A stretch of 64,000 nt of DNA. Origin: Desulfatitalea sp. BRH_c12 (GTDB lineage: Bacteria; Desulfobacterota; Desulfobacteria; Desulfobacterales; Desulfosarcinaceae). This document shows, one piece after another, positions 1-64,000 of the stretch (position 1 is its first letter; every line of letters starts with the position of its first letter). A program made the position numbers and the translations under genes. The notes under the pieces are model-generated. The model was not told where the DNA came from, searched no databases, and saw only the letters and a list, made by a program, of their open reading frames with translations. Location: the NCBI GenBank assembly GCA_000961655.1, contig LADR01000029.1:124001-188000 (forward strand). The letters run 5' to 3'.

Positions 1-1076
1 TATTGGTTGTGGCTGGCCAGAATGATCGGTTTGGCAGCCATAAGATAATCTATGAGCTTATTTGGAAACCCATAAGCCACATCTTTTTCGACAAGAAGAA
101 GCGCGTCGGCCTGTTTATATATCGCTTGCAATTTGGATTTCGGAACGAGCTTTCTGAAAAAAATATTCCGACCCAACAGATCTCCCGCCGCTGCTTTGAT
201 TCTTTCCTTGTCCGGCCCTTCCCCTACGATCTCCAGCAAAATTTTACGTTGGGTATGCGCCTGGACTTCACGAAACGCTTTTACGGCTTCGGCGATGGGG
301 TATAATGGACCCAGGGCACCGGAGTAGATCATTCGGAATTGGTCCTCTCTGGCAACAGCCTGGGCAGCGTCCGCCTTTTCAAAAGGAATGCCCGACGGCA
401 GCAGGATGATTTTGGCCGGATTCACGCCGAGGTCTTCCAAGAATTTGCGTGCATCTGTATTCAGAACGATGATCAGCTCAGCTTTACGATACAACACCCT
501 TGAGATAAGTTTCAGCAGTATCGCCAAGGGCGAGTGCCGGCGAAGGGTGCCGGCGCGAATAAGACCTTCAGGCCAGATATCGCCAATATCCAACCAGAAA
601 GCAGCCTTGTTTATCCGGGCAACGCAATAGGCGGCGATAGCGGCGAAACTGTGCGCGACAGAGCCTATCACGATATCCGGCCGGATGCCCTGCGCACGGT
701 ACTTCCAGGCAGCACGCCAACCGTTGGCCGCGTAGTGCAACATACCGATCAATCGACGGAGGCCGTTTTGGCGGTAAGCGACCCCTTTCAACCACACGTA
801 GGGTATACCGTCACAGCTCTCTTCGCTGAAGAAGCCTGGAAAATGCCGAACGCTTCTTTTGAGAAAATGATGGTAGGCGCTGGCGAAAATAAAAGGACGA
901 TCGCCATCGTTCCGCATGGCCTTGGCCAGATAGTGATGACGTGTGCTTCCGGGCAGTGTCGGCGGCGATGCATAGTGCCGGAAAATGAAGATGCGCTTGC
1001 ATTTGGCGGCGGGTTGCTGGCGATCCTGTAAAACGCCTCCGGAAATGCGGCGCCTACCCGGCCGTTTGTCGCGCAA
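1..1076 (-). CDS. Glycosyltransferase family 4 (WbuB-like), 3' end beyond window
   Basis: This protein should transfer a sugar from a nucleotide donor to the lipid-linked glycan on the cytoplasmic face. The minus frame reads through to the left edge. It contains 'FRHYASPPTLPGSTRHHYLA' near the N terminus, the WbuB-like 'WLDIGDIWPE' about 150 residues in, and a GT-B C-terminal half with 'MIYSGALGPLY' and 'LLEIVGEGPDKERIKAA'. The end of the GT4 domain is cut off by the window. No ATG stands at the natural N terminus: a TTG at 1074-1076, overlapping the flippase stop by about 23 bases, is the best candidate. A GGAGG at about 1036-1041 has no standard start codon at the right distance, so the start is uncertain. 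It is the last gene visible of the glycan operon. Confidence 0.8.
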   Translation of the reverse strand, partial: MRDKRPGRRRISGGVLQDRQQPAAKCKRIFIFRHYASPPTLPGSTRHHYLAKAMRNDGDRPFIFASAYHHFLKRSVRHFPGFFSEESCDGIPYVWLKGVAYRQNGLRRLIGMLHYAANGWRAAWKYRAQGIRPDIVIGSVAHSFAAIAAYCVARINKAAFWLDIGDIWPEGLIRAGTLRRHSPLAILLKLISRVLYRKAELIIVLNTDARKFLEDLGVNPAKIILLPSGIPFEKADAAQAVAREDQFRMIYSGALGPLYPIAEAVKAFREVQAHTQRKILLEIVGEGPDKERIKAAAGDLLGRNIFFRKLVPKSKLQAIYKQADALLLVEKDVAYGFPNKLIDYLMAAKPIILASHNQ

Positions 1077-2595
1077 TACCGTAAAAAACACCCAACATGC
1101 TCGTACGAACATTTTTCAGAATCTCTCTTTCTTTTTCGCGGATGACAAAGTGGTAATATATCAGGAGGCTCAGCGCTGACACGGCGCCCAAGAAAAGCGC
1201 CATTTCGGCAATGACTGGCAGCCCGGTTTTAGCCAATAGATGTTTCAACGCCAGGCAGGCCGGAATAAGGATGAGAAACCAGAGGCTTTGCGGGGATATA
1301 GGCGTAAGATGATAGTACTTATAAAGGATGATGTTCCGCAGGGTGGTCATTGTCGCTTTGGATACCAAAAACGCGACGGCCGCACCGCTGATGCCGAAGG
1401 CGGGAATGGTCAGGTAGCACAGCAGCGCGTTGCCGACACCGCCTACGACGGTAACGGCTGTCTCATACCTGTACTGGGTCGACATAATCAAAAAGGGATA
1501 GTTGGAACCGGTCACGGTATAATAAAAAAAAGCGGCCCCGATCAAGACGACGATATCTTTGCCCTCCACAAAATCGGGTCCATAAAGAAAGAGCAAATCA
1601 CCGGCATAGTAAAACATCAAGGCGAACAGGGGAGCGTTGAACATGGTGACGGCATTGAAGGACGCCTTGAAAAGGACACGCAGGTTCTGCTGGTCTTTGG
1701 CCTGATGAAGCCGCGCCACCATGGGCATCACAACCACATTGACCGCCCCCAGCCCAAGAACCAGCAGGCTCCCGATATTTATCGCCACACTGAAAATGCC
1801 GATTTGCGCCGGGCTTCCGGAATACCCCAGCAATAGGCGCGAAGCATGCATCAGAAGCAATCCCATCACCGCATTTAACAAAAGCGTCCAATTGAATCTG
1901 ATGAAATCCTTGCGTTCCACAAAGGGCGGCAGCTTGGCTGTCAGAATGGCTTTCAAACCGAATGTGTCACCGCCATATCGCCGGCCCCAGGTAAAATAGA
2001 GAAGTAACGCGGCGCACTGTCCCAGGCAAAATCCCCACATCAAGGAAACGGCGGTCGCGCCAAGCCAATGGGCCACCAGAAAAAAAAAGGCGATTTTGAA
2101 TACCCGCACCAAAACTTCTCTGATTGCGTAACCCAGGTGCGATATTCGGGCGCCCTCGAAGACACCCAGCCACAGTGAGCAAAGCGAAAACAGGACCAGT
2201 TGGATCGCAGTCGGCAATAAAATCGCATTCAGCCGCGGTTCGTCGAAAACCGAGGATGCCAGTAGTGTCCGTCCCGCTACCAGAGCGGCGCCCGCCAGCA
2301 CGCTCACCCATAGCACCGAGACCATGGCCAATTTCAAATACCCTGCAGCCCGACTGTCCGGTCCTGTGCCCGCTTTCGCAATGGCGCGCACCAAAGCGCC
2401 GGGAAATCCAGAAACAGCGAATACGCTGATGATCGACATGATCGATATGCCAAGGCTGAACAGCCCGAAATGATCGCTGCCCAAATGTCTTGCAAAGATC
2501 AGGTCGGTCAAAAAGCCGACACTCAGTCCGCCGATTCTCACGGCGAAATTGTAGATGACCTGCTTGCCTGCCTGAGTGCCCGCATTTTGTGTCAT
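1054..2595 (-). CDS. wzx: Wzx-type polysaccharide flippase
   Basis: A polytopic inner-membrane protein of the oligosaccharide flippase (MATE/MOP-like) family, which would flip the finished undecaprenyl-linked repeat unit to the periplasm. About 513 residues are almost wholly hydrophobic, with roughly 12-14 membrane segments. The N terminus 'VIYNFAVRIGGLSVGFLTDL' is typical of the family. An upstream ATG at 2655 is in frame but adds an odd 20-residue leader and has its AG-rich site only 2 bases away. The ATG at 2595, preceded by GGAG at 11 bases, was preferred. The gene follows the wzy-like gene closely and overlaps the next glycosyltransferase, so the genes are co-transcribed. Confidence 0.85.
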   Translation of the reverse strand: MTQNAGTQAGKQVIYNFAVRIGGLSVGFLTDLIFARHLGSDHFGLFSLGISIMSIISVFAVSGFPGALVRAIAKAGTGPDSRAAGYLKLAMVSVLWVSVLAGAALVAGRTLLASSVFDEPRLNAILLPTAIQLVLFSLCSLWLGVFEGARISHLGYAIREVLVRVFKIAFFFLVAHWLGATAVSLMWGFCLGQCAALLLYFTWGRRYGGDTFGLKAILTAKLPPFVERKDFIRFNWTLLLNAVMGLLLMHASRLLLGYSGSPAQIGIFSVAINIGSLLVLGLGAVNVVVMPMVARLHQAKDQQNLRVLFKASFNAVTMFNAPLFALMFYYAGDLLFLYGPDFVEGKDIVVLIGAAFFYYTVTGSNYPFLIMSTQYRYETAVTVVGGVGNALLCYLTIPAFGISGAAVAFLVSKATMTTLRNIILYKYYHLTPISPQSLWFLILIPACLALKHLLAKTGLPVIAEMALFLGAVSALSLLIYYHFVIREKEREILKNVRTSMLGVFYGIARQTAG

Positions 2596-2661
2596 GGGTG
2601 TTGGAGCTCCAACCGGCTTGACCGGAATAACAAGGGTATGGTGGGTGCGGCGCATGGCCCT

Positions 2662-4047
2662 TCAGTAGGGCCGCGCCATGCGTAAAGGCGTTTCTACAGG
2701 TGTTCGACGGGCATCGGAATGAAGCGATAAGGATGTGCAGAAAGCCATGCTGAGCCATAACAGTTTGTTTAAGAACAAGGTTTCACCCATGCCCAGCAGA
2801 ATCGATGACATCAGACAGATCCAAAAAGGTGCCGCCAGGGGATTTTTTCGGGAAACACTGAAGCCTTTGGCAAGGCTGCGGCCGAGCAAAACCAGGTAAA
2901 GTACAAGGCCCACCAGCCCCAACTGGGCCCATACGGAGAGAAACATGTTGTGACTCGGCTTGTTCGCCATGCGCAAAAACCCCATACTGCCCTGCGCCTC
3001 TGCTTGTTCGTTTGAGCCACTGATACCGACTCCGAAAAGAACGTTATGCTGGATGACTTCCGTCCAGATCCGATGGGCGATGGTCAAACGCGAGCCGAAG
3101 TGGTCTTTCTGAAAACGGTTCGTCCAATTCAGATTGAAGAACTGGGTGGTCAGGATCAGCATCAACAGCCCGCACCCGGCAATGAGTCCTATAAGAGAGA
3201 ATAAGGCCCGCGTACTCGAAAATGCACCTTGCCCCTTGAGATAGACCACGGTGCAGACAAGCAGCGTGATGAAGCTGCATAGGATGGCGTTTCTGGACTT
3301 AATTAAAAACAGCGCTCCCAGGATATGCAGCACCGCGATAATACAAATCAGGCGTATCACTGCATTTTGATTTTTTTTGAACAAAAGGAACAGCACGCAT
3401 GGCATTAATTGGCACAATCCTATGCCGAGTTGATTAGGATTGGTGCGGCGATCAATCGAAATGCGATCGGCCCATTCGAAAAGAAAATTCTCATTGAAGA
3501 CAATCCCCAGGTAATAGGTACGAAGGCTCAAGTAAAGGGACAGCGTTAGTGCGATGTAGAGCAGGTATGTACATGCTTCAGGCTTTTTTTCTTCCCTTAA
3601 ATTTACAATGAGGCAATAGGTAAGCACATTGATGCCGATGGTGACAGATGCGATGACACTCGGCCGTATCATTTTTGAATAGGCGACACTCGCCAGGCAC
3701 AGTGCCAAAAATAACAACGGTAGAACGAGGGGCCGGATAGCCGTGTCCGGATTTCTGGCGTACGGATTGAAGAGAAAGCCTAACAATGCCGACACCGTGA
3801 CCACCCGCGATAACGTACCGATCTTTTCAAAACCGTAAATCATCAAGTGCTCACTGCCCGCACCTAAACAGGCCCCCATGCCGATTCCGAGCAATGGGTT
3901 CAAAAAACAGGCGCCCAGCAATAAAGCGAGCATCGGAATGGCCGCGAGGCCGTGAACATTGGCCGTCAACAAGGCCAGCAAGGTGACCCCGACGGCAACC
4001 AGGGCGCGCTGACTGGTCAGTGCAGCGCGGATGTCATGTGGATGCAT
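2662..4047 (-). CDS. O-antigen polymerase/ligase family membrane protein (Wzy/WaaL)
   Basis: An inner-membrane protein of 461 residues with about 10-12 hydrophobic segments. The central region has the Wzy_C/O-antigen-ligase pattern: a large periplasmic loop around residues 290-360 containing 'LFGVGISGSNEQAEAQGS' and 'KPSHNMFLSVWAQLG', the family signature around a conserved histidine. It would either polymerise repeat units or ligate the polymer to lipid A-core or a protein. Sequence alone does not separate these roles. The start overlaps the end of the preceding glycosyltransferase by 14 bases, showing translational coupling. Confidence 0.82.
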   Translation of the reverse strand: MHPHDIRAALTSQRALVAVGVTLLALLTANVHGLAAIPMLALLLGACFLNPLLGIGMGACLGAGSEHLMIYGFEKIGTLSRVVTVSALLGFLFNPYARNPDTAIRPLVLPLLFLALCLASVAYSKMIRPSVIASVTIGINVLTYCLIVNLREEKKPEACTYLLYIALTLSLYLSLRTYYLGIVFNENFLFEWADRISIDRRTNPNQLGIGLCQLMPCVLFLLFKKNQNAVIRLICIIAVLHILGALFLIKSRNAILCSFITLLVCTVVYLKGQGAFSSTRALFSLIGLIAGCGLLMLILTTQFFNLNWTNRFQKDHFGSRLTIAHRIWTEVIQHNVLFGVGISGSNEQAEAQGSMGFLRMANKPSHNMFLSVWAQLGLVGLVLYLVLLGRSLAKGFSVSRKNPLAAPFWICLMSSILLGMGETLFLNKLLWLSMAFCTSLSLHSDARRTPVETPLRMARPY

Positions 4048-5305
4048 GCGGCATGGCCGTTTTGTCGACGCTGCTGATCAGCGCCACATAGGCTCGGGCG
4101 GCACGTTCCCAGGTCAGCCCCACGACGGTGCCGGCGACATCTTTGCGCGATGATACCGGCTTGCGCAATGCCCCCAGAACCGCACGGATATCGTCGATCC
4201 GAATGCTCTCCAGGAAAATGGCGTTGACATCGTTCAATATTCCCGTCTCCTGGGCCAACGGCAAGGTGCGAGGTATGATGACGGGGGTCCCGCAGGCGAT
4301 GCTTTCGAGGAACACCTTTCCGAACCCTTCGCTGGAACTGGGCAAAATCATAAAATCCACCTGTTTCAGAATCGTCGCAATGTCCTTTTGTGACAAATAG
4401 CCGAGCATCTTGAGGTCGACGTCGTTTTGATGCGCTTCATGGAGCAAACGTTTCCGGTAATCCGGCTGTCCTTCCCCGATGCAGATATATTGGAACTTTT
4501 CTTTGTGATCGATTGCCGCAAGGGCTCTTATCACGAGCAGTTGACCCTTGTGTGGCTTCAGCGACGCGACGGTTGCCAGGTGCAGTCTATATGATCCTTG
4601 GACGGCGTGATCTTTTTGCTGAGTCGTTGCGGGGTTGGTAGGGTGGGTGCCATTGGCGTTGAAGATCTCGTTTCTGAATCCGTTGAGAATGACTTCGTTC
4701 CGGCACTGCCACTTTCCGTAATAATGCTGCCACTGTTTTCTATCCATCGAAGATATGTGCGTCACCGCCGCGAAGCGTTGCCGGGCACAAAATCTTTCCT
4801 GTCTGCGGACAGCGGGGGCTTGCCGAATGTTTGGATCCATGCCGGCGATACCATGCACGCGCACAATGATCCGGCGGCGGTCGATACCGGATAAATACAT
4901 GGCCAGAATGGCTCTTCCCGGCGTATGGGCGCTGACATAGTCGGGTTTCACTTTTCCAAAGGCGTAGTCGTATAGCAGGAAGCGTCCAAAAGTACTCAGC
5001 GGCGTCATCCCGAACACCCATCGAAAAAGCAATGCCAAGCCTGCATAGCGCAGCGTCCGCAGCGGATGGTTCGCCGCATGGGCACACAGCACTGACCAAG
5101 ACGTTCCGATCACTGTCGTTGCGCCGATGCAGCCGATTTTTTTTCGATAATCGGGTGCACACAGCACGGCCGCGACATTCATGTGCAAGGAATTGATCGC
5201 ATCGACAAGATCGAATATCCCGGTCGCAAGGCCGTGGGTGGCACCACCGCCCCACGCCTTGGGCAGCGCCCCCAGGGCGAGCACTGTGATGTTCCTGTCG
5301 GACAT
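4034..5305 (-). CDS. Glycosyltransferase family 4
   Basis: A retaining GT-B glycosyltransferase of 423 residues. The N-terminal domain has the glycine-rich 'GGGATHGLATGIFD' acceptor loop. The C-terminal domain has 'LATVASLKPHKGQLLVIRAL', 'ICIGEGQPDYRKRL' and the E-x7-E region 'PSSSEGFGKVFLESIACGTP', which binds the nucleotide-sugar donor. The start at 5305 follows AAAAGGAG at good spacing. The frame is open further upstream, but those codons overlap the preceding gene. It lies 10 bases after that gene in the glycan operon. The sugar transferred cannot be told. Confidence 0.87.
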   Translation of the reverse strand: MSDRNITVLALGALPKAWGGGATHGLATGIFDLVDAINSLHMNVAAVLCAPDYRKKIGCIGATTVIGTSWSVLCAHAANHPLRTLRYAGLALLFRWVFGMTPLSTFGRFLLYDYAFGKVKPDYVSAHTPGRAILAMYLSGIDRRRIIVRVHGIAGMDPNIRQAPAVRRQERFCARQRFAAVTHISSMDRKQWQHYYGKWQCRNEVILNGFRNEIFNANGTHPTNPATTQQKDHAVQGSYRLHLATVASLKPHKGQLLVIRALAAIDHKEKFQYICIGEGQPDYRKRLLHEAHQNDVDLKMLGYLSQKDIATILKQVDFMILPSSSEGFGKVFLESIACGTPVIIPRTLPLAQETGILNDVNAIFLESIRIDDIRAVLGALRKPVSSRKDVAGTVVGLTWERAARAYVALISSVDKTAMPHAST

Positions 5306-5315
5306 GGGCTCCTTT

Positions 5316-6605
5316 TCAGATTTCTTGGTTGGCATGACTGTCCACGGCATACAACCGGTCCGAGAACACCTTCCGAATGGCATTCCAATCACAATGCGGG
5401 GGGGAACTTAAAAAGTCTTCAAGACGCTCGCTTTCCCAGGCGCCCCTTTCCGGTTGCAAGGGCAACCGCAAAACATTGGGGCCTGTGATGACATCTCGCG
5501 GCAAGCTGTTGGTACCGAGCAGAATCACCTTTTTACCCCAGGACCATGCTTCCAGCAGATAGGTACTGTTTTTGCCGCAAAAAATCCCGTAATCCGATAA
5601 TACTTCCATGTTGTCGCGCCCTTTTTCCTCCGCAAGATCTCTGATCTCCCCGGCCAGCCAATTGTGGCCGTCATGCCTGGGTTTCACGACCAGACGATGC
5701 CTTTTCGAACAGCTTTGCAGGAGGTGCATGAACCCGATGACTTCTTCCTTCTTCAATATTTCGGGAGGCTGCAGCACAACCAGCACGCGGGGGTCGTTTC
5801 CGTCACGTATCTGCTGCGTTCCTTTTACGGCATGAATCGTCGGGTGCCCCATAATGCAATACCGGTCCGTTTTGGCCTGCATCTTCGCAAACAGTTCGGC
5901 AAAATATTCCCCAAAAACATACATGCTGTCATAAGCACAGAAAGCATCTTTGACGCTGAAAATTCGCAATCCATGCATCACGAGATGGTGCGCGATGCCC
6001 TGAGAATTTAAAAATTCGGTAATAAAAGGGCCGGCGTAGGAGCGCTCGTTGAAGGAATAAAGGCGCCGGGGCGCATGCGTGGCGATGATCGCCTGATAGG
6101 CACATACTTTTATGAGCACGTGCAACATGAGGTAAGGGTGCCGGCAAAGGTAGCGATGCGATACGACAAGCCGGCCGAAATAGCCGGCCACTTTTTTGTC
6201 GAATGTTCCCATCAGCCGGTAGGGGGTCACCCTTTTGAATGCTTGGACATGGTATCGGAACGCATGAAAACGGGACATCGTGTTCATCAGGGGGTGGTCG
6301 GCCGCGACGTAAACATCATCGACTTGGGTGCGCTTTCCAGGCCGGCATAGGTAGGAAATCATGACAATGGCCCCGAGAGCCAGCGGGAACAGAAGCATGG
6401 CGGCCAGGTTCTTGAAAAAGATCCTCCGCCGTTCAAACAGTAGCACCTGGGCCTGATATTTTTTGTATCCTTGATGCCAATGCCGGGATTTCAAAGCATC
6501 GATAATCGCGGCACTGGGTACGCTATTGGATTCATAATGCCCGTCCACTTGGACTCCGAAAAAACGATTTACTGCGAACAGGCTGGTCTGTATAAAATTG
6601 CGCAT
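5316..6605 (-). CDS. Uncharacterised protein, possible GT-B glycosyltransferase
   Basis: Not recognised as a named family. The 429-residue protein has one strong hydrophobic segment at about residues 68-88, so it may be anchored to the inner membrane. Its C-terminal half reads like a GT-B nucleotide-binding domain: 'VLVVLQPPEILKKEEVIGFM', 'RLVVKPRHDGHNW', then 'GKNSTYLLEAWSWGKKVILL', similar in arrangement to CDP-glycerol transferases and capsule glycosyltransferases. The middle has 'HHLVMHGLRIFSVKDAF' and 'YVFGEYFAELF', a pattern seen in surface-carbohydrate transferases. Its place between the nonulosonic-acid genes and wzy makes it a candidate legionaminyl- or sulfoquinovosyl-transferase, which is inference. 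A repeat end lies just upstream. Confidence 0.6.
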   Translation of the reverse strand: MRNFIQTSLFAVNRFFGVQVDGHYESNSVPSAAIIDALKSRHWHQGYKKYQAQVLLFERRRIFFKNLAAMLLFPLALGAIVMISYLCRPGKRTQVDDVYVAADHPLMNTMSRFHAFRYHVQAFKRVTPYRLMGTFDKKVAGYFGRLVVSHRYLCRHPYLMLHVLIKVCAYQAIIATHAPRRLYSFNERSYAGPFITEFLNSQGIAHHLVMHGLRIFSVKDAFCAYDSMYVFGEYFAELFAKMQAKTDRYCIMGHPTIHAVKGTQQIRDGNDPRVLVVLQPPEILKKEEVIGFMHLLQSCSKRHRLVVKPRHDGHNWLAGEIRDLAEEKGRDNMEVLSDYGIFCGKNSTYLLEAWSWGKKVILLGTNSLPRDVITGPNVLRLPLQPERGAWESERLEDFLSSPPHCDWNAIRKVFSDRLYAVDSHANQEI

Positions 6606-6620
6606 AGGTGATTTGTCATC

Positions 6621-6704
6621 TTTCGGGTTTCAAACCCCGGCGATCCGGGATCCGCGTCGAATGCCATTTTATTTATTCAACTTTCGGGTTCCAAACGCCG
6701 GTGA
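6621..6704. repeat. Two solo ends of palindromic repeat family A
   Basis: Two tandem copies of the terminal motif TTTCGGGTTYCAAAC-CCGG, at 6621-6645 and 6676-6704. The second is identical over 29 bases to 9830-9858 and nearly identical to the end of the full element at 58648-58676 on the other strand. They fill the short gap between the exported protein and the glycosyltransferase-like gene. Confidence 0.8.
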
Positions 6705-6731
6705 CCCCACACCAGCTTTTGAACAGTCGCC

Positions 6732-7862
6732 TCATTTCCTGATTTTTAATTCGATCTGGCGCTCCTGGCTGGCGGCGGCCCGGTAATCAAGCGAGGACTG
6801 TAGAAGTGGGTTGTATATATTGCCGATCTCTTTGTTGAACGGGTTGTAGCCCGAGGCAGTGGCGGCGTAGATGAACATATGATCATAACTGGTAAACAGT
6901 TCTTTCAGATAGGGGAAGAAGTCGCAAAGATATTTGGCATCCGATGCCAGACAATCCGGTTTTTCCAGCAACCACGCTTTCTTGTTTTCGGGTTTATCCC
7001 ACAAGGTAATCGTGCCGCCTAATGCCAAGGCCGGGTAGTTGCCTGACAACGGTTTATAATCTTCGTTGCGTTTGGTTATCTTGGTTTTCAGATGCGCCGC
7101 ACTTTCACTACAATACCTGAGAGAGGTCTGACCGCCGCTGACGATCTTCAGCGAATAGCCGTGAGCCTTGGATCTCTTCAGCATGCCCAGGACAATATGG
7201 GTAATGCTGGTTTGATCTCCCGGTTGATCAGCGGGTTGATCAGCGCTTTTCAGGTAAAGCCATAAATTGGAAAAAGTAAACCAGATGGTCGCCTCAGGGT
7301 AGGTATTGTGGGCGATCGCAGCCAATTCGGCACCATATTGCTCCAGCTTTTGGGCGACCTCTTTTTTGGACATGTTGTGTTGGGTTGCCAGATAATTCAG
7401 ATGGTACGCATTCCTGTTGTTGTAAGGCTCAGGGTCGATGACGACCCCCGGCGACCGGGTTTGTCTGGCCAGTTTCAGTGCGTCCGTATATAACTTTTTA
7501 AACGCATCCATGGCACCGGTGGTATTGTTCAAATCCATGCCGGCAATCAACGTAAACGGTTCTACGACCCCTCTGTCGCTCACGGCGACCTCGGGCGCTT
7601 CGCCTTTGTTGCCCACGAAACGGTTTAAAAACAGCCATGGCCACACATCTTTTTTCGCGAATCTTTCGTGGCGGTCCGCATACACCGTCAATTCGGAGTC
7701 GGTCGGCTGTTTTATGTCGTACGCGTTGATCAATGGGATGGTCAAGCCATGATAGGCCGATTCATTGATGGCGCTATAGTGGATTTCAGCAAATCGATCA
7801 AAGTCGTACGTGTAAAAAGATATCAACAATAAATAGGGTAATACGGTCGCATAAAGTTTCAT
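6732..7862 (-). CDS. Exported protein of unknown function in glycan operon
   Basis: A 376-residue protein with an N-terminal signal sequence ('MKLYATVLPYLLLISFYTYD'), so probably periplasmic or outer surface. The start at 7862 was chosen because AGAGAGGG lies at proper spacing and the signal peptide begins there; the longer frame adds 23 unlikely residues. The body has alternating helix/strand character, with 'SPGVVIDPEPYNNRN' about one third in and 'TIWFTFSNLWLYLK' after it. This layout recalls a TIM-barrel glycoside hydrolase with an acidic catalytic residue after a strand, but no family is recognised. Being encoded between legF and a transferase suggests a role in processing the polymer, as a lyase or hydrolase. 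That is inference. Confidence 0.6.
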   Translation of the reverse strand: MKLYATVLPYLLLISFYTYDFDRFAEIHYSAINESAYHGLTIPLINAYDIKQPTDSELTVYADRHERFAKKDVWPWLFLNRFVGNKGEAPEVAVSDRGVVEPFTLIAGMDLNNTTGAMDAFKKLYTDALKLARQTRSPGVVIDPEPYNNRNAYHLNYLATQHNMSKKEVAQKLEQYGAELAAIAHNTYPEATIWFTFSNLWLYLKSADQPADQPGDQTSITHIVLGMLKRSKAHGYSLKIVSGGQTSLRYCSESAAHLKTKITKRNEDYKPLSGNYPALALGGTITLWDKPENKKAWLLEKPDCLASDAKYLCDFFPYLKELFTSYDHMFIYAATASGYNPFNKEIGNIYNPLLQSSLDYRAAASQERQIELKIRK

Positions 7863-8006
7863 TGGACCCTCTCTTTGGGCTGTTTTGAAGATACCCCGGG
7901 CAAATGGCACATGACCATGGGTGACCTCCAAATGGGTGCATTCTTTCGGTTGGCAGGCTGAACCCGTTCCGATAACGTAAGGAATGCAATGCGTCGGGAG
8001 GATCGG

Positions 8007-8720
8007 TCATCCGGAAGCGTTTTGCTGTTCAGGCTTTTTCAGGAGAGATGCGAGCAGGGCAAAATCCAGTTCACTATCGATATCTATGGAGCGTTCCTTC
8101 GGCATCCGATAGGCGCTTGTCTGTTCGGTAACGAACGTGCGGGTCTTCATGAGCCAGGGGGTGCGCGCTAAATAGATCGCACCATTGAGCAACACTGTTT
8201 CGGGCAATAATTGTCTGGGCCTGTCGCCCAAGTCGGCGGGCAGCAATGGCTGAAGCAGGTGATCGTTTCCCGTCACACGGTAATGCCAGTATGGGCTTTT
8301 ATCCGCTCTGACAACACTGACACACGCCGGCGCTGTGGTTTGGGCGAAAAATGCCAAACACCCGTCGATATCTTCCGTGGTCCTCAAAGGGGAAGTGGGC
8401 TGAAGCAGCATGACCAGGTCATATTTACGGGGCATATTTTCGATGGCGTGCAACACCGGCAGTATGCCGGGGGTGTCATCCGCGGCCAGTTCGGACGGCC
8501 GCACAAAAGGCACTTCGCATCCAAGCTTTTCCGCCACACGGATGATTTCCGCGTCCTCCGAACTGAGGATGAGGCGATCGATATACGCCGATTTTCGTGC
8601 GGCCTCAATGGTCCAAGCGATCAGCGGTTTTCCATTCACCGCCCGGATGTTTTTTCTTGGAACCTGTTTGGACTGCCCCCGGGCGGGGATGATTGCCAGG
8701 ATAGTTTGGGAATCGATCAT
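8007..8720 (-). CDS. legF: CMP-nonulosonate cytidylyltransferase (LegF/NeuA family)
   Basis: Activates a nonulosonic acid, here probably N,N'-diacetyllegionaminic acid, to its CMP form using CTP. The 237 residues show the family N terminus 'AIIPARGQSKQVPRKNI', the substrate loop 'KPLIAWTIEAARKS', and the metal/CTP region 'LVMLLQPTSPLRTTEDID'. Length matches NeuA/LegF/PseF. It abuts the PtmE-like gene upstream, whose stop is directly before this ATG. Specificity for legionaminic rather than sialic or pseudaminic acid is drawn from the neighbouring legB-legC-legG-legI set. Confidence 0.88.
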   Translation of the reverse strand: MIDSQTILAIIPARGQSKQVPRKNIRAVNGKPLIAWTIEAARKSAYIDRLILSSEDAEIIRVAEKLGCEVPFVRPSELAADDTPGILPVLHAIENMPRKYDLVMLLQPTSPLRTTEDIDGCLAFFAQTTAPACVSVVRADKSPYWHYRVTGNDHLLQPLLPADLGDRPRQLLPETVLLNGAIYLARTPWLMKTRTFVTEQTSAYRMPKERSIDIDSELDFALLASLLKKPEQQNASG

Positions 8721-8721
8721 A

Positions 8722-9783
8722 TCAGGCCATCAATGCGTGAATGTTCTTTTTATACTCGGCCCACTGGCCGATATCGATGTAGGATTTTTCGCTGATCGGA
8801 AAGACCGATACTTTTCTTCCTTGCTTCATGAGAATTGCGATCAGTTCCGGCATATCGATCGGGGTATCTTTGGGGATACAGGCGACACTATCCTTGTTGA
8901 GGACATAAACGCCGGTATTGATCGTGATATCGAACTCAGGTTTTTCGCGCATCTTGTCGATACAGCCATTCTGAGAAAACTCGATCACCCCATAGGGCAG
9001 CGCAACATGTTGCACCGACCCGATGACGGTGATATCGTTTTCATTTTCCTGGTGAAACCGCAACACATCGGCGATATTGGTTTCCAACACAATATCACAG
9101 TTGGTCACGATGAACGGCGAACTGAAGTTCTCCGGCAGCAAACTGAGGCTGCCGGCTGTTCCCAGAAATTGCTTTTCCCAAACATAGCTGATTTTATATT
9201 TGCTTTTGGTGTTGTCGAAAAATGATTTGATCATCTCCCCTTTGTAATTGACCGTCAGGAAAAATTCCTGAATGCCATAGGCGTTGAATTTGTCCATGAT
9301 GATTTCAAGAATCGGTTTATTGCCGATAGGAATAAGCGGTTTGGGTAAAATCCGGGTGAAAGGTTCCAGGCGTGTTCCTTTGCCGCCGGCCATGATCACT
9401 ACCGGGATATCGGCTACGGTGTCCGATTGCACTTTTTCATGACCTATTTTATCCCAGAAAAGAATATCACAGACCCTGTTATCATTATCGATGACAGGTA
9501 GAAAAGTTATTTTGTGCCGGGCCATTAACGCCTGCGCTTTTCTAAGGCTCGAATGGTCTTTTAGTAGTACCGGATCGGAGTTGAAGCACTGTCCCACGCA
9601 GCCTTCGATCGACCCTTCCTTCAGTATGTGGCGACGCAGATCACCGTCGGTCAGCGTTCCGAGCAGGCCCCCCTGAGCATCGGTCACAATGAGCATTTTC
9701 TCGGCGCCCTGATCCATTTGGCGCATGGCTTCTTTGATGGTCGCCGAAGGGCTGATCATCCACTTCTCAAATTGCGTGTTCAT
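8722..9783 (-). CDS. ptmE: Nucleotidyltransferase with CBS pair (PtmE-like)
   Basis: Residues 1-115 hold two CBS domains. Residues from about 125 form a sugar-phosphate nucleotidyltransferase with 'VVIMAGGKGTRLEPFTRILP' and 'KPLIPIGNKPILEIIMDKF'. This architecture matches PtmE of Campylobacter, which makes GDP-glucosamine for the GDP-based legionaminic acid route. The substrate here is therefore predicted to be GTP plus glucosamine-1-phosphate or its acetylated form. It sits between legG and legF in a tight operon. The CBS pair may bind a nucleotide as an allosteric sensor. Confidence 0.85.
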   Translation of the reverse strand: MNTQFEKWMISPSATIKEAMRQMDQGAEKMLIVTDAQGGLLGTLTDGDLRRHILKEGSIEGCVGQCFNSDPVLLKDHSSLRKAQALMARHKITFLPVIDNDNRVCDILFWDKIGHEKVQSDTVADIPVVIMAGGKGTRLEPFTRILPKPLIPIGNKPILEIIMDKFNAYGIQEFFLTVNYKGEMIKSFFDNTKSKYKISYVWEKQFLGTAGSLSLLPENFSSPFIVTNCDIVLETNIADVLRFHQENENDITVIGSVQHVALPYGVIEFSQNGCIDKMREKPEFDITINTGVYVLNKDSVACIPKDTPIDMPELIAILMKQGRKVSVFPISEKSYIDIGQWAEYKKNIHALMA

Positions 9784-9817
9784 GGCTGCCCTTTCGGAAG
9801 CATTGTTGTCTTTCAGC

Positions 9818-11011
9818 TTAGATCAGGTTTTCAACTTTCGGGTTCCAAACGCCGGTGATATCGTGAAATGCTTTCATCCCCATGTTTGCAGAATCAAAAC
9901 GCTCGATGATTTTGAGGATTGTTTGGGTGGTATGCGCCTTTTCGTAGGGATTGCGGGTGGTGGCCATCACCTGTGCAAACGAGGGCGACAGTGCGGTACG
10001 CAGTGCCCGCCCAACAGCGCTGCGCTCGGCACGGCAATGGATGACCGCATCACAAGACGCTCTGCCCTTCTGACGATCCCCCACGTTGATGCATGGAATG
10101 CGCAGGCTGGGTGCTTCCACGATCCCAGAAGAGGAGTTACCGACGACGCACCGGGCGTATTTCAATAAACTGAGATAGCGTATTTGCCCCAGGGAAGCGT
10201 ACGCCCGCGAGGTTTGCGCATGGGAGGCCACGTAGGTCTCTATCATGGCGTTGATGGCGCGTCCTCCCGCATCGGCATTGCTTTTCGTAAATATGCAAAA
10301 AAGGCCGGAATCTTCCAGGGCCGCCAGTATTTCTCCGAAATCTTTTTGGATATCGGTTTTCTCGGCAGTCTCAGGGTGGCAGGTGATCAACGCATAGTGA
10401 TCCACCGCAGGGCAATTGATCCGGTCAAACAGCTCCACTTTGCTCAGCAACGGCAACGTGTGGATATTTTCCACCCCGATGGCCCCGACATTGAATACTC
10501 TTTCAGGCGCTTCGCCCAATTGAATCACACGGTTTCGATACGCTTCGGTGGCCGTGAAATGGATAAGGCTCATTTTGGTGATCGCGTGCCGAAATGCATC
10601 ATCGATGGCTCCCAGCGTTATTTCGCCGCCATAGAGGTGCGCAATGGGAATACGCAGGACGGTCGCGGCCAGGGCGGCTGCCACGGCCTCGTAGCGGTCG
10701 CCGAGCAACAGAAGCATATCCGGCTTCAAACGTTCCTGCGCTTCGGCATATCCAATGATGCCCAGTCCCATGCTCTTGGCGACACCGAGGGGGGAATCGG
10801 AACTTAACACCACCTCCACTTTTTCCGATATCGTGAACCCATCCGCCTCGATCTCCTTGTAGGTAAAACCGAACTCTGGCGACAGATGGGTCCCGCTGAC
10901 GATCACCTGCAAATCCAGTTCAACATCGTCGGCAATGCCCTCCATCAATGGCTTGAGCAGACCATATTCGGCACGGGTGCCCGTAAACACGCACACTTTT
11001 TTCATCGCCAT
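9818..11011 (-). CDS. legG: UDP/GDP-sugar hydrolysing 2-epimerase (LegG/NeuC)
   Basis: A 397-residue hydrolysing 2-epimerase that releases the nucleotide and inverts C2 to give the 6-deoxy mannose-type precursor of legionaminic acid. Family motifs are 'VFTGTRAEYGLLKPLMEGI', 'LLLGDRYEAVAAALAA' and 'HLYGGEITLGAIDDAFRHAI'. It overlaps legI by 10 bases. The last dozen residues ('DITGVWNPKVENLI') are encoded by a solo copy of repeat family A (9830-9858), so the C terminus appears to have been altered by repeat insertion. The initiator could be Met1 or Met3. Confidence 0.88.
   Translation of the reverse strand: MAMKKVCVFTGTRAEYGLLKPLMEGIADDVELDLQVIVSGTHLSPEFGFTYKEIEADGFTISEKVEVVLSSDSPLGVAKSMGLGIIGYAEAQERLKPDMLLLLGDRYEAVAAALAATVLRIPIAHLYGGEITLGAIDDAFRHAITKMSLIHFTATEAYRNRVIQLGEAPERVFNVGAIGVENIHTLPLLSKVELFDRINCPAVDHYALITCHPETAEKTDIQKDFGEILAALEDSGLFCIFTKSNADAGGRAINAMIETYVASHAQTSRAYASLGQIRYLSLLKYARCVVGNSSSGIVEAPSLRIPCINVGDRQKGRASCDAVIHCRAERSAVGRALRTALSPSFAQVMATTRNPYEKAHTTQTILKIIERFDSANMGMKAFHDITGVWNPKVENLI
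9830..9858. repeat. Solo end of repeat family A inside legG 3' end
   Basis: A 29-base block identical to 6676-6704 and nearly identical to the outer arm of the full palindrome at 58648-58676 (opposite strand). It lies inside the legG reading frame and supplies its C-terminal codons up to near the stop. Confidence 0.85.
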
Positions 11012-12018
11012 ATGAAATCGTCCGCCTCGTAATCGCGTTCAGCGATTTTTCCGATGACATCATCCCAGACCATCGGGCTAAGCCCTGTGCCGGGCCTTTT
11101 GGTCGTCAGGTTGGTTGGCGTAAACGGCTGCCCTTTCCTGATCGTCCCGGCCGCAACGATGCTTTTGCGCACCACAGCCATATTGCTTCGTTCCGCTCGC
11201 GTCGGCTGCTTGATACCGTCGCCCAAGGCCCGCTCGACATTCCTGATAGAGGCCACCATCCGGGCAAAATGCTTCGGGTCAAGGGAAGCGTGGTGGTCGG
11301 GGCCGTCCATTTTGGTGTTCATCGTGAAATGCTTTTCCAGCACCGTGGCACCCATGGCGACGGCGGCAATCGGAATTTCGATGCCAATGGAATGATCGGA
11401 ATAGCCGATGGCTATTCCCGGGAAAGCCTGCATAAGGGTCGCCATCGTTCTCAGGTTGACATCCTCGTAGGGGGTTGGATAATCCGTGATGCAGTGAAGC
11501 AGCGTGATGTCCGGCTTGCTTAGACCGCCCTCCAACAAGATTTGCACGGCCGCTTCGATCTCATCGAGTACGGCCATTCCGGTGGACAGAATCACTTTCT
11601 TGCCCAAAGCGGCGATTTTTCGTAAATAAGGAAGATTGGTAATTTCACCGGAAGGAATTTTCAGGAGACGCAGGCCCATCCGCGCCAGCAAATCGATACT
11701 GGCCAGATCGAACGGCGAGGATATGAAATCGATCCCGAGGTGGTTGCATTGCGCCAGAAGCCGGAAATGCGCCTCTTCGCCCAATTCGAATTTCCTGATC
11801 ATCTCGAATTGCGTATCGCTGCCCGGCGCAGTGCGGTTTTGGTAGTCGGCTTTGGGCGCCATGCACGTCACCACCGCATTGGCCTTGAAAGTCTGGAATT
11901 TGACCGCGTCGGCCCCCGCGTCGGCCGCAACCGTTATCATCTCCATGGCCAGAGGAAAATCCCCATTATGATTCACACCGGCTTCGGCAATAATGTAGAC
12001 GGGCTTCCTTTGTGACAT
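11002..12018 (-). CDS. legI: Legionaminic/N-acetylneuraminic acid synthase (LegI/NeuB)
   Basis: Condenses the 2,4-diacetamido-trideoxymannose with phosphoenolpyruvate to form the nonulosonic acid. The NeuB barrel starts at 'VYIIAEAGVNHNGDFPLAM' and continues with 'AGADAVKFQTFKAN', 'LLKIPSGEITNLPYLRKIA' and 'AIGYSDHSIG'. A C-terminal SAF (antifreeze-like) domain is present with 'RKSIVAAGTIRKGQPFT'. Met at 12018 was chosen because the family begins there; an ATG at 12060 is in frame but lies deep in the legC coding region. Length (338 residues) fits the family. It overlaps legG by 10 bases. Confidence 0.9.
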   Translation of the reverse strand: MSQRKPVYIIAEAGVNHNGDFPLAMEMITVAADAGADAVKFQTFKANAVVTCMAPKADYQNRTAPGSDTQFEMIRKFELGEEAHFRLLAQCNHLGIDFISSPFDLASIDLLARMGLRLLKIPSGEITNLPYLRKIAALGKKVILSTGMAVLDEIEAAVQILLEGGLSKPDITLLHCITDYPTPYEDVNLRTMATLMQAFPGIAIGYSDHSIGIEIPIAAVAMGATVLEKHFTMNTKMDGPDHHASLDPKHFARMVASIRNVERALGDGIKQPTRAERSNMAVVRKSIVAAGTIRKGQPFTPTNLTTKRPGTGLSPMVWDDVIGKIAERDYEADDFIWR

Positions 12019-13262
12019 TTCGGAACCAAAAAAGGACTGCTGGGTATATTGATAAGGCATTTTTGCAATCTCTCGCTCATGTCCAATGACATGCGTTGAC
12101 AGTGTTGATACATCGGCAATTCATGCATCAATTGCCACACCGGGCGGGTAGCGATTCCGCATTGATGGGTCGCTTCCAGAATGTCTTCGATGTCATGCTC
12201 CTTTTCCGGGGCAAGCAAAAGTGCATTCAGCCAATAATTGCTGCGGGCAAACGCCGGTTCCCTAAATACCGTTACCCCGTCGATTCCGGAAAAAGCGTCG
12301 GCGTAAATCGCCGCCAACGTGCGCTTCTTCTGCAGAAGGCCATCGATTTTTTCTAATTGCGCGCAGCCGACAGCGGCATTGATATTGGGCATCCGGTAAT
12401 TGAAGCCAACCCGGTCGTGGTAGTAGCGGAATCGATGCGGGACTTTTGCGGTGGTGCTCAAATAACGCATGGTCTGGGCCAGGTCGGAATCATCGGTAAT
12501 AATGGCGCCGCCCCCGCCGGTCGTGATCGTTTTGTTGCCATTGAAACTGAAAATTCCGCAGCGACCAAACCGGCCTGTATGCACGTTTTTGTACATGCTG
12601 CCGAGCGCTTCCGCAGCATCCTCGATCATCACCAGGTTGTAGCGTTGACAGATATCCAGCAAGGAATCCAGATCCGCAGGGTGGCCGAATGTGTGCATCG
12701 GAATCAGGGCGGCGATGCGTCTGCCGCTTGCACGGTTGTAACAATCGGTACCGCGCATAACTGCGACGTCGCGCAGGTAGGCGTCAAGCTTGACAGGATC
12801 CACGCCCATGGTCTTTGGTTCGGCATCCACAAAATGGGGAATCGCATTCAGATAGCTGATGGCATTGGCGGTCGCCACGAAAGTCAGGGCGGGCACGAGG
12901 ACTTCGTCTTGCGGCCGAACACCTGTGGCCACCAATGACAAGTGCAATGCGGCGGTGCCGTTGACCACGGCGACAGCATGCCTGGCACCGGTGAATTCAG
13001 CCAGCATGTCTTCGAATCGGTCTACGAATTTTCCGACATAGGAAACGTAGGTCGATTGAATACACTGCCCCAGATAGGTGATCTCATTGCCTTCAAAGCG
13101 GGGTTCATGAAGTCCTACAGCGCCGCTGGACAGGGGCAGCAATCTCTTCAGTATCGCGACAATTTTTTGCGCAAGCAGGCTGTGGCCATCTGTCGATGTT
13201 GCGGACTCCTGCGCTGGCCTGTCGGCCGCGCTCGCGCCGCATGCAAAGCTATTTAGGTTCAT
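11973..13262 (-). CDS. legC: Aminotransferase LegC (DegT/DnrJ/EryC1 family)
   Basis: A PLP-dependent aminotransferase that converts the 4-keto-6-deoxy sugar nucleotide made by LegB to its 4-amino form. Motifs include 'VAVVNGTAALHLSLVATGV', 'MIEDAAEALGS' and the PLP-lysine region 'FSFNGNKTITTGGGGAI'. The start at 13262 follows GGAAGG. The longer frame would add residues encoded by the adjacent repeat. The C terminus runs about 45 bases past the likely legI start; the family usually ends near 'INIPSS', so the last ~17 residues are an unusual tail. Confidence 0.9.
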   Translation of the reverse strand: MNLNSFACGASAADRPAQESATSTDGHSLLAQKIVAILKRLLPLSSGAVGLHEPRFEGNEITYLGQCIQSTYVSYVGKFVDRFEDMLAEFTGARHAVAVVNGTAALHLSLVATGVRPQDEVLVPALTFVATANAISYLNAIPHFVDAEPKTMGVDPVKLDAYLRDVAVMRGTDCYNRASGRRIAALIPMHTFGHPADLDSLLDICQRYNLVMIEDAAEALGSMYKNVHTGRFGRCGIFSFNGNKTITTGGGGAIITDDSDLAQTMRYLSTTAKVPHRFRYYHDRVGFNYRMPNINAAVGCAQLEKIDGLLQKKRTLAAIYADAFSGIDGVTVFREPAFARSNYWLNALLLAPEKEHDIEDILEATHQCGIATRPVWQLMHELPMYQHCQRMSLDMSERLQKCLINIPSSPFLVPKCHKGSPSTLLPKPV

Positions 13263-13270
13263 AATCCAAC

Positions 13271-13494
13271 CTTCCGGTTCCAACGCCGGTGATCCGGGCG
13301 GGTGGTCCGGCGCCACACGCCATTTCGCTCAACTAAGGCTAAAGGTGTGCGTAGGGTCAGGCCGCAAACTCGCTGGCGCTCAAACAGTGCGGCCCAAACA
13401 ACCCTACGCACACCTTAAGCCTCACTAAATCTCATAACTGACTGGGGCGCGGACCCGCCCGGATCACCTCACTACGTGCCAATCCCGAAACTTG
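13271..13494. repeat. Full-length palindromic repeat A, copy 1
   Basis: A ~225-bp near-palindrome filling the legB-legC gap. The outer arms begin CTTCCGGTTCCAACGCC and end GTGCCAATCCCGAAAC. The inner arms are AAGGTGTGCGTAGGG and its complement around 13343-13425, with the loop 'CTGGCGCTCAAACAG'. Copy 2 at 58446-58676 matches along its whole length in the opposite orientation. No open frame lies inside. As RNA it could fold into a long interrupted hairpin within the operon transcript. Confidence 0.88.
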
Positions 13495-13497
13495 AGC

Positions 13498-14514
13498 TCA
13501 TAAGGTATAGCCATTCGGTTTGTACATTTTCATGTTTTCTTTGCGCGAAAACCATTCAATCGTTCGTTCCAATCCCTTACGAAGGCCTGCATTGCCCGAA
13601 AAAGCGGGTTCCCAGTTGACAAGGCGCTTGGCTTTGGAGGCGTCGGCGCACAGTCGCTCGACTTCGCTTTTGGTCGGTCTCAAACGCTGGGCTTCGACCT
13701 CGATGGGCACCTGTGTGCCCATCATATCCTGGATCAGGCCAATGAGGTCGCCAATGGCGATTTCGTAGCCGCTGCCGATATTGATCACTTCGCCGATGGC
13801 GGCGTCACTTTCCGCAATGGCGACAAACCCGCCGACAGTGTCCTGGACAAAATTGAAATCACGTGTCGGATGGGTTGCCCCGATCCGGATTTTCTTAATG
13901 CCTGCGTTCAACTGGGTGATGATCGTCGGAATAACCGCGCGGGCCGACTGCCGGGGACCGTACGTATTGAAGGGGCGAACGACGGCAATCGGCGTGTCGA
14001 AGGATAAGTGAAAAGACATCGCGATCTGATCCGCACCGATTTTGGATGCAGCGTAGGGCGATTGTCCCTGCAGGGGATGATTCTCGTCAATGGGCACAAA
14101 ACGGGCTGTTCCGTATACTTCGCTGGTGGAGGTATGGATGACTTTTTCCAAGCCTAAGTCCCTGGCGGCCTGAACGATGTTCAACGTTCCCTTGATGTTC
14201 GTATCACAGTAGGTGGCCGGGGAATGATACGAGTAGGGAATCGCTATCAACGCAGCCAGGTGAAAGACCACATCACAGCCCCGCATGGCCTCTCTGACGC
14301 CAAACGGGTCACGCACATCACCTTGGAAAATTTCGAGATTATCCAGAATATCGCTGCCGGCATCGTCGAGCCATCCCCAGGTATTAAAGGCGTTATACAT
14401 GACGAAGGCCCTGACACGATGGCCAGCACGGACCAGCGTTTCGGTCAGATGTGAACCAATGAACCCATCTGCGCCGGTCACCAGAATTTTCTTGGTCTTT
14501 AATGTTTTTACCAT
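13498..14514 (-). CDS. legB: LegB, NAD-dependent 4,6-dehydratase of the legionaminic pathway
   Basis: A short-chain (extended SDR) sugar-nucleotide 4,6-dehydratase of 338 residues. The NAD-binding 'ILVTGADGFIGSHLTETLV' is followed by the LegB-like 'FVMYNAFNTWGWLDD', a catalytic 'SPYAASKIGADQIAMSF' (Y-x3-K) and 'VVRPFNTYGPRQSARAVIP'. It starts the GDP-sugar legionaminic route by making the 4-keto-6-deoxy intermediate. Its ATG overlaps the end of the SQD1-like gene by 7 bases. Its stop lies at the edge of the palindromic repeat, so the last codons may be influenced by the insertion. Confidence 0.9.
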   Translation of the reverse strand: MVKTLKTKKILVTGADGFIGSHLTETLVRAGHRVRAFVMYNAFNTWGWLDDAGSDILDNLEIFQGDVRDPFGVREAMRGCDVVFHLAALIAIPYSYHSPATYCDTNIKGTLNIVQAARDLGLEKVIHTSTSEVYGTARFVPIDENHPLQGQSPYAASKIGADQIAMSFHLSFDTPIAVVRPFNTYGPRQSARAVIPTIITQLNAGIKKIRIGATHPTRDFNFVQDTVGGFVAIAESDAAIGEVINIGSGYEIAIGDLIGLIQDMMGTQVPIEVEAQRLRPTKSEVERLCADASKAKRLVNWEPAFSGNAGLRKGLERTIEWFSRKENMKMYKPNGYTL

Positions 14515-15653
14515 TTCACCCCACGAAAAATTTTATGCGCGTCGATCGCGTCTTTGTGCCGCAGGATGATTTCCATCATCTCCACCAAAACCGCGTCGCT
14601 CAAGTAGTGCGGCTGCAGACCGAGCTCCAGAAGCGCTGTGGAGGCCGGTCGGTAATAATGCTCCTCTTGTTCGATTCTTGGATTTGCCACTGAACGGATA
14701 TCAACCTTCAGCCCAATACTTTTTCCCACCGTCCGGATTCGCTCGGCCAACCCATTGACCGCAAACAGCTCCACGAACTGGTTGAAAATCCGCAACTCAC
14801 CGGAAGATGCAGGATGGTTTAACGATAATTCAATACATTGCAGCGTATCGCGCAAGTCCAGGTACCCCCGGGTTTGCCCTCCCTTGCCGTATACCGTCAA
14901 GGGATACCCGCCCGCGGCTTGAACAATGAACCGGTTGATCACTGTCCCAAACAGTTCATCATAATTGAAAAAGGGATATAACTCGGGATACCCCCGGTTC
15001 GTTTCGGTGACGAGCCCGTATACGGGCCCTTGCATCAGATCGGTCACCCTTAACTTCCATGTGCGCACGTAAAACCAAAGCAGATCGGTATCCATGATTT
15101 TCGTCGTATGATAAAGACTGGAAGCCTGCCGCGGGTAAAGAAAAGTCTGTCGGCGGCCTTTGTGCGCGACATCCAGCCAACCTTCCTCGATGTCGATATC
15201 GGGTGTCCCATACTCGCCCATTGTGCCCAGCTTGATCAGGTGACTGTCGGGCGAAAATTGTTTAATGGCGAAAATCACATTGGCCGTGACGGTAAGGTTG
15301 TTGGTCAAGGTCAGCATGGCGGCGCGCCGGTTGAGCATCGAATGGGGGGCGGACGGCTGTTCCGCGTAATGAATGACAGCCTCGGGCCGGAAGGTTTCGA
15401 AAACGTGGCTGATGAACTCCCAATGTATTAAATCCCCAATAAAAACTGCCAGCCCGCAGCCCGACACACGTCCCCAGCGTTTCACTCTTTCATTGAGGTT
15501 GGGCACCGCGAAAAGTGGCTCGACATCCTCTTCGCGGCACAGATTCCTGCGAAGATAATTGTCCGCCAAACCCACTTCGTGGCCGGCCGCGCTCAGATGC
15601 ATGGCGGTCGGCCAGCCCAGGTACCCATCACCTCCGAGGATCAATACTTTCAT
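14508..15653 (-). CDS. sqdB: UDP-sulfoquinovose synthase (SQD1/SqdB-like)
   Basis: An extended SDR that in plants and phototrophs converts UDP-glucose plus sulfite to UDP-sulfoquinovose. The match to SQD1 is strong and collinear: 'VLILGGDGYLGWPTAMHLS', 'LGTMGEYGTPDIDIEEGW', 'YPRQASSLYHTTKIMDTD', 'TVYGKGGQTRGYLDLRDTLQ' and 'RIEQEEHYYRPASTALLELG'. Length is 381 residues, close to the family. The ATG at 15653 follows GAGAAG; a GTG 15 bases upstream is an alternative. Placement in a heteropolysaccharide operon suggests sulfoquinovose in the polymer rather than only in membrane sulfolipid. No dedicated sulfolipid synthase (SqdX/SQD2) was recognised nearby. Confidence 0.88.
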   Translation of the reverse strand: MKVLILGGDGYLGWPTAMHLSAAGHEVGLADNYLRRNLCREEDVEPLFAVPNLNERVKRWGRVSGCGLAVFIGDLIHWEFISHVFETFRPEAVIHYAEQPSAPHSMLNRRAAMLTLTNNLTVTANVIFAIKQFSPDSHLIKLGTMGEYGTPDIDIEEGWLDVAHKGRRQTFLYPRQASSLYHTTKIMDTDLLWFYVRTWKLRVTDLMQGPVYGLVTETNRGYPELYPFFNYDELFGTVINRFIVQAAGGYPLTVYGKGGQTRGYLDLRDTLQCIELSLNHPASSGELRIFNQFVELFAVNGLAERIRTVGKSIGLKVDIRSVANPRIEQEEHYYRPASTALLELGLQPHYLSDAVLVEMMEIILRHKDAIDAHKIFRGVKW

Positions 15654-15709
15654 ACGATTTCTTCTCACCCGATTTGGGTTAACCTTCTAATCAACAAGCC
15701 GTTACACCT

Positions 15710-16813
15710 TCATAGCCCGCGCGGCCAGATACGCTCAGCCGGATGGCTGCAGAGCCGCGGATCTTCATGCAGCAAATCGTTTTGTATCAGAAAGTCCGCC
15801 AACTCCGCCTTCGTCAGGCAGCGGTCGTTGCCCGAGTGGTAGGGGGTATTGACGGTTTGGGAAACAACCTCCGGGTAATCGTAAACGATATTCGCATAGA
15901 GGCTCTTAAAAGCCGGCAACACTGCAAAATAGTCCGGCAGTTCCAATGCGCGCCGCGTCTCCTCCGAACACATCAATTCCTCATACATCTTTTCGCCCGG
16001 TTTGACGCCGATGACCTGTATATCAATGCTGTCGGGGCAATGGCCGAAAGATTCAGCCAAATGCGATATCATCACCAAGGCGAGATCCGACACTTTCATA
16101 ATCGGCATCTTGGTGATGAACACTTCCCCGCCTCTGGCCAGCACTGCAGAATCGATCACCAACCGGACAGCCTCTTTGATACTCATGATAAAACGCGTCA
16201 TCTGCGTGTTGGTAAGCGTTACGGGTCCGCCCCTTTTAATCTGCTCGCGAAAGATAGGGATCACGGAACCGCGCGAGCCGAGCACATTGCCGAAACGCGT
16301 CGATACATAAAGGGTGCGGCCGCCCCTGTTATTGCTATTGGCGGCGGTAACCAGGCGTTCGCCCATCAACTTGGAAGTGCCCATCACGTTGGTCGGATTG
16401 ACCGCTTTGTCGGAACTCGTGAAAATCACACGATCCGCCTTGTTGTCGGTGGCTGCCCGGATGACATTTTGCATGCCGATAATATTGGTCTGCACCGCTT
16501 CGTACGGCGACCGTTCGCAAAGGATGACATGCTTGAAGGCCGCCGTGTGAAACACGATCTGCATGTGCCGCATTTTGCGGGTCATCTTGTCTACATCGCG
16601 TACATCCGCAAGAAAGAAGCGGGCATTGGGGAAGTCGGAAAAACGGTGTTCCAGGAAGAACAGCTCACTCTCATTGTTGTCGACACCGATCAGTTCGGCA
16701 ACCTGGTGTTCTTCCAACAACTGCCGTATCAGTTCCTTGCCGATCGTTCCGCAGGCGCCGGTTACAAAAACCCGCTTGTTAGTATAAAATTGACGCTTGT
16801 CACTGCTGTGCAT
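15710..16813 (-). CDS. UDP-GlcNAc 4,6-dehydratase family (CapD/FlaA1/PseB-like)
   Basis: A soluble SDR sugar-nucleotide dehydratase of 367 residues, first gene of the glycan operon. The dinucleotide motif is 'VFVTGACGTIGKELIRQLL'. The catalytic region 'FTSSDKAVNPTNVMGTSKLM' has methionine in place of the usual SDR tyrosine, as in FlaA1/CapD inverting or retaining dehydratases. Further hallmarks are 'STRFGNVLGSRGSVIPIF' and 'RGGPVTLTNTQMTRFIMS'. The likely product is a UDP-4-keto-6-deoxy hexosamine for a second amino sugar of the polymer. GGAAGCGGAG precedes the ATG. Confidence 0.88.
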   Translation of the reverse strand: MHSSDKRQFYTNKRVFVTGACGTIGKELIRQLLEEHQVAELIGVDNNESELFFLEHRFSDFPNARFFLADVRDVDKMTRKMRHMQIVFHTAAFKHVILCERSPYEAVQTNIIGMQNVIRAATDNKADRVIFTSSDKAVNPTNVMGTSKLMGERLVTAANSNNRGGRTLYVSTRFGNVLGSRGSVIPIFREQIKRGGPVTLTNTQMTRFIMSIKEAVRLVIDSAVLARGGEVFITKMPIMKVSDLALVMISHLAESFGHCPDSIDIQVIGVKPGEKMYEELMCSEETRRALELPDYFAVLPAFKSLYANIVYDYPEVVSQTVNTPYHSGNDRCLTKAELADFLIQNDLLHEDPRLCSHPAERIWPRGL

Positions 16814-17508
16814 GAATAGCTCCGCTTCCTGACTTACAAATCAGTGTTAGGATTTACGCGTGGTGAATGACCGCGTTATCGAGAAATGGCAACAGGCTTG
16901 ATGCTTTCTCTCCGCCCATCGGCATTTTTTATGGGAACTCTGTGATACGCTTGCGCTGGAAGTACGTTGAGGACCGAGTGTAGCGTCTGAACGAAGGGGG
17001 ATAGTCCGTGGTAATTGAATTGCAAAGACAAAAGCACTTTTAGCAAACCCATACACTCCAAGCAATCCATCGATAGAATGAAATTTTTCCTTTTACTGCT
17101 CTATATTCTAAGGCCATAGTATTATGCCAGGCGGCATGCGATTTATTTGGCGCACATAAACAGCAATCTGGTTATTCGGCCAAATGAGATACGGGTGTGG
17201 GTGACGTAGAAAACCCCTGGTCCTCCGTGCCAATCACGAAAAGCGGGTCAACGCTGCTCTTGATAATGGGATTCCAAGAGTCCACGGCAGACTTGACCCC
17301 ATACCTCATCATACCTTTCCAGACCCTTTCACTGGAACAAAGTGCATAACCAGAAACAGCAATAATGCTCTTTCCTTAGTCTGGATTTGGAAAATAAGTA
17401 ATTTTTCAGGATTACCCGGTATTGATCCAAAGAAGCCGAATTGCTAAACAGCAACATTTCATGCCTTTTCACGTTTCCCGCACAATCACCAAAAAGCAAG
17501 GGGGTTTT
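16814..17508. other. Intergenic region with repeat B element
   Basis: About 700 bases between divergent transcription units: the glycan operon on minus and the PEP-CTERM-like gene on plus. Small minus frames near 16850-17070 have no ribosome-binding site or recognisable product. Repeat family B occupies about 17167-17354. The rest is AT-richer and probably holds the two promoters, but no convincing -35/-10 pair was found. Confidence 0.6.
17167..17354. repeat. Repeat family B, longest copy
   Basis: The left end, TCTGGTTATTCGGCCAAATG followed by AGATACGGGTGTGGG (17167-17201), matches 43046-43082. The right end (17333-17354) is an imperfect inverted copy of the left end, and the inner GACCCCATACCTCATCA (about 17295-17311) is the inverse of the inner left segment. 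It is an imperfect palindromic intergenic repeat of ~190 bases. Confidence 0.65.
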
Positions 17509-18030
17509 ATGAAAAAAAGATGTTTTATAGTGTTCATGGCCTTAGCCGTATGCTATTGCGCGGTCGGCCATCCGAAGAACGCCCTGGCCGGCGTCGCCGT
17601 GTGGTCACCAGGGAACAACAATCTGGCTTTTCAGATGGATCTGACGCCCGCACGCCATACAGAATGTTCGCTTTACATGTATAAACGCGGTGACATGGAT
17701 AACGGATTGCTTCTGTTTCAGGACAGATTTTTCAACAGTTCGACGATCTATTTCACACAAGCGGGCGATACGTGGTATGCCGGCCTGGCGGCGGATTCAA
17801 AGGCCCTTAACTTAGGTGCTTCCAGTGCATTCAGCCTTTACTTTTGCGACAGCATCAATAAATATGCTTCCTACGATATTAATGCGACCCGCATGGGATC
17901 CATATTGTATGATGCAAATACGGGAATGCGGATATATACGAGCGCTAATCAGGTCCCTATTCCTGCTTCGGCTCTTTTGCTCTGCACGGGTTTGATCGGA
18001 TTGATCGGCTTCAGACGCCGAAAGGGCTAG
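17509..18030 (+). CDS. Small PEP-CTERM-like exported protein
   Basis: A 173-residue secreted protein with an N-terminal signal peptide ('MKKRCFIVFMALAVCYCAVG') and a C-terminal sorting signal: 'VPIPASALLLCTGLIGLIGF' followed by RRRKG. A V-P-x-P motif, a membrane helix and an arginine-rich end match the PEP-CTERM layout recognised by exosortase/EpsH. The mature part is a small beta-type domain without a known family. The start at 17509 follows AAGGGGG; the frame is open further upstream. Neighbours are an exopolysaccharide-type operon and CsgD-like regulators, the usual setting of PEP-CTERM proteins. No exosortase gene lies in the window. Confidence 0.78.
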   Translation: MKKRCFIVFMALAVCYCAVGHPKNALAGVAVWSPGNNNLAFQMDLTPARHTECSLYMYKRGDMDNGLLLFQDRFFNSSTIYFTQAGDTWYAGLAADSKALNLGASSAFSLYFCDSINKYASYDINATRMGSILYDANTGMRIYTSANQVPIPASALLLCTGLIGLIGFRRRKG

Positions 18031-18432
18031 AATTTACGGACAGGGGAGCGGCAAGGCCCCATTTGAAAATTTTATTGACATTAACGCCTTTTAGTTTTAT
18101 CGAAGCTTCACAAGTGTGATGCACACCTTGTTTAAAGGTCCTCCTCGGCGCGAAGCAACATTCTTATTACATCTTTAGAGCGGCATTCTTCTTGCAATCC
18201 TTCAGGACTTTTTAGAGTCGCACCATTCAATTTGGACAGTATTGGAAATCCCGTTGGTCAACGACGATACGGGAAGGCGGACTCCCCCCGCGGGCTGTTG
18301 CATTTTATCTGCCGCCTTCCCTGGTCTCAAGCGCAGTTTCCAAGCGCATCTGCAAAACGAAATCTGGTATCATTGCTACTGCATAACCCACAAACATGAT
18401 TCAAAACGGATACTTTGACAGGTGTATGATCC
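18031..18432. promoter_or_regulatory. Leader of the CsgD-like regulator pair, with candidate sigma-54 site and hairpin
   Basis: Four hundred bases without a gene. At 18181-18196 CGGCATTCTTCTTGCA fits the sigma-54 pattern GG-N10-GC with GGCA and TTGC boxes. A 10-bp inverted repeat, GGGAAGGCGG at 18271-18280 and CCGCCTTCCC at 18312-18321, could form a hairpin in the untranslated leader. A weak GGGG/CCCC hairpin after 18040 may end the upstream gene. None of these is proved functional. Confidence 0.45.
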
Positions 18433-19155
18433 ATGATTCCTACAGCCAAGCCCAAAGATGCCGCCGATTCAAAAATTTTCGAAATTCATATCGTCAGCGA
18501 TAACCTCAAAAATGGAGAGCTCCTTCGCCTCTCATTAGAAAAAGAGTTTCAGGTTGCCTGCAAAAGTCATCATGAATTGACGCCCGATTTTTGGCGAGAA
18601 GTCGAAGCTGTCGGGACTAATCTCGTGTTGTTCGATTGCTCCGAGTTCGATGATAACCGGATCAATAACAGTATTGCCGGCAGGCGTCCGGATATGGATC
18701 AGATCTTCCTCATTCTCTTTAACGCCAGCCAGGATAGAGATCTGAAGCAGATTGTCATCAACCATAAGATACGTGGCATTTTTTACAAAACCGATTCCCT
18801 GGATCGTTTTTTGAAGGGCATCCGCGAAATACTTGAAGGGGATCTATGGCTGCCACGCAAGATAATTTCCGAATGCATCGATTTTTCGATGATGAAAGGT
18901 GCTTCCGGCAATAAAGCGCTGCGTTTTTTATCTTTTCGAGAAAAAGAGATCATGCAGCTCATCTCCGCGGGGGCAAGTAATCGTAAAATTGCCGAAGAAC
19001 TCAATATCAGCATCCATACCGTAAAAACACACCTATATAATATCTATAAAAAGATCGGTGTGCCCAACCGACTGAAAGCGCTCATTTGGGCAACAACCCA
19101 TATGCACGCATTCATTTGGATGGCCATTCTTTTTCTCAGCGACGTGCGGCTATGA
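18433..19155 (+). CDS. CsgD-like LuxR-family regulator 1
   Basis: A 240-residue transcription regulator with an N-terminal degenerate receiver-like domain and a C-terminal LuxR helix-turn-helix ('LSFREKEIMQLISAGASNRK', then 'NISIHTVKTHLYNIYKKIGV'). The linker 'RGIFYKTDSLDRFLKGIREI' followed by 'LEGDLWLPRKII' resembles E. coli CsgD, the master switch of curli and cellulose, rather than true response regulators. The canonical phospho-acceptor aspartate pattern is not evident, so control may be by level or ligand. The stop overlaps the start of the next gene (ATGA). It lies downstream of the PEP-CTERM-like gene and near the glycan operon, suggesting matrix control. Confidence 0.85.
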   Translation: MIPTAKPKDAADSKIFEIHIVSDNLKNGELLRLSLEKEFQVACKSHHELTPDFWREVEAVGTNLVLFDCSEFDDNRINNSIAGRRPDMDQIFLILFNASQDRDLKQIVINHKIRGIFYKTDSLDRFLKGIREILEGDLWLPRKIISECIDFSMMKGASGNKALRFLSFREKEIMQLISAGASNRKIAEELNISIHTVKTHLYNIYKKIGVPNRLKALIWATTHMHAFIWMAILFLSDVRL

Positions 19156-19826
19156 AAAATACACTCACCCATGAAGACGCCTTTGCCGGTACTGTGGTAC
19201 ATGTCATGGGCGAAAAATCCTTTAACAATGATCTTTTATGCACCTATCTCGAAAGCCAGACGACCTTGCCCGTCCAGATATTGCGAGTCGAAAACCTTCG
19301 CCTTTTATCGAATTTATGCACCGGCAAAAATGAGATCGTCCTGCTGGACAGACGGCTCTTCAATGCCTCTACTTTGGCAACATGGTGGGTCCTGAACGCG
19401 AACGTGCTGAATACATCCACCTGTCCGACCATCCTGTTTAATGTGGAGGTGTCGGAGGGGCTGGATCGTGAGGCCCTTATGAAGGGATTTCGTGGGGTTG
19501 TTCATGCGCATCTGCCCATCGACTTCTATCCCCGGGCACTATCGGCCGTAGCAAGTGGAGAATTGTGGTATCCACGCAAAGTTTTGGCACAACATTTTCT
19601 TTCGGAGAATATGCCTTACCGGAAATTGTTGGAAAAGAATTCATTGTTGACCGAGCGGGAAAAAGAGATTCTGCGCATGCTCTCCTCTGGAAAAAGCAAT
19701 CAACAAATTGCCGACTACCTCAGCATCAGCCAACATACAGTCAAAAACCACGCCTACAATATATTCAAAAAATTAAATGTATCAAACCGCCTCGAAGCAG
19801 CTTTGTGGCTTTCAAATCATATATGA
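19152..19826 (+). CDS. CsgD-like LuxR-family regulator 2
   Basis: A 224-residue paralogue of the upstream regulator. The N-terminal domain is divergent; the LuxR HTH at the C terminus reads 'LTEREKEILRMLSSGKSNQQ' and 'LSISQHTVKNHAYNIFKKLN'. It carries the same CsgD-type linker 'ALSAVASGELWYPRKVLAQH'. The ATG at 19152 overlaps the previous stop by four bases, so the two are translationally coupled and may form a heterodimer (inference). A frame extends upstream inside the first gene, but the coupled start fits the second protein's natural N terminus. Confidence 0.85.
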   Translation: MKNTLTHEDAFAGTVVHVMGEKSFNNDLLCTYLESQTTLPVQILRVENLRLLSNLCTGKNEIVLLDRRLFNASTLATWWVLNANVLNTSTCPTILFNVEVSEGLDREALMKGFRGVVHAHLPIDFYPRALSAVASGELWYPRKVLAQHFLSENMPYRKLLEKNSLLTEREKEILRMLSSGKSNQQIADYLSISQHTVKNHAYNIFKKLNVSNRLEAALWLSNHI

Positions 19827-19852
19827 TGCACTGTAACTGCACCGCTTTCTTC

Positions 19853-19879
19853 CGGCCCCGGCAAAGCGTTGCCGGGGCC
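19853..19879 (+). terminator. GC-rich hairpin after regulator pair
   Basis: GGCCCCGGCAA and TTGCCGGGGCC form an 11-bp perfect stem with a 5-base loop, 26 bases after the stop. No T-run follows, so it may be a transcript-stabilising or bidirectional terminator between convergent genes. Confidence 0.55.
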
Positions 19880-19969
19880 CCACCCATGCGGCGGGCGGCG
19901 CAAAGGGTTATCTGCTATGCGCTCAGTGATCCAAGAAAGGATCATGGCGCGCTTTCCATCCCTTAACTG

Positions 19970-22456
19970 CTAACTGCATTTTGTATACCCACAAAAATGG
20001 CACGTCTGACATCCCTCCTCAAAGGTGATCGTCTGACCGCATTCCGGACAATTCGCGCCCATCAATGTGTTTTCTTTGAAAGCAATTGGAATGATGCCGT
20101 TTTTAAGAAGATAACGCCGTTCGAGAACGCGTGCGATCGCATCGGGGATGGAAAGGACGAGCCCGCCTTCCTGAAAGATAGGGTGCTCACCTCCGATACC
20201 TTTAAGTTGCTCAACGATCAGTTTGACCTCCACCCCTGAGCGCAGCGCCAGGGAAACCAGGCGGCCGATCGCTTCCGTTTTGGCGGTGGTCGAACGGCCC
20301 GACTTGCCTATGGTGGCAAATACCTCAAAGGGGCGGCCGTTAAACTCAGTCACTGTCACATAAAGATGGCCATACCCGGTTCGAATTTTGGTAGTGAACC
20401 CATCGAGCGTCTCGGGGCGCTCCCGCAGGGCGGCCATGATGCCTTCGGAAGCACTGCTGGTGCCGCCGGTGGAGAGCACCTGATTATCCTTGCTGCCGTC
20501 CCGATAAATCGTGACCCCTTTGCAGCCCAGTTGATAGGCCATGTTGTAGATTTTGAGAACATCGTCGGTCGCGGCATCGTTGGGCAAGTTGACGGTTTTA
20601 GACACAGCATTGTCGGTATGTTTTTGAAAAGCGGCCTGCATGCGAACGTGCCACTCGGCGGATACATCGTGAGCCGTCACGAATACCTTTTTGACATCGT
20701 CGGGAATGCTGTCGATATCCTGGATCGACCCTGTACGCGCGATCGTTTCCATCAGTTCAGACGAGTAGAATCCACGCTTTTTGGCCACGGCTTCAAAGAT
20801 GGGATTGACTTCCGCCAGGCGATCGTTGTCCATCACCTTGCGCACGAAACTCAAGGCGAACAGGGGCTCGATACCGCTGGAACAATTTGCGATAATGCTC
20901 AAGGTGCCGGTTGGCGCAATCGTGGTCAGGGTGGCGTTGCGCAAGGGGGGCTGACCCGATTGCTTATAGATGCTGCGTTCGAAGTTCAGGAAGGGGCCGC
21001 GCCGGGCCGCCAGATCGCGAGAGGCGGCATGGGCCTCGATCTGAATAAAAGACATCAGATCTTCGGCGATTTTCAAGGCCTCTTCGCAGTTATAAGGAAC
21101 CTTGAGTTGGAAGAGTAAATCGGCAAAACCCATTACCCCCAGACCAACCTTGCGGTTGCCTTTGACCATCTCATCGATGGCAGGCAGCGGGTAGCGCGAC
21201 ATGTCGATGGTGTTGTCCAGAAAGTGCACGGCCTGCCAAACCACCCGCCGCAGTTCTTCATAGTCAATGGCCGCGACATCTTTATCGCTGACCACACAAC
21301 GCGATAAATTGATCGAGCCCAGATTGCAAGCCTCCATCGGTAGCAGGGGTTGCTCGCCGCATGGATTGGTGCTTTCGATGTCGCCAATTTCCGGCGTTGG
21401 ATTGTCGCGATTCATGCGGTCCAGGAAAATAATGCCCGGGTCCCCATTTTTCCAGGCTTGTTGAATCAGCGCCGTGTAGACTTCGCCGGCGTCCAAGGAG
21501 CCGACGCGCTTTTTCAGTGCTGGATCGATAAGATCGTAGGGTCTGCCATCGGCAACAGCCTGCATGAAGGCATCCGTGACCCCAACGGAGATGTTGAAAT
21601 TGTTCAACTCATCATCGCGCTGCTTGCAGTAAATGAATTCCAGAATATCGGGGTGGTCCACGCGCATGACGGCCATATTGGCGCCCCGGCGTGTACCGCC
21701 CTGTTTGACCTGCTCAGTGGCGGTGTTGAAGATTTTCATAAAGGACACCGGTCCTGAAGCGACGCCGCCGGTTGTGCCCACCATGGAGTTCTTGGGGCGC
21801 AGACGTGAAAAGGAAAATCCGGTGCCACCACCCGACTTGTGGATGATGGCGGCGTTTTTCAGGGTGTCGAAAATGGCCTCCATACTGTCTTCCACCGGCA
21901 ACACAAAACATGCGGCCAGTTGTCCCAGGCGGCGTCCCGCATTCATCAAGGTCGGCGAATTGGGCAGGAACTTCAACTCGGCCATCAAATCGTAAAAGGT
22001 TTCTTCGACGGCCTGGATATCGGCCTGGGGATCATGGATCAAATCGGCTTGGGCAATATGCCGGGCCACACGCCGCAACATCTGGGACGATGTTTCCAGC
22101 AGCCGGCCTTGTGCATCCTTGCGCAGGTAACGCCGCTCGAGCACTGTTTCGGCATTCGGTGTCAGGTGCAGCCCATTGCGTACAAATATGGATTTGTCTA
22201 TGGAAACAGCCACCTTAGGCACCCCATGCTCTTCCAGGATCGTATCGATCACCGCTTCCACGACGGAAGGCGTGATGCACTTCATCTTCATCCCGTCGAT
22301 GGCTTCGCGCACAAAACGGCTGATGGCTCGCGCCTTGTCATTATCCATGGGATGCTCCTGTATCAATGCCCTGGAGAAACGTTCGTCATCCCAACGATAC
22401 GCGGAAAGATCGATGACCCCTTCTTTGGTTTCAATGAATTTGACTATTTGGCCCAC
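19970..22456 (-). CDS. nrdJ: Class II (adenosylcobalamin) ribonucleotide reductase
   Basis: Reduces ribonucleotides to deoxyribonucleotides with an adenosylcobalamin-generated thiyl radical; it is oxygen-independent. The 828-residue protein has the substrate region 'FLPNSPTLMNAGRRLGQLAA', the catalytic loop 'ESTNPCGEQPLLPMEACNLG' with the N-x-C-x-E motif, and 'TIAPTGTLSIIANCSSGIEP'. A C-terminal zinc-ribbon-like tail, 'CPECGQTITFEEGC' with 'CHFCGYTKC', supplies redox or metal cysteines. The start is GTG at 22456 with AAGGAG six bases upstream. It is divergent from nrdD, with an NrdR-box-like site between them. Confidence 0.93.
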   Translation of the reverse strand: MGQIVKFIETKEGVIDLSAYRWDDERFSRALIQEHPMDNDKARAISRFVREAIDGMKMKCITPSVVEAVIDTILEEHGVPKVAVSIDKSIFVRNGLHLTPNAETVLERRYLRKDAQGRLLETSSQMLRRVARHIAQADLIHDPQADIQAVEETFYDLMAELKFLPNSPTLMNAGRRLGQLAACFVLPVEDSMEAIFDTLKNAAIIHKSGGGTGFSFSRLRPKNSMVGTTGGVASGPVSFMKIFNTATEQVKQGGTRRGANMAVMRVDHPDILEFIYCKQRDDELNNFNISVGVTDAFMQAVADGRPYDLIDPALKKRVGSLDAGEVYTALIQQAWKNGDPGIIFLDRMNRDNPTPEIGDIESTNPCGEQPLLPMEACNLGSINLSRCVVSDKDVAAIDYEELRRVVWQAVHFLDNTIDMSRYPLPAIDEMVKGNRKVGLGVMGFADLLFQLKVPYNCEEALKIAEDLMSFIQIEAHAASRDLAARRGPFLNFERSIYKQSGQPPLRNATLTTIAPTGTLSIIANCSSGIEPLFALSFVRKVMDNDRLAEVNPIFEAVAKKRGFYSSELMETIARTGSIQDIDSIPDDVKKVFVTAHDVSAEWHVRMQAAFQKHTDNAVSKTVNLPNDAATDDVLKIYNMAYQLGCKGVTIYRDGSKDNQVLSTGGTSSASEGIMAALRERPETLDGFTTKIRTGYGHLYVTVTEFNGRPFEVFATIGKSGRSTTAKTEAIGRLVSLALRSGVEVKLIVEQLKGIGGEHPIFQEGGLVLSIPDAIARVLERRYLLKNGIIPIAFKENTLMGANCPECGQTITFEEGCQTCHFCGYTKCS

Positions 22457-22993
22457 GCCCTGCTCCTTCTGTTCATCTCAAAAAAGGCAAACGGTGCCGC
22501 CGGTCGGTACCGCGTCCCTTGCGGATGCATGTTGTCAGTGACTAATTTTGATTCGATTTCGGTGCCGATAGCAGCCCAATGATCCGGGCATGGTGATCTC
22601 ATCAGTTGTCACACAATATATAGTATTGTCAAGTCGTATGATGTCTATATGAAGGATGGGACTTTGCCCGTCAGCCCGTTGCCGCCCGTGGGGTCGCGTG
22701 GCGTTGGCGTGTCGGTCGGAAATGCGCTGTTCGCAAGGTTTAGGAGCCCGATATCGCACCGCATCCCATCGGACGACCTGACGAGGCCAAACGAGCCGAC
22801 CGGCAAATGGGCCCAATATGCACAAGATGTAGGATTTTTAGTTTGACAGGCATCAAGATGTTGATGTAACTATTTCACATCCTCAGTACCGCTTGTACCA
22901 ATAATCCTTAACCACAATCCGTAATTGCAGCGCCTCGGGCGCTTTGAACAATTGACGCCGGCTACAACCCTTCTACCTAAAAAGGAGAAACAG
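22457..22993. promoter_or_regulatory. Divergent nrdJ/nrdD control region
   Basis: This 537-base spacer separates the two reductase units. It carries the NrdR-box-like palindrome at 22611-22626. A candidate plus-strand promoter is TTGACA 22843-22848 with TAACTA 22867-22872 (18-base spacing), leading to nrdD. A 96-codon minus frame (22535-22825) lacks a ribosome-binding site and any recognisable domain, so it was not called. No cobalamin riboswitch core could be recognised. Confidence 0.55.
22611..22626. promoter_or_regulatory. NrdR-box-like operator
   Basis: ACACAATATATAGTAT matches the known NrdR consensus (ACACWATATATWGTGT) at nearly every position. NrdR represses ribonucleotide reductase genes when dATP is high. 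Functional sites usually come in pairs about three helical turns apart; a second clear box was not found. Confidence 0.65.
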
Positions 22994-25219
22994 GTGTTCG
23001 AACAAATCAAAAAACGTGATGGACGCGTTGTCGAATTCGATTCCACCAAAATTACAGCTGCCATCGCCAAAGCCGGTCAGGTAACCGGCGAGTTCGCCGA
23101 ACGCGACGCGCGCAAGCTCACTTTGCGCGTACTGACCCTGGCCCATGAATTACGCTTGGGGGCATTGCCGGAGGTTGAAGAGATTCAGGATATCGTCGAA
23201 CACGTGTTGCTCGAGTCCCCTTACCACCTCACGGCCAAATCGTATATTCTCTACCGTGAGCAGCATGCCCAAATCCGCAGCATCACCACCAAAGCCAATG
23301 TCGACCTGGTGGATCATTATATCCAGCGCATGGATTGGAAAATCAAAGAAAACAGCAACATGTGCTACTCGCTGCAGGGGCTGAACAACTACATCTCATC
23401 GGATGTTACCTCGGAATACTGGTTGAACAAGATCTATCCGCCCCAGATCCGCCAGGCGCACAAGAGCGGCGATGTACACATTCACGATCTGAGCCTGTTG
23501 TCGGTGTACTGCGTGGGCTGGGATTTGAAGGATCTGCTCAAAAATGGCTTCAAGGGGGTCGAAGGAAAGGTGGAAAGCGCGCCGCCCAAACACCTGCGTT
23601 CGGCCTTGGGCCAGATCGTCAATTTTTTCTACACCTTGCAGGGCGAAGCGGCCGGCGCCCAGGCCCTATCCAATTTCGATACGCTGCTGGCACCTTTCGT
23701 ACGATTTGATGATTTGAATTACGAGCGGGTCAAGCAGGCTTTGCAGGAGTTTATATTCAACATCAATATTCCCACCCGGGTGGGCTTTCAGACGCCCTTC
23801 ACGAATATCACCATGGACCTGTGCGTACCTGGCATCCTCAAAGACCACCCGGTGATCGTGGGCGGTTGTGAACTGGATGTCACCTATGCCGAGTTCCAGC
23901 CCGAAATGGACCTGATCAATCGCGCTTTTGCCGATGTGATGATGGCTGGTGATGCCAAGGGACGGGTTTTCACCTTCCCCATTCCGACCTATAACATCAC
24001 CCCCGACTTCGACTGGAACAACCCCAACCTGGATTTGGTCTGGCAAATGACGGCCAAGTACGGAATCCCCTATTTTTCCAATTTCGTCAATTCCGATATG
24101 TCCCCCGAAGATGCGCGCTCCATGTGCTGTCGGCTGCGCCTGGACAATCGCGAACTGCTCAAGCGCGGCGGCGGTCTGTTCGGCGCCAACCCGCTGACCG
24201 GCTCCATCGGGGTGGTCACGATCAATCTGCCGCGCATCGGGTTTCAGGCCAGCGACGAAGCCGAGTTCCTCCAGCTTCTTGAAGATCGCGTGCGCCTGGG
24301 CGTGGAAAGCCTGATCATCAAACGCAAGATATTGGAAAAATTCACCGAAAAAAATCTGTACCCCTATTCTCGCTTTTACCTGCGCGAAGTCAAACAGGGT
24401 GCTGGCATGTACTGGAAAAACCATTTTTCCACCATTGGCATCATCGGCATGAACGAAGCCTGCCTGAACTTTATGGGCAAGGACATCGGCAGCCCCGAGG
24501 GTCAGACGTTTGCCCTCAAGGTGATGGATTATCTGCGCGACCTGCTGTCAGGCGTTCAGGATGAAACCGGCGATATTTTCAACCTGGAAGCCACCCCGGC
24601 CGAGGGCACCTCCTTCCGCCTGGCCATGCTGGATAAGAAAAAATTCAACGGCATCGTCTGCTCTAACGAAACCGAGCACAACAAGGGCGCCGCCCCCTAT
24701 TACACCAACTCTACCCAACTGCCGGTCAACTATACCGACGACCTTTACCAGACGTTCGAGCTTCAGGATCAGCTCCAAACCAAGTACACGGGCGGTACGG
24801 TGTTGCACGTCTTTTTAGGCGAACAGCTCAGCGACATCGATGCCGTCAAATCCCTGGTGCGCAAAATCGCTTCGAACTACCGGCTGCCTTATTTTACCCT
24901 GACCCCCACCTTCAGCATCTGCCCGTCGCATGGTTATCTGAAAGGCGAACAGCCGCGCTGCGCCCATTGCAATCAGGAAACCGAGATCTACTCGCGGGTG
25001 GTGGGATATCTGCGCCCGATCAAGCAGTGGAACGACGGCAAACAGGCCGAATATGCGCTGCGTAAAACCTATCGGGTCGATTCGATCGATCCGGCGTCTG
25101 GCGCCAAGGTGATGATGGCCAAAAATCGCAAGCGTGCGACGGACGGAAAAAACACCGAAGACGCTTTGTTGCCGGATGAAACCAACCCTGTCGGCCGCTC
25201 CGGCGTCGTTTCCCGGTAA
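22994..25219 (+). CDS. nrdD: Class III anaerobic ribonucleoside-triphosphate reductase
   Basis: A glycyl-radical enzyme that reduces NTPs under anoxia. The GTG start at 22994 has AAGGAG upstream; the earlier ATG of the frame adds 23 unlikely residues. Domains: N-terminal ATP-cone ('QIKKRDGRVVEFDSTKITAA'), NrdD barrel ('TRVGFQTPFTNITMDLCVP', 'YYTNSTQLPVNYTDDLYQTF'), zinc site 'CPSHGYLKGEQPRCAHC', and the glycyl-radical region 'YSRVVGYLRPIKQWNDGKQ' at about residue 670. After it comes a basic tail of roughly 50 residues that is longer than usual for the family. A strong terminator follows before nrdG. Confidence 0.93.
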   Translation: MFEQIKKRDGRVVEFDSTKITAAIAKAGQVTGEFAERDARKLTLRVLTLAHELRLGALPEVEEIQDIVEHVLLESPYHLTAKSYILYREQHAQIRSITTKANVDLVDHYIQRMDWKIKENSNMCYSLQGLNNYISSDVTSEYWLNKIYPPQIRQAHKSGDVHIHDLSLLSVYCVGWDLKDLLKNGFKGVEGKVESAPPKHLRSALGQIVNFFYTLQGEAAGAQALSNFDTLLAPFVRFDDLNYERVKQALQEFIFNINIPTRVGFQTPFTNITMDLCVPGILKDHPVIVGGCELDVTYAEFQPEMDLINRAFADVMMAGDAKGRVFTFPIPTYNITPDFDWNNPNLDLVWQMTAKYGIPYFSNFVNSDMSPEDARSMCCRLRLDNRELLKRGGGLFGANPLTGSIGVVTINLPRIGFQASDEAEFLQLLEDRVRLGVESLIIKRKILEKFTEKNLYPYSRFYLREVKQGAGMYWKNHFSTIGIIGMNEACLNFMGKDIGSPEGQTFALKVMDYLRDLLSGVQDETGDIFNLEATPAEGTSFRLAMLDKKKFNGIVCSNETEHNKGAAPYYTNSTQLPVNYTDDLYQTFELQDQLQTKYTGGTVLHVFLGEQLSDIDAVKSLVRKIASNYRLPYFTLTPTFSICPSHGYLKGEQPRCAHCNQETEIYSRVVGYLRPIKQWNDGKQAEYALRKTYRVDSIDPASGAKVMMAKNRKRATDGKNTEDALLPDETNPVGRSGVVSR

Positions 25220-25257
25220 ACGCTGACGAATCCATCCACCGCCTGAACGTATGACGC

Positions 25258-25290
25258 TGCGGGGGCGAATGTCGCCCCCGCACGCTTTTT
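25258..25290 (+). terminator. Rho-independent terminator after nrdD
   Basis: TGCGGGGGCGA and TCGCCCCCGCA form an 11-bp stem with a three-base loop (25258-25282), followed by a five-T run at 25286-25290. It lies between nrdD and nrdG, so nrdG may depend on read-through or its own promoter. Confidence 0.8.
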
Positions 25291-25324
25291 ACACGACACC
25301 GCACAGAGAAAACGCAACGGCACC

Positions 25325-26032
25325 ATGATTTTTGCCGGGTTACAAAAAACCTCATTGATTGATTATCCTGGCAAGGTCAGCTGTGTGGCTTTTGTCTCCG
25401 GCTGCAATCTGGCTTGTCCCTTTTGCCACAATCCGGAACTGGCCAGGGGCCTCTATCCCGAACGCATTGCCGCGGACGCATTGCTCGAGTATCTGACCCC
25501 ACGCAAACGACTGCTCGATGGCGTGGTCATCTCCGGCGGCGAGCCGACCCTGGCCTCTGGACTACCGGATATGTGCCGTGCCATTCAAGGACTGGGCCTG
25601 CCGGTCAAACTGGACACCAATGGAACCCGTCCCGAGGTTCTGCAGCACCTGCTGGCGCACCAGGTGGTCGACTATGTCGCCATGGACATCAAAACGAGCC
25701 TGAATCAGTATGCCCCGCTGCTGACGACGGAAGCGACCGCCCGGAAGGTTGCACGCAGCATTCGCCTGATCATGGAGAGCGACGTGGATTATGAATTTCG
25801 CACCACTTGCCTGCGACCTTTTGTGGATGAAAAAATCGTCGTGGAGATTGCCCGCGGGATTCAAGGCGCCCGGCGATATGTGCTGCAAGCGTTCCGGTCA
25901 TCCGTTCTGCTTGATCCGAAATTCTTCTCGGCAGGCGATCCTGGATTTTCCGCAACATCCATGCAACGTCTGCGGCAATCGGTTGTGCCTTGGGTGGCCG
26001 ACACCCAGGTTCGCGGGGGTGCGGGTGACTGA
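25325..26032 (+). CDS. nrdG: NrdD-activating radical SAM protein
   Basis: Generates the glycyl radical on NrdD by reductive cleavage of S-adenosylmethionine. The cluster motif is 'FVSGCNLACPFCHNPEL' (C-x3-C-x2-C). Other radical-SAM features are 'GVVISGGEPTLASGLPDMCR' and 'VKLDTNGTRPEVL'. The length of 235 residues fits the class that starts with 'GLQKTSLIDYPGKVSCVAF'. It is encoded 105 bases after nrdD, beyond a terminator. The stop codon forms part of a repeat B end (26030-26050). Confidence 0.9.
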   Translation: MIFAGLQKTSLIDYPGKVSCVAFVSGCNLACPFCHNPELARGLYPERIAADALLEYLTPRKRLLDGVVISGGEPTLASGLPDMCRAIQGLGLPVKLDTNGTRPEVLQHLLAHQVVDYVAMDIKTSLNQYAPLLTTEATARKVARSIRLIMESDVDYEFRTTCLRPFVDEKIVVEIARGIQGARRYVLQAFRSSVLLDPKFFSAGDPGFSATSMQRLRQSVVPWVADTQVRGGAGD

Positions 26033-26050
26033 CCGAAGTGGATAACCAGA
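26030..26050 (-). repeat. Repeat family B fragment at nrdG stop
   Basis: Read on minus this is TCTGGTTATCCACTTCGGTC plus A, differing from 43046-43066 by one base. It begins at the nrdG stop codon. Confidence 0.7.
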
Positions 26051-26101
26051 AAATACTTTTTGCCAGTACATTCATCCACTATATATCATTCATTTTTTAT
26101 C

Positions 26102-26131
26102 TTGACATCACCCCGCCACCTTTTCTATTGT
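26102..26131 (+). promoter_or_regulatory. Candidate sigma-70 promoter for the acyl-CoA synthetase gene
   Basis: TTGACA at 26102-26107 and TATTGT at 26126-26131 are 18 bases apart. They lie about 150 bases before the start codon in an otherwise gene-free AT-rich stretch. Confidence 0.45.
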
Positions 26132-26280
26132 TTGGTTACTAAAGATATGACTGCTGGTTTCGATTTTGTCGCCTATGGGGACAGCGTCCTGTAAATGCCT
26201 GATCGTCCGCCTATCTCACCTTCTCCCCCAACGCGGTCATAGCTGTCGAAAATGCCAATCCAAGCAAATAGGAGGGCCAC

Positions 26281-28203
26281 ATGACCAATCCGTATGAGAA
26301 AGCATTCCAGCGTTCCATCAACGATCCGGAAGGATTTTGGGGTGAAGCGGCGGAGGATATTGTTTGGACCAAACGCTGGGACAAGGTCCTTGACGGCAGT
26401 AATCTGCCTTTTTACCGCTGGTTTGTAGGCGGCCAACTCAACACCTGCTACAATGCGCTCGATCATCATGTCGCCTCCGGCCGCGCGGAACAGCCGGCAT
26501 TAATTTACGACAGCCCCGTCACACAAACGATCAAAACTTACACCTACCGCCAATTGCGGGATGAAACAGCCCTGTTTGCCGGCGCATTGAAGGCGTTGGG
26601 CGTCGCCAAGGGCGACCGGGTCATCATCTACATGCCAATGATCCCCGAAGCGGCGATCGCCATGCTGGCGTGCGCGCGCATTGGTGCCGTTCATTCGGTC
26701 GTGTTCGGCGGATTTGCCGCCAATGAACTGGCCACGCGCATCAACGATGCCAAACCCAAAGTCATCGTATCGGCCTCGTGCGGCATCGAAGCCCAACGCG
26801 TCATCGCTTACAAAGGACTTCTGGACGGCGCCATCGAGATGGCCCAGGCCAAGCCGCAACGGTGCATCATCTTGCAGCGCTCCGCGCTTGAATGCGAACT
26901 GACCCCGGAGCGCGATATCGATTGGCGCGCTGCCGTCGCCAGCGCGCAACCGGCCGACTGTGTCCCGGTGGCAGCCACCGATCCGCTTTATATCCTGTAC
27001 ACCTCCGGCACGACCGGTGAGCCCAAGGGTGTCGTTCGCGACAATGGCGGCCATGCCGTAGCGCTCAAATGGAGTATGAAGGCCATCTACAACGTCGATG
27101 CCGGCGAGGTCTATTGGGCGGCATCGGATGTGGGCTGGGTGGTCGGCCACTCGTATATCGTTTACGCGCCCCTGCTCAAGGGGTGCACCACTGTTTTGTT
27201 CGAAGGCAAACCGGTAGGTACGCCCGATGCAGGTGTTTTCTGGCGCGTCATTGCCCAGCACAAAGTCTGCACCATGTTCACTGCGCCGACAGCGTTCAGG
27301 GCTATCAAACGCGAGGACCCCGACGGCAAACTGATCAAAGACCATGACCTGTCCAACTTCCGCGCTCTTTTTCTGGCCGGGGAACGTTTAGATCCCGACA
27401 CGCTCAAGTGGGCGCGCAAGCAACTGAACGTGCCCGTCATCGATCATTGGTGGCAAACTGAAACCGGCTGGGCCATTGCCGCCAACTGCATGGGCCTGCA
27501 CGCGTACCCCGTGAAAGAAGGCTCGCCTACCAAACCCGCACCGGGCTGGAATCTGCAGGTGCTGGATCCTGAAACGAGGGAGACGGTCAAGCCCGGCGAG
27601 ATCGGCGCCCTGGTGGTCCAATTGCCATTGCCGCCCGGAAGCCTGCCCACGCTCTGGAACAACGATCGCCGGTACATCGAGTCCTACCTGGCCGAGTTTC
27701 CCGGGTACTATAAAACCGCGGATGCCGGCTTCATCGATGAAGATGGCTATGCCTATGTGATGACACGCACGGATGACATCATCAATGTCGCGGGCCATCG
27801 GCTCTCGACCGGCGCCATGGAAGAGGTGCTGTCCGACCATCCGGATGTGGCCGAATGTGCCGTTCTGGGGGTAGACGACGACCTAAAGGGCCAAGTACCG
27901 GTTGGTTTTCTGGTACTCAAGGCCGGCTTGCGCCGCAGCGAAGAAGAGATCACCGCCGAAGTGATCAAAATGGTGCGCGACCGCATCGGTCCTGTGGCCG
28001 CCTTCAAAAAAGCCACGGTCGTCAAACGGTTGCCGAAGACACGATCAGGCAAGATCCTGCGCGGCACCATTCAGAAGATCGCCGACAACAAGGATTTCAA
28101 GGTCCCGGCGACCATCGACGATCCGACGATATTGGGAGAAATCGAAGCGGCCCTTTCAACCATCGGCCTGGCCAAAGCACGCTCCAAACCCATAGCGTCC
28201 TAA
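26281..28203 (+). CDS. prpE: Propionyl-CoA (or acetyl-CoA) synthetase
   Basis: An AMP-forming acyl-CoA synthetase that activates a short-chain acid with ATP and CoA. It starts with the ACS N-terminal 'YEKAFQRSINDPEGFWGEAA'. The P-loop is 'LYILYTSGTTGEPKGVVRDN', followed by 'GGHAVALKWSMKAIYNV'. The R-D-x-G-G-H/Y-A-V-A-L form is typical of propionyl-CoA synthetase (PrpE/ACSS3) rather than Acs. The catalytic lysine lies in 'KTRSGKILRGTIQKIADNKD'. AGGAGG precedes the ATG. At 640 residues it is full length. Propionate activation fits a propionate- or fatty-acid-oxidising anaerobe. Confidence 0.88.
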   Translation: MTNPYEKAFQRSINDPEGFWGEAAEDIVWTKRWDKVLDGSNLPFYRWFVGGQLNTCYNALDHHVASGRAEQPALIYDSPVTQTIKTYTYRQLRDETALFAGALKALGVAKGDRVIIYMPMIPEAAIAMLACARIGAVHSVVFGGFAANELATRINDAKPKVIVSASCGIEAQRVIAYKGLLDGAIEMAQAKPQRCIILQRSALECELTPERDIDWRAAVASAQPADCVPVAATDPLYILYTSGTTGEPKGVVRDNGGHAVALKWSMKAIYNVDAGEVYWAASDVGWVVGHSYIVYAPLLKGCTTVLFEGKPVGTPDAGVFWRVIAQHKVCTMFTAPTAFRAIKREDPDGKLIKDHDLSNFRALFLAGERLDPDTLKWARKQLNVPVIDHWWQTETGWAIAANCMGLHAYPVKEGSPTKPAPGWNLQVLDPETRETVKPGEIGALVVQLPLPPGSLPTLWNNDRRYIESYLAEFPGYYKTADAGFIDEDGYAYVMTRTDDIINVAGHRLSTGAMEEVLSDHPDVAECAVLGVDDDLKGQVPVGFLVLKAGLRRSEEEITAEVIKMVRDRIGPVAAFKKATVVKRLPKTRSGKILRGTIQKIADNKDFKVPATIDDPTILGEIEAALSTIGLAKARSKPIAS

Positions 28204-28217
28204 GACTTAGCCTTGAC

Positions 28218-28251
28218 GCCTCGGACGGACTTCACCCATTCGTTCCGAGGC
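28218..28251. terminator. Hairpin between convergent genes
   Basis: GCCTCGGA (28218-28225) and TCCGAGGC (28244-28251) form an 8-bp stem just after the acyl-CoA synthetase stop. It overlaps the stop region of the convergent DUF1566 gene. No T-run is present on either side. Confidence 0.45.
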
Positions 28252-29143
28252 GCCGTTTACTGACCGCCCACACAAAAAACTCCGCCAGCGGCTTGTACCC
28301 CACACCCACGGCGCCGTCTTCCAGATAAAGCGCCCAGGCGTAACGCGGATCATAGCGGCTCGTGCTCGCCGACCAGTAAAACGATCGCACCTGCACGAAA
28401 GGATGGGCCTGGGGCAGCGCCGGGGCATGGGTCGCCATGTCGCAGAGACTCTCCAGTTCACGCACGCCCGGCAAACGCCAGTCGCTGTGGCCATGCCGCT
28501 GCTGCGCATTGGCCGTTGAAACGGCTTGAAGAGCCGCTTCCCAACTCAGCGGCCTGCCGGCAAGGTCAGCGACAACATCCCAGATCAAGCCGGTCAGGTG
28601 GTCGACCACGGTCATTTGCCGGACTTCAAAACGCGGATTCGGCCAGGGGATGCCGGTGCGGGTGTCGCCATCCTGGCCTGTTCCCCGACAGTCTGTCGGC
28701 CTGCCGTCGGCCGTATAGCAGTGCCTCTGCCCCGTGCCAGACAGCCGTGACCCCTGGTCCGCGGTTCGCACCGGCCATACCAGATAAGACCCGTGCTTCA
28801 TACCTTTGAAAACGCGAGCGCCGCCCAAATGGACATACCACGCCTGCATTGGCAGCCGGTTGCAAGTGGTGCTGCTCCAATAATAGCCCTCGAAGACGTT
28901 GATGAACGGGTGCCCGGCCGGCAAGGCCGGGTTGATCCGGTCATGGCTGACCAGGCTGAACAACTCACGCCGGTTGGGCAGCCGCCAGTCGTCATACCCG
29001 TACAGCGTGCGGCAGTTGAATTCAGTGACCGCATCCAAGGCTTCATACCAGGTCAACGGAAAGGGCGCGCATCCCGCATCCCGTGTCCACATCAACCCGC
29101 TGGTGGCATCGACAATGGTTTGATCCCGACCGACAAAACGCAA
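28232..29143 (-). CDS. DUF1566 (Lcl C-terminal domain) protein
   Basis: A 303-residue protein of two repeated DUF1566 domains. The first runs from 'VDATSGLMWTRDAGCAPFPL' through 'GYDDWRLPNRRELFSLV' to 'YYWSSTTCNRLPMQAWYVHL'. The second repeats it as 'VDHLTGLIWDVVADLAG', 'GHSDWRLPGVRELESLCD' and 'FYWSASTSRYDPRYAWALYL'. The family is common in Desulfobacterota, and its function is unknown; it resembles formylglycine-generating-enzyme/C-lectin-like folds by inference. The start is TTG at 29143 with AAAAGGAG nine bases upstream. There is no signal peptide. Confidence 0.82.
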   Translation of the reverse strand: MRFVGRDQTIVDATSGLMWTRDAGCAPFPLTWYEALDAVTEFNCRTLYGYDDWRLPNRRELFSLVSHDRINPALPAGHPFINVFEGYYWSSTTCNRLPMQAWYVHLGGARVFKGMKHGSYLVWPVRTADQGSRLSGTGQRHCYTADGRPTDCRGTGQDGDTRTGIPWPNPRFEVRQMTVVDHLTGLIWDVVADLAGRPLSWEAALQAVSTANAQQRHGHSDWRLPGVRELESLCDMATHAPALPQAHPFVQVRSFYWSASTSRYDPRYAWALYLEDGAVGVGYKPLAEFFVWAVSKRRLGTNG

Positions 29144-29361
29144 TTTGACTTTCTCCTTTTCCGGCTGTAGGACCTATGGACCTGCATGTGAAGGGAAAAT
29201 TGATGCCGGAAACGCGGCATCGGCTGCCGTATGGTACAACACGGCCTGGCCCTTCTCAAGGTGCGCGCTTGCCCCTTTGTACCGCCCGAATTCGATGCGG
29301 TCATGTGATGGTGTGCAAGTAAGGCCAACTGGCCAAAAAGCTAAAAAATCAAGGAGCGACA

Positions 29362-29991
29362 ATGATCTCTCTCACCCAAATCGGTCTTTTCAGCGCAGCC
29401 TCCGTGGCACTGATCTTCACGCCCGGTCCCGACATCATCTATGTGGTCACCCGCGGTATGGCCCAAGGGCGCAAAGCAGCCCTGGCCGCCGCAGCCGGTT
29501 TCGGATTGGGCAATTTCGTTCACACCCTTTTTGCGGTCATCGGCCTGTCGGCCTTGCTGATGACCTCCGCCACGGCCTTTCAAATAGTCAAATGGCTGGG
29601 GGCCGCCTATCTTATCTACTTGGGAATACGCATGATCCGCAGCGCCGCGACCGCCTCGCTGGCCGACGCCGGACCGCCCATGGCGCCCGCGGCCGTCTTC
29701 CGCCAGAGCATTGTGGCCAATATTCTCAACCCCAAAGTCGCTGTCTTTTTCCTGGCTTTTTTCCCGCAATTCGTAGATCCCGGACAGGGCAGCCCGCGTC
29801 TTCAGATGGTGCTGCTCGGCACTCTTTTCGTGCTACTGACACTCGCCTGTTTCGGCCTGGTGGGAATGTGCGCCGGATGGATCGGGCAATGGCTGCGCCA
29901 AAACAGCCGGATGGAAACACGCATCACAAAAACCGCTGGTTGCGTGCTGATCGCATTGGGCTTGAGCCTGGCATGGCCACACCAGCAATAG
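29362..29991 (+). CDS. LysE/RhtB family amino-acid exporter
   Basis: A small inner-membrane exporter of 209 residues with about six transmembrane segments. The family N terminus reads 'FSAASVALIFTPGPDIIYVV' followed by 'TRGMAQGRKAALAAAAGFGL'. The central 'AAYLIYLGIRMIRS' and 'RQSIVANILNPKVAVFFLAF' are RhtB hallmarks. AAGGAG precedes the ATG. The substrate (threonine, homoserine, lysine or another small amine) cannot be told. It is probably a single-gene unit. Confidence 0.9.
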   Translation: MISLTQIGLFSAASVALIFTPGPDIIYVVTRGMAQGRKAALAAAAGFGLGNFVHTLFAVIGLSALLMTSATAFQIVKWLGAAYLIYLGIRMIRSAATASLADAGPPMAPAAVFRQSIVANILNPKVAVFFLAFFPQFVDPGQGSPRLQMVLLGTLFVLLTLACFGLVGMCAGWIGQWLRQNSRMETRITKTAGCVLIALGLSLAWPHQQ

Positions 29992-30560
29992 GCGTTCTGG
30001 CGCTCGCAGACTCGCGGCGCAACCGCTCCATGCAATCCCGTCTGACCGCGGACTACCCTTAAGCGCTTTGAATGGGGTGGTCCCAATGTGCCAAGTCACA
30101 TATGTGTGCCGTGCCGCTTGTGTGACATTGACACACCCCCCGCCTGGAAATCCCCGCACATCCATAAAATTCAATGGAATAACATACTGATACTAATCAT
30201 GCCCATATCCTGCGATAAGGCACATATTTTGAATATGCCCTTTTAGCGACGCAACGTCGCGCATATGCGCGTCCTGGTTAGGCAACCAGGCGCGACCGGC
30301 AGCCGGAAAAAGTTCTTCACCACACCCGCCATATAGGGCGCGGCCAAAGATACAAACAAGTTTGGGGGGAGAGGACTGAAGACCGAAGGCGGAAGTTTTT
30401 TCACTAGAACTTCCGCCTTCGGTCCGAAACACCATTTTGAACACCTCATCGCAATATGAGCGCCATTCAACATATTCCATTCAGTTTTATTTGGATATGC
30501 CGATACACTAATCGGTCGGGCGCCGCAGCCCTCATCAAAATCTCTTATCAAGGATCGGCC
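29992..30560. other. Gene-free leader upstream of the chemoreceptor
   Basis: No supported coding sequence. It holds the perfect hairpin at 30381-30424 and a short palindrome CCTGGTTAGGCAACCAGG near 30276-30293. The longest plus frame runs into the chemoreceptor gene, but the ribosome-binding site places the real start at 30561. Confidence 0.55.
30381..30424. repeat. Perfect 17-bp inverted repeat
   Basis: GACCGAAGGCGGAAGTT and its exact complement are separated by a 10-base loop, about 140 bases before the chemoreceptor start. It could be a terminator for upstream read-through, though no T-run follows, or a structured leader. Confidence 0.75.
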
Positions 30561-32675
30561 ATGGAATTTGTACTGAAAAGAACCCTGGGAGCCAAAATCA
30601 CCTGGAATACGTTGGCAATGCTGCTCATGGTCAGTATCGTTTCCACTATCGTGGTGTCGGTGGTCATTCAGAGACAAAACCGGGTGTTGATTCAAAAGGC
30701 CATGAACAACTCGGCCAACATGCTCAAGCATACCCTAGTAGAAAAACAGCAGGCATTAACGGCCGCGACCCAGCAGATGATTTCGGGAAACCGGGTGGGT
30801 GACAATTTAAATTTTGTCCAGGAATTCGCCCACTTGTCCGGAAGCATCACGCAAGGATCGTATGAAGGATTGATGAAAGCCGTTATCACTACCGGGGCTT
30901 CGGCCCAATTGTGGCAAACCGCTCTTTACGATGGTCAGAATCAGCTGGTCGCCTTTGCGGTCAAGAGCAGTGAGGGTAGCTACCATGTAGGATTCCAGAA
31001 TCAGGGCAATCTGCACCAAGCAGAATTCAGCGAAGGCGAAGACATCGGGGATCGCGAACTCGTGGCGACAGCGGATGCGGCGGACGAAAGGATTGCCAAA
31101 GGCTACGCTGGAACATTTTCAGACCAGCCAGCAATCAGTTTTCAAGCCATCGGACAGCACCTTTGTCTCAAAGCCGAAATACCGGTCATCACGGAGACCA
31201 TGAACCCGGAAACACAACAATTCGAGCCCAAACGGGTCGGCACGGCGGTCACCGTTATGCGTCTGGGTCCCGATTTTTCAGCCTGGATCCACAAACTCAC
31301 TGGTATGGCGGTGGCCATTTTCTCCAGGGACACCTACAGCGCAGGCACTCTGACGGCGTACCGGACGATCGAAATGACCGGCTATGAAAAAACCGCCGCC
31401 GCAACCTGGCAATTGGCCGAAGCAGAATCCGTTTTCGGATCGATCACGCTGGAAAAGCAGGGCTACTTCCAGAGTGTCCTGCCGATTTACAACAACACCG
31501 GCTACACCGGAGCGATGGTCCTGTTGCAGTCAGATGATCTCGCAAAAGCCAACAACCGTCAAATGATCCTGATTCTTTGCGGCATCGGTCTGGGCTGCAT
31601 GCTGTTGGCGGCACCGCTGACCTGGATGATGTCCCGGTCCCTGGTTCGACCGGTAACCGACATGGTGGTCCGCATCAAAGACATCGCCGAAGGCGATGGC
31701 GATCTGACCAAAAGGCTCACCATCACCACCAGGGACGAGCTGGGCCAGCTCGGGCAATGGTTCAATCTCTTCATCGAACGACTGCACACCATCATCATCC
31801 AGGTGAAAACCAATTCGGACAAACTCTCCCAGTCATCGGCACACATGACCCGAATTTCCGAAGCGCTGGCCGGCGGTGCCGAGCAAACCGCCCAGGAGGC
31901 CAACAGTGTGGCGGCCTCATCCGAGCAGATGAGCACCAATATGACTTCCATCGCGGCCTCGATGGAAGAAGCCTCCACCAACGTCACCATGGTCGCCTCA
32001 TCAGCCGGCGAAATGTCCGGCACGATCAATGAAATCACCCGCAATGCCGCCAAAGCGCGTGTCATCACAGGCGATGCGGTGACCCAAGCCGATCACGCTA
32101 CCGCCCAGATGGGTGAATTGGGCGGATCGGCCCAGGAAATCGGCAAAGTCATCGAGACCATCACGGAAATATCCGAGCAAGTCAATTTACTCGCCCTGAA
32201 TGCGACCATCGAGGCGGCCCGGGCGGGCGACGCCGGCAAGGGATTCGCCGTCGTGGCCAATGAGATCAAGGTGCTGGCCCGACAGACGGCTGCGGCGACC
32301 AAGGAAATCAAGATGCGCGTCGACGGCATTCAGCAGTCGACCAACGGCACAGTGGCCGAAATATCAAAAATTACCCATGTGATCAAAGACATCAATGAAC
32401 ATGTCCTGGTGATCGCCTCGGCGGTCGAGGAGCAATCGGCCACCACCCAGAATATATCCGACAATGTCTCTCAGGCAGCCCAAGGTTTGGGGGATGTCAA
32501 CATGCATGTCGCTCAAAGCTCGCAAGTGTCGGCCGTCATCGCCGAACAGATCGGCCTGGTGACCCACTCCGCCAATGACATATCCCACAGCAGCGCGCAG
32601 GTCAGCATTCATTCAAAAGAGCTGTCGGTCCTGGCCGAGACGCTCAATACGCTGGTGGGCAGGTTTAGAGTTTAA
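30561..32675 (+). CDS. Methyl-accepting chemotaxis protein
   Basis: A 704-residue transmembrane chemoreceptor. The first membrane helix is near residues 15-40 ('[20 protein letters not shown]'). A ~290-residue periplasmic sensor, Cache-like in size, follows. The second helix is '[20 protein letters not shown]', then a HAMP domain ('[20 protein letters not shown]') and the signalling coiled coil with the hairpin tip '[20 protein letters not shown]' and '[20 protein letters not shown]'. No C-terminal NWETF tether for CheR/CheB is seen. The start at 30561 follows AAGGA. Its stop overlaps the stop of the convergent livF gene within a GTTTAAAC palindrome. The ligand is unknown. Confidence 0.92.
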
Positions 32676-33367
32676 ACTTCCAACCACTCTTTCCGGATAG
32701 CCTGGTTGTTTTTTAAGTCTTCGGTTTGGCCTTCAAAAACGATTCGCCCTTGGCCCATGATGTAGATGCGCTGAGAGATCTTTAAAGCGATGCTCAATTT
32801 CTGCTCGACCAGCAACACCGATACGCCGCGGCGGGCGATCTCTTCGATCAACTCACCGACCTGCTCGACCATTTTGGGGGCCAGTCCCTCGGTGGGTTCG
32901 TCGATCATGATGAAATCAGGGTCGCCCATCAGCGTCCTGCAGATAGTCAGCATCTGCTTTTCACCGCCCGAGATCAACCCGCCATGCACATTGGAGCGTT
33001 CGCCCAGACGTGGGAACAGCGCGAAGACATCCGCCAGGCTCCAGCGGCCTGTCTGATCTTTACGTTTCATGCCCAACTGCAGGTTCTGCAGCACTGTCAG
33101 ACCGGGGAATATCCAGCGGTCCTCGGGTACGAAGCCGATTCCGCGGCGGGCGATGTCATGGGGATTCAACCCGCAGATTTGCTCATCCTTGTAGCGTATC
33201 GACCCCTGAGGGGGCACCAACCCCATAATGGCCATGCAGGTCGTCGAGCGGCCGACGCCATTGCGTCCCAAAAGGCTGACGATCTCTCCTTTGCCGACAT
33301 GCAAGGTGACACCCTGCAAAATATGGCTGCGGCCATAATAGGCATGCAGTTCCTTGACTTCCAGCAT
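32672..33367 (-). CDS. livF: Branched-chain amino-acid-type ABC transporter ATPase LivF
   Basis: The second ATPase of the Liv transporter. It shows the LivF N terminus 'VKELHAYYGRSHILQGVTLH', 'LISGGEKQMLTICRTLMGDP' (signature) and 'FIMIDEPTEGLAPKMVEQVG' (Walker B). The Walker A is 'LLGRNGVGRSTTCMAIMG', with arginine where the invariant lysine normally stands. This variant occurs in some LivF proteins; its effect on hydrolysis is unclear. The ATG directly abuts the livG stop. Its own stop overlaps that of the convergent chemoreceptor. Length is normal at 231 residues. Confidence 0.92.
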   Translation of the reverse strand: MLEVKELHAYYGRSHILQGVTLHVGKGEIVSLLGRNGVGRSTTCMAIMGLVPPQGSIRYKDEQICGLNPHDIARRGIGFVPEDRWIFPGLTVLQNLQLGMKRKDQTGRWSLADVFALFPRLGERSNVHGGLISGGEKQMLTICRTLMGDPDFIMIDEPTEGLAPKMVEQVGELIEEIARRGVSVLLVEQKLSIALKISQRIYIMGQGRIVFEGQTEDLKNNQAIRKEWLEV

Positions 33368-34120
33368 TTAGGCGATCTCCTTGCCAAGATAGGCTTCCTG
33401 AACTTCCTGGTTTTGGCGGATATTATCGGGAGTGTCGGTGGCGACAATCTCACCGTAAACGAGCACCGATATGCGATCGGCCAGATTGAACACCACGCTC
33501 ATGTCATGCTCGACGATCACCAGCGTCTTGTCTTGCGTGACTTTGTGGATCAGTTCGACCGCCCGCTCGGTTTCGCTCAGGCTCATGCCTGCCGTGGGCT
33601 CGTCCAGCAGGATGACGTTTGTGTCGCCCGCAATTGTGATACCGATTTCAAGAGCGCGCTGCTCGGCATAGGCCAGCATGGCAGCCGGAATGTGCCTGCG
33701 ATCGGCAAGGTGGATCATTTCCAGGATCTGCTCGGTTTTTTCATTGACCCGCTTTAGCCGGTCGCAAAAATGCCAGAAAGAGTAGCGGTATCCCATCGAC
33801 CACAGCAGCGCGCAGCGGATGTTTTCGAATACGCTCATCTTGGGGAAAATATTGGTGACTTGAAAGCTTCGGCTCAACCCAAGACGGTTGATGCGGTGGG
33901 GGGGCAGCCCCGAAATGATATGTCCCCCCAGTTCGATATAGCCCGCGCTGACCTGGTAAAAACCACTGATCAAATTGAACAGCGTGGATTTGCCGGCACC
34001 GTTGGGACCGATGATGGCATGGCGCTCTGCTCTGGACACCTCCAGATCGACGCCGTTGATGATCTGACTGCTGCCGAAATTTTTGCGAACCCCGGCAAGT
34101 TTCAAAGCGGGTGTGCTCAT
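33368..34120 (-). CDS. livG: ABC transporter ATPase LivG
   Basis: First ATPase of the Liv system, 250 residues. Walker A is 'AIIGPNGAGKSTLFNLISGF' with the normal lysine. The Walker B region is 'NVILLDEPTAGMSLSETERA' and the switch histidine lies in 'KTLVIVEHDMSVVFNLADRI'. It overlaps livM by four bases (ATGA) and runs directly into livF. It pairs with LivF under the LivHM permeases. Confidence 0.93.
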   Translation of the reverse strand: MSTPALKLAGVRKNFGSSQIINGVDLEVSRAERHAIIGPNGAGKSTLFNLISGFYQVSAGYIELGGHIISGLPPHRINRLGLSRSFQVTNIFPKMSVFENIRCALLWSMGYRYSFWHFCDRLKRVNEKTEQILEMIHLADRRHIPAAMLAYAEQRALEIGITIAGDTNVILLDEPTAGMSLSETERAVELIHKVTQDKTLVIVEHDMSVVFNLADRISVLVYGEIVATDTPDNIRQNQEVQEAYLGKEIA

Positions 34121-35370
34121 ACGGCACCCCCTTTCATGGTTTGCGTCACCTCATCCCAGCTTCGGCTCACTTTTCGCTTCGCCGCCCGGAAGAAAACAAA
34201 ACCGATTGCGGCCAACAGAATCGCTGTCGACCAGGCAACGGGCGATTGCGCCTTGAAACGAATGCCGAACAACTGCAAGGCTGCCTCCGGGTTGATGCTC
34301 AGTGAGAGATGATAATTGATCTCCACTAAGATCATCACACCCACAAACATCACCAGGGACGGCAGGGCGATCAGCAAATAGGATGGCAGCAGGCGTTTCA
34401 TCAAACCGGCTTTCCATACCGGCTCATGCATCATGATGATGCCGGCCATTCCGGTGGGCGCCCAGAGCACCATGCCCACGAAGAGCAAACCGAAATACAG
34501 CAGCCAGGCATGGGTGATGCCGGCCAGGGACACTTGCATGAAGGTAACCAGAATCGCACCCAGGATCGGACCAAAAAAATGGCCCACGCCGCCAACGTAG
34601 GTCATCATCAGCACACTGCCCGATGCCAGGGCCCCGACTGTTTCGGCGGTGATGATCTCGTAATTTATGGCGAAAAGACCGCCGGCGATACCCGCGAAAA
34701 AGGCCGATAAACTGAACTGCAAGGTTCTTACGGCTCTGGTGTTATAACCGATGAAGGCGGCGCGTTCCGGGTTGTCGCGAACCGCATTGGCCACCCGCCC
34801 CAGGGGGGTCTTCGTGTGCAGGTACATCAGGGCCGCACTCACGATCGCCCAGAAAGCGATCAGAAAATACACCTCGATCTGCTTGCCGAAGCGGAAACCG
34901 GTCAGGGTCGTTTGGACCATTCGGTTGGCTGAAATGCCTTCCTCGCCACCGAAAAAAGACGGCAGCATGAGCGCACTGGCCGCGATCAACTCGCCAATCC
35001 CCAACGAAATCAAGGCAAAAGTCGTACCGGAGCGTTCGGTGGACAACCACCCGAAGACAATGCCGGCGGCCAAACCGCCCAAGCCGCCCACCAGCGGCAA
35101 CAACTCAATCGGCAAAGGCAATGTCCCGCCACTGATCTTGTTGAGCGCGTGCATGGCAAGAAATCCGCCAATGCCGTAAAAAACCGCATGCCCGAAGGAG
35201 AGCATCCCGCCCTGCCCCAGGAGCATGTTGTAAGAGAGCGCGAAAATTAAAGCTATGCCCATCTGACAAAACAATGTCAGGGAAAGTCTGGAAGTAAAAA
35301 TATAGGGCAAAACCACGCAGACGATCACAGCGGCCAGCCAAATTCCGTAACGCCTCATGAAAAGCAGCAT
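34117..35370 (-). CDS. livM: Branched-chain-type ABC permease LivM with C-terminal extension
   Basis: Inner-membrane permease of 417 residues. The core shows 'FALSYNMLLGQGGMLSFGHA' and the later 'GSVLMMTYVGGVGHFFGPIL'. After the usual end (about residue 315) comes a ~95-residue extension with two more hydrophobic segments, 'YLLIALPSLVMFVGVMILVE' and 'AWSTAILLAAIGFVFFRAAK', and a basic tail. Typical LivM proteins stop before this. It ends in the ATGA overlap with livG, so the extension is not a read-through artefact of a frame shift. Confidence 0.9.
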   Translation of the reverse strand: MLLFMRRYGIWLAAVIVCVVLPYIFTSRLSLTLFCQMGIALIFALSYNMLLGQGGMLSFGHAVFYGIGGFLAMHALNKISGGTLPLPIELLPLVGGLGGLAAGIVFGWLSTERSGTTFALISLGIGELIAASALMLPSFFGGEEGISANRMVQTTLTGFRFGKQIEVYFLIAFWAIVSAALMYLHTKTPLGRVANAVRDNPERAAFIGYNTRAVRTLQFSLSAFFAGIAGGLFAINYEIITAETVGALASGSVLMMTYVGGVGHFFGPILGAILVTFMQVSLAGITHAWLLYFGLLFVGMVLWAPTGMAGIIMMHEPVWKAGLMKRLLPSYLLIALPSLVMFVGVMILVEINYHLSLSINPEAALQLFGIRFKAQSPVAWSTAILLAAIGFVFFRAAKRKVSRSWDEVTQTMKGGAV

Positions 35371-35403
35371 ATTGCGAACACCTTCTCCATTCGTGGCGAG
35401 CTT

Positions 35404-36354
35404 TTACGACTCGCGTTTTCCCATCAAGCCTTTCGGACGGAACATCAGCATCAACACCATGAACAAATAAGGCAAAATCGGTCCGGTATGCGATATTTTG
35501 ATGCGCCAGAGGTCTTTTAAAAGGCCGCCCGGACTCATCTGAAAACCAATGCGGGCGAAAATGTCGCCCAGAGAGACATCGATGCCGACGGCGAAGGTCT
35601 GAATCGCGGCCAGCAGCAGGGACGCCACCAGGGCCCCGGTCAGCGACCCCATGCCGCCGACAACGATAACAACAAAAACGATGGGACCCAGCGTCGCAGC
35701 CATGGCCGGTTCGGTAATCAGAAAGATACCGCCAATGACCCCCGCCAATCCGGCCAGCGCTGATCCACCGCCAAATACCAGCATGAACACCGCCGGAACA
35801 TTGTGGCCCAGGGCACTGACCCCCTGGGGGTGAGTCAAAGAGGCTTGAATGATCAGACCTATGCGGGTACGCGTCAACACCAGGTAGACGCCCGCGAAAA
35901 TGCCCACGGAAATCAGCAGCATGAATGCGCGATAGGCCGAAAAGGAGGTGGTGAACAATGTAAATAGCGAAAAATCGAGGAAATTCGGTACCGGGTAGGT
36001 CACCGCATTACGACCCCATATCAGGTTGACGGCTTCTTCGATAATGAATGCCAAACCGACCGTAAAAAGCAGTTCGGCCACATGGCCATACTTATGAACG
36101 GATCTGAGGCCGTAGCGCTCGACCAGTGCCCCCAGAACCCCGACCGCCAAAGGCGCGAGCAGCAGCGCCGGCCCGAATCCGAATACCGCGCTGATCTGGT
36201 AACCGAAATAGGCCCCCAACATGTAAAAGCTGGCGTGGGCGAAATTAAGCACGCCCATCATGCTGAAAATCAATGTCAGCCCACTGGAAAGCATGAAGAA
36301 CAGCATGCCAAGGACCAGGGTATTCAGAAGTGAAAAAAGCAAATATTCAAACAT
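35404..36354 (-). CDS. livH: Branched-chain-type ABC permease LivH
   Basis: Inner-membrane permease of 316 residues. The family N terminus is 'LVLGMLFFMLSSGLTLIFSM' followed by 'MGVLNFAHASFYMLGAYFGY'. The EAA-like cytoplasmic loop near the C terminus reads 'IVVGGMGSLTGALVASLLLA'. The start at 36354 was chosen for GGAAAG at good spacing; the frame is open 47 codons further but that part has no membrane character. It sits downstream of livK with a terminator between them. Confidence 0.92.
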   Translation of the reverse strand: MFEYLLFSLLNTLVLGMLFFMLSSGLTLIFSMMGVLNFAHASFYMLGAYFGYQISAVFGFGPALLLAPLAVGVLGALVERYGLRSVHKYGHVAELLFTVGLAFIIEEAVNLIWGRNAVTYPVPNFLDFSLFTLFTTSFSAYRAFMLLISVGIFAGVYLVLTRTRIGLIIQASLTHPQGVSALGHNVPAVFMLVFGGGSALAGLAGVIGGIFLITEPAMAATLGPIVFVVIVVGGMGSLTGALVASLLLAAIQTFAVGIDVSLGDIFARIGFQMSPGGLLKDLWRIKISHTGPILPYLFMVLMLMFRPKGLMGKRES

Positions 36355-36623
36355 GCGGCTACTTTCCGGGTTGGCGTTTGGTATAACGGGAAAACCCCGT
36401 ATTGGCCCCAGAACCGCCCTTGATGGCCGCAGCACACACGCGGCAACAACCGACCCATAGGCCTCCAATTCAAGGTGGCGGAACGGGCGCTCCATCCGGT
36501 GCTTTTAACCCAATCATGCATCAGGACTGCTTGAAAAAGGGCGGCCCAAAAAGCCGCCCTGTAAAAATCTGCAATTGGCGCCGCCCCGGTCCGCCCCAAA
36601 GTGGTCAGAGCGGGTCGCGTGGA
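36355..36623. other. livK-livH spacer with internal terminator
   Basis: About 270 bases containing the minus-strand terminator at 36534-36560 and a longer leader for livH. Such partial termination between binding-protein and permease genes commonly raises binding-protein output. Confidence 0.6.
36534..36560 (-). terminator. Rho-independent terminator after livK
   Basis: On minus, GGGCGGC and GCCGCCC pair over a 7-base loop and are followed by a five-T run (36534-36538). It lies 64 bases after the livK stop. Confidence 0.8.
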
Positions 36624-37895
36624 TTATTTAGATGGACGCGCCATTTTGCAGGTGGTCGGCATAGCCGTGGCCGCCGCTTCGATGCGTTTGACGGTGCTGA
36701 AACCGACCCCTGAATTCTCCGCATCGTACTTGACCTTATCTGTGCCGGCCTTGGCATAAACGGAGATGTACAAGGGCTGAATCAACTGGTGATCCTCGGC
36801 CCGCATGGTGACTGTGCCGTATGGGGTTTCATGTTCCATGCCCTCCAGAGCCAGGGCGATCGCCTTGGCATCCGCGCTGCCGGCCTTGTCGATGGCTGCC
36901 GCCAACATCTGCATTTGCGTGCGGATGCGCCCGTAATAGTAAGGTACTTCGCCGCCGCCGGAATACTTGGCCTGATACCCTAAGAAAAATTCTTCGTCCT
37001 GCTTGTTCTTTTCTTCATGATTGAGGTTGATATGCCATTCGGTCACATGGTTGAGAATGCCAATGCCCGCTGCGCCAATGGCCTTGGGTGCGCCCAATCC
37101 CCCGCCGTAGAAGGTGTGGAACTGAGCTTTGAGGCCGGCATCCTTGGCGGCTTTGACCAGCAAGGACATGTCCGCACCCCAATTGCCGGTGATGATTGTG
37201 TCGGCCCCTGAGGCTTTGATCTGGGCCACATAAGGAGAAAAGTCCTTCACCTTGCCCATGGGGGTGAACGTGTCTCCCACGATCTGGATATCCGGGCGTT
37301 TTTCCTTCAACATTGCTTTGGAGGCATCGCTCACCGAATGGCCGAAGACATAATCCATGTTGATGAGATAGACTTTTTTAACTTTTTTCTGTTCCTTGAT
37401 ATAATCCGTAATGGCCGCGATTTTCATATCCACATGGGCATCGAAGCGGAAATGCCAGAAACTACATTGCTCATTGGTAAACGCCGGTGTAACGGCTGCA
37501 TAATTCAGATAGATGATTTCGTCACCCGGGTTGCGCTCGTTGTGCTTGTTCACGGCCTCGATCAGTGCGCCGGCCACATTGGAGCCATTGCCCTGGGTAA
37601 TAATCCGGATGCCTTGATCGATCACGTTCTTGAGCTGAATCAGAGAATCCTGCGCGCTGGTCTTGTTGTCGAACGGGACGATTTCAAGCTTCGTGCCCCC
37701 CAGAACGCCGCCCTTGGCATTAATCAATTCCGCATTGTACTGAAAATGTTTTAAGCCTGCATCACCCACACCGGCAAAAGCACCGGATAGGGGATCTATA
37801 TAGGCGATTTTGATCGTATCCGCCGCCATGACCGGCAACGCCATAAGCATTAAAAGGGCAACACTCGTCAATGATAGCAACCATCGTCTTAACAT
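36624..37895 (-). CDS. livK: Periplasmic branched-chain-type substrate-binding protein
   Basis: The 423-residue exported binding protein of the Liv system. A signal peptide ('SLTSVALLMLMALPVMAADT') is followed by the peripla-BP fold start 'TIKIAYIDPLSGAFAGVGDA'. The hinge and ligand region includes 'QGIRIITQGNGSNVAGALIE' and 'DTIITGNWGADMSLLVKAAK'. Family members bind leucine/isoleucine/valine, amides, or aromatic acids in anaerobes; the ligand here is not known. GAGGAGGGG precedes the ATG. It is the first gene of the livKHMGF operon. Confidence 0.92.
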   Translation of the reverse strand: MLRRWLLSLTSVALLMLMALPVMAADTIKIAYIDPLSGAFAGVGDAGLKHFQYNAELINAKGGVLGGTKLEIVPFDNKTSAQDSLIQLKNVIDQGIRIITQGNGSNVAGALIEAVNKHNERNPGDEIIYLNYAAVTPAFTNEQCSFWHFRFDAHVDMKIAAITDYIKEQKKVKKVYLINMDYVFGHSVSDASKAMLKEKRPDIQIVGDTFTPMGKVKDFSPYVAQIKASGADTIITGNWGADMSLLVKAAKDAGLKAQFHTFYGGGLGAPKAIGAAGIGILNHVTEWHINLNHEEKNKQDEEFFLGYQAKYSGGGEVPYYYGRIRTQMQMLAAAIDKAGSADAKAIALALEGMEHETPYGTVTMRAEDHQLIQPLYISVYAKAGTDKVKYDAENSGVGFSTVKRIEAAATAMPTTCKMARPSK

Positions 37896-38509
37896 TGTTT
37901 ATCCCCTCCTCATTTTTTCGAATTTGACATGAAACGGGCTGGCAAAGCATGCAGCCCGCACCGCACAATCATCAACCACTTGCTGAGTGTATTCCATTTT
38001 CAGGAAATCGGCGGATACCCCCTTTCTTAATAGCTTACTGGATTTTAACGTGCTGCGGATGATTGCTAAAAAATTTGTATAGCAGGTCAAAGAATGACGC
38101 CCGTGGATAGGTCTTCTGGTCATTGTGGTGCCAATTCACAAGCATTCACGAGCATTCACACTTGGACAATTTAGCAGGTTGTTTACAGCAAACCATGTTT
38201 GCTATTTTATTTCAAGTTATTTTATAATTTGCATTCATAAAACAAACCTATATACCCCGCTTTCAGCCCAAACTTGCGACGCAGAGTCTCCTCGCCCAGG
38301 ATGCGCTGCGCCTAATCGGGAGGTTCGCTGCCATTCAACCTGAGGGCAGACGCACCACTGCGTACGCTACCGCATTTCACCTGGGCGAACGATGTTCCGT
38401 TTCGGTGATCAAGCCACACGCAAATGGCGGTTACCCTGGAGTGGGCCGCTTTGATCGTTGACAGAACCACCCCGCCTGCCCTATTTTTCCCATAAAAAGG
38501 GGAAAAAAC
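37896..38509. promoter_or_regulatory. Divergent livK/reductase control region with three 10-base direct repeats
   Basis: A 614-base gene-free stretch between livK (minus) and the CurA-like reductase (plus), with an AT-rich part near 38170-38260. Three head-to-tail copies of ATTCACRAGC lie at 38134-38163 in helical phase, the third diverged. They are possible sites for a regulator. Confidence 0.5.
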
Positions 38510-39511
38510 ATGTCTGAAACAAACACCCAGGTTCTTTTGAAGCAGCGCCCGGTCGGCGCCGTCCAGGAAAGACATTTCGAGGTCGTTCACAAACCGGTTC
38601 CCGTCACCGGTCCTGGACAGATATGCGTGCGCAACCATTACTTGTCGCTCGATCCCTACATGCGCGGACGCATGAGCGATGCAAAATCCTATGCCCAGCC
38701 CGTGGCGATCGGCGATGTCATGGTGGGCGGTACAGTCGGCGAAGTCGTTGAATCCCGTCATCCCGACTTTAAAGCCGGCGATGCGGTGCTTGGTTATTTC
38801 GGCTGGCAACTTTTCGGGGTCAGCGACGGTACGGGCATCACCAAAATCGAAAAGGGCGACCTCCCTCTTTCCGCCTACCTGGGAGTGCTGGGCATGCCGG
38901 GGGTGACTGCCTACATTGGATTGATGGACATCGGTCACCCCAAGGCCGGCGAGACGGTGGTCGTTTCGGCGGCATCCGGCGCGGTGGGCAGCGTGGTCGG
39001 TCAGATCGCCAAGCTACAGGGATGCCGTGCCGTGGGCATTGCGGGCGGTGAACGTAAATGCCGCTATGTCACCGAAGAACTGGGCCTGGACGCCTGCGTG
39101 GACTACAAAGCCGGGAGTTTGTCGGAGAATCTTCAAAAAGCCATCCCGGACGGCGTCGATGTTTACTTCGACAATGTGGGCGGCCCGATTTTCGACGCGG
39201 TGCTCGACCGCATGAATCCGTTCGGTCGCATCCCGGTATGCGGCATGATCTCTCAATACAATGCTGTCGAACCGTATGCCGTCAAAAAGATGCACAACGT
39301 CCTGATTCAGCGGCTCACCATACGCGGCTTCATCGTATCCGACCATGCAGCCCGTTGGGTGGACGCGCTGACGGATATTGAAAACTGGCTGCGCCAAGGT
39401 CGGCTCAAGTTTCGTGAAAGCATCACCGAGGGGTTGGAAAACGCCCCGGCTGCGTTCATTGGACTTTTGTCCGGAAAGAATTTCGGCAAGCAACTGATCA
39501 AACTGATCTGA
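38510..39511 (+). CDS. NADP-dependent oxidoreductase, CurA/leukotriene-reductase family
   Basis: A zinc-free medium-chain reductase of 333 residues that reduces the double bond of alkenals or enones with NADPH. Family motifs are 'YLSLDPYMRGRMSDAKSYAQ', 'YLGVLGMPGVTAYIGLMDIG' and 'VVVSAASGAVGSVVGQIAKL' (dinucleotide binding). AAAGGGGA precedes the ATG. It is followed by a MaoC dehydratase, a second reductase and a CoA-transferase on the same strand, consistent with an acyl-chain degradation set. The substrate is unknown. Confidence 0.88.
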   Translation: MSETNTQVLLKQRPVGAVQERHFEVVHKPVPVTGPGQICVRNHYLSLDPYMRGRMSDAKSYAQPVAIGDVMVGGTVGEVVESRHPDFKAGDAVLGYFGWQLFGVSDGTGITKIEKGDLPLSAYLGVLGMPGVTAYIGLMDIGHPKAGETVVVSAASGAVGSVVGQIAKLQGCRAVGIAGGERKCRYVTEELGLDACVDYKAGSLSENLQKAIPDGVDVYFDNVGGPIFDAVLDRMNPFGRIPVCGMISQYNAVEPYAVKKMHNVLIQRLTIRGFIVSDHAARWVDALTDIENWLRQGRLKFRESITEGLENAPAAFIGLLSGKNFGKQLIKLI

Positions 39512-39526
39512 CCCCATCTTTCGCTC

Positions 39527-39552
39527 ACCCGCTGGTTTAAAGGCCAGCGGGT
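39527..39552 (+). terminator. Hairpin after CurA-like gene
   Basis: ACCCGCTGG and CCAGCGGGT form a 9-bp stem with an 8-base loop, followed by a weak pyrimidine stretch. It is a possible attenuating terminator before the MaoC gene. Confidence 0.55.
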
Positions 39553-39596
39553 CTCCTTCTGTCTGAAACCACGTTTAACTTCCGGAAAGGATCACC

Positions 39597-40064
39597 ATGC
39601 CCAAAACACAGTTCAAGACTATGGACGAGCTGCGCTCAAAAGCCGGTCAGGAAGTCGCCCTCGGCCAATGGCTGACGGTTACCCAGGAACAAATCAATCT
39701 CTTCGCCGAAGCCACAGGCGATTATCAGTGGATCCATCTGGACCAGGAACGCGCTGCGGCCGAATCCCCCTACGGTACCACCATTGCGCATGGTTTTTTG
39801 ACATTGGCGCTCATTCCGCGTCTGATGGCGGATGCCCTGGAACTTCCTCCCGCCAAAATGGCAGTCAATTACGGCCTCAACCGCGTACGCTTCACCGGGC
39901 CGGTGCCGGCTGGCAAACGGGTGCGGCCACGCGTCACGTTGTTGAGTGTCGAAGACGTCTCCGGCGGCGTGCAGATGAACTGGAAAGTGGTGATTGAAAT
40001 CGAAGGCAGCGAGAAACCGGCCTGCATTGCCGAAACCATTGCCCGGCACTATGCCGCTGAATAG
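39597..40064 (+). CDS. MaoC-like dehydratase (R-specific enoyl-CoA hydratase)
   Basis: A 155-residue single hot-dog domain protein. 'AEATGDYQWIHLDQERAAAE' with 'GTTIAHGFLTLALIPRLMAD' is the MaoC/PhaJ hydratase-2 pattern; the Asp/His pair in D-x-x-W-I-H is the catalytic dyad. It hydrates a trans-enoyl-CoA to the R-3-hydroxy form. GGAAAGGA precedes the ATG. Context suggests a role in the same acyl-CoA pathway as its neighbours. Confidence 0.88.
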   Translation: MPKTQFKTMDELRSKAGQEVALGQWLTVTQEQINLFAEATGDYQWIHLDQERAAAESPYGTTIAHGFLTLALIPRLMADALELPPAKMAVNYGLNRVRFTGPVPAGKRVRPRVTLLSVEDVSGGVQMNWKVVIEIEGSEKPACIAETIARHYAAE

Positions 40065-40141
40065 ATTTTTACTTACAACTGGATGACATCCGCCGCAGCC
40101 GCTCAGGCGCCATTGGGCGATAACAAGAGGAGAAAATAGTG

Positions 40142-41125
40142 ATGAAAGCATTGCTCTGTAATGCATTTGGTCCGATAGAGGATCTAACTGTCGCAGAAAC
40201 CCCAGCCCCGGTTCCCGACGATGACCAGGTATTGGTCGACGTGCGCTGCGCCTCGCTCAATTTTCCGGATGCCCTGATGGTACAAGGGCGCTATCAAATC
40301 AAACCGCCGACCCCCTTCAGCCCGGGCATGGACCTGGCGGGAGTGGTCCACCAGATCGGTAAAAACGTAACCCATGTGTCGGTGGGAGAACGGGTCATCG
40401 CCTTCCCCGGACACGGGGCCTTTGCCGAGATGTGCGTGGCACCCAAGGAGAAAGTCATTCAACTGCCCGAGGGCATGCCATTTGCTACCGGCGCTGCCTT
40501 CGGCCTCACCTACTCTACGGCCATCCACGCCTTTGCCGATTGCGGCCGACTGCTCAAGGATGAGAGCGTGCTGGTGCTGGGCGCGGCCGGTGGTGTCGGA
40601 CTGGCGGCCATCGAAGTGGCCAAGGCCATGGGCGCGCGCGTGATTGCGGCGGCATCCGACCCCGAAAAACTGGCTGTTTGCCGGTCAACGGGCGCCGATG
40701 AGACCATCGATTACAGCAAAGAAGATCTGCGCAAACGCACTCTGGCGCTGACCGGCGGCAAAGGCGTGAACGTGGTCTGCGACCCGGTCGGTGGCGCTTA
40801 CACACAAGACGCTTTGCGGGCCACCGCCTGGGGCGGTCGTTTGCTGGTGATCGGATTCGCGGCCGGCGAAATCCCAAAAATTCCCCTTAATCTGGCCCTG
40901 CTCAGTGAACGCGCCATCATTGGCGTTTACTGGGGATCGTGGTCCGCCCTCTATCCCGCCAAGCACCAGCGCAACATGGCCCAGTTGGCACAGTGGTTCG
41001 CAGAAGGCAAAATCAAGCCTCTGATCAGCGATATGATATCCCTGTCGGGAGTCCCCGAGGCCATGCGACGGCTGATGGCACGCCAGGTCAAAGGCAAGGT
41101 GGTCATCCAGGTTCAGGACCACTGA
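40142..41125 (+). CDS. Quinone oxidoreductase-family NADPH reductase (zinc-free MDR)
   Basis: A 327-residue medium-chain reductase. 'FGPIEDLTVAETPAPVPDDD' marks the N-terminal GroES-like domain and 'VLVLGAAGGVGLAAIEVAKA' the nucleotide fold. 'GGAYTQDALRATAWGGRLLV' and 'ERAIIGVYWGSWSALYP' are typical of the NADPH:quinone/enoyl reductase branch. AGAGGAG lies before both a GTG at 40139 and the ATG at 40142. It is likely co-transcribed with the MaoC gene. Confidence 0.88.
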   Translation: MKALLCNAFGPIEDLTVAETPAPVPDDDQVLVDVRCASLNFPDALMVQGRYQIKPPTPFSPGMDLAGVVHQIGKNVTHVSVGERVIAFPGHGAFAEMCVAPKEKVIQLPEGMPFATGAAFGLTYSTAIHAFADCGRLLKDESVLVLGAAGGVGLAAIEVAKAMGARVIAAASDPEKLAVCRSTGADETIDYSKEDLRKRTLALTGGKGVNVVCDPVGGAYTQDALRATAWGGRLLVIGFAAGEIPKIPLNLALLSERAIIGVYWGSWSALYPAKHQRNMAQLAQWFAEGKIKPLISDMISLSGVPEAMRRLMARQVKGKVVIQVQDH

Positions 41126-41275
41126 TGGCGTGTCTTTCAATGACTTACCACGTCAGGTGATCCGGGCGGGCCTAAAACTTCACACCTGATGCTAAATACC
41201 CGCAAAGACCGAACATTGCGTAACTGATGCGAAGAGATACCCCAATCGCCTTGCACCCCAATGCCAGGAGTCATA
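41126..41275. other. Spacer with short trace of repeat A
   Basis: GGTGATCCGGGCGGG at 41156-41170 is identical to 13288-13302 inside the full palindromic repeat. A TCAGGTG/CACCTGA pair could fold across it. Confidence 0.45.
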
Positions 41276-43045
41276 ATGGATCCCAATATCCGCAAGCTCA
41301 TCGAAGAGAAGATGTCGGTTCCGATTGTCGAGGGTGAGAATAAAGTCTGTACTCTGAACGAAGCGATCGGCCGTCACATCCATGAAAAGATGACCTTGAA
41401 TCTGTCGGCCGGGGTCGGTGCGCTGGTGTACGAACTGGTCCGCACCTTCTGGGAGCGACAGCCCGAGTTCACTATCATCGCCCCCTCGCTGAACCTTCAT
41501 TTGGTGGCATTGATCAAAAATCGGATCGCCTCCCGGATCTTGACTAGTTTTGCCGGCATCAACTATCCCAGCCCGCGGCCTTGCCCGGTCGTGCAGAACG
41601 CCATCGCTTCAGGCGCTATCGAACTGGAAAGCTGGACCATGCGTACGATTCCGCAACGGCTCCTGGCGGGCGCCCTGGGTTGGCCTTGCATTCCCACCAC
41701 TTCCCTGATCGGCAGCAGCATGGCCGAAGAGAACCGCAATGCGTTCAAAATGATCGACGATCCTTTCGGCAGCGGCGGTCGCATCGGACTGCTGCGTGCC
41801 CTGCGCCCGGATGTCACGCTGGTGCACGCCGCCGTGGCCGACCGCAGCGGCAACACCATTTTGACCTATCCGCTTGCTGGCGATGCCTTCGGCGCCTGGG
41901 CGGCATCCAAGGGCGTTATCGTCAGCGCCGACAAAATTGTCTCGACCCAGTTCATTCGCAAGCATGCCCACATGGTGCGCATTCCAGCCTATGCCGTATT
42001 GGCGGTGTGCGAAGCGCCCCTGGGCGCACACCCGCTCGGGGTCATGCAACACGGCCTGCCGGACTTCGACGCGTATTTCCCGGATTACGATTTCATGACC
42101 GAAGTCAACAATGCCACCAAGGATGAAGCGGTTTTCGCGCACTGGATTAAAGAATGGATCCTGGATATCCCCGATCACGAAAGCTATCTGGCCAAGATAG
42201 GCACCCAGCGCCTGTTGTATCTCAAAGGCAAGGCCGCGCCGGATGCGTGGCTGCCTGAAACCGAGGCGGAAGCGGCTCAGATCGGTTTCAAAAAAGGTCC
42301 CAATGCGCAGGAACGCATGGTCCTGGCCGCCGGCCAGATCATCGCCCAACGCTGCAGGGACAAGGGCTACAAGAACATCCTGGCAGGCATCGGGCTCTCC
42401 AATCTGGCGGCTTGGATCGCAGCGTCCGGCCTGCGCGGCACCCCGCACGAAGTGGATCTGATGGCCGAGATCGGGATGTACGGCTACCTGCCGCGCACCT
42501 CCGATCCAAGTGTGTTCAGTTTCCACAATATGCATGCATGTAAGATGCTGTCCAACATTGAAACGGTCCTGGGCTATAATGTAGGCGGCGCCGGCAACCG
42601 CTGCCTGGGGATTCTGGGCGCGGGCATGATCGACCCTTTCGGCAATGCCAACTCCACCAAAATTTCCGACAGAGCCTACCTGGTCGGATCGGGCGGCGCC
42701 AACGACATCGCCTCTACCAACCAGGAGACCCTGGTGGTTATGAGCGCCGGACGCCACCGACTGGTTCCCCGGGTGCCTTACATCACTTACCCGGGAGACA
42801 AAGTCCGAACGCTGGTCACGGACGTGGGGCTTTTCGAAAAGGTGGACAGTGGCGAAACATTCACGCTGACGGCCTATCTTCCGGAGCAGCCGTCGGACAC
42901 TGAAGCCCAGTGCATGCAAAAAATCAAAGCCCATGTCGGCTGGGACCTGCAGGTCTCCTCGCATTTGAAAAGATTGCCATCGGCAGACCCGGCGGATCTC
43001 ACCCTCCTCAGGCTTTTCGACCCGCGGGGGTTTTACATTGGGTAA
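41276..43045 (+). CDS. Family I CoA-transferase, A and B subunits fused
   Basis: A 589-residue protein containing two CoA-transferase domains in tandem. The A half (residues ~1-310) has 'LNLSAGVGALVYELVRTFWE' and 'LHAAVADRSGNT'-type sequence ('VTLVHAAVADRSGNTILTYP'). The B half (from ~330) has 'LAGIGLSNLAAWIAASGL', 'DLMAEIGMYGYLPRTSDPSV' and 'VGSGGANDIASTNQETLVVM'. These are usually separate genes (glutaconate/IpdAB-type). No clear catalytic E-x-G-x-x-G of succinyl-CoA transferases is seen. Met at 41276 is preferred because AGGAG lies 6 bases upstream. Substrates are unknown; ring-cleavage or dicarboxylic acyl-CoAs are plausible. Confidence 0.82.
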   Translation: MDPNIRKLIEEKMSVPIVEGENKVCTLNEAIGRHIHEKMTLNLSAGVGALVYELVRTFWERQPEFTIIAPSLNLHLVALIKNRIASRILTSFAGINYPSPRPCPVVQNAIASGAIELESWTMRTIPQRLLAGALGWPCIPTTSLIGSSMAEENRNAFKMIDDPFGSGGRIGLLRALRPDVTLVHAAVADRSGNTILTYPLAGDAFGAWAASKGVIVSADKIVSTQFIRKHAHMVRIPAYAVLAVCEAPLGAHPLGVMQHGLPDFDAYFPDYDFMTEVNNATKDEAVFAHWIKEWILDIPDHESYLAKIGTQRLLYLKGKAAPDAWLPETEAEAAQIGFKKGPNAQERMVLAAGQIIAQRCRDKGYKNILAGIGLSNLAAWIAASGLRGTPHEVDLMAEIGMYGYLPRTSDPSVFSFHNMHACKMLSNIETVLGYNVGGAGNRCLGILGAGMIDPFGNANSTKISDRAYLVGSGGANDIASTNQETLVVMSAGRHRLVPRVPYITYPGDKVRTLVTDVGLFEKVDSGETFTLTAYLPEQPSDTEAQCMQKIKAHVGWDLQVSSHLKRLPSADPADLTLLRLFDPRGFYIG

Positions 43046-43110
43046 TCTGGCTATCCACTTCGGTCAAGTGAGATACGGCGTGGGGTAATGTAGAAAAACC
43101 CCCGTGAGCC
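43046..43110 (+). repeat. Repeat family B copy after CoA-transferase
   Basis: It begins at the base after the CoA-transferase stop. TCTGGCTATCCACTTCGGTC and AGTGAGATACGGCGTGGGG match 17167-17201. A family copy in the opposite orientation begins at the nrdG stop. Confidence 0.75.
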
Positions 43111-43203
43111 GGGATGACGCAGACGCAGGACTTTGTAATTTTAAGGATCCTGAGAGAGGTTACTTACATGCGATTACCTAATGCCTTAAAGAAAGTAGAA
43201 TTT

Positions 43204-44175
43204 TCAGTGCAGGTCGCGCAAGGCCTGAAGCACCGAAATCATGTCGTCCGGAAGCGGCGCTTCGAAGGTCATTATCTGTTCGCTGACCGGATGCACGAAA
43301 CGCAGACGGGCAGCATGCAGCATCTGGCGCTGAACGTTACGGAGGATGTCCAGCGCGCTCTTTTCTACGCCCAACCGCGGTAAGGCGCGTCGCCGGCAAT
43401 AGACCGGGTCCCCCACAATGGGGTGTCCCATGGATTGACAATGGACCCGAATCTGATGGGTGCGGCCGGTTTTCAATTCGAGCCCTAACAGCGTTGCGCA
43501 GCCAAAGCGCTCGCGCACCTGCCACAGGGTGACGGCTTGCCTGCCGCCATACGCGACCACCGCCATCCGCTTGCGCTCGACACTGTGGCGACCGATCGGC
43601 CGATCGATGCAACCACTGTCCTGCGCGACCGACCCGGTAACCAAGGCGAGATAATTCTTGGAGATGGTTCTTTCCTTGAACTGCAGAGATAAACAGTGAT
43701 GGGCACGGTCGTTTTTGGCGACAATCAGCAGGCCCGACGTATCTTTGTCCAGACGATGGACGATACCCGGTCTGCGCTCGCCACCGATACCTTCCAGGTC
43801 AGGGCAGTGGTGCAACAGGGCGTTCACCAGGGTCCCGGAAGGGTGGCCTGCCGCCGGGTGCACAACCAGGCCGGCGGGCTTGTTGATAACGATCACGGCG
43901 CTGTCTTCGAAAACAATGTCGAGGGGTATCTTCTCGGCGAGCAGATCCGACGCAACGGGCTCCGGCACTTGCACACTCACGACCTCCCCGGCTTTGACCT
44001 TGTACCCGGGTTTGCACGGACGGCCGTCCACGCGCACGTGACCCGCACGGATCCAAATACCCGCCTGTGAACGCGACCCCTGCTGCGGCCAATGCGCGGA
44101 GACAAAGGCGTCCAAGCGGCTACCGGCTTGAGCCAAGCTTACGGTGTGAATCGACGGTCCGGAGTCGAAGTGCAT
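43204..44175 (-). CDS. rluD: RluD-like 23S rRNA pseudouridine synthase
   Basis: Isomerises uridines in helix 69 of 23S rRNA or a related site. The N-terminal S4 domain ('SRLDAFVSAHWPQQGSRSQA', 'GHVRVDGRPCKPGYKVKAGE') is followed by the catalytic 'RRPGIVHRLDKDTSGLLIVA', whose Asp is the nucleophile. 'LELKTGRTHQIRVHCQSMGH' completes the RluA/RluD signature. The frame is open to 44226, inside carD; Met at 44175, just past the carD stop, was taken. Which RluA-class site is modified is not certain. Confidence 0.88.
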   Translation of the reverse strand: MHFDSGPSIHTVSLAQAGSRLDAFVSAHWPQQGSRSQAGIWIRAGHVRVDGRPCKPGYKVKAGEVVSVQVPEPVASDLLAEKIPLDIVFEDSAVIVINKPAGLVVHPAAGHPSGTLVNALLHHCPDLEGIGGERRPGIVHRLDKDTSGLLIVAKNDRAHHCLSLQFKERTISKNYLALVTGSVAQDSGCIDRPIGRHSVERKRMAVVAYGGRQAVTLWQVRERFGCATLLGLELKTGRTHQIRVHCQSMGHPIVGDPVYCRRRALPRLGVEKSALDILRNVQRQMLHAARLRFVHPVSEQIMTFEAPLPDDMISVLQALRDLH

Positions 44176-44191
44176 GGGCTCAGAAGGCAGG

Positions 44192-44740
44192 TTACTCTTC
44201 GGCGCCAGTGGAAAAGAGTCCTTCAATTTCCGTGATTACCGTTTGTTCGTCGGTATTTTGAGCGGTGGAAAGTTCTTTGATCAGAAGGGTGTAAGCTGTA
44301 TCGTACAGCTTGCGCTCTCCGAACGAGAGATCTTTGTTCAACTTGAGCAAGGAGAGATCGCGAAAGACTTCGGCCACCTCATAGAGCGAGCCGGTTTTGA
44401 TCTTATCCATATATTCCCGATAACGCCTGTTCCAGGTCTGGTTGTCTACAGCCAGATCGCGCTTGGATTTGATCACGTCCATAATCTTGGGAATCTCTTT
44501 TTCCCCGATCACGTCGCGCAAACCAACTGATTCGACATTCCAAGTGGGGATCATGATGACCATGTTGTTTTCAAGGATCTTCATGATGTAAAAGTCATGC
44601 TTTTCCCCGTTGACGACCCGCGACTCGATAGCTTCAATACGGCCAACGCCGTGGGCGGGATATACAGCCAGATCCCCGATTTTAAATCGGCCTACCGTGC
44701 TCTTGGGGGAAGTTGACTTTTCTTCGGTGGGTTTATTCAT
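44192..44740 (-). CDS. carD: CarD-family transcription regulator
   Basis: Binds RNA polymerase beta through its Tudor-like N-terminal domain and stabilises open complexes at rRNA and stress promoters. The 182-residue protein has 'FKIGDLAVYPAHGVGRIEAI' and 'YIMKILENNMVIMIPTWNVE', followed by the helical DNA-contact half with 'YREYMDKIKTGSLYEVAEVF' and 'LSFGERKLYDTAYTLLIKEL'. It is typical for Myxococcota/Desulfobacterota and Actinobacteria. It lies upstream of the rluD-like gene, separated by a few bases. Confidence 0.93.
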   Translation of the reverse strand: MNKPTEEKSTSPKSTVGRFKIGDLAVYPAHGVGRIEAIESRVVNGEKHDFYIMKILENNMVIMIPTWNVESVGLRDVIGEKEIPKIMDVIKSKRDLAVDNQTWNRRYREYMDKIKTGSLYEVAEVFRDLSLLKLNKDLSFGERKLYDTAYTLLIKELSTAQNTDEQTVITEIEGLFSTGAEE

Positions 44741-44823
44741 AAAGGTTCCAAATCATGCAGTTGGAGGCGCCCCAGGCGCCCAAATAGGTACTAAATATAA
44801 CATCGCTATTGGCAGGTTGCAAC

Positions 44824-44855
44824 AAAAAAGGATCGGCCCCCGGAGGAGCCGATCC
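44824..44855 (-). terminator. Rho-independent terminator after hppA
   Basis: On minus, GGATCGGC and GCCGATCC pair over a 10-base loop and are followed by six T (44824-44829). It lies about 40 bases after the hppA stop. Confidence 0.85.
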
Positions 44856-44895
44856 TTATGGACCTATAGCCTCAGAATTTAAGGCTGGAATACGA

Positions 44896-46929
44896 TTACA
44901 GCAGGAACGGTACCATGAGCAGCGCAACCACGTTGAGGATCTTGATCATCGGGTTGACAGCTGGGCCGGCGGTATCTTTGTACGGGTCGCCGACGGTGTC
45001 GCCGGTAACGGCCGCTTTGTGGGCATCGCTGCCCTTGCCGCCAAGGTGGCCGTCTTCAATGTATTTCTTGGCATTGTCCCAGGCCGCGCCACCCGTGGTC
45101 ATGGAGATGGCCACGAACAGACCGGTCACGATGCTGCCGATCAAAAGTCCGCCAAGGGCAACGGGCCCAAGAACGAAGCCGACGATAACCGGTGCGATAA
45201 CGGGCAACAGGGCCGGCACCATCATCTCTTTGAGGGCGAATTTGGTGACGATATCGACGCAGGCACCGTAATCGGGTTTGGAGGTACCTTCCATGATACC
45301 CGGAATTTCGCGGAACTGGCGACGCACTTCTTCAACAACGGCGCCACCGGCATTGCCGACGGCTTTCATCGCGATGGAGGCAAACAGGTAGGGCAGCAAT
45401 CCACCGATAAACAGACCAATGATAACCTTTACATCGGAAAGGTCGAACACAAGCGCTTTGGCGGCGCCGGCAATTTTGAACTCTTCCACATAAGCAGCAA
45501 AAAGAACCAGAGCAGCCAGACCGGCAGAACCAATGGCATAGCCTTTGGTGACAGCCTTGGTGGTGTTGCCAACCGCATCCAACGGATCGGTAACGGCGCG
45601 AACGCTCTCATCCATCTCAGCCATTTCAGCGATGCCACCGGCGTTATCGGTAATCGGGCCGTACGCGTCAATGGCGATAACCATACCGGTCATCGAGAGC
45701 ATGGACATGGCAGCCATGGCAATGCCGTAAAGGCCACCAAACATATGCGCCAGGTAAATTGCCAGACAGATCACGAGGACCGGTGCGGCAGTCGACTGCA
45801 TGGAAACGGCCAGACCGGCGATGATGTTGGTGCCGTGACCGGTTGTGGAGGCATCTGCAATCGCTTTAACAGGAGCATATTTTCCGGTGTAATACTCGGT
45901 GATAATAACGATAACGACGGTGAGAATCAAACCGATCAGGGTGCAGTAATAAATTTCCATCGAGGTGACGTCGCCCAAACCACCCATGTATTGACGGCAG
46001 GCATAATAAAAAGCCACGGCCGCAATAATGGCAGCGCCGAACATCCCTTTGTACAGGGCGCCCATGATGTACTCGCTTTTTCCCAGACGGACAAAGAAAA
46101 TGGCGATAATGGAGGCAATGATGGAGATGGCACCCAGGATCAGCGGAAATTCAGTAGCCATAAGCTTACCGGGGAACAACAGGTTGCCAATAAGCATAGC
46201 GGCCACGGCGGTTACCGCGTAGGTTTCGAAAAGGTCTGCGGCCATACCGGCACAGTCGCCGACATTGTCGCCGACGTTGTCAGCAATGGTAGCGGGGTTG
46301 CGGGGATCGTCCTCGGGAATACCGGCTTCGACCTTGCCCACCAAGTCAGCACCGACATCTGCGCCTTTGGTAAAGATACCGCCGCCCAATCGGGCAAAGA
46401 TGGAGATCAAGCTGCCGCCAAAGCCAAGGGCCACCAAGGCGATAACCGCGTCTTTGGGGGAAACGCCCGTCCGGGTTAAAATGGTATAATAGCCGGCAAC
46501 GGCGGTAAGTGCCAAGCCTGCTACCATCATACCGGTGACCGAACCGCCTTTGAAGGCAATCGCCAAACCGGCTGCCAAGCCTTTTCTGGAAGCTTCGGCT
46601 GTGCGGACATTGGCGATAACCGACACGCGCATGCCAATGTAACCGGCCAGGAAGGAAGCCACCGCGCCGAGCAGGAAGCCGAGGGCGGTTTTAAATCCCA
46701 AGGTGAAGATAATAATGGTAAAAATGATAATACCCGTGATGCCCATGCTTTTCATCTGGCGATTAAGGTAGGCGATAGCACCTTCCTTGATGGCATTGGC
46801 GATTTCCTGCATTTTTGCATTGCCGGCAGGCGCGCTTTTGACGACCGTGGCCAAAATGATCGCAAAGAGCACACCGACCAAACCGATCAATGTACAAAAT
46901 AGCGGAATGTTCTTCATTACGACGTCCAT
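44896..46929 (-). CDS. hppA: Membrane-bound H+-translocating pyrophosphatase, K+-independent type
   Basis: Couples hydrolysis of cytoplasmic pyrophosphate to proton export, or runs in reverse. The 677-residue protein has ~16 membrane helices. The active-site loops are '[20 protein letters not shown]' and '[20 protein letters not shown]'. The cation switch region reads '[20 protein letters not shown]'. Lysine after G-N-T-T is the established mark of K+-independent enzymes (K+-dependent ones have alanine), and the region is nearly identical to the Rhodospirillum rubrum proton pump. The start at 46929 has GGAGG five bases upstream; an ATG 12 bases earlier is in frame. Recovering pyrophosphate energy suits sulfate activation. 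Confidence 0.93.
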
Positions 46930-46950
46930 TCTCTCCTCCATAAATTGATG

Positions 46951-47535
46951 TTAACTTACGTTCTGATTAAACTGGTTCATCGCTTCCTTGGTACCTTTTG
47001 ACAAAATCGTGACGATCGCTTCGCATGACCTCTGAAGGAGTGCGTCCATGGCAATTTTTTCATCTCGGCTGAAAGTGCTGAGCACATGATTTACAACGTT
47101 CGCGCGGTTCAGGGAGCGTCCGACCCCTATCCGAACTCGGGCAAAATCCCCCCCTCCAAAAGCATCGATGATCGATCTTATACCTTTGTGTCCGCCATCG
47201 CCCCCTTTCTCTTTGATTTTTAATCTTTGAAATGCCAGGTCGATGTCATCATGCACTATGACCATCCGCCCGGATTGAATCCTGAAAAAATCAGCCAACT
47301 GGCGTAAGGGCAACCCGCTTCGATTCATGAAGGCCTGGGGTTTGGCCAGGACTACCTCCGCTGACCCGATCCGGCCTCTTGCGAAAAAAACGTCGAACTT
47401 GCGTTTTTTGACCTCTATCCGGTAAATCTCCGCAAGCGCATCGATCACCATGAAGCCGGCATTGTGACGGGTCTCCGCATAATCCGGGCCAGGATTGCCA
47501 AGTCCTGCCACTAAGTACACCTCTGGTTCCGACAT
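46951..47535 (-). CDS. pth: Peptidyl-tRNA hydrolase
   Basis: Releases peptidyl-tRNA that has fallen off ribosomes. The 194-residue protein has 'LVAGLGNPGPDYAETRHNAG', with the catalytic histidine in the N-A-G region, 'LAKPQAFMNRSGLPLRQLAD' and 'VHDDIDLAFQRLKIKEKGGD' followed by 'GGHKGIRSIIDAFGG'. Length is standard. It forms the common ribosome-related run prs-rplY-pth on the minus strand. Confidence 0.95.
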   Translation of the reverse strand: MSEPEVYLVAGLGNPGPDYAETRHNAGFMVIDALAEIYRIEVKKRKFDVFFARGRIGSAEVVLAKPQAFMNRSGLPLRQLADFFRIQSGRMVIVHDDIDLAFQRLKIKEKGGDGGHKGIRSIIDAFGGGDFARVRIGVGRSLNRANVVNHVLSTFSRDEKIAMDALLQRSCEAIVTILSKGTKEAMNQFNQNVS

Positions 47536-47576
47536 GCGTTGTTATCTGTGCTTCCGTTCCCGTCGCAGGCGGGAGA

Positions 47577-48203
47577 TTACTCCGCACCAGCCTCTTTACC
47601 TTCGGCCGCTTCACCCTCGGCGGCTGCCGCAGTTTCCATGTCACGCCGGGTGGCCGAAACGGTTAAAATCGTGAAGTTGACATCATGGGGAATTTCGATA
47701 TTGCCGGATGTCGGAATATCCTCTACGTGCACCGCGTCACCAATATCCAGGTCCGTTATATCTATTGTGAAATTGGATGGAATCTCGTTGGGCAGACAGA
47801 AGACCTCCAATTCGTGACGGATGATTTGCAGAACACCGCCGTTGTCCACGCCCACGGACTCGCCGACTGTGAGCACCGGCACATTGACGTGGATTTTGCG
47901 ATCCATGGCCACTTCATACAGGTCCACATGCAAAAAGGCCCTGGAAAGGGGATGGGTCTGCAGTTCCTTGATCATCACCTGCTTGGTATTTTGCTCGTCA
48001 TCGACATTCAGCGTGTAAACGGAACGTCCCAAGCCGCCCTTTTTGATAATGGTTTCTAGGTCGAAGGCTTGAATGGCGAGCATGCGGGGCTCGCTTTTGG
48101 GTCCATAGAGAATCGCCGGCACCTGCCCCTGACGGCGCAATGAGCGGGCGGGACTGTTGCCCTTGGTTGTACGGGTTATGGCTTTTAATGCGATGTTATC
48201 CAA
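47577..48203 (-). CDS. rplY: 50S ribosomal protein L25/general stress protein Ctc
   Basis: Binds 5S rRNA in the large subunit. At 208 residues it is the long (TL5/Ctc) form: an N-terminal L25 domain, 'RQGQVPAILYGPKSEPRMLA' and 'HPLSRAFLHVDLYEVAMDR', plus a C-terminal beta domain and an acidic alanine-rich tail. The start is TTG at 48203 with AGGAGG nine bases upstream. It lies between prs and pth. Confidence 0.93.
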   Translation of the reverse strand: MDNIALKAITRTTKGNSPARSLRRQGQVPAILYGPKSEPRMLAIQAFDLETIIKKGGLGRSVYTLNVDDEQNTKQVMIKELQTHPLSRAFLHVDLYEVAMDRKIHVNVPVLTVGESVGVDNGGVLQIIRHELEVFCLPNEIPSNFTIDITDLDIGDAVHVEDIPTSGNIEIPHDVNFTILTVSATRRDMETAAAAEGEAAEGKEAGAE

Positions 48204-48233
48204 AGAAAAATTCCTCCTTGCAGGACAAATGGG

Positions 48234-49187
48234 TTATACGAATAAAGATGTCACCGAATCGCCGCGATTGCTTCGGATGATGGCCTCGCCAACCAGTTCG
48301 GCAATAGACAGCACATTTATTTTGCCACAAGCGACGGCTTCGGGCGTTAATGGAATGGTATCGGTGACCACGAGGCTTTTTAGATCCGATGATTGAATGC
48401 GGCTGATGGCCGGTCCGGACAAAACCGGGTGGGCGCAGCACGCATGCACTTCCAGGGCGCCATTATCCAGCAATACGCCCACGGCCTCGGTCAGAGTGCC
48501 GGCGGTATCGACCATATCATCCAAAATAATTGCAACTTTATCTTTTACGTTGCCGATCACGGCCATGGCCTTGGCTTCGTTAGGCGCCGAACGCCGCTTG
48601 TCAACGATGGCCAAACTGGCATCCAGGCGCTTGGCAAATGCGCGTGCACGCTCCACGCCGCCCGCGTCGGGCGAGACGACCACGATATTGTCACTGATGT
48701 TCTTGCGAATGAATTTAAGCAGGACCGGCGCGGCAAAAAGGTTATCCACCGGAATATTGAAAAAGCCCTGGATCTGCCCGGCATGCAGGTCCATCGTGAT
48801 AATGCGGTTGGCACCGGCGGTGGTGATCATATCCGCGACCAATTTGGCGCTGATGGGTACGCGCGGCGCCACTTTTTTGTCTTGCCGGGCATAGCCGTAG
48901 TAGGGAATGACGGCAGTGATGCGACTGGCGGATGCGCGCTTCATCGCATCGATCATCAGCAGCAGTTCCAACAGGTGGTGACTTACCGGCGAGCAGGTAG
49001 ACTGGATGATGAACACATCTTTGGTGCGTACGTTGTCTTCGATTTCGATCTGGATTTCGCCGTCACTGAACGTGTTTACCTTGGCCCCGCCGAGCGGCAT
49101 TTTCAGAAACTCACAAATTTTCTTTGCCAGGGCTGAATTCGAGTTGCCGGAAAAAATCCAGAAATCATTGAGTGTTCTACTTGCCAC
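48234..49187 (-). CDS. prs: Ribose-phosphate pyrophosphokinase
   Basis: Makes phosphoribosyl pyrophosphate from ribose-5-phosphate and ATP for nucleotide, histidine and NAD synthesis. Motifs are '[20 protein letters not shown]', '[20 protein letters not shown]', '[20 protein letters not shown]' and the PRPP loop '[20 protein letters not shown]'. The frame opens at 49268, but the family length of ~317 fits the GTG at 49187 with AGGGGG upstream. Confidence 0.94.
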
Positions 49188-49335
49188 GATCAGAGTGCCC
49201 CCTTGCGCGATGCTGCTGTCTGAATCGGCCGCGCCGTTACATCGCCCCGGCCGTGGCCCTGGCCTCAAATTCCATACTCAAGCGGCCGTTGAACCCCAAC
49301 CGGATTGGCCGGATCGATGTGTTCGCTTAAATTTG

Positions 49336-49411
49336 TGGCTGGGGCGGGAGGATTCGAACCTCCAAATGCAGGAACCAAAATCCTGTGTCTTAGCCATTTG
49401 ACGACGCCCCA
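49336..49411 (-). tRNA. tRNA-Gln (anticodon UUG)
   Basis: On minus the sequence folds as a 76-base cloverleaf with the CCA end encoded. The acceptor arm TGGGGCG pairs with CGCCCCA. The anticodon arm CAGGA-TTTTGGT-TCCTG carries TTG, and the T-arm contains GGTTCGAATCC. It lies between ispE and prs. Confidence 0.97.
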
Positions 49412-49446
49412 ACAAACATTTTAACTTACTTTTGATACCCTGCCGA

Positions 49447-50403
49447 TCACACCTCGGTCAGCAGGCGCCCGACAAATACCTGCCGGCCGTTGGACTGCCC
49501 CAAAGCGATTTGGGCTTTTTCGGCAGCCTCCTCATTGGCAAACAACCCGTACACAGTGGAACCACTGCCAGTCATTAATGCACCGATAGCACCTTGACGC
49601 ACAAGTTCCTGCTTCAACGCTTCGATGACCGGAAAACAGTCACCCACCGCTGCTTCCAAATCGTTATGCAAGTGGTGGGGTACGCTGAAAAATTCATTTT
49701 TAAAGGGAAAGTACCTAAGTTTTTTTTTGAATTTTGTCAATCCTAATTTAAGATTTTTAAAGATCTTGGCTGTGGAGAGACCGAAATCAGGATAAATCAG
49801 GACAGCCCACAGGGATGGCAGGTTCGGACAGGGCGTCAGCCGCTCGCCGACACCTTCGGCAATGGCCGGCGTGCCATCGATGAAAAACGGCACGTCGGCA
49901 CCCAGGCGCAAGGCCAGTGCATGCAGCTGCACCCGGCTCAAGGCATGGCCATAAAACGCGTTCAGGGCCTTGAGGACGGCGGCGGCATCGCTGCTGCCGC
50001 CACCCAATCCGGCGCCCATAGGAATGTTTTTAAAAAGGTGAATATTAAATTTGGCGGGGCTGACAACCGTGTGCCGGACCAAGGCCTCATTGTACGCGAG
50101 CAGCGCTTTAAACGCCAGATTGGTCTCATCACACGGCAGATCCGGTCGGTCGCAAACTATCCTGTTTTGGGGTGCGTCCGGTGTCAGCACCAGGCGATCG
50201 TAAAGCGACACACAGCACATCAGAGAATACAGGTCGTGATACCCGTCCGCTCTGCGGCCGACGACGTGCAGGAAAAGATTGATCTTGGCCGGCGCCAACA
50301 ACGCGATGGGTTGCGCCGTTGCGTTGTTGCGTCGTTGCGTCGTTGCCTTGTCGATTCGTTGCGTCGTCGATTGGTCGAGTCGGTGATTTGTTCCATGGGC
50401 CAT
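49447..50403 (-). CDS. ispE: 4-diphosphocytidyl-2-C-methyl-D-erythritol kinase
   Basis: A GHMP kinase of the non-mevalonate isoprenoid pathway. Family motifs are 'LLAPAKINLFLHVVGRRADG' and 'NIPMGAGLGGGSSDAAAVLK' (ATP loop). The core starts around residue 33. The first ~32 residues (TTQRIDKATTQRRNNATAQ) are low-complexity and come from degenerate GTTGCGTCGTT repeats at about 50310-50390. No other ATG lies nearer the core, so the tail is either real or initiation uses a non-ATG codon. It is upstream of prs in the same direction, a common arrangement with tRNA-Gln. Confidence 0.9.
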   Translation of the reverse strand: MAHGTNHRLDQSTTQRIDKATTQRRNNATAQPIALLAPAKINLFLHVVGRRADGYHDLYSLMCCVSLYDRLVLTPDAPQNRIVCDRPDLPCDETNLAFKALLAYNEALVRHTVVSPAKFNIHLFKNIPMGAGLGGGSSDAAAVLKALNAFYGHALSRVQLHALALRLGADVPFFIDGTPAIAEGVGERLTPCPNLPSLWAVLIYPDFGLSTAKIFKNLKLGLTKFKKKLRYFPFKNEFFSVPHHLHNDLEAAVGDCFPVIEALKQELVRQGAIGALMTGSGSTVYGLFANEEAAEKAQIALGQSNGRQVFVGRLLTEV

Positions 50404-50573
50404 TTGCTTCTACCGCTCCGAGGGCATCGAGGATTTGTTCATTTGTAGATTCGTGATTGGCGATTTGTCCCGAGTTTCGATTGGTTAAATGGTTTTTTTA
50501 ACCGAGTTCGATCCCCTTGATGGAACGCATCTGGACACACGAATAAACGAATCGACCATTAACGCATCACGAA

Positions 50574-50906
50574 CTACGCCTTTTCTTTAACGTAGAGCAT
50601 GCGCAATTCATACAGGATGCTTTTCAAGATATTCTCTTCATCCGCATTCAGATTTCCGCGTGTTTTTTCTTCGAGCATTGCCAGCAGATCGATGGTCTGT
50701 TTGGCCATCGGCAAACTTTTGGTCTTCTGGCCTGAAGCCGGATCTTCAATCAGGCCGAGCTGAACCAATGCGGAGGAATTGATCGATAAAACAAATGTGG
50801 CAAAATCGATTTTAGGCAGAGTGTATTTTTTCTGCTGCTCCGCCTTGGAATCGGCCGGTTCCTGGGCTGGTTTACCCGCGATACCTTCTTTGTTTTCTTC
50901 GGCCAT
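50574..50906 (-). CDS. DUF1844 domain protein
   Basis: A small 110-residue protein. Its charged N terminus is followed by 'LPKIDFATFVLSINSSALVQ' and 'LGLIEDPASGQKTKSLPMAK', the DUF1844 pattern, then a helical region 'KQTIDLLAMLEEKTRGNLNA'. The function is unknown; the family is widespread in Desulfobacterota. AGGAG precedes the ATG at 50906. It lies between serA and ispE. Confidence 0.85.
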   Translation of the reverse strand: MAEENKEGIAGKPAQEPADSKAEQQKKYTLPKIDFATFVLSINSSALVQLGLIEDPASGQKTKSLPMAKQTIDLLAMLEEKTRGNLNADEENILKSILYELRMLYVKEKA

Positions 50907-50962
50907 GCACTTCTCCTCTCTATCAAGGGGATGGCCGCCGCTCGCGGGCGGCGGCCGGCGAA

Positions 50963-52543
50963 TTAAAATTCCAGGGGCGTGACACTCTTGACGGTTTTCA
51001 ACCCGCGCAACTCTTCTATGATCTCGGCCGGAATCGGGGTATCGGTACACAAGAAGATGATATTGCGTTCCCCGCCGGTTTCCTGCCCCACCTGCATACG
51101 CCCGATGTTGATGTTGTGTTTGCCCAGGGTTGATCCGATCTCTCCGATGGAACCGGGGATATCCAGATTGTGAATCAGGGCCATGTGTCCCAGCGGAATC
51201 ATTTCCAGGCGGAATGTGTTGATTCGGACAATACGCGTGTCCTTTCGGCCGAAAATAGTGCCCGACACGACACTTTCGCCTTCGGTCGTGACGAGTTTGG
51301 CAGTGACAAGATAGGTATACTCTTCATGGCTGCCAATGGTGGTTTCGGTGACCTTGATGCCTCTTTGATTGGCCAGATGATGCGCATTGACGAAATTGAC
51401 CACTTCCTTGACCATGGGCGTGAGCAGCCCCTTGAGCAGCGCGGTGGTGACCGGTGACAGATCGATGCCTTTGAAATCGCCGTAATATTCCACCACGACT
51501 TCTTTGGGAGCCCCTTTGATCAACTGGGCCTGCAACAATCCCATCTGCTCGGCCAGCTTGATATACGGCCCGACTTTTTCCAGTATCTCGCCAGTGACCG
51601 AAGGGACATTGACCGCATTGACGATGGTGCCGTCAGTCAAGTAGTCGATGATCTGCTGAGCCACCATGACGGCGACATTGGCTTGGGCTTCTTTGGTGGA
51701 TGCGCCCAGATGGGGGGTGCAGATCACCTGTTCCAGGCTCAGGAGGGGATTCTGGCCCGGAGGTTCGGTCTCGAACACGTCAAGTGCCGCGCCGGCCACT
51801 TTGCCGGCAACAATGGCTTCGTGCAGATCGGCTTCATTGATGATGCCGCCCCTGGCGCAATTGATGACCATTACGCCGGTTTTCATCTGGGCAAACGCCT
51901 CTTTGTTGAGCAGGTTGGCCGTATTTTTCAGTTTAGGCACGTGGACGGTGATGTAATCGGATTGTTTATAAAGGTCCTCGAGGCTCGCGAATTCAAAACC
52001 ATCATTTTCTATTTTTTCGGGCGGAACGAAAGGATCATAGATAATGACACGCATGCGCAGGCCCCGGCCGCGGTCAGCCACGATCGAACCGATTTTGCCA
52101 TACCCGATGACCCCCAGGGTTTTCTTGTACAACTCGCGGCCTTGCAGATTTTTCTTTTCCCAGCGCCCCTGCTTGAGCGAAAAGGTGCCTTCGGGAATAC
52201 GGCGGGACAGGGCCAACATCATGGCGATGGCATGCTCAGCAGTGGTCACCACATTGCCGGTGGGCGTATTCATGACCACGACGCCACGTTTGGTGGCAGC
52301 CGGAATATCCACGTTGTCCAACCCGATGCCCGCGCGGCCCACAACCTTCAACTTTTTGGCGGCCTCAAGAACATCTTCGGTCACTTTGGTGGCGCTGCGG
52401 ATTGCCAACCCGTCGTAGTCACCGATGATGGCTTTCAGTTCTTCCGGTTTCAGGCCGGTTTTCACATCGACCTCGATTCCCGGCGCTGCCTCGAACATCT
52501 CAATTCCCACTTCACCCAAGTTGTCGCTCACAAGTACCTTCAT
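50963..52543 (-). CDS. serA: D-3-phosphoglycerate dehydrogenase
   Basis: First step of serine synthesis: oxidises 3-phosphoglycerate with NAD. The 526-residue protein starts 'MKVLVSDNLGEVGIEMFEAA'. It has the NAD fold 'KKTLGVIGYGKIGSIVADRG', the catalytic 'PHLGASTKEAQANVAVMVAQ', an intervening ASB domain, and a C-terminal ACT domain ('LDIPGSIGEIGSTLGKHNIN') for serine feedback. The reading frame is open 95 codons further upstream, but SerA proteins begin at this Met and GAGGGG precedes it. The upstream part is discussed among the findings. Confidence 0.93.
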   Translation of the reverse strand: MKVLVSDNLGEVGIEMFEAAPGIEVDVKTGLKPEELKAIIGDYDGLAIRSATKVTEDVLEAAKKLKVVGRAGIGLDNVDIPAATKRGVVVMNTPTGNVVTTAEHAIAMMLALSRRIPEGTFSLKQGRWEKKNLQGRELYKKTLGVIGYGKIGSIVADRGRGLRMRVIIYDPFVPPEKIENDGFEFASLEDLYKQSDYITVHVPKLKNTANLLNKEAFAQMKTGVMVINCARGGIINEADLHEAIVAGKVAGAALDVFETEPPGQNPLLSLEQVICTPHLGASTKEAQANVAVMVAQQIIDYLTDGTIVNAVNVPSVTGEILEKVGPYIKLAEQMGLLQAQLIKGAPKEVVVEYYGDFKGIDLSPVTTALLKGLLTPMVKEVVNFVNAHHLANQRGIKVTETTIGSHEEYTYLVTAKLVTTEGESVVSGTIFGRKDTRIVRINTFRLEMIPLGHMALIHNLDIPGSIGEIGSTLGKHNINIGRMQVGQETGGERNIIFLCTDTPIPAEIIEELRGLKTVKSVTPLEF

Positions 52544-52970
52544 TTTAAATGTCCCCTCATCCTTCGTGATTTTTACGCGTGCACGCTGTTTTACGACACG
52601 GGCACCCATTTCCGATTCGAATTCTTCAGCCGACGGGCATCCACGAACCACACGCACGCCATGAAGACCGTGCACACCTTTGCATTCTGCGGTCGCCAGA
52701 AGCGTTACGCAGGCGCATGTGCCGAAGTTCATGATGGGTTTCTTGTCTGCAGCAGCCTGTGGAAGAGCTCGCTCTCGCGTCCCTGGATTCAGTTCCGGCA
52801 TATTAGTTAAAAAGAAACCCACATTCAAGCCAAATATGAAACATTGCTGAACTGTCTATCGCTTTGGCCGTCAGAGGGTTTGCCTGAGTCTGTTCGGCTG
52901 GTCGGAGAGCACCTTGAAAAAACACAGCGGCTCTGTTATGGCCCCTCATTGCCATTGAGAGGAAAAGCCC
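52544..52970. other. serA / acyl-CoA ligase divergent spacer
   Basis: A 427-base spacer. On minus it stays open in the serA frame. On plus a possible TTGAAA / TTATGG pair (16 bases apart, near 52913-52940) may serve the acyl-CoA ligase gene. No other feature was found. Confidence 0.4.
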
Positions 52971-54545
52971 ATGCTGATTACGGAAATCCTGGCGCGCAAT
53001 GCGCGCATGTACACGAATGAGATCGCTTTGATCGAGCGCGACCCCGCCCACCAAAAACGAAGCACTCTGACTTGGCGCGACTTCGATCGCCAGGCCAATC
53101 AACTGGCGCATGCCCTGATCGCGCAAGGCATTCAGCCTGGAGACCGCGTGGTCCACCTGATGACCAACTGCATTGAATGGCTGCCGATCTATTTCGGGAT
53201 CCTACGTTGCGGGGCGATTGCCGTGCCGCTCAATTTTCGCTTCGTTGCAAACACCATCGCCAATTGCACCGCCCTGGCCGAAGCCAGAGCATTCATCTTC
53301 GGACCGGAATTCATCGAGCGGGTTACCGAGATCAAAACACGCCTGGATGACACCGTGCGGCTATTTGTTTTTGTCGGGCCCTCGGCATTGCGTCCTGACT
53401 ACGCGTGCGGATACGGCGATCTGACCAACCCCCAGCCGGTCGCAGCCCCGGCGATCGATCTGCACCTTAGCGATGACGCAGCGCTCTATTTCACCTCCGG
53501 CACGACCGGCACCCCCAAGGGCGCCCTGCTGACCCAACGCAACCTTGAGGCGGCCTGCATCGTTGAAAATCACCACCACCGTCAGACGCATACCGACAAT
53601 TTCCTGTGCATTCCGCCACTGTATCACACCGGTGCCAAGATGCACTGGTTCGGCAACTTCATTGTCGGCGCCAAAGCAGTCATCCTCAAAGGCATTGAGC
53701 CACGTTGGATTCTGGAAGCGGTTTCCGAAGAGCAGGTCAGCATCGTCTGGTTGCTGGTCCCCTGGGCCATGGACATCTTGTTTGCCATCGAAAGCGGCGA
53801 TCTCAAGCTGCGCGACTTCAATCTGGATCAATGGCGCTTGATGCACATCGGCGCCCAACCGGTCCCTCCCAGCCTGATCAAAGAGTGGCTCAAAATTTTT
53901 CCGCACCACCAGTATGACACCAACTATGGACTGACCGAATCCACCGGCCCGGGATGTGTTCACCTGGGCACCCAGAATATGCACAAGGTGGGGGCCATCG
54001 GACACCCCGGTTTCGATTGGGAGTTTCGGATTGTGGACGATCAGTTCCAGGACCTCCCGGCCGGCTCACCCGGCGAGTTGCTGGTTAAGGGTCCCGGCGT
54101 GATGAAAGGCTACTATCGCAACCCGGAAGCCACGGCCCAGACGATCCGGAACGGCTGGCTGCTGACCGGCGATATCGCCCGCCTGGATCCGGAGGGTTTC
54201 ATCTGGCTGGTAGATCGTAAAAAAGACGTCATTATTACGGGCGGCGAGAATGTCTATCCCGTGGAAATCGAGGATTTCCTCCAACACCATCCCAAAATTC
54301 AGGATGTCGCCGTTATCGGGTTGCCCAGCTTGCGGCTGGGTGAAATCGCCACAGCCATCATCAAAGTCAAACCCGGCCAGACAGTGACCAAAGAAGAAAT
54401 CAACGCATTTTGCGAGGCGCTTCCGCGTTATAAACGGCCGCGCAAGATCTTTTTCGACGATGTTCCCCGCAACGCGACCGGCAAGATCGAAAAACCCGGA
54501 CTTCGTCAGAAATTCGGCGGGGCAAGTGAAAGTTTTCAGGTATAG
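52971..54545 (+). CDS. Acyl-CoA ligase (long-chain/aryl AMP-forming)
   Basis: An AMP-forming CoA ligase of 524 residues. The P-loop is 'ALYFTSGTTGTPKGALLTQR', A5 is 'YDTNYGLTESTGPGCVHLG', A7 is 'GWLLTGDIARLDPEGFIWLV', A8 is 'RKKDVIITGGENVYPVEIED' and the catalytic lysine lies in 'RNATGKIEKPGLRQKFG'. GAGAGGAAA precedes the ATG. Family members activate fatty, cyclohexane-carboxylic or aromatic acids; the specificity is not clear. It is a single gene. Confidence 0.88.
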   Translation: MLITEILARNARMYTNEIALIERDPAHQKRSTLTWRDFDRQANQLAHALIAQGIQPGDRVVHLMTNCIEWLPIYFGILRCGAIAVPLNFRFVANTIANCTALAEARAFIFGPEFIERVTEIKTRLDDTVRLFVFVGPSALRPDYACGYGDLTNPQPVAAPAIDLHLSDDAALYFTSGTTGTPKGALLTQRNLEAACIVENHHHRQTHTDNFLCIPPLYHTGAKMHWFGNFIVGAKAVILKGIEPRWILEAVSEEQVSIVWLLVPWAMDILFAIESGDLKLRDFNLDQWRLMHIGAQPVPPSLIKEWLKIFPHHQYDTNYGLTESTGPGCVHLGTQNMHKVGAIGHPGFDWEFRIVDDQFQDLPAGSPGELLVKGPGVMKGYYRNPEATAQTIRNGWLLTGDIARLDPEGFIWLVDRKKDVIITGGENVYPVEIEDFLQHHPKIQDVAVIGLPSLRLGEIATAIIKVKPGQTVTKEEINAFCEALPRYKRPRKIFFDDVPRNATGKIEKPGLRQKFGGASESFQV

Positions 54546-54854
54546 CGGGCAGGTTTATCGTGGTGTCCAAAAAACCTTTCCCACTGCATCTTTGGCCTCC
54601 ACGCAATTCAGCCCATCGACCACGCAAGGGGTACCATAAAAAAAAGAAGCCCGCCGCGGGTTCTTCCACGGCGGGCTTCTTCGGTTTCACGAAATACTAG
54701 TTGTAATTTTTAGATCTTTAACAAAAGCATGCACGTCAAAGCGTGCAACATGGGGAAGGGAGCATATCAAATCGGCACAATGCCTCCCTTTACACTTTAA
54801 ACTTTACACTTAACACTTCGCCCGGAATCACTTAGCGAAGTGTAAAACCAGATG
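54546..54854. other. Convergent spacer between acyl-CoA ligase and dnaK
   Basis: Gene-free. It holds the terminator at 54638-54679 and a 9-bp hairpin, ACACTTCGC 54813-54821 with GCGAAGTGT 54835-54843, directly behind dnaK. Confidence 0.6.
54638..54679 (-). terminator. Rho-independent terminator downstream of dnaK
   Basis: GAAGCCCGCCG (54646-54656) and CGGCGGGCTTC (54669-54679) form an 11-bp stem. On minus it is followed by eight T (54638-54645). On plus only TTCGGTTT follows, so it is mainly a minus-strand terminator but may also stop the convergent ligase transcript. Confidence 0.85.
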
Positions 54855-56783
54855 CTATTTTTTGTCGTCTTTGACTTCTTCGAAATCCGCATCCACAACG
54901 TCATCATCCTGGCCGGCCTTGGCACCCTCGGCTTGTCCGCCGGCTTCAGCGCCGGCCGAAGCCTGCTCGCCTTGCGCGGACTGCTGCTGGTAGATCGCCT
55001 CAGCCAATTTGTGGGAGGTCTGCGTTAATTCTTCACTCAGGCGCTTGATCTCGTCCACATCATCGCCCTCGGTGGCCTTACGCAAAGCGGCCGAGGCCTC
55101 TTCCACCTTGGTGCGCGTGGCGGCGTCGACCTTCTCGCCCAAATCCTTGAGCGATTTTTCGGTCGAATAGATCAGGCTGTCGGCATGGTTGCGCGCCTCG
55201 ACCAGCTCTTTTTTCTTGCGGTCTTCCTCCGCGTGCATTTCGGCATCCTTAACAGCTTGCTCGATGTCTTCCTTGCTCATCCCGCTGGAGGCCGTAATCT
55301 TGATGGAGTGCTCTTTGCTAGTGGCCATATCCTTGGCGGAAACATTGACAATACCATTGGCGTCGATGTCGAAAGTAACCTCGATCTGGGGGACACCGCG
55401 CGGTGCAGGCGGAATACCGACCAGCTCGAAGCGCCCTAGTGTCCTGTTGTTGGCCGCCATCTCGCGCTCGCCCTGCAAAACATGGATCGAGACGGCCGGC
55501 TGGTTGTCGGCAGCCGTGGAAAAGGTCTGGCTCTTGCGGGTCGGAATGGTGGTGTTCTTTTCAATAAGACGCGTCATCACACCGCCCAGCGTTTCGATGC
55601 CCAGTGACAGCGGCGTCACATCGAGCAGCAGCACATCCTTGACATCGCCTTTGAGCACGCCGCCTTGGATGGCCGCTCCGAGCGCCACCACTTCATCGGG
55701 GTTCACACTCCGGTTAGGTTCTCTGCCGAATATCTTGCGCACGCGTTCCTGAACGGCCGGCATGCGGGTCATGCCACCGACCAGGATGACTTCATTGATC
55801 TCGGAGGCCTTCAATCCGGCATCTTTCATGGCCATGCGACATGGGCCCTCGAGAGCGTCGAGCAGTTCGGCCACCAGAGACTCCAGTTTGGCGCGGCTGA
55901 TTTTCATATTGAGATGCTTGGGACCGCTGGCATCGGCGGTGATAAACGGCAGGTTGACGTCTGTCTCCATCGATGTCGACAATTCCATTTTGGCCTTTTC
56001 GGCTGCTTCTTTCAGTCGCTGCAACGCCATTTTGTCGTTGCGCAGGTCGATGCCCTGCTCGCGCTTGAACTCCGAGGCCAGGTAATCAATGACGCGCAAG
56101 TCAAAATCTTCGCCGCCAAGATGGGTGTCGCCGTTGGTCGCCTTGACCTCGAAAACGCCTTCACCTATTTCCAGTACGGAGATATCGAAAGTGCCACCCC
56201 CCAGGTCAAATACGGCAATTTTTTCTTCACGCCGCCTATCCAATCCGTAGGCCAGCGATGCGGCCGTGGGTTCGTTGATAATGCGCAACACATTCAGACC
56301 TGCGATTTTTCCGGCGTCCTTGGTGGCCTGACGCTGACTGTCGTTAAAATAGGCCGGAACGGTAATGACCGCATCTGTGACTTTTTCTCCCAGGTAATCT
56401 TCGGCATATTTCTTGATGTAAGACAATATAAACGAGGAGATTTCCGCGGGGCTGTATAATTTGCCACGCAAATCGATCCGCACATCTCCGTTTTCGGCGC
56501 GCTTGATCGGAAAAGGTAAGATCTTTTTGTCGTTTTGAACTTCGGTGGAATCGAATTTGCGACCGATCAGACGTTTAACACCAAAAACTGTATTTTCAGG
56601 GTTGGTGATAGCTTGCCGCTTGGCAATCTGACCGACCAGACGCTCACCACTTTCGGATATTGCCACGATCGATGGGGTTGTACGCCCGCCATCCGGGTTG
56701 GTAATGACTTTGCTTTCACTTCCCTCCATGATCGCTACGCACGAGTTGGTCGTCCCCAGATCAATTCCAATAATCTTGCCCAT
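54855..56783 (-). CDS. dnaK: Chaperone DnaK (Hsp70)
   Basis: ATP-driven cytoplasmic chaperone, 642 residues. The ATPase domain begins '[20 protein letters not shown]' and includes '[20 protein letters not shown]' and '[20 protein letters not shown]'. The substrate domain has '[20 protein letters not shown]'. The C terminus is the normal acidic tail '[14 protein letters not shown]'. AAGGAGGAG precedes the ATG. It follows grpE closely. No dnaJ or hrcA gene lies in the window and no CIRCE element was found upstream of grpE. Confidence 0.97.
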
Positions 56784-56837
56784 TTGCTCTTCTCCTCCTT
56801 GAATAATCTTAGTCGTATTTTTTTTAACCTTTGCAGG

Positions 56838-57452
56838 TTACGGTTCGTTTTTCGTGTCGGCTGTCTTGGAAACGGCTACCAGCGCGGGCCTCAGCAAGCG
56901 ATCGTGGATCATGTAGCCTTTCTGCAACTCTCTGACCACCGTGTTGGCCGGCTGGTCTTCGACTTCTTCTTGCATCATGGCCTGATGAAAATTGGGATCA
57001 AACGGCTGCCCTATGGCGTCGATAGGCGATACGTAGTAGCGTTCAAGTAACTTAAGCGTCTCGTTGAGCGTCAAATCGACGCCGCGCACCAATGGGTCAT
57101 CAGAGCCGCATTGTTGCGACGCAGAATCGATGGCGCGCTGCAGATTGTCCACCACCGTAAGCAACTCGCCGATGATCTTTTCATTGGCGTATTTAATGGT
57201 TTCCTGCATTTCGCGGGCGGTTCTTTTCTTGTAGTTCTCAAACTCCGCCGATACGCGCAACAGGCGTTCATAGTTCTCTTTGGCTTGCTGCTCGGCCTCC
57301 GTCAATTTCAGTGCCAAATCATCCAATGGAGACTGATCAGATGCACCTTCTTCGAGATGGCCGCCCTCGCCATGATCATTTTCTTCAATATTGCTATTAT
57401 TGTCGGCAGGCGCCATCTCAGTGCGATCCTGTGTGTCGGTCCTCTTGCTCAT
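56838..57452 (-). CDS. grpE: Nucleotide exchange factor GrpE
   Basis: Promotes ADP release from DnaK. The 204-residue protein has an acidic N terminus, a long coiled coil ('LALKLTEAEQQAKENYERLL'), the core 'SAEFENYKKRTAREMQETIK', and the beta domain 'FDPNFHQAMMQEEVEDQPAN' with 'TVVRELQKGYMIHDRLLRPA'. It is encoded 54 bases before dnaK on the same strand. Confidence 0.95.
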   Translation of the reverse strand: MSKRTDTQDRTEMAPADNNSNIEENDHGEGGHLEEGASDQSPLDDLALKLTEAEQQAKENYERLLRVSAEFENYKKRTAREMQETIKYANEKIIGELLTVVDNLQRAIDSASQQCGSDDPLVRGVDLTLNETLKLLERYYVSPIDAIGQPFDPNFHQAMMQEEVEDQPANTVVRELQKGYMIHDRLLRPALVAVSKTADTKNEP

Positions 57453-57618
57453 GCCCTCCGTGTCCTCCGTTCAAGGTGGCCCCTTACGAGAAAAGCCTTA
57501 GTCTTTTAAGTAACTTACAATATGTCTGCCTTAAAAAGTGCTCAGAAAGTAAGACGGGTTGCAGGGATGTCAAGACGCCCGCGGGAGCGGGAAATATCGG
57601 TAAAGATAAGGAAGGAGA

Positions 57619-57870
57619 TTGGTTGTGCACCCTTCTTCGAATCTGCTTAGACAGGATCCGTCCGCTTATAACCGGAATCGATCCGCGACACAAACCGCAT
57701 CACTTATCGCTGCTTCCTTCCGGACCTGACGAGGTTCGCAACCGTTTGTTGCGCGGCGGCCGGTCGGCAGACGAAACTGTTTTCAGCATGATCCTAGGAA
57801 GGGATTTCAGCCCCGCTAAAGCGGATTTCGGGATCAGGGCACCGCTAGCTCCCCACCTAGCACAACCAAG
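57619..57870 (-). ncRNA. ffs: Signal recognition particle RNA, large (Alu-domain) type
   Basis: The targeting RNA of the SRP, partner of Ffh. The S-domain hallmark GTCAGGTCCGGAAGGAAGCA reads on minus at 57711-57730. Upstream, GTGCTAGGTGGGGAGCTAGC (from 57864) and CGGTGCCCTG...AATCCGCT match the 5' Alu domain of Bacillus-type scRNA. The RNA ends pair over 10 bases: TTGGTTGTGC at 57860-57869 with its complement at 57619-57628, giving about 250 nucleotides. Short 4.5S RNAs of ~100 nucleotides lack this part. The promoter at 57877-57905 places the start near 57870. The exact 3' end is an estimate. Confidence 0.88.
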
Positions 57871-57876
57871 TCGCGG

Positions 57877-57905
57877 ATTATAAAGATGACTTATGTGTTT
57901 TTCAA
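57877..57905 (-). promoter_or_regulatory. Sigma-70 promoter of the SRP RNA
   Basis: On minus, TTGAAA (57900-57905) and TATAAT (57877-57882) are separated by exactly 17 bases. The predicted start is about 7 bases downstream, at the 5' end of the SRP RNA. Confidence 0.85.
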
Positions 57906-57982
57906 GGATTAATATCGAGGATGTCATCACCAGTGCAAAAAGGGACCGTTTTTATTTCACCCCAGGTCCATCGTGCTAAAAA

Positions 57983-58012
57983 CCCCGGTGATTCGGGTGG
58001 GTGGTCCGCGCC
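57983..58012. repeat. Degraded internal segment of repeat A
   Basis: CCCCGGTGATTCGGGTGGGT followed by GGTCCGCGCC closely matches 13285-13314 within the full copy, but the outer arms are missing. Confidence 0.6.
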
Positions 58013-58081
58013 AATCCAGAAAACAAATTCGGGTATCCTGAGCGAGCCATGTGGCGTAGGATCCCGAAATTTCCCCTATCC

Positions 58082-58325
58082 AGTAGGGTGGGCATCGCCC
58101 ACCATTATTTGAAAATGGTCATAGGTGATCGTGGTGCGGATGGTTTGATGCATGTCGAATTATCGCCGCGCCAATATCACAATATTAACAATATCAAAGG
58201 TGCGACTTCCTTTTTATCGTGGTAACTTACGCGGCGCCAGAGATTCCTTAACCTGCCGGAAAACCGGCATGCTTTGCGAATTCCTTCAATCCAGCGCGCC
58301 TATGGTGGTGGGCAATGCCCACCCT
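58082..58325. repeat. Inverted pair of short palindromes (REP-like)
   Basis: AGTAGGGTGGGCATCGCCCACC (58082-58103) and GGTGGGCAATGCCCACCCTAC (58303-58323) are each hairpins and are inverted relative to each other, about 200 bases apart. The arrangement resembles a bacterial interspersed mosaic element. Confidence 0.7.
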
Positions 58326-58445
58326 ACAACTCATAACAGCACGCTGCCTGCCAAGGTTTACATGCGATTGCCCTGCTCACCGGGCACATTGAGGTTGCGA
58401 GGCCGTTCTTATTCGGATATCATCTTGTTTTGCTAACTTAACTTA

Positions 58446-58676
58446 ACTTTCGGGATTGGCACGCAGTGAGGTGAGCAGGGCGTGTTGTCCGCGCCACAGT
58501 CAGCCGCGAGATTTAGTGAGGCTTAAGGTGTGCGTAGGGTGTTTGGGCCGCACTGTTTGAGCGCCAGCGAGTTTGCGGCCCGACCCTACGAACACCTTTA
58601 GCCTCACTTAAGCGAAATGGCGTGTGGCGCGGACAACCACGCCCTGCTCACCGGCGTTTGGAGCCCGAAAGTTGAA
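58446..58676. repeat. Full-length palindromic repeat A, copy 2
   Basis: A 231-bp near-palindrome. The outer arms are 58446-58497 and 58626-58676 (ACTTTCGGG...CCCGAAAGT). The inner arms are 58515-58555 and 58570-58608 (AGTGAGGCTTAAGGTGTGCG with its complement). The loop has 'GAGCGCCAGCGAG'. It matches 13271-13494 along its length, inverted. Its right end lies 44 bases before tilS. Confidence 0.9.
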
Positions 58677-58719
58677 TAACTTAATTCAATGGCAGACGGC
58701 ACGGAAAGAGTCTTTTCCG

Positions 58720-60240
58720 ATGCGGGAGGGCACTGCAGTAAAAGGTATGTCCGGAACAGTTAAAAATAGCCCCGTTTCGCAGGATATGACGGCAGAACCG
58801 TTGATGCGGCGGACACTCGCAGCGATTTCCCACTACAAGATGGTCGTAGCCGGGGACAAAGTTCTGGTGGGCGTTTCGGCAGGATCCGATTCGGTCACCT
58901 TGCTGCACGTTCTGAATCGGCTGACTTCATGTCTGAATATCCGGATCGGCATTGCCCATCTCGATCACGGCCTGCGACCGGAATCCGCCGCACGGGAAAT
59001 GTCCCTGGTGGTCGGCATGGCCCATGGATTGAACGTTCCCTGTCACACGGGCAAAGTCGCCGCCATTCCGGAACACGGCTCGCTTGAAGAGGCGTTGCGC
59101 CTGCAGCGCTATGCGTTTTTCGAGGACATTGCCGCAACGCACGGTTATACCAAGATCGCACTGGCCCATCATGCCGACGACAATGCCGAGACGGTGCTCA
59201 TGAACATGCTGCGCGGCAGTGGGCTGCGGGGCCTGTCCGGCATCCCGCCTGTGCGTGAAAACAGGATCATACGGCCCCTGATCGGCGAACTGCGGGCGGA
59301 TATCGTCGCGTATGCGTACCAGCACGCGCTGGCTTACGCCCAGGATGCTTCCAACGCCGACCTGCGCTTTGAACGCAATCGGATCCGCCACCAACTGATC
59401 CCTTTGTTGCAGAAACAGTACAATCCGAATGTGGTGGCTACCCTCAACCGCATGGCTGCGTTGTGCCGCGAGGAAGCGCTTTGGCGTGACAACTGTTTGG
59501 CGCCGTTGGAGACCCGCACAACGATCCGGTCGGATGCGCACACCCTTGAATTGCGGATGGATGAGCTCGTTACGCAACCGCGCGCTGTTCAGCGCCACCT
59601 GCTGCGTGTGACGCTCCGCCAGTGGCAAGGACATTTGCGGCGCTTGGGCGCCGATCACATAGAGGCGCTGCTCGACCTGGTCGCCCGCGCCGGGGCCCGG
59701 AGCCTGAATCTGCCTGGCGCGGTGCTCGCCCAATGCGTTGCAAATCGCCTTTGCTTCAAAAAAGTGGCCACACCGCGCCGACATAACACCATTGCCACAG
59801 CCCCGTCTTACCATTATAGTATTGCCGATATAGGTCGACAGCCTATGACGCTTTCGATTCCCGAAGCCGAGTGCAGCCTTCGGTTCACACTGGACAACGC
59901 TGCCGATCTGGAATCGTGGCGCGGTCCGGATCGACAGACGGTTCTGCTCGACATGGCGCATCTGCCATTTCCTTTGACAGTACGCAACTGGCAGTCCGGA
60001 GACCGATTTCAACCTTTCGGCCTGCAAGGCACTCAAAAGCTTCAGGATCTTTTCATTGATCGGAAAGTAGCGCGGTCATGCCGGCAACGAATCCCTTTGC
60101 TGCTCTGCGGGGACACCATCGCCTGGGTGGCGGGCGTACGCCGGGGGGCTGCCGCACCGGTTACCGCCGCAACCCGCCAAGTGCTGCGCGTGGAAATTGA
60201 ATCGATGGGGGAACCCCGGCGGCGCGGGCAAAACCTTTGA
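58720..60240 (+). CDS. tilS: tRNA(Ile)-lysidine synthase
   Basis: Modifies C34 of tRNA-Ile(CAU) with lysine, changing its decoding from AUG to AUA. The 506-residue protein has the PP-loop 'VLVGVSAGSDSVTLLHVLNR', then 'AHLDHGLRPESAAREMSLVV', 'LALAHHADDN'-type sequence ('KIALAHHADDNAETVLMNML'), 'LIGELRADIVAYAYQHALAY' and a C-terminal TilS domain ('LPFPLTVRNWQSGDRFQPFG'). The start at 58720 has GGAAAGAG nine bases upstream. The frame is open back into the palindromic repeat, but that part is not family-like. Met at 58747 is an alternative. Confidence 0.92.
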   Translation: MREGTAVKGMSGTVKNSPVSQDMTAEPLMRRTLAAISHYKMVVAGDKVLVGVSAGSDSVTLLHVLNRLTSCLNIRIGIAHLDHGLRPESAAREMSLVVGMAHGLNVPCHTGKVAAIPEHGSLEEALRLQRYAFFEDIAATHGYTKIALAHHADDNAETVLMNMLRGSGLRGLSGIPPVRENRIIRPLIGELRADIVAYAYQHALAYAQDASNADLRFERNRIRHQLIPLLQKQYNPNVVATLNRMAALCREEALWRDNCLAPLETRTTIRSDAHTLELRMDELVTQPRAVQRHLLRVTLRQWQGHLRRLGADHIEALLDLVARAGARSLNLPGAVLAQCVANRLCFKKVATPRRHNTIATAPSYHYSIADIGRQPMTLSIPEAECSLRFTLDNAADLESWRGPDRQTVLLDMAHLPFPLTVRNWQSGDRFQPFGLQGTQKLQDLFIDRKVARSCRQRIPLLLCGDTIAWVAGVRRGAAAPVTAATRQVLRVEIESMGEPRRRGQNL

Positions 60241-60324
60241 TAATTGTTGCGTAAAGCCCCAAAGGGCATTATGGTAGGCATCGCCGCTGGCATACCGCGT
60301 GAAACTTTGCAGGAGGTACCTTTT

Positions 60325-62199
60325 TTGAATCCTTTTTACAAAAATCTGGCGTTATGGTGTGTGATCACCCTGATGATGATCATGCTCTACAAAATGTTCA
60401 ACGCTCAGAATATGGGCGAATCGGCCCTGGGATATTCCGAATTTCTGAACATGGTGGATGAGAACCGCATCGAGGAAGCGGTAATCCAAGGGCAGGAGTT
60501 GATCGCTACCGACCGCGGCGGGCGCAAATATCGCGTCTACACGCCTGATGACCCCGATCTGATCAGAAACTTACGCACCCAGAATGTGCGCCTCAACGCC
60601 AAACCGCCAACCGAATCGCCCTGGTACAATATTTTGATCTCCTGGTTTCCCATGCTTGTGCTCATCGGCGTGTGGATCTTTTTCATGCGCCAGATGCAGG
60701 CCGGTGGGGGTAAAGCCATGTCGTTCGGCAAAAGCCGGGCGCGACTTCAGTCGGATACACAGGAAAAGGTCACCTTTCAGGACGTGGCCGGCATCGACGA
60801 AGCCAAGGAAGAACTCAGCGAGGTGGTCGAATTTTTGCGCGACCCCAAAAAGTTCACACGGTTGGGCGGCCGCATCCCCAAAGGTGTGCTGCTGATGGGG
60901 CCTCCGGGTACCGGTAAAACACTGCTGGCCCGCGCCATTGCCGGAGAAGCGGGGGTTCCCTTCTTCACGATCAGCGGCTCGGACTTCGTTGAAATGTTCG
61001 TAGGCGTGGGCGCTTCGCGCGTCCGCGATTTGTTTTTGCAAGGCAAGAAAAACGCCCCTTGCATCATCTTCATCGACGAGATCGACGCTGTCGGACGTCA
61101 CCGGGGCGCAGGCCTGGGTGGCGGACATGACGAACGCGAGCAGACCCTCAACCAACTGCTGGTGGAGATGGACGGCTTTGAATCCAACGAGGGGGTCATC
61201 CTGATTTCCGCCACCAACCGGCCGGATGTTCTCGACCCGGCCCTGCTGCGTCCGGGCCGTTTCGATCGCCAGGTGGTGGTCAGCTTGCCCGATATCCGCG
61301 GACGCGAGAAAATCCTGAGCGTCCACATGAAAAAGACCCCGGTAGGCAATGACGTCAACACCACCAATCTGGCCAAGGGCACGCCCGGTTTTTCCGGAGC
61401 CGACCTTGAAAACCTGGTCAACGAGGCCGCTTTGCTGGCTGCCAAACGGGGCAAGGAAAAGCTGGAGATGGTGGACTTTGAAGATGCCAAGGACAAAGTC
61501 TACATGGGATTGGAACGCAAGTCGAAGGTGATCCGCGAGGAAGATCGCAAAACGACCGCCTATCATGAAGGCGGCCATGCGCTCGTGGCCCGCTTTCTTC
61601 CCAACACCGACGCCGTCAACAAGATCACCATCATCCCCCGCGGCCGCGCGGCCGGCGTCACATGGTTCCTGCCGGAAGAACGCGATTTCAAGTACAAGGA
61701 CCAGTTGGAAAGCGATCTGGCCGTGGCCTTTGGTGGACGGGTTGCCGAAGAACTTGTGCTCAAACGGATCAGCACCGGGGCCTCCAACGACATCAAACAG
61801 GCCACTGAACTGGCCCAACAGATGATCCGCAAATGGGGCATGAGTGAAGAGTTAGGTCCTCTTTCCTACGCACAAGGCGAAGAACAGGTTTTTCTAGGTC
61901 GTGAAATCGCCCAGCACCGGGACTACTCCGAAGCCACGGCGCAGAAGATCGACAACGAAGTTGTCCGCCTGATCAAAGGTGCTTACGAGACGGCCAGAAC
62001 GGTTTTACACGAAAACCTGGACGTTCTGCATGCTCTGGCGGCATTGCTGCTGGAGAAAGAAACCGTTTTGGGCAAGGAACTGGATGAGCTGATTCTTTCG
62101 ATCAAACCGGATACCGTTCTTCAGTATCCGCCCCCGGATGAGGAAAAACGCGCTGAACCAGTAGAAGCTTCTTCGGATATGGACGAAAGTCAAAAGTAG
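60325..62199 (+). CDS. ftsH: Membrane ATP-dependent zinc metalloprotease FtsH
   Basis: Inner-membrane AAA protease that degrades misfolded membrane proteins and short-lived regulators. The start is TTG at 60325 with AGGAGG eight bases upstream, which puts the first membrane helix ('[20 protein letters not shown]') at the N terminus. Then come a periplasmic domain, a second helix, Walker A '[20 protein letters not shown]', the SRH '[20 protein letters not shown]', and the zinc site '[20 protein letters not shown]'. At 624 residues it is full length. It follows tilS, a conserved tilS-ftsH-folP order. Confidence 0.95.
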
Positions 62200-62208
62200 A
62201 ATATCGTC

Positions 62209-63114
62209 ATGATCGGGCCCGGGAACGAAAAGAACGCCGCCATGCATACTTTCACGTTGCGCTGCAAAAACTTCGAACTCGAACTCGGGCGCCGAACAGC
62301 GATCATGGGGATTCTCAATATCACCCCCGACTCTTTTTCCGATGGCGGTCTCTTCTACGCATCGCAAGCCGCCCTGGCCCAAGCCGAACGGATGATCGCG
62401 GCCGGGGTTGACATCATCGATATCGGCGGCGAATCGACCCGCCCCTATGCCAAGGATGTCACGCAAGCGGAAGAACTGGACCGGGTCCTGCCGATCATTG
62501 AAAATCTGGCCAGTCGCATCAGCGTACCGATCTCCATTGATACCACCAAGGCCGCCGTGGCCGACGCGGCGCTGGCCGCGGGGGCATCCCTCATCAACGA
62601 CATCAGCGCCATGACCATGGATACGCGCATGGCCGAGGTGGCCGCGCGCCATGGGGTGCCCATCATCCTGCAGCACATGAAAGGGATGCCCCGCACCATG
62701 CAGGTCAATCCCGTCTACACGGATTTGATGGGCGAAATCCGCCTGTATCTGAAACACGCCATCGCGCGCGCGCGCGCCGCCGGCATTGCCGCACACAACA
62801 TCATTGTCGATCCGGGCATCGGCTTTGGAAAAACAACCGGGCACAATCTGCTGATTCTCCAGCAACTGAGCCTGCTCGCGGATCTGGGCGCGCCAATCCT
62901 GATCGGCACATCGCGCAAAGCGTTCATCCGCAAATTACTTGCGCAAACGCCCGCAACGGAACCGACCGCCGACAGCCCCGAAGTTGAAACCGGTACACAA
63001 GCCACTGTGGCCATGGCCATCATCAATGGCGCCCACATTGTGCGCGTCCACAACGTCGCCAACACGAAAGCGACGGTGACGGTACTGGATGCGATAAGGA
63101 ATGCGAAGGCCTAA
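62209..63114 (+). CDS. folP: Dihydropteroate synthase
   Basis: Joins p-aminobenzoate to the pterin pyrophosphate in folate synthesis. Motifs are 'RTAIMGILNITPDSFSDGGL', 'IIDIGGESTRPYAKDV', 'PISIDTTKAAVADAALAAGA' and 'NIIVDPGIGFGKTTGHNLLI'. Met at 62209 or 62242 may be the start; neither has a strong ribosome-binding site. It lies 9 bases after ftsH. Confidence 0.94.
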   Translation: MIGPGNEKNAAMHTFTLRCKNFELELGRRTAIMGILNITPDSFSDGGLFYASQAALAQAERMIAAGVDIIDIGGESTRPYAKDVTQAEELDRVLPIIENLASRISVPISIDTTKAAVADAALAAGASLINDISAMTMDTRMAEVAARHGVPIILQHMKGMPRTMQVNPVYTDLMGEIRLYLKHAIARARAAGIAAHNIIVDPGIGFGKTTGHNLLILQQLSLLADLGAPILIGTSRKAFIRKLLAQTPATEPTADSPEVETGTQATVAMAIINGAHIVRVHNVANTKATVTVLDAIRNAKA

Positions 63115-63140
63115 CACCTAAAATCAAAGGGCTCTCTTTC

Positions 63141-63905
63141 ATGCTTCTCGTCATCGATGTCGGAAACACCAATATCGTCATGGGCGTTTTCAAGGCGGAC
63201 CGTCTCGTGGCCCATTGGCGTATCCGTACGGAACGCGACACCACCGAAGATGAATTCAATGTGCTGGCGTCCGGGCTTTTCGCCCGCGGTCAAATTGACT
63301 TTCAGGACATTGACAAGACCATTATCTCGAGTGTCGTGCCGCCAATGGTGAACATCCTGGACACCTTTTGCCGTAAATACTTAGGGCACGCCCCCCACTG
63401 GATCAATGCCCGATCCTATCCGGGCATGCCGATCCTGTACAGCAACCCCAATGAAGTCGGTGCCGATCGCATTGTCAATGCCGTGGGCGCATATCAGCGC
63501 TACCGGACCGGTTTGATCGTCATCGATTTCGGCACGGCCACCACTTTCGATGTTATTTCGGAGCGTGGCGAATACCTGGGTGGCGCCATCTGCCCGGGCA
63601 TCGGCATCGCCTCGGAAGCTCTTTTCGCCCGCGCCTCCAAACTGCCGCGCGTGGAAATTTTCAAAGCACCGGATACAGTGGTGGGCAAAGACACCATCGG
63701 CAGCATCCAGTCAGGTATCATTTTTGGCTATGCCGGTTTGGTGGATGGCATGGTGCAGCGCATCCGCACGGAAATGCAAACGCACATGAAAGTGATCGCC
63801 ACCGGCGGTCTGGCTCCCTTGATCCAGAATGTGGCCACCACGATTGAGGCGGTGGAACCCAACCTGACCCTGGAAGGGTTGAAGATCATCGCCGACAGTT
63901 TATAA
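63141..63905 (+). CDS. coaX: Type III pantothenate kinase
   Basis: First step of coenzyme A synthesis; type III kinases need a monovalent cation and are not feedback-inhibited by CoA. The 254-residue protein has 'LLVIDVGNTNIVMGVFKADR', 'NEVGADRIVNAVGAYQRYRT' and 'LIVIDFGTATTFDVISERGE' (ASKHA fold phosphate loops). It is co-oriented with folP, 27 bases downstream. Nothing further is recognised in the last ~95 bases of the window. Confidence 0.94.
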   Translation: MLLVIDVGNTNIVMGVFKADRLVAHWRIRTERDTTEDEFNVLASGLFARGQIDFQDIDKTIISSVVPPMVNILDTFCRKYLGHAPHWINARSYPGMPILYSNPNEVGADRIVNAVGAYQRYRTGLIVIDFGTATTFDVISERGEYLGGAICPGIGIASEALFARASKLPRVEIFKAPDTVVGKDTIGSIQSGIIFGYAGLVDGMVQRIRTEMQTHMKVIATGGLAPLIQNVATTIEAVEPNLTLEGLKIIADSL

Positions 63906-64000
63906 AGCGGCTTTCCAATGGGTCCGAACCTGCCCGGCCCACCCCCTGTGCAACCGGTGAAAGCCGGGGTCAGGTGGGTATCTGCGACGCCTGGGCGCTC

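Follow-up and report, generated by a model that had tools for sequence, protein, structure and literature searches.

A palindromic element of Desulfatitalea sp. BRH_c12 lies inside an operon, between legB and legC, and both genes are intact. The locus raises the questions of what this element is, how it entered the operon, and why part of it is conserved. The window is the whole stretch of DNA analyzed, 64,000 nucleotides of contig LADR01000029.1 (positions 124,001 to 188,000). We identify the window palindrome as a MITE, a non-autonomous DNA transposon, about 232 bp long; this assignment is well supported. Taken as a whole, our explanation is that this MITE carries a structured core that rides in three unrelated end types and is dispensable for movement. 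We consider this explanation likely.

Copies in the window

An earlier note on this DNA had described two full copies in opposite orientation with nested inverted arms. Both were found again, and the arm pairs were measured in each. The pairs in copy 1 are one of 22 nt (95%) and one of 16 nt (100%); those in copy 2 are one of 29 nt (90%) and two of 15 nt (100%). The location given by the earlier limits (13271-13494 and 58446-58676) stands, but the ends were a few bases short and are revised here.

13265..13496, + strand: palindromic element copy 1, full length, subfamily A, between legB and legC
13330..13428, + strand: structured core of copy 1 (model R1, 81 bits, full length)
13365..13388, + strand: central loop region CAAACTCGCTGGCGCTCAAACAGT of copy 1, the most conserved stretch of the element family
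58441..58676, - strand: palindromic element copy 2, full length, subfamily A, between the SRP RNA gene and tilS
58513..58610, - strand: structured core of copy 2 (model R1, 92 bits)
58434..58440, unstranded: target-site duplication TAACTTA, left of copy 2 (direct reading of the sequence)
58677..58683, unstranded: target-site duplication TAACTTA, right of copy 2, exact (direct reading of the sequence)
6615..6705, + strand: truncated remnants of the element, consisting of two solo left ends (6616 and 6677)
9830..9858, + strand: solo left end TTCAACTTTCGGGTTCCAAACGCCGGTGA, at the 3' end of a neuC-like gene

Both copies are about 232 to 235 bp long. They are 87% identical and represent the same element. 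The neighbors of copy 2 are the large SRP RNA gene on one side and tilS on the other. An element of 232 bp can encode 77 amino acids at most, which agrees with the earlier view that it holds no genes. The fold of copy 1 has a z score of -6.6 against dinucleotide shuffles, and that of copy 2 has a z score of -14.3. No shuffle was equally stable.

Two other features of the window were observed. At 9818-9858, an element end encodes residues near the C terminus (ITGVWNPKVENLI) of the neuC-like gene, and the transposon end has been absorbed into the coding sequence. At 58335-58395, the repeat cacgctgcctgccaaggtttacatgcgattgccctg adjoins copy 2; it seems to be present again beside loci L030 and L037 and to form a separate repeat family.

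Ends and target duplications

The window-type element has terminal inverted repeats CTCAACTTTCGGG at both ends. Over 42 end pairs, the flank match was 0.51 to 0.54, compared with 0.31 to 0.32 for mismatched flanks (z about 7), although these statistics do not sharply separate duplication lengths of 6 to 9 bp. The best-resolved copies fit a 7-bp A/T-rich duplication adjoining CTCAAC...GTTGAG. In the complete genome of the relative G039, they are TTATCAT, TAATATA, TAATTGA, GTGATAA, and ATCTACC, with clean repeats among them; in the host, they are TTAATTA, CAAGTAA, AAACTTA, GATATAA, and the TAACTTA of copy 2. Contigs C69 and C47 end in the two halves of one copy, which is flanked by TTAATTA. In many copies, the target duplications have decayed.

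The CTCAACTTTCGGG inverted repeats, together with target duplications of about 7 bp, make the element a MITE. The earlier note had proposed a MITE-like reading and a search for target duplications. The duplications were found, and copy number, inverted-repeat ends, intergenic placement, and size variants support that reading as well.

Insertion between legB and legC

The genes flanking copy 1 are legB (TIGR04180, 514 bits against a cutoff of 475) and legC (TIGR04181, 526 bits against a cutoff of 420). They belong to a legionaminic-acid-type operon. The insertion is bordered by two imperfect duplications.

13258..13264, unstranded: left target-site duplication TTCATAA, which holds the legC start codon on the - strand; six of its seven bases equal those of the right duplication
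13497..13503, unstranded: right target-site duplication CTCATAA, which holds the legB stop codon on the - strand

Read in the coding direction, the end of legB is ...TAT ACC TTA TGA and the first codons of legC are ATG AAC CTA. Both genes are unbroken because the duplicated TCATAA contains the stop codon of one and the start codon of the other. In the simplest history, the target would have spanned the stop/start junction. The insertion would have split an ancestral ATGA overlap of legB and legC, and the duplication would have recreated both codons and kept the frames of the operon. In G030, the legC start lies within the end of legB with no insert; its LegB is 62% identical, so this genome is a distant relative and not a close empty site. 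A target duplication over a stop/start junction is a way for an insertion to enter an operon without gene breakage.

No intrinsic-terminator-like site (a GC-rich stem followed by a T run) was found at 13150-13620, and no sigma-70-like promoter site was found in the insert. At its left end, copy 1 departs from the consensus and thereby gives GGAAGG seven bases before the legC start. GGAAGG could act as a ribosome-binding site for legC, which we offer only as a suggestion.

Copies and derivatives in the host genome

The host genome (6.0 Mb) contained 40 scored places among 255 first-look candidates, at unrelated sites. It contained 41 exact central motifs, and the reversed control contained none. 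Central hairpins number at least 41, plus dozens of shortened derivatives. The earlier note had named a total of only two copies, or recurrence in the same spacers, as evidence against its reading; the genome-wide search retrieved more than two copies, in varied spacers.

The end sequence CTCAACTTTCGNNTT, with one mismatch allowed, was found at 87 sites in the host compared with 16 in the control. Many of these sites form pairs 55 to 280 bp apart without a center. Internally deleted derivatives of about 55 to 140 bp bear their own target duplications. Several contigs of the assembly start or stop inside a copy, as expected since the elements are repeats. By ORF predictions, which are approximate, placement is almost always between genes, and 22 of the 28 insertions classed as intergenic lie between tandem genes. 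A subfamily at loci L019 to L022, L024, and L025 has a second hairpin, GTAGGGGCGACCGGCGGTCGCCC, in place of part of the right arm.

Shape and distribution of the core

The core is an imperfect hairpin of about 95 nt with the loop strands AAACTCGC and GCTCAAACAGT. Of 242 genomes from the order Desulfobacterales, covariance model R1 found it in 44, from 28 genera and often in several copies, though look-alikes may be present among the other-family matches that score about 40 bits, and elements with type C ends (described below) reach only 34 to 39 bits. What these dozens of sulfate reducers have in common is the shape of the core, which is retained even when its sequence and the ends that surround it are entirely different. 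Among 13 distinct cores from eight genomes, 93.8% of cells were paired, and 10 of 16 pairs had changed on both sides. Covariation in this set was 0.481, compared with 0.127 for shuffled and at most 0.059 for slid versions. In alignment A3 (39 matches), double changes occurred at all 26 modeled pairs and covariation was 0.830, compared with 0.207 after shuffling and no more than 0.192 for slid versions. A3 is biased toward the model, to which it was fitted. Core alignment A2 is a composite of hand-chosen segments.

Across families, every stem pair changes, but the loop strands stay almost constant. Variation at the bulged CAA/TAA positions is slight within the genus and G039. Some relatives have a longer hairpin, GCCC-TTCG-GGGC, at the tip of the core. 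The fixed loop strands are therefore most readily understood as an internal loop flanked by two variable stems.

The exact loop motif was found in 10 of 395 genomes of the phylum, with zero control matches. One genome of this phylum, G406 (3.1 Mb), contains 189 exact copies, or roughly one every 16 kb. Named genomes yielded no exact match to the host core, and a second pattern matched Desulfatitalea alkaliphila. In the same-genus genome G003, the locus around the core equals the sequence of Desulfatitalea alkaliphila M08but. No match to the core was found in the plasmids scanned. No Rfam family above the gathering score covers the element, and a relaxed search of four relatives produced nothing on the element beyond matches of miRNA precursors that fell below threshold. 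The loop sequence was not found printed in the literature searched.

Two related observations were made. A one-sided element with a TTTTCTTTG...CAAAGAAAA-type hairpin carries the AAACTCGCTnCGCTCAAACAGT loop (loci L133, L136, L137, L144, L145, L151, L158, L228, L229, and L232). It occurs in other families and in one viral contig, the only viral-contig match. In G467, the loop hairpin is present as a 106-bp direct tandem duplication (L135 and L143).

Exchangeable ends

Three types of ends were found. Type A ends, CTCAACTTTCG, belong to the window copies and G039 and have a duplication of about 7 bp. Type B ends (CTGGTTATCCA or, as also written, CTGGTTATCCACTTCGG) occur in the host and have 10-bp duplications, such as ATAACGATTT, ATACTTCAAT, and ATACTGAAAT. 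Type C ends, GTAACTATTCAGC, occur in G305, G387, and G442, and their flank agreement peaks at 8 bp over eight end pairs only. The IS66-family elements of the host and G039 have identical GTAACTATTCAGC ends and exact 8-bp duplications. Type C is thus an IS66-type MITE.

The host family with 10-bp duplications is an independent MITE that has the core in some copies only; 9 of its 13 resolved type B elements lack it. At locus L021, a type B left end lies directly outside a type A element. This nesting points to capture of the core by nested insertion, and the core has probably passed between end types in this way. In the host, the ends of the type B family, also written CTGGTTATCCACTTCGGTCAAGTGA (e.g., L257 to L286), number 128, compared with 0 in the reversed control.

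Search for an autonomous partner

A DDE transposase acting in trans would recognize the element ends only. The earlier note had proposed a search for a transposase with matching ends. None with CTCAACTTTCG ends was found at the sampled loci near element ends, IS66 genes, or DDE_Tnp_1 genes. In the host, no transposase was recognized between end pairs up to 5 kb apart at more than 60 loci. The ORFs between these pairs appeared by eye to be mechanosensitive-channel-like, outer-membrane-like, and transporter-like and were rejected as partners. No autonomous partner was found at the unpaired ends of G039. A multicopy DDE_Tnp_1 element of that genome has different ends, CTTGGGTTTGA, and was also rejected.

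Role of the core

G039 is a closed genome of 4,455,399 bp. In 400 kb sampled evenly from it, 13 of 16 complete elements were 54 to 99 bp long and lacked the core. These core-less elements have target duplications and occur repeatedly, each time at another site. Genome-wide, G039 contains 352 end sites compared with 40 exact cores. Since core-less elements still move, the ends suffice and the core is dispensable for transposition. Its conservation therefore needs another reason.

The most likely reason, and our best guess, is that the folded single strand (RNA or single-stranded DNA) binds a host or element factor. It is the weakest link of the explanation. We tentatively suggest that the core, whose structure has been retained in many families of Desulfobacterota, is a nucleic-acid module in its own right, either selfish or functional, that spreads through capture by unrelated MITEs and relies on their transposases. 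The fixed internal loop (AAACTC/TCAAACAGT) would then be the putative binding site of a conserved factor. The covariance model and the precise loop motif are a ready means to seek the factor that maintains the core.

Alternative explanations

Hairpin-templated repair can homogenize the arms and so give the look of compensatory change; covariation by itself is thus no proof of selection. The core may be unselected, with arms kept alike by such repair or by template switching and with covariation as a by-product of a plain MITE. Copies within a genome do differ in both arms together (e.g., GGGCGGGTGGTCC compared with GGGCGTGTTGTCC), and shortened derivatives show between-arm deletions. Neutral homogenization predicts, however, that unpaired bases drift at least as much as stems, yet AAACTCGC and GCTCAAACAGT are nearly invariant and the bulged CAA/TAA positions are also retained. 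We regard an unselected core as unlikely. It appears rather improbable that the element is a structural RNA that acts on host mRNA as a regulator, RNase III processing site, or mRNA stabilizer, with mobility secondary. Points in favor of such an RNA are the very stable fold, the conserved and covarying core, and the location mostly between tandem genes. The strand of the core relative to tandem neighbor genes shows no significant preference (6 compared with 8 in the host; 25 compared with 13 elsewhere, P = 0.07), which argues against a simple cis-acting mRNA element while leaving room for a weak effect. The neighbors vary, and no intrinsic-terminator-like or promoter-like site was found in the legB/legC insert. 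Of the structural-RNA alternative in the earlier note, the conserved covarying core holds, but it travels in a mobile element.

A REP/RAYT-type repeat or an integron attC site is extremely improbable, although the element is palindromic, dispersed, and intergenic. Y1 (RAYT) transposition and IntI recombination make no target duplications, and such duplications are present here. The ends loosely fit RYYYAAC/GTTRRRY, but attC was rejected in view of the target duplications. The ends are also without the GTAG tag of REPs (PMC3733652). Intrastrand-triplex repeats were considered for the near mirror-symmetric loop and rejected; the part of PMC4666352 available to us contains no matching motif.

Comparison with known systems

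Correia elements/NEMIS and ERIC-type palindromes are, like the window element, gene-less, located between genes, and able to form a strong hairpin in the transcript. To our knowledge, they have other ends and other target duplications, and we know of no common core. GTAG/CGTC REP repeats are also dispersed intergenic palindromes, found in many phyla, but they are 20 to 40 bp long, carry a tetranucleotide tag, use a Y1 transposase, and make no target duplication (PMC3733652). IS66-family MITEs resemble the core relatives in G305, G387, and G442. The GTAA ends and 8-bp duplication of that family were not found in the window copies, which have CTCAACTTTCGGG ends and duplications of about 7 bp.

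Membership in the Chunjie MITE family of Geobacter uraniireducens is doubtful; the kind of element would then be already described. Both hosts belong to the former Deltaproteobacteria, as is generally known. Chunjie is 235 bp long and has 38 copies of 178 to 235 bp with terminal inverted repeats and direct repeats, one of them in an operon, according to the part of PMC10969869 available to us. It is the closest system by description, since the window element is of equal size and has shortened copies, inverted repeats, direct repeats, and an operon copy. The likeness noted here is one of description, and the same part of PMC10969869 mentions no structured core common to several genera. The part of the Desulfococcus multivorans genome paper available to us (PMC5109826) makes no mention of these elements.

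A structure-conserved core common to unrelated MITE families is new relative to the sources searched. The interior of a MITE is usually treated as residual sequence. In this element, it is the interior that is conserved, and the transposon ends can be exchanged. This pattern suggests either a passenger module that persists for a selective reason of its own or a family of structured elements not yet described.

Follow-up and report, generated by a model that had tools for sequence, protein, structure and literature searches.

A large SRP RNA gene with an Alu domain in Desulfatitalea sp. BRH_c12 and the distribution of the long form in the Desulfobacterales

The available text of PMC4359368 describes the Alu domain of SRP RNA as typical of Gram-positive bacteria and as typically lacking in Gram-negative ones, and the expectation of a short, Alu-less RNA in a Gram-negative host, from which an earlier note on the present locus started, was therefore reasonable. 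The note had read a large SRP RNA with a 5' Alu block from a 64,000-nucleotide stretch of Desulfatitalea sp. BRH_c12 DNA (referred to here as the window) and had considered it odd for the group to which its host belongs. The locus thus raises two questions, namely whether the Alu block and the S domain belong to one long RNA and whether such an RNA is out of place in its lineage.

A large SRP RNA gene on the minus strand

The Rfam model Bacteria_large_SRP (RF01854) matched positions 57865-57623 on the minus strand with 145.6 bits (E 4.2e-23), above its curated cut-off of 60 bits, and the match spanned model positions 1-256 of 256 and was not truncated. The model for the small type (RF00169; own cut-off, 40 bits) matched the S domain only, with 60.5 bits (C18:181667-181765), and the covariance search with both families that the earlier note had proposed thus came out on the side of the large RNA. 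RF01854 was kept over RF00169 in the clan contest at the locus, and Bacteria_small_SRP, which describes the S domain only, is ruled out as the class of the window RNA by the presence of the Alu domain. A search of the genome with both models found one SRP RNA place, the same for each. The note had given no strand; the RNA is encoded on the minus strand, with the following features.

57619..57869, minus strand: large SRP RNA gene, 251 nt from one end of the terminal helix to the other (RF01854 match, and covariation in 62 sequences)
57877..57905, minus strand: sigma-70-type promoter, TTGAAA-17-TATAAT (agrees with the consensus at 11 of 12 bases; relatives have comparable sites in roughly this position)
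57860..57869, minus strand: 5' strand of the terminal helix, TTGGTTGTGC
57807..57867, minus strand: Alu (5') domain with helices H2, H3 and H4 (Alu-only model R1)
57667..57765, minus strand: S domain, the Ffh-binding hairpin (RF00169 match)
57619..57628, minus strand: 3' strand of the terminal helix, GCACAACCAA

The Alu-only model R1 matched the 5' domain with 86.0 bits (E 5.7e-23), the window's own sequence being one of the 62 from which R1 was built. The domain contains two hairpins with the complementary loops AGCGG and CCGCT, the Ffh-binding core of the S domain is conserved across the 62-sequence alignment, and the ends of the RNA pair over 10 bp (TTGGTTGTGC at 57869-57860 with GCACAACCAA at 57628-57619). 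The Alu block and the 10-base pairing of the ends had both been claimed before, and both hold. Further, the SRP RNA strand was more stably folded than 200 of 200 shuffles (z -3.68). We conclude that the window RNA belongs to a known RNA family, in which it is well formed and ordinary, and that it is unusual only when set against the E. coli textbook case.

We analyzed covariation in an alignment of 62 large SRP RNAs, comprising the window's and 61 from the phylum, which are long forms by choice because nearly all were taken from the best RF01854 matches. The structure that was counted had 83 pairs. Of 93 Rfam pairs mapped, 77 form standard pairs in the window and were kept except for three inner H3 pairs, and four pairs at the outer end of the terminal helix and five between the loops were added. 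For as many as 54 of the 83 pairs, two-sided changes occurred in at least one sequence, 86.8% of the cells were paired compared with 79.1% in shuffles, and none of 500 shuffles reached any of five covariation measures. All five measures fell when the 3' side was slid by 1-3 columns, a lead that is partly built in since the structure was taken from one of the 62 sequences. The terminal helix was paired in 93.1% of the cells, and both sides had changed in 7 of its 10 pairs; the two outermost pairs were non-standard in 26 and 16 of the 62 sequences. Within the Alu domain, changes on both sides were seen in two of three H2 pairs and two of four H4 pairs, and no variation was seen in three of the four pairs of H3 or in four of the five between the loops, which are therefore uninformative on the structure. 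By eye, the outer loop-loop pair was A-U in 58 sequences, G-U in three (L006, L026, and L077), and G-C in one (L020). The middle helices 7-9 were paired in only 48-69% of cells. At the level of sequence, the covariation favours one RNA of roughly 250 nt, and the position of the promoter and the terminal helix agree with a predicted transcript of 250-270 nt.

The promoter lies where the earlier note had placed it, at the predicted 5' end, with 7 bases between its -10 box and the first paired base of the terminal helix. A scan of 57450-58650 found three promoter-like sites, compared with 0.9 expected in shuffles; those on the minus strand were at 57905-57877 (11/12) and 58188-58159 (9/12), and none was found near 57770. 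In 30 of 34 upstream regions from the same order, the best promoter site (at least 8/12) ended 7-11 nt upstream of where the Rfam match begins, the best score was at least 9/12 in 29 of the 34, and its mean was 9.3, compared with a top mean of 7.8 in 200 letter shuffles. The 3' end of the RNA rests on the terminal helix because no terminator-like site was found on the minus strand in 57450-58650. Since grpE begins 166 nt downstream on the same strand (gap 57453-57618) with no such site in between, read-through into grpE-dnaK is possible. The SRP RNA gene sits between grpE and tilS, and both genes are also near the SRP RNA in Desulfobacterales records (GrpE, TilS, and FtsH in the window were named by Pfam; other gene names are our reading of the open reading frames). 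We also note a pair of 22-nt inverted repeats, GTAGGGTGGGCANNGCCCACC (58083-58104 and 58306-58327), between the SRP RNA and tilS; each arm of the pair is itself a hairpin, and the element is REP-like.

Distribution of the long form

In a sample of 242 genomes of the order, 219 matched RF01854 and 23 did not. When the matches were split by hand according to score, 163 of the 242 genomes had full-length large RNAs (E 6.0e-18 or better), with a further 56 at 6.0e-14 or worse. R1 matched 166 of the 242; a comparison by hand gave G455, G536, and G585 as the matches beyond the 163, and in G463, G475, and G489, which are among the 163, the R1 match was much weaker than in the rest. The view that a long SRP RNA is odd for the host's group is not supported by these counts. 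The RF01854 cut-off cannot separate long from short forms, since as many as 300 of the 395 genomes in the phylum sample passed it, and the Alu block was therefore tested separately. By RF01854 score, 67 of the 395 had full-length large RNAs (at least 116.6 bits, with the next genome at 102.3); R1 recovered these 67, all with at least 68.7 bits, ahead of the next match at 28.6 (lists compared by hand). Among the 60 nearest relatives of the window's genome, RF01854 scored at least 122 bits in 48 and lower in seven and gave no match in five. The R1 matches in these samples are not independent because many of the 62 source sequences of the model lie in them. Control searches with RF01854 were positive in 6 of 14 genomes (E. 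coli, Synechococcus, Thermus, Deinobacterium, Thermotoga, and Lactococcus), three of them over the cut-off, and gave no match in the B. subtilis genome; the genome search thus misses true cases, and absences are weaker evidence than presences. Two genomes had more than a single copy of a domain or gene: G539 has two full-length SRP RNA matches, on contigs C126 and C131, and G429 has a second S domain after the first, beyond a run of N (L079). Either could reflect duplication or assembly.

A scan with an Alu pattern matched at least 117 stretches. By their titles, the 80 matches listed comprised 65 Desulfobacterota, six Chloroflexota, four Actinobacteria (three titled Thermoleophilia), two Bacillota, and one each of LCP-89, Zixibacteria, and Calditrichota; the higher groups are our assignment, and titles may be wrong because most of the listed records are metagenome bins. 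Described species with strains among the 80 were D. alkaliphila M08but and Desulfocarbo indianensis SCBM. R1 matched 35 of 35 listed loci tested, as expected for loci found by the same Alu block. Rfam gave RF01854 in 18 of 18 listed loci tested, 17 of them uncut; the matches were in Desulfobacterota, Chloroflexota, Actinobacteria, Calditrichota, Zixibacteria, and LCP-89 records, and the single cut match, from Thermoleophilia, was truncated by the contig stretch. Among the titles and abstract openings searched, we found no report of an Alu-bearing SRP RNA in Desulfobacterota, which is a weak negative.

Over 255 nt, the window's SRP RNA shares 85% identity with the RNA of Desulfatitalea alkaliphila, its best nucleotide match among the 80 listed. 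The flanking proteins were also closest to Desulfatitalea among these matches, with identities of 89% (DnaK), 85% (SerA), and 79% (acyl-CoA ligase-like open reading frame) to L153 and of 82% (CoaX-like) and 85% (FtsH) to L131 (D. alkaliphila M08but). NCBI taxonomy places Desulfatitalea in the Desulfosarcinaceae, Desulfobacterales, a lineage of Gram-negative anaerobes, and the host that the earlier note had called an apparent Gram-negative anaerobe fits this description.

The Alu end among relatives and competing readings of the locus

Some relatives had SRP RNAs in which the Alu end was incomplete or missing. G401 (L060), from the window's own genus, has a long RNA with a decayed Alu block (R1, 38.1 bits), in which one H3 pair is broken and a loop is shortened; by eye, the terminal helix is weakened, and the S-domain core is intact. 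The SRP RNA of G401 is possibly a case of Alu loss in progress. In G036 (L066), from another family, H3 and H4 are missing and the terminal helix is kept, and R1 aligned across two internal deletions with 15.3 bits (E 0.029). By eye, G232 (L061) appears to retain a vestige of the 5' strand. Five further RNAs, L062-L065 and L067, have T-rich stretches after the S domain and, again by eye, resemble short forms; in none of the six loci did R1 give a match with an E of 1 or lower.

We followed the Alu state on a tree of Ffh with 90 rows (62 with Alu, 26 without, and two of unknown state), of which 30 were taken by rank and 60 were picked by hand so that Alu-less genomes were included; G401 was left out. 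G585, which has no RF01854 match, was set as Alu-bearing on the block found by R1, and scoring G455 as Alu-less on its weak RF01854 match, which gives 11 changes, was rejected because R1 found an Alu block there. The fewest changes of state on the tree were 10, and 9, 6, and 4 when branches under support 80, 90, and 95 were collapsed; the tree was built quickly from a single gene, and support was below 80 for 45 of its 87 inner branches. In 300 label shuffles, the mean was 22.6 changes and the minimum 18, so the Alu state follows kinship yet has changed several times. The change counts give no direction, and the remnants point to loss. From the remnants and the single-gene tree, we infer inheritance of the long form in the order, with several losses among relatives.

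These relatives bear on whether the working RNA of the window is instead a short, 4.5S-like S-domain RNA beside an Alu block that is a relic or a separate transcript. Short forms in the same order (L062-L065 and L067) and the decayed block in the same genus (L060) lend this reading some colour, but the window's own Alu block scores 86.0 bits with R1, a 10-bp helix joins the two ends and 7 of its 10 pairs show two-sided changes among the 62 sequences, and no promoter-like site was found near 57770, where a short product would start, the site at 57905-57877 having a position that is conserved in relatives (30/34). We consider the short-RNA reading very improbable. Recent acquisition of the large RNA from a Gram-positive donor appears a shade less probable still: the patchy distribution and the Alu pattern in Clostridiales and Chloroflexota records among the matches listed would suit a transfer, whereas the locus lies between grpE and tilS, neighbours that are also near the SRP RNA in Desulfobacterales records, its best match among the 80 listed is that of Desulfatitalea alkaliphila (85% over 255 nt), and large RNAs are present in most sampled genomes of the order. 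The explanation that we hold with high confidence is that the single SRP RNA gene found gives one RNA of about 250 nt, with an S domain for targeting and an Alu domain that most likely slows elongation, and that this long form was inherited in the order and probably lost repeatedly.

Proposed function and comparison with known systems

Binding of Ffh by the S domain and targeting of ribosomes to FtsY and the membrane are established elsewhere for the SRP RNA family, and the window's genome encodes Ffh (603.7 bits) and FtsY (344.9 bits). Leftward transcription from the TTGAAA/TATAAT promoter would yield one RNA of about 250 nt with both ends paired, as its sequence and covariation suggest. Given the conserved core and the presence of ffh and ftsY, the S domain would bind Ffh and bring translating ribosomes to FtsY and the membrane. 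By homology with the proposal for B. subtilis, the Alu domain most likely forms a tRNA-like head, extends to the ribosomal factor-binding site, and slows elongation during targeting. In the available text of the sources, the B. subtilis Alu domain binds the GTPase centre of the ribosome (PMC8881573) and SRP-linked slowing of translation is said never to have been demonstrated in B. subtilis (PMC4359368). PMC4359368 also reports where pausing occurs in B. subtilis, at 45-65 codons past the first membrane segment.

Searches for YlxM and for an association between HU and ftsY found no dedicated Alu-binding protein. YlxM (PF04297; search control positive in B. subtilis and L. lactis) was not found in the window's genome, and four of 60 relatives had only weak partial matches of 21.8-22.4 bits in frames of 202-362 amino acids; of these four, G413 reaches the cut-off of 22.7 only when neighbours in frame are counted. 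YlxM was therefore dropped as an accessory protein. The window's genome has 12 HU-family matches, and in L299 (contig C59) an HU gene (3525-3797, minus strand) lies directly downstream of ftsY (4122-5243, minus strand). Starting from 31 ftsY loci (30 and the window's own), three were dropped for a cut downstream flank and two for an unknown Alu state, and the pairing recurred in 13 of the remaining 26 loci of the order. As tallied by hand, HU followed ftsY in half of each group (8 of 16 genomes with Alu, 5 of 10 without it), and HU beside ftsY was rejected as evidence of an Alu partner for want of association with the Alu state.

The locus alone is ordinary; its significance is that it corrects the shorthand in which Gram-positive means a long SRP RNA and Gram-negative a short one. 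Repeated loss in one order would provide related pairs with and without Alu that could be used for studying SRP-linked slowing of translation, and, if true, would make the order a natural experiment on the role of the bacterial Alu domain. Recurrent Alu loss in the Desulfobacterales is a lead worth keeping. The available text of PMC1586193 considers how far the Alu domain can serve as a marker of deep phylogeny, states that no Actinobacteria have it, and asks for additional groups to be searched.

Compared with RF01854, the window RNA has the same Alu domain, terminal helix, and S domain, with no essential difference seen; the H3-H4 linker is GUA in the Rfam consensus and GAU in the window RNA. 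The B. subtilis scRNA (6S SRP RNA), compared through the available text of PMC8881573 and PMC8230904, has the same domain plan, and differs in that HBsu is the protein of its Alu domain (PMC8230904), whereas no partner was found for the window RNA. With E. coli 4.5S RNA (RF00169), the window RNA has the S domain in common (60.5 bits), but 4.5S RNA is of the small type without an Alu domain, according to the available text of PMC4359368, and the window RNA has one.
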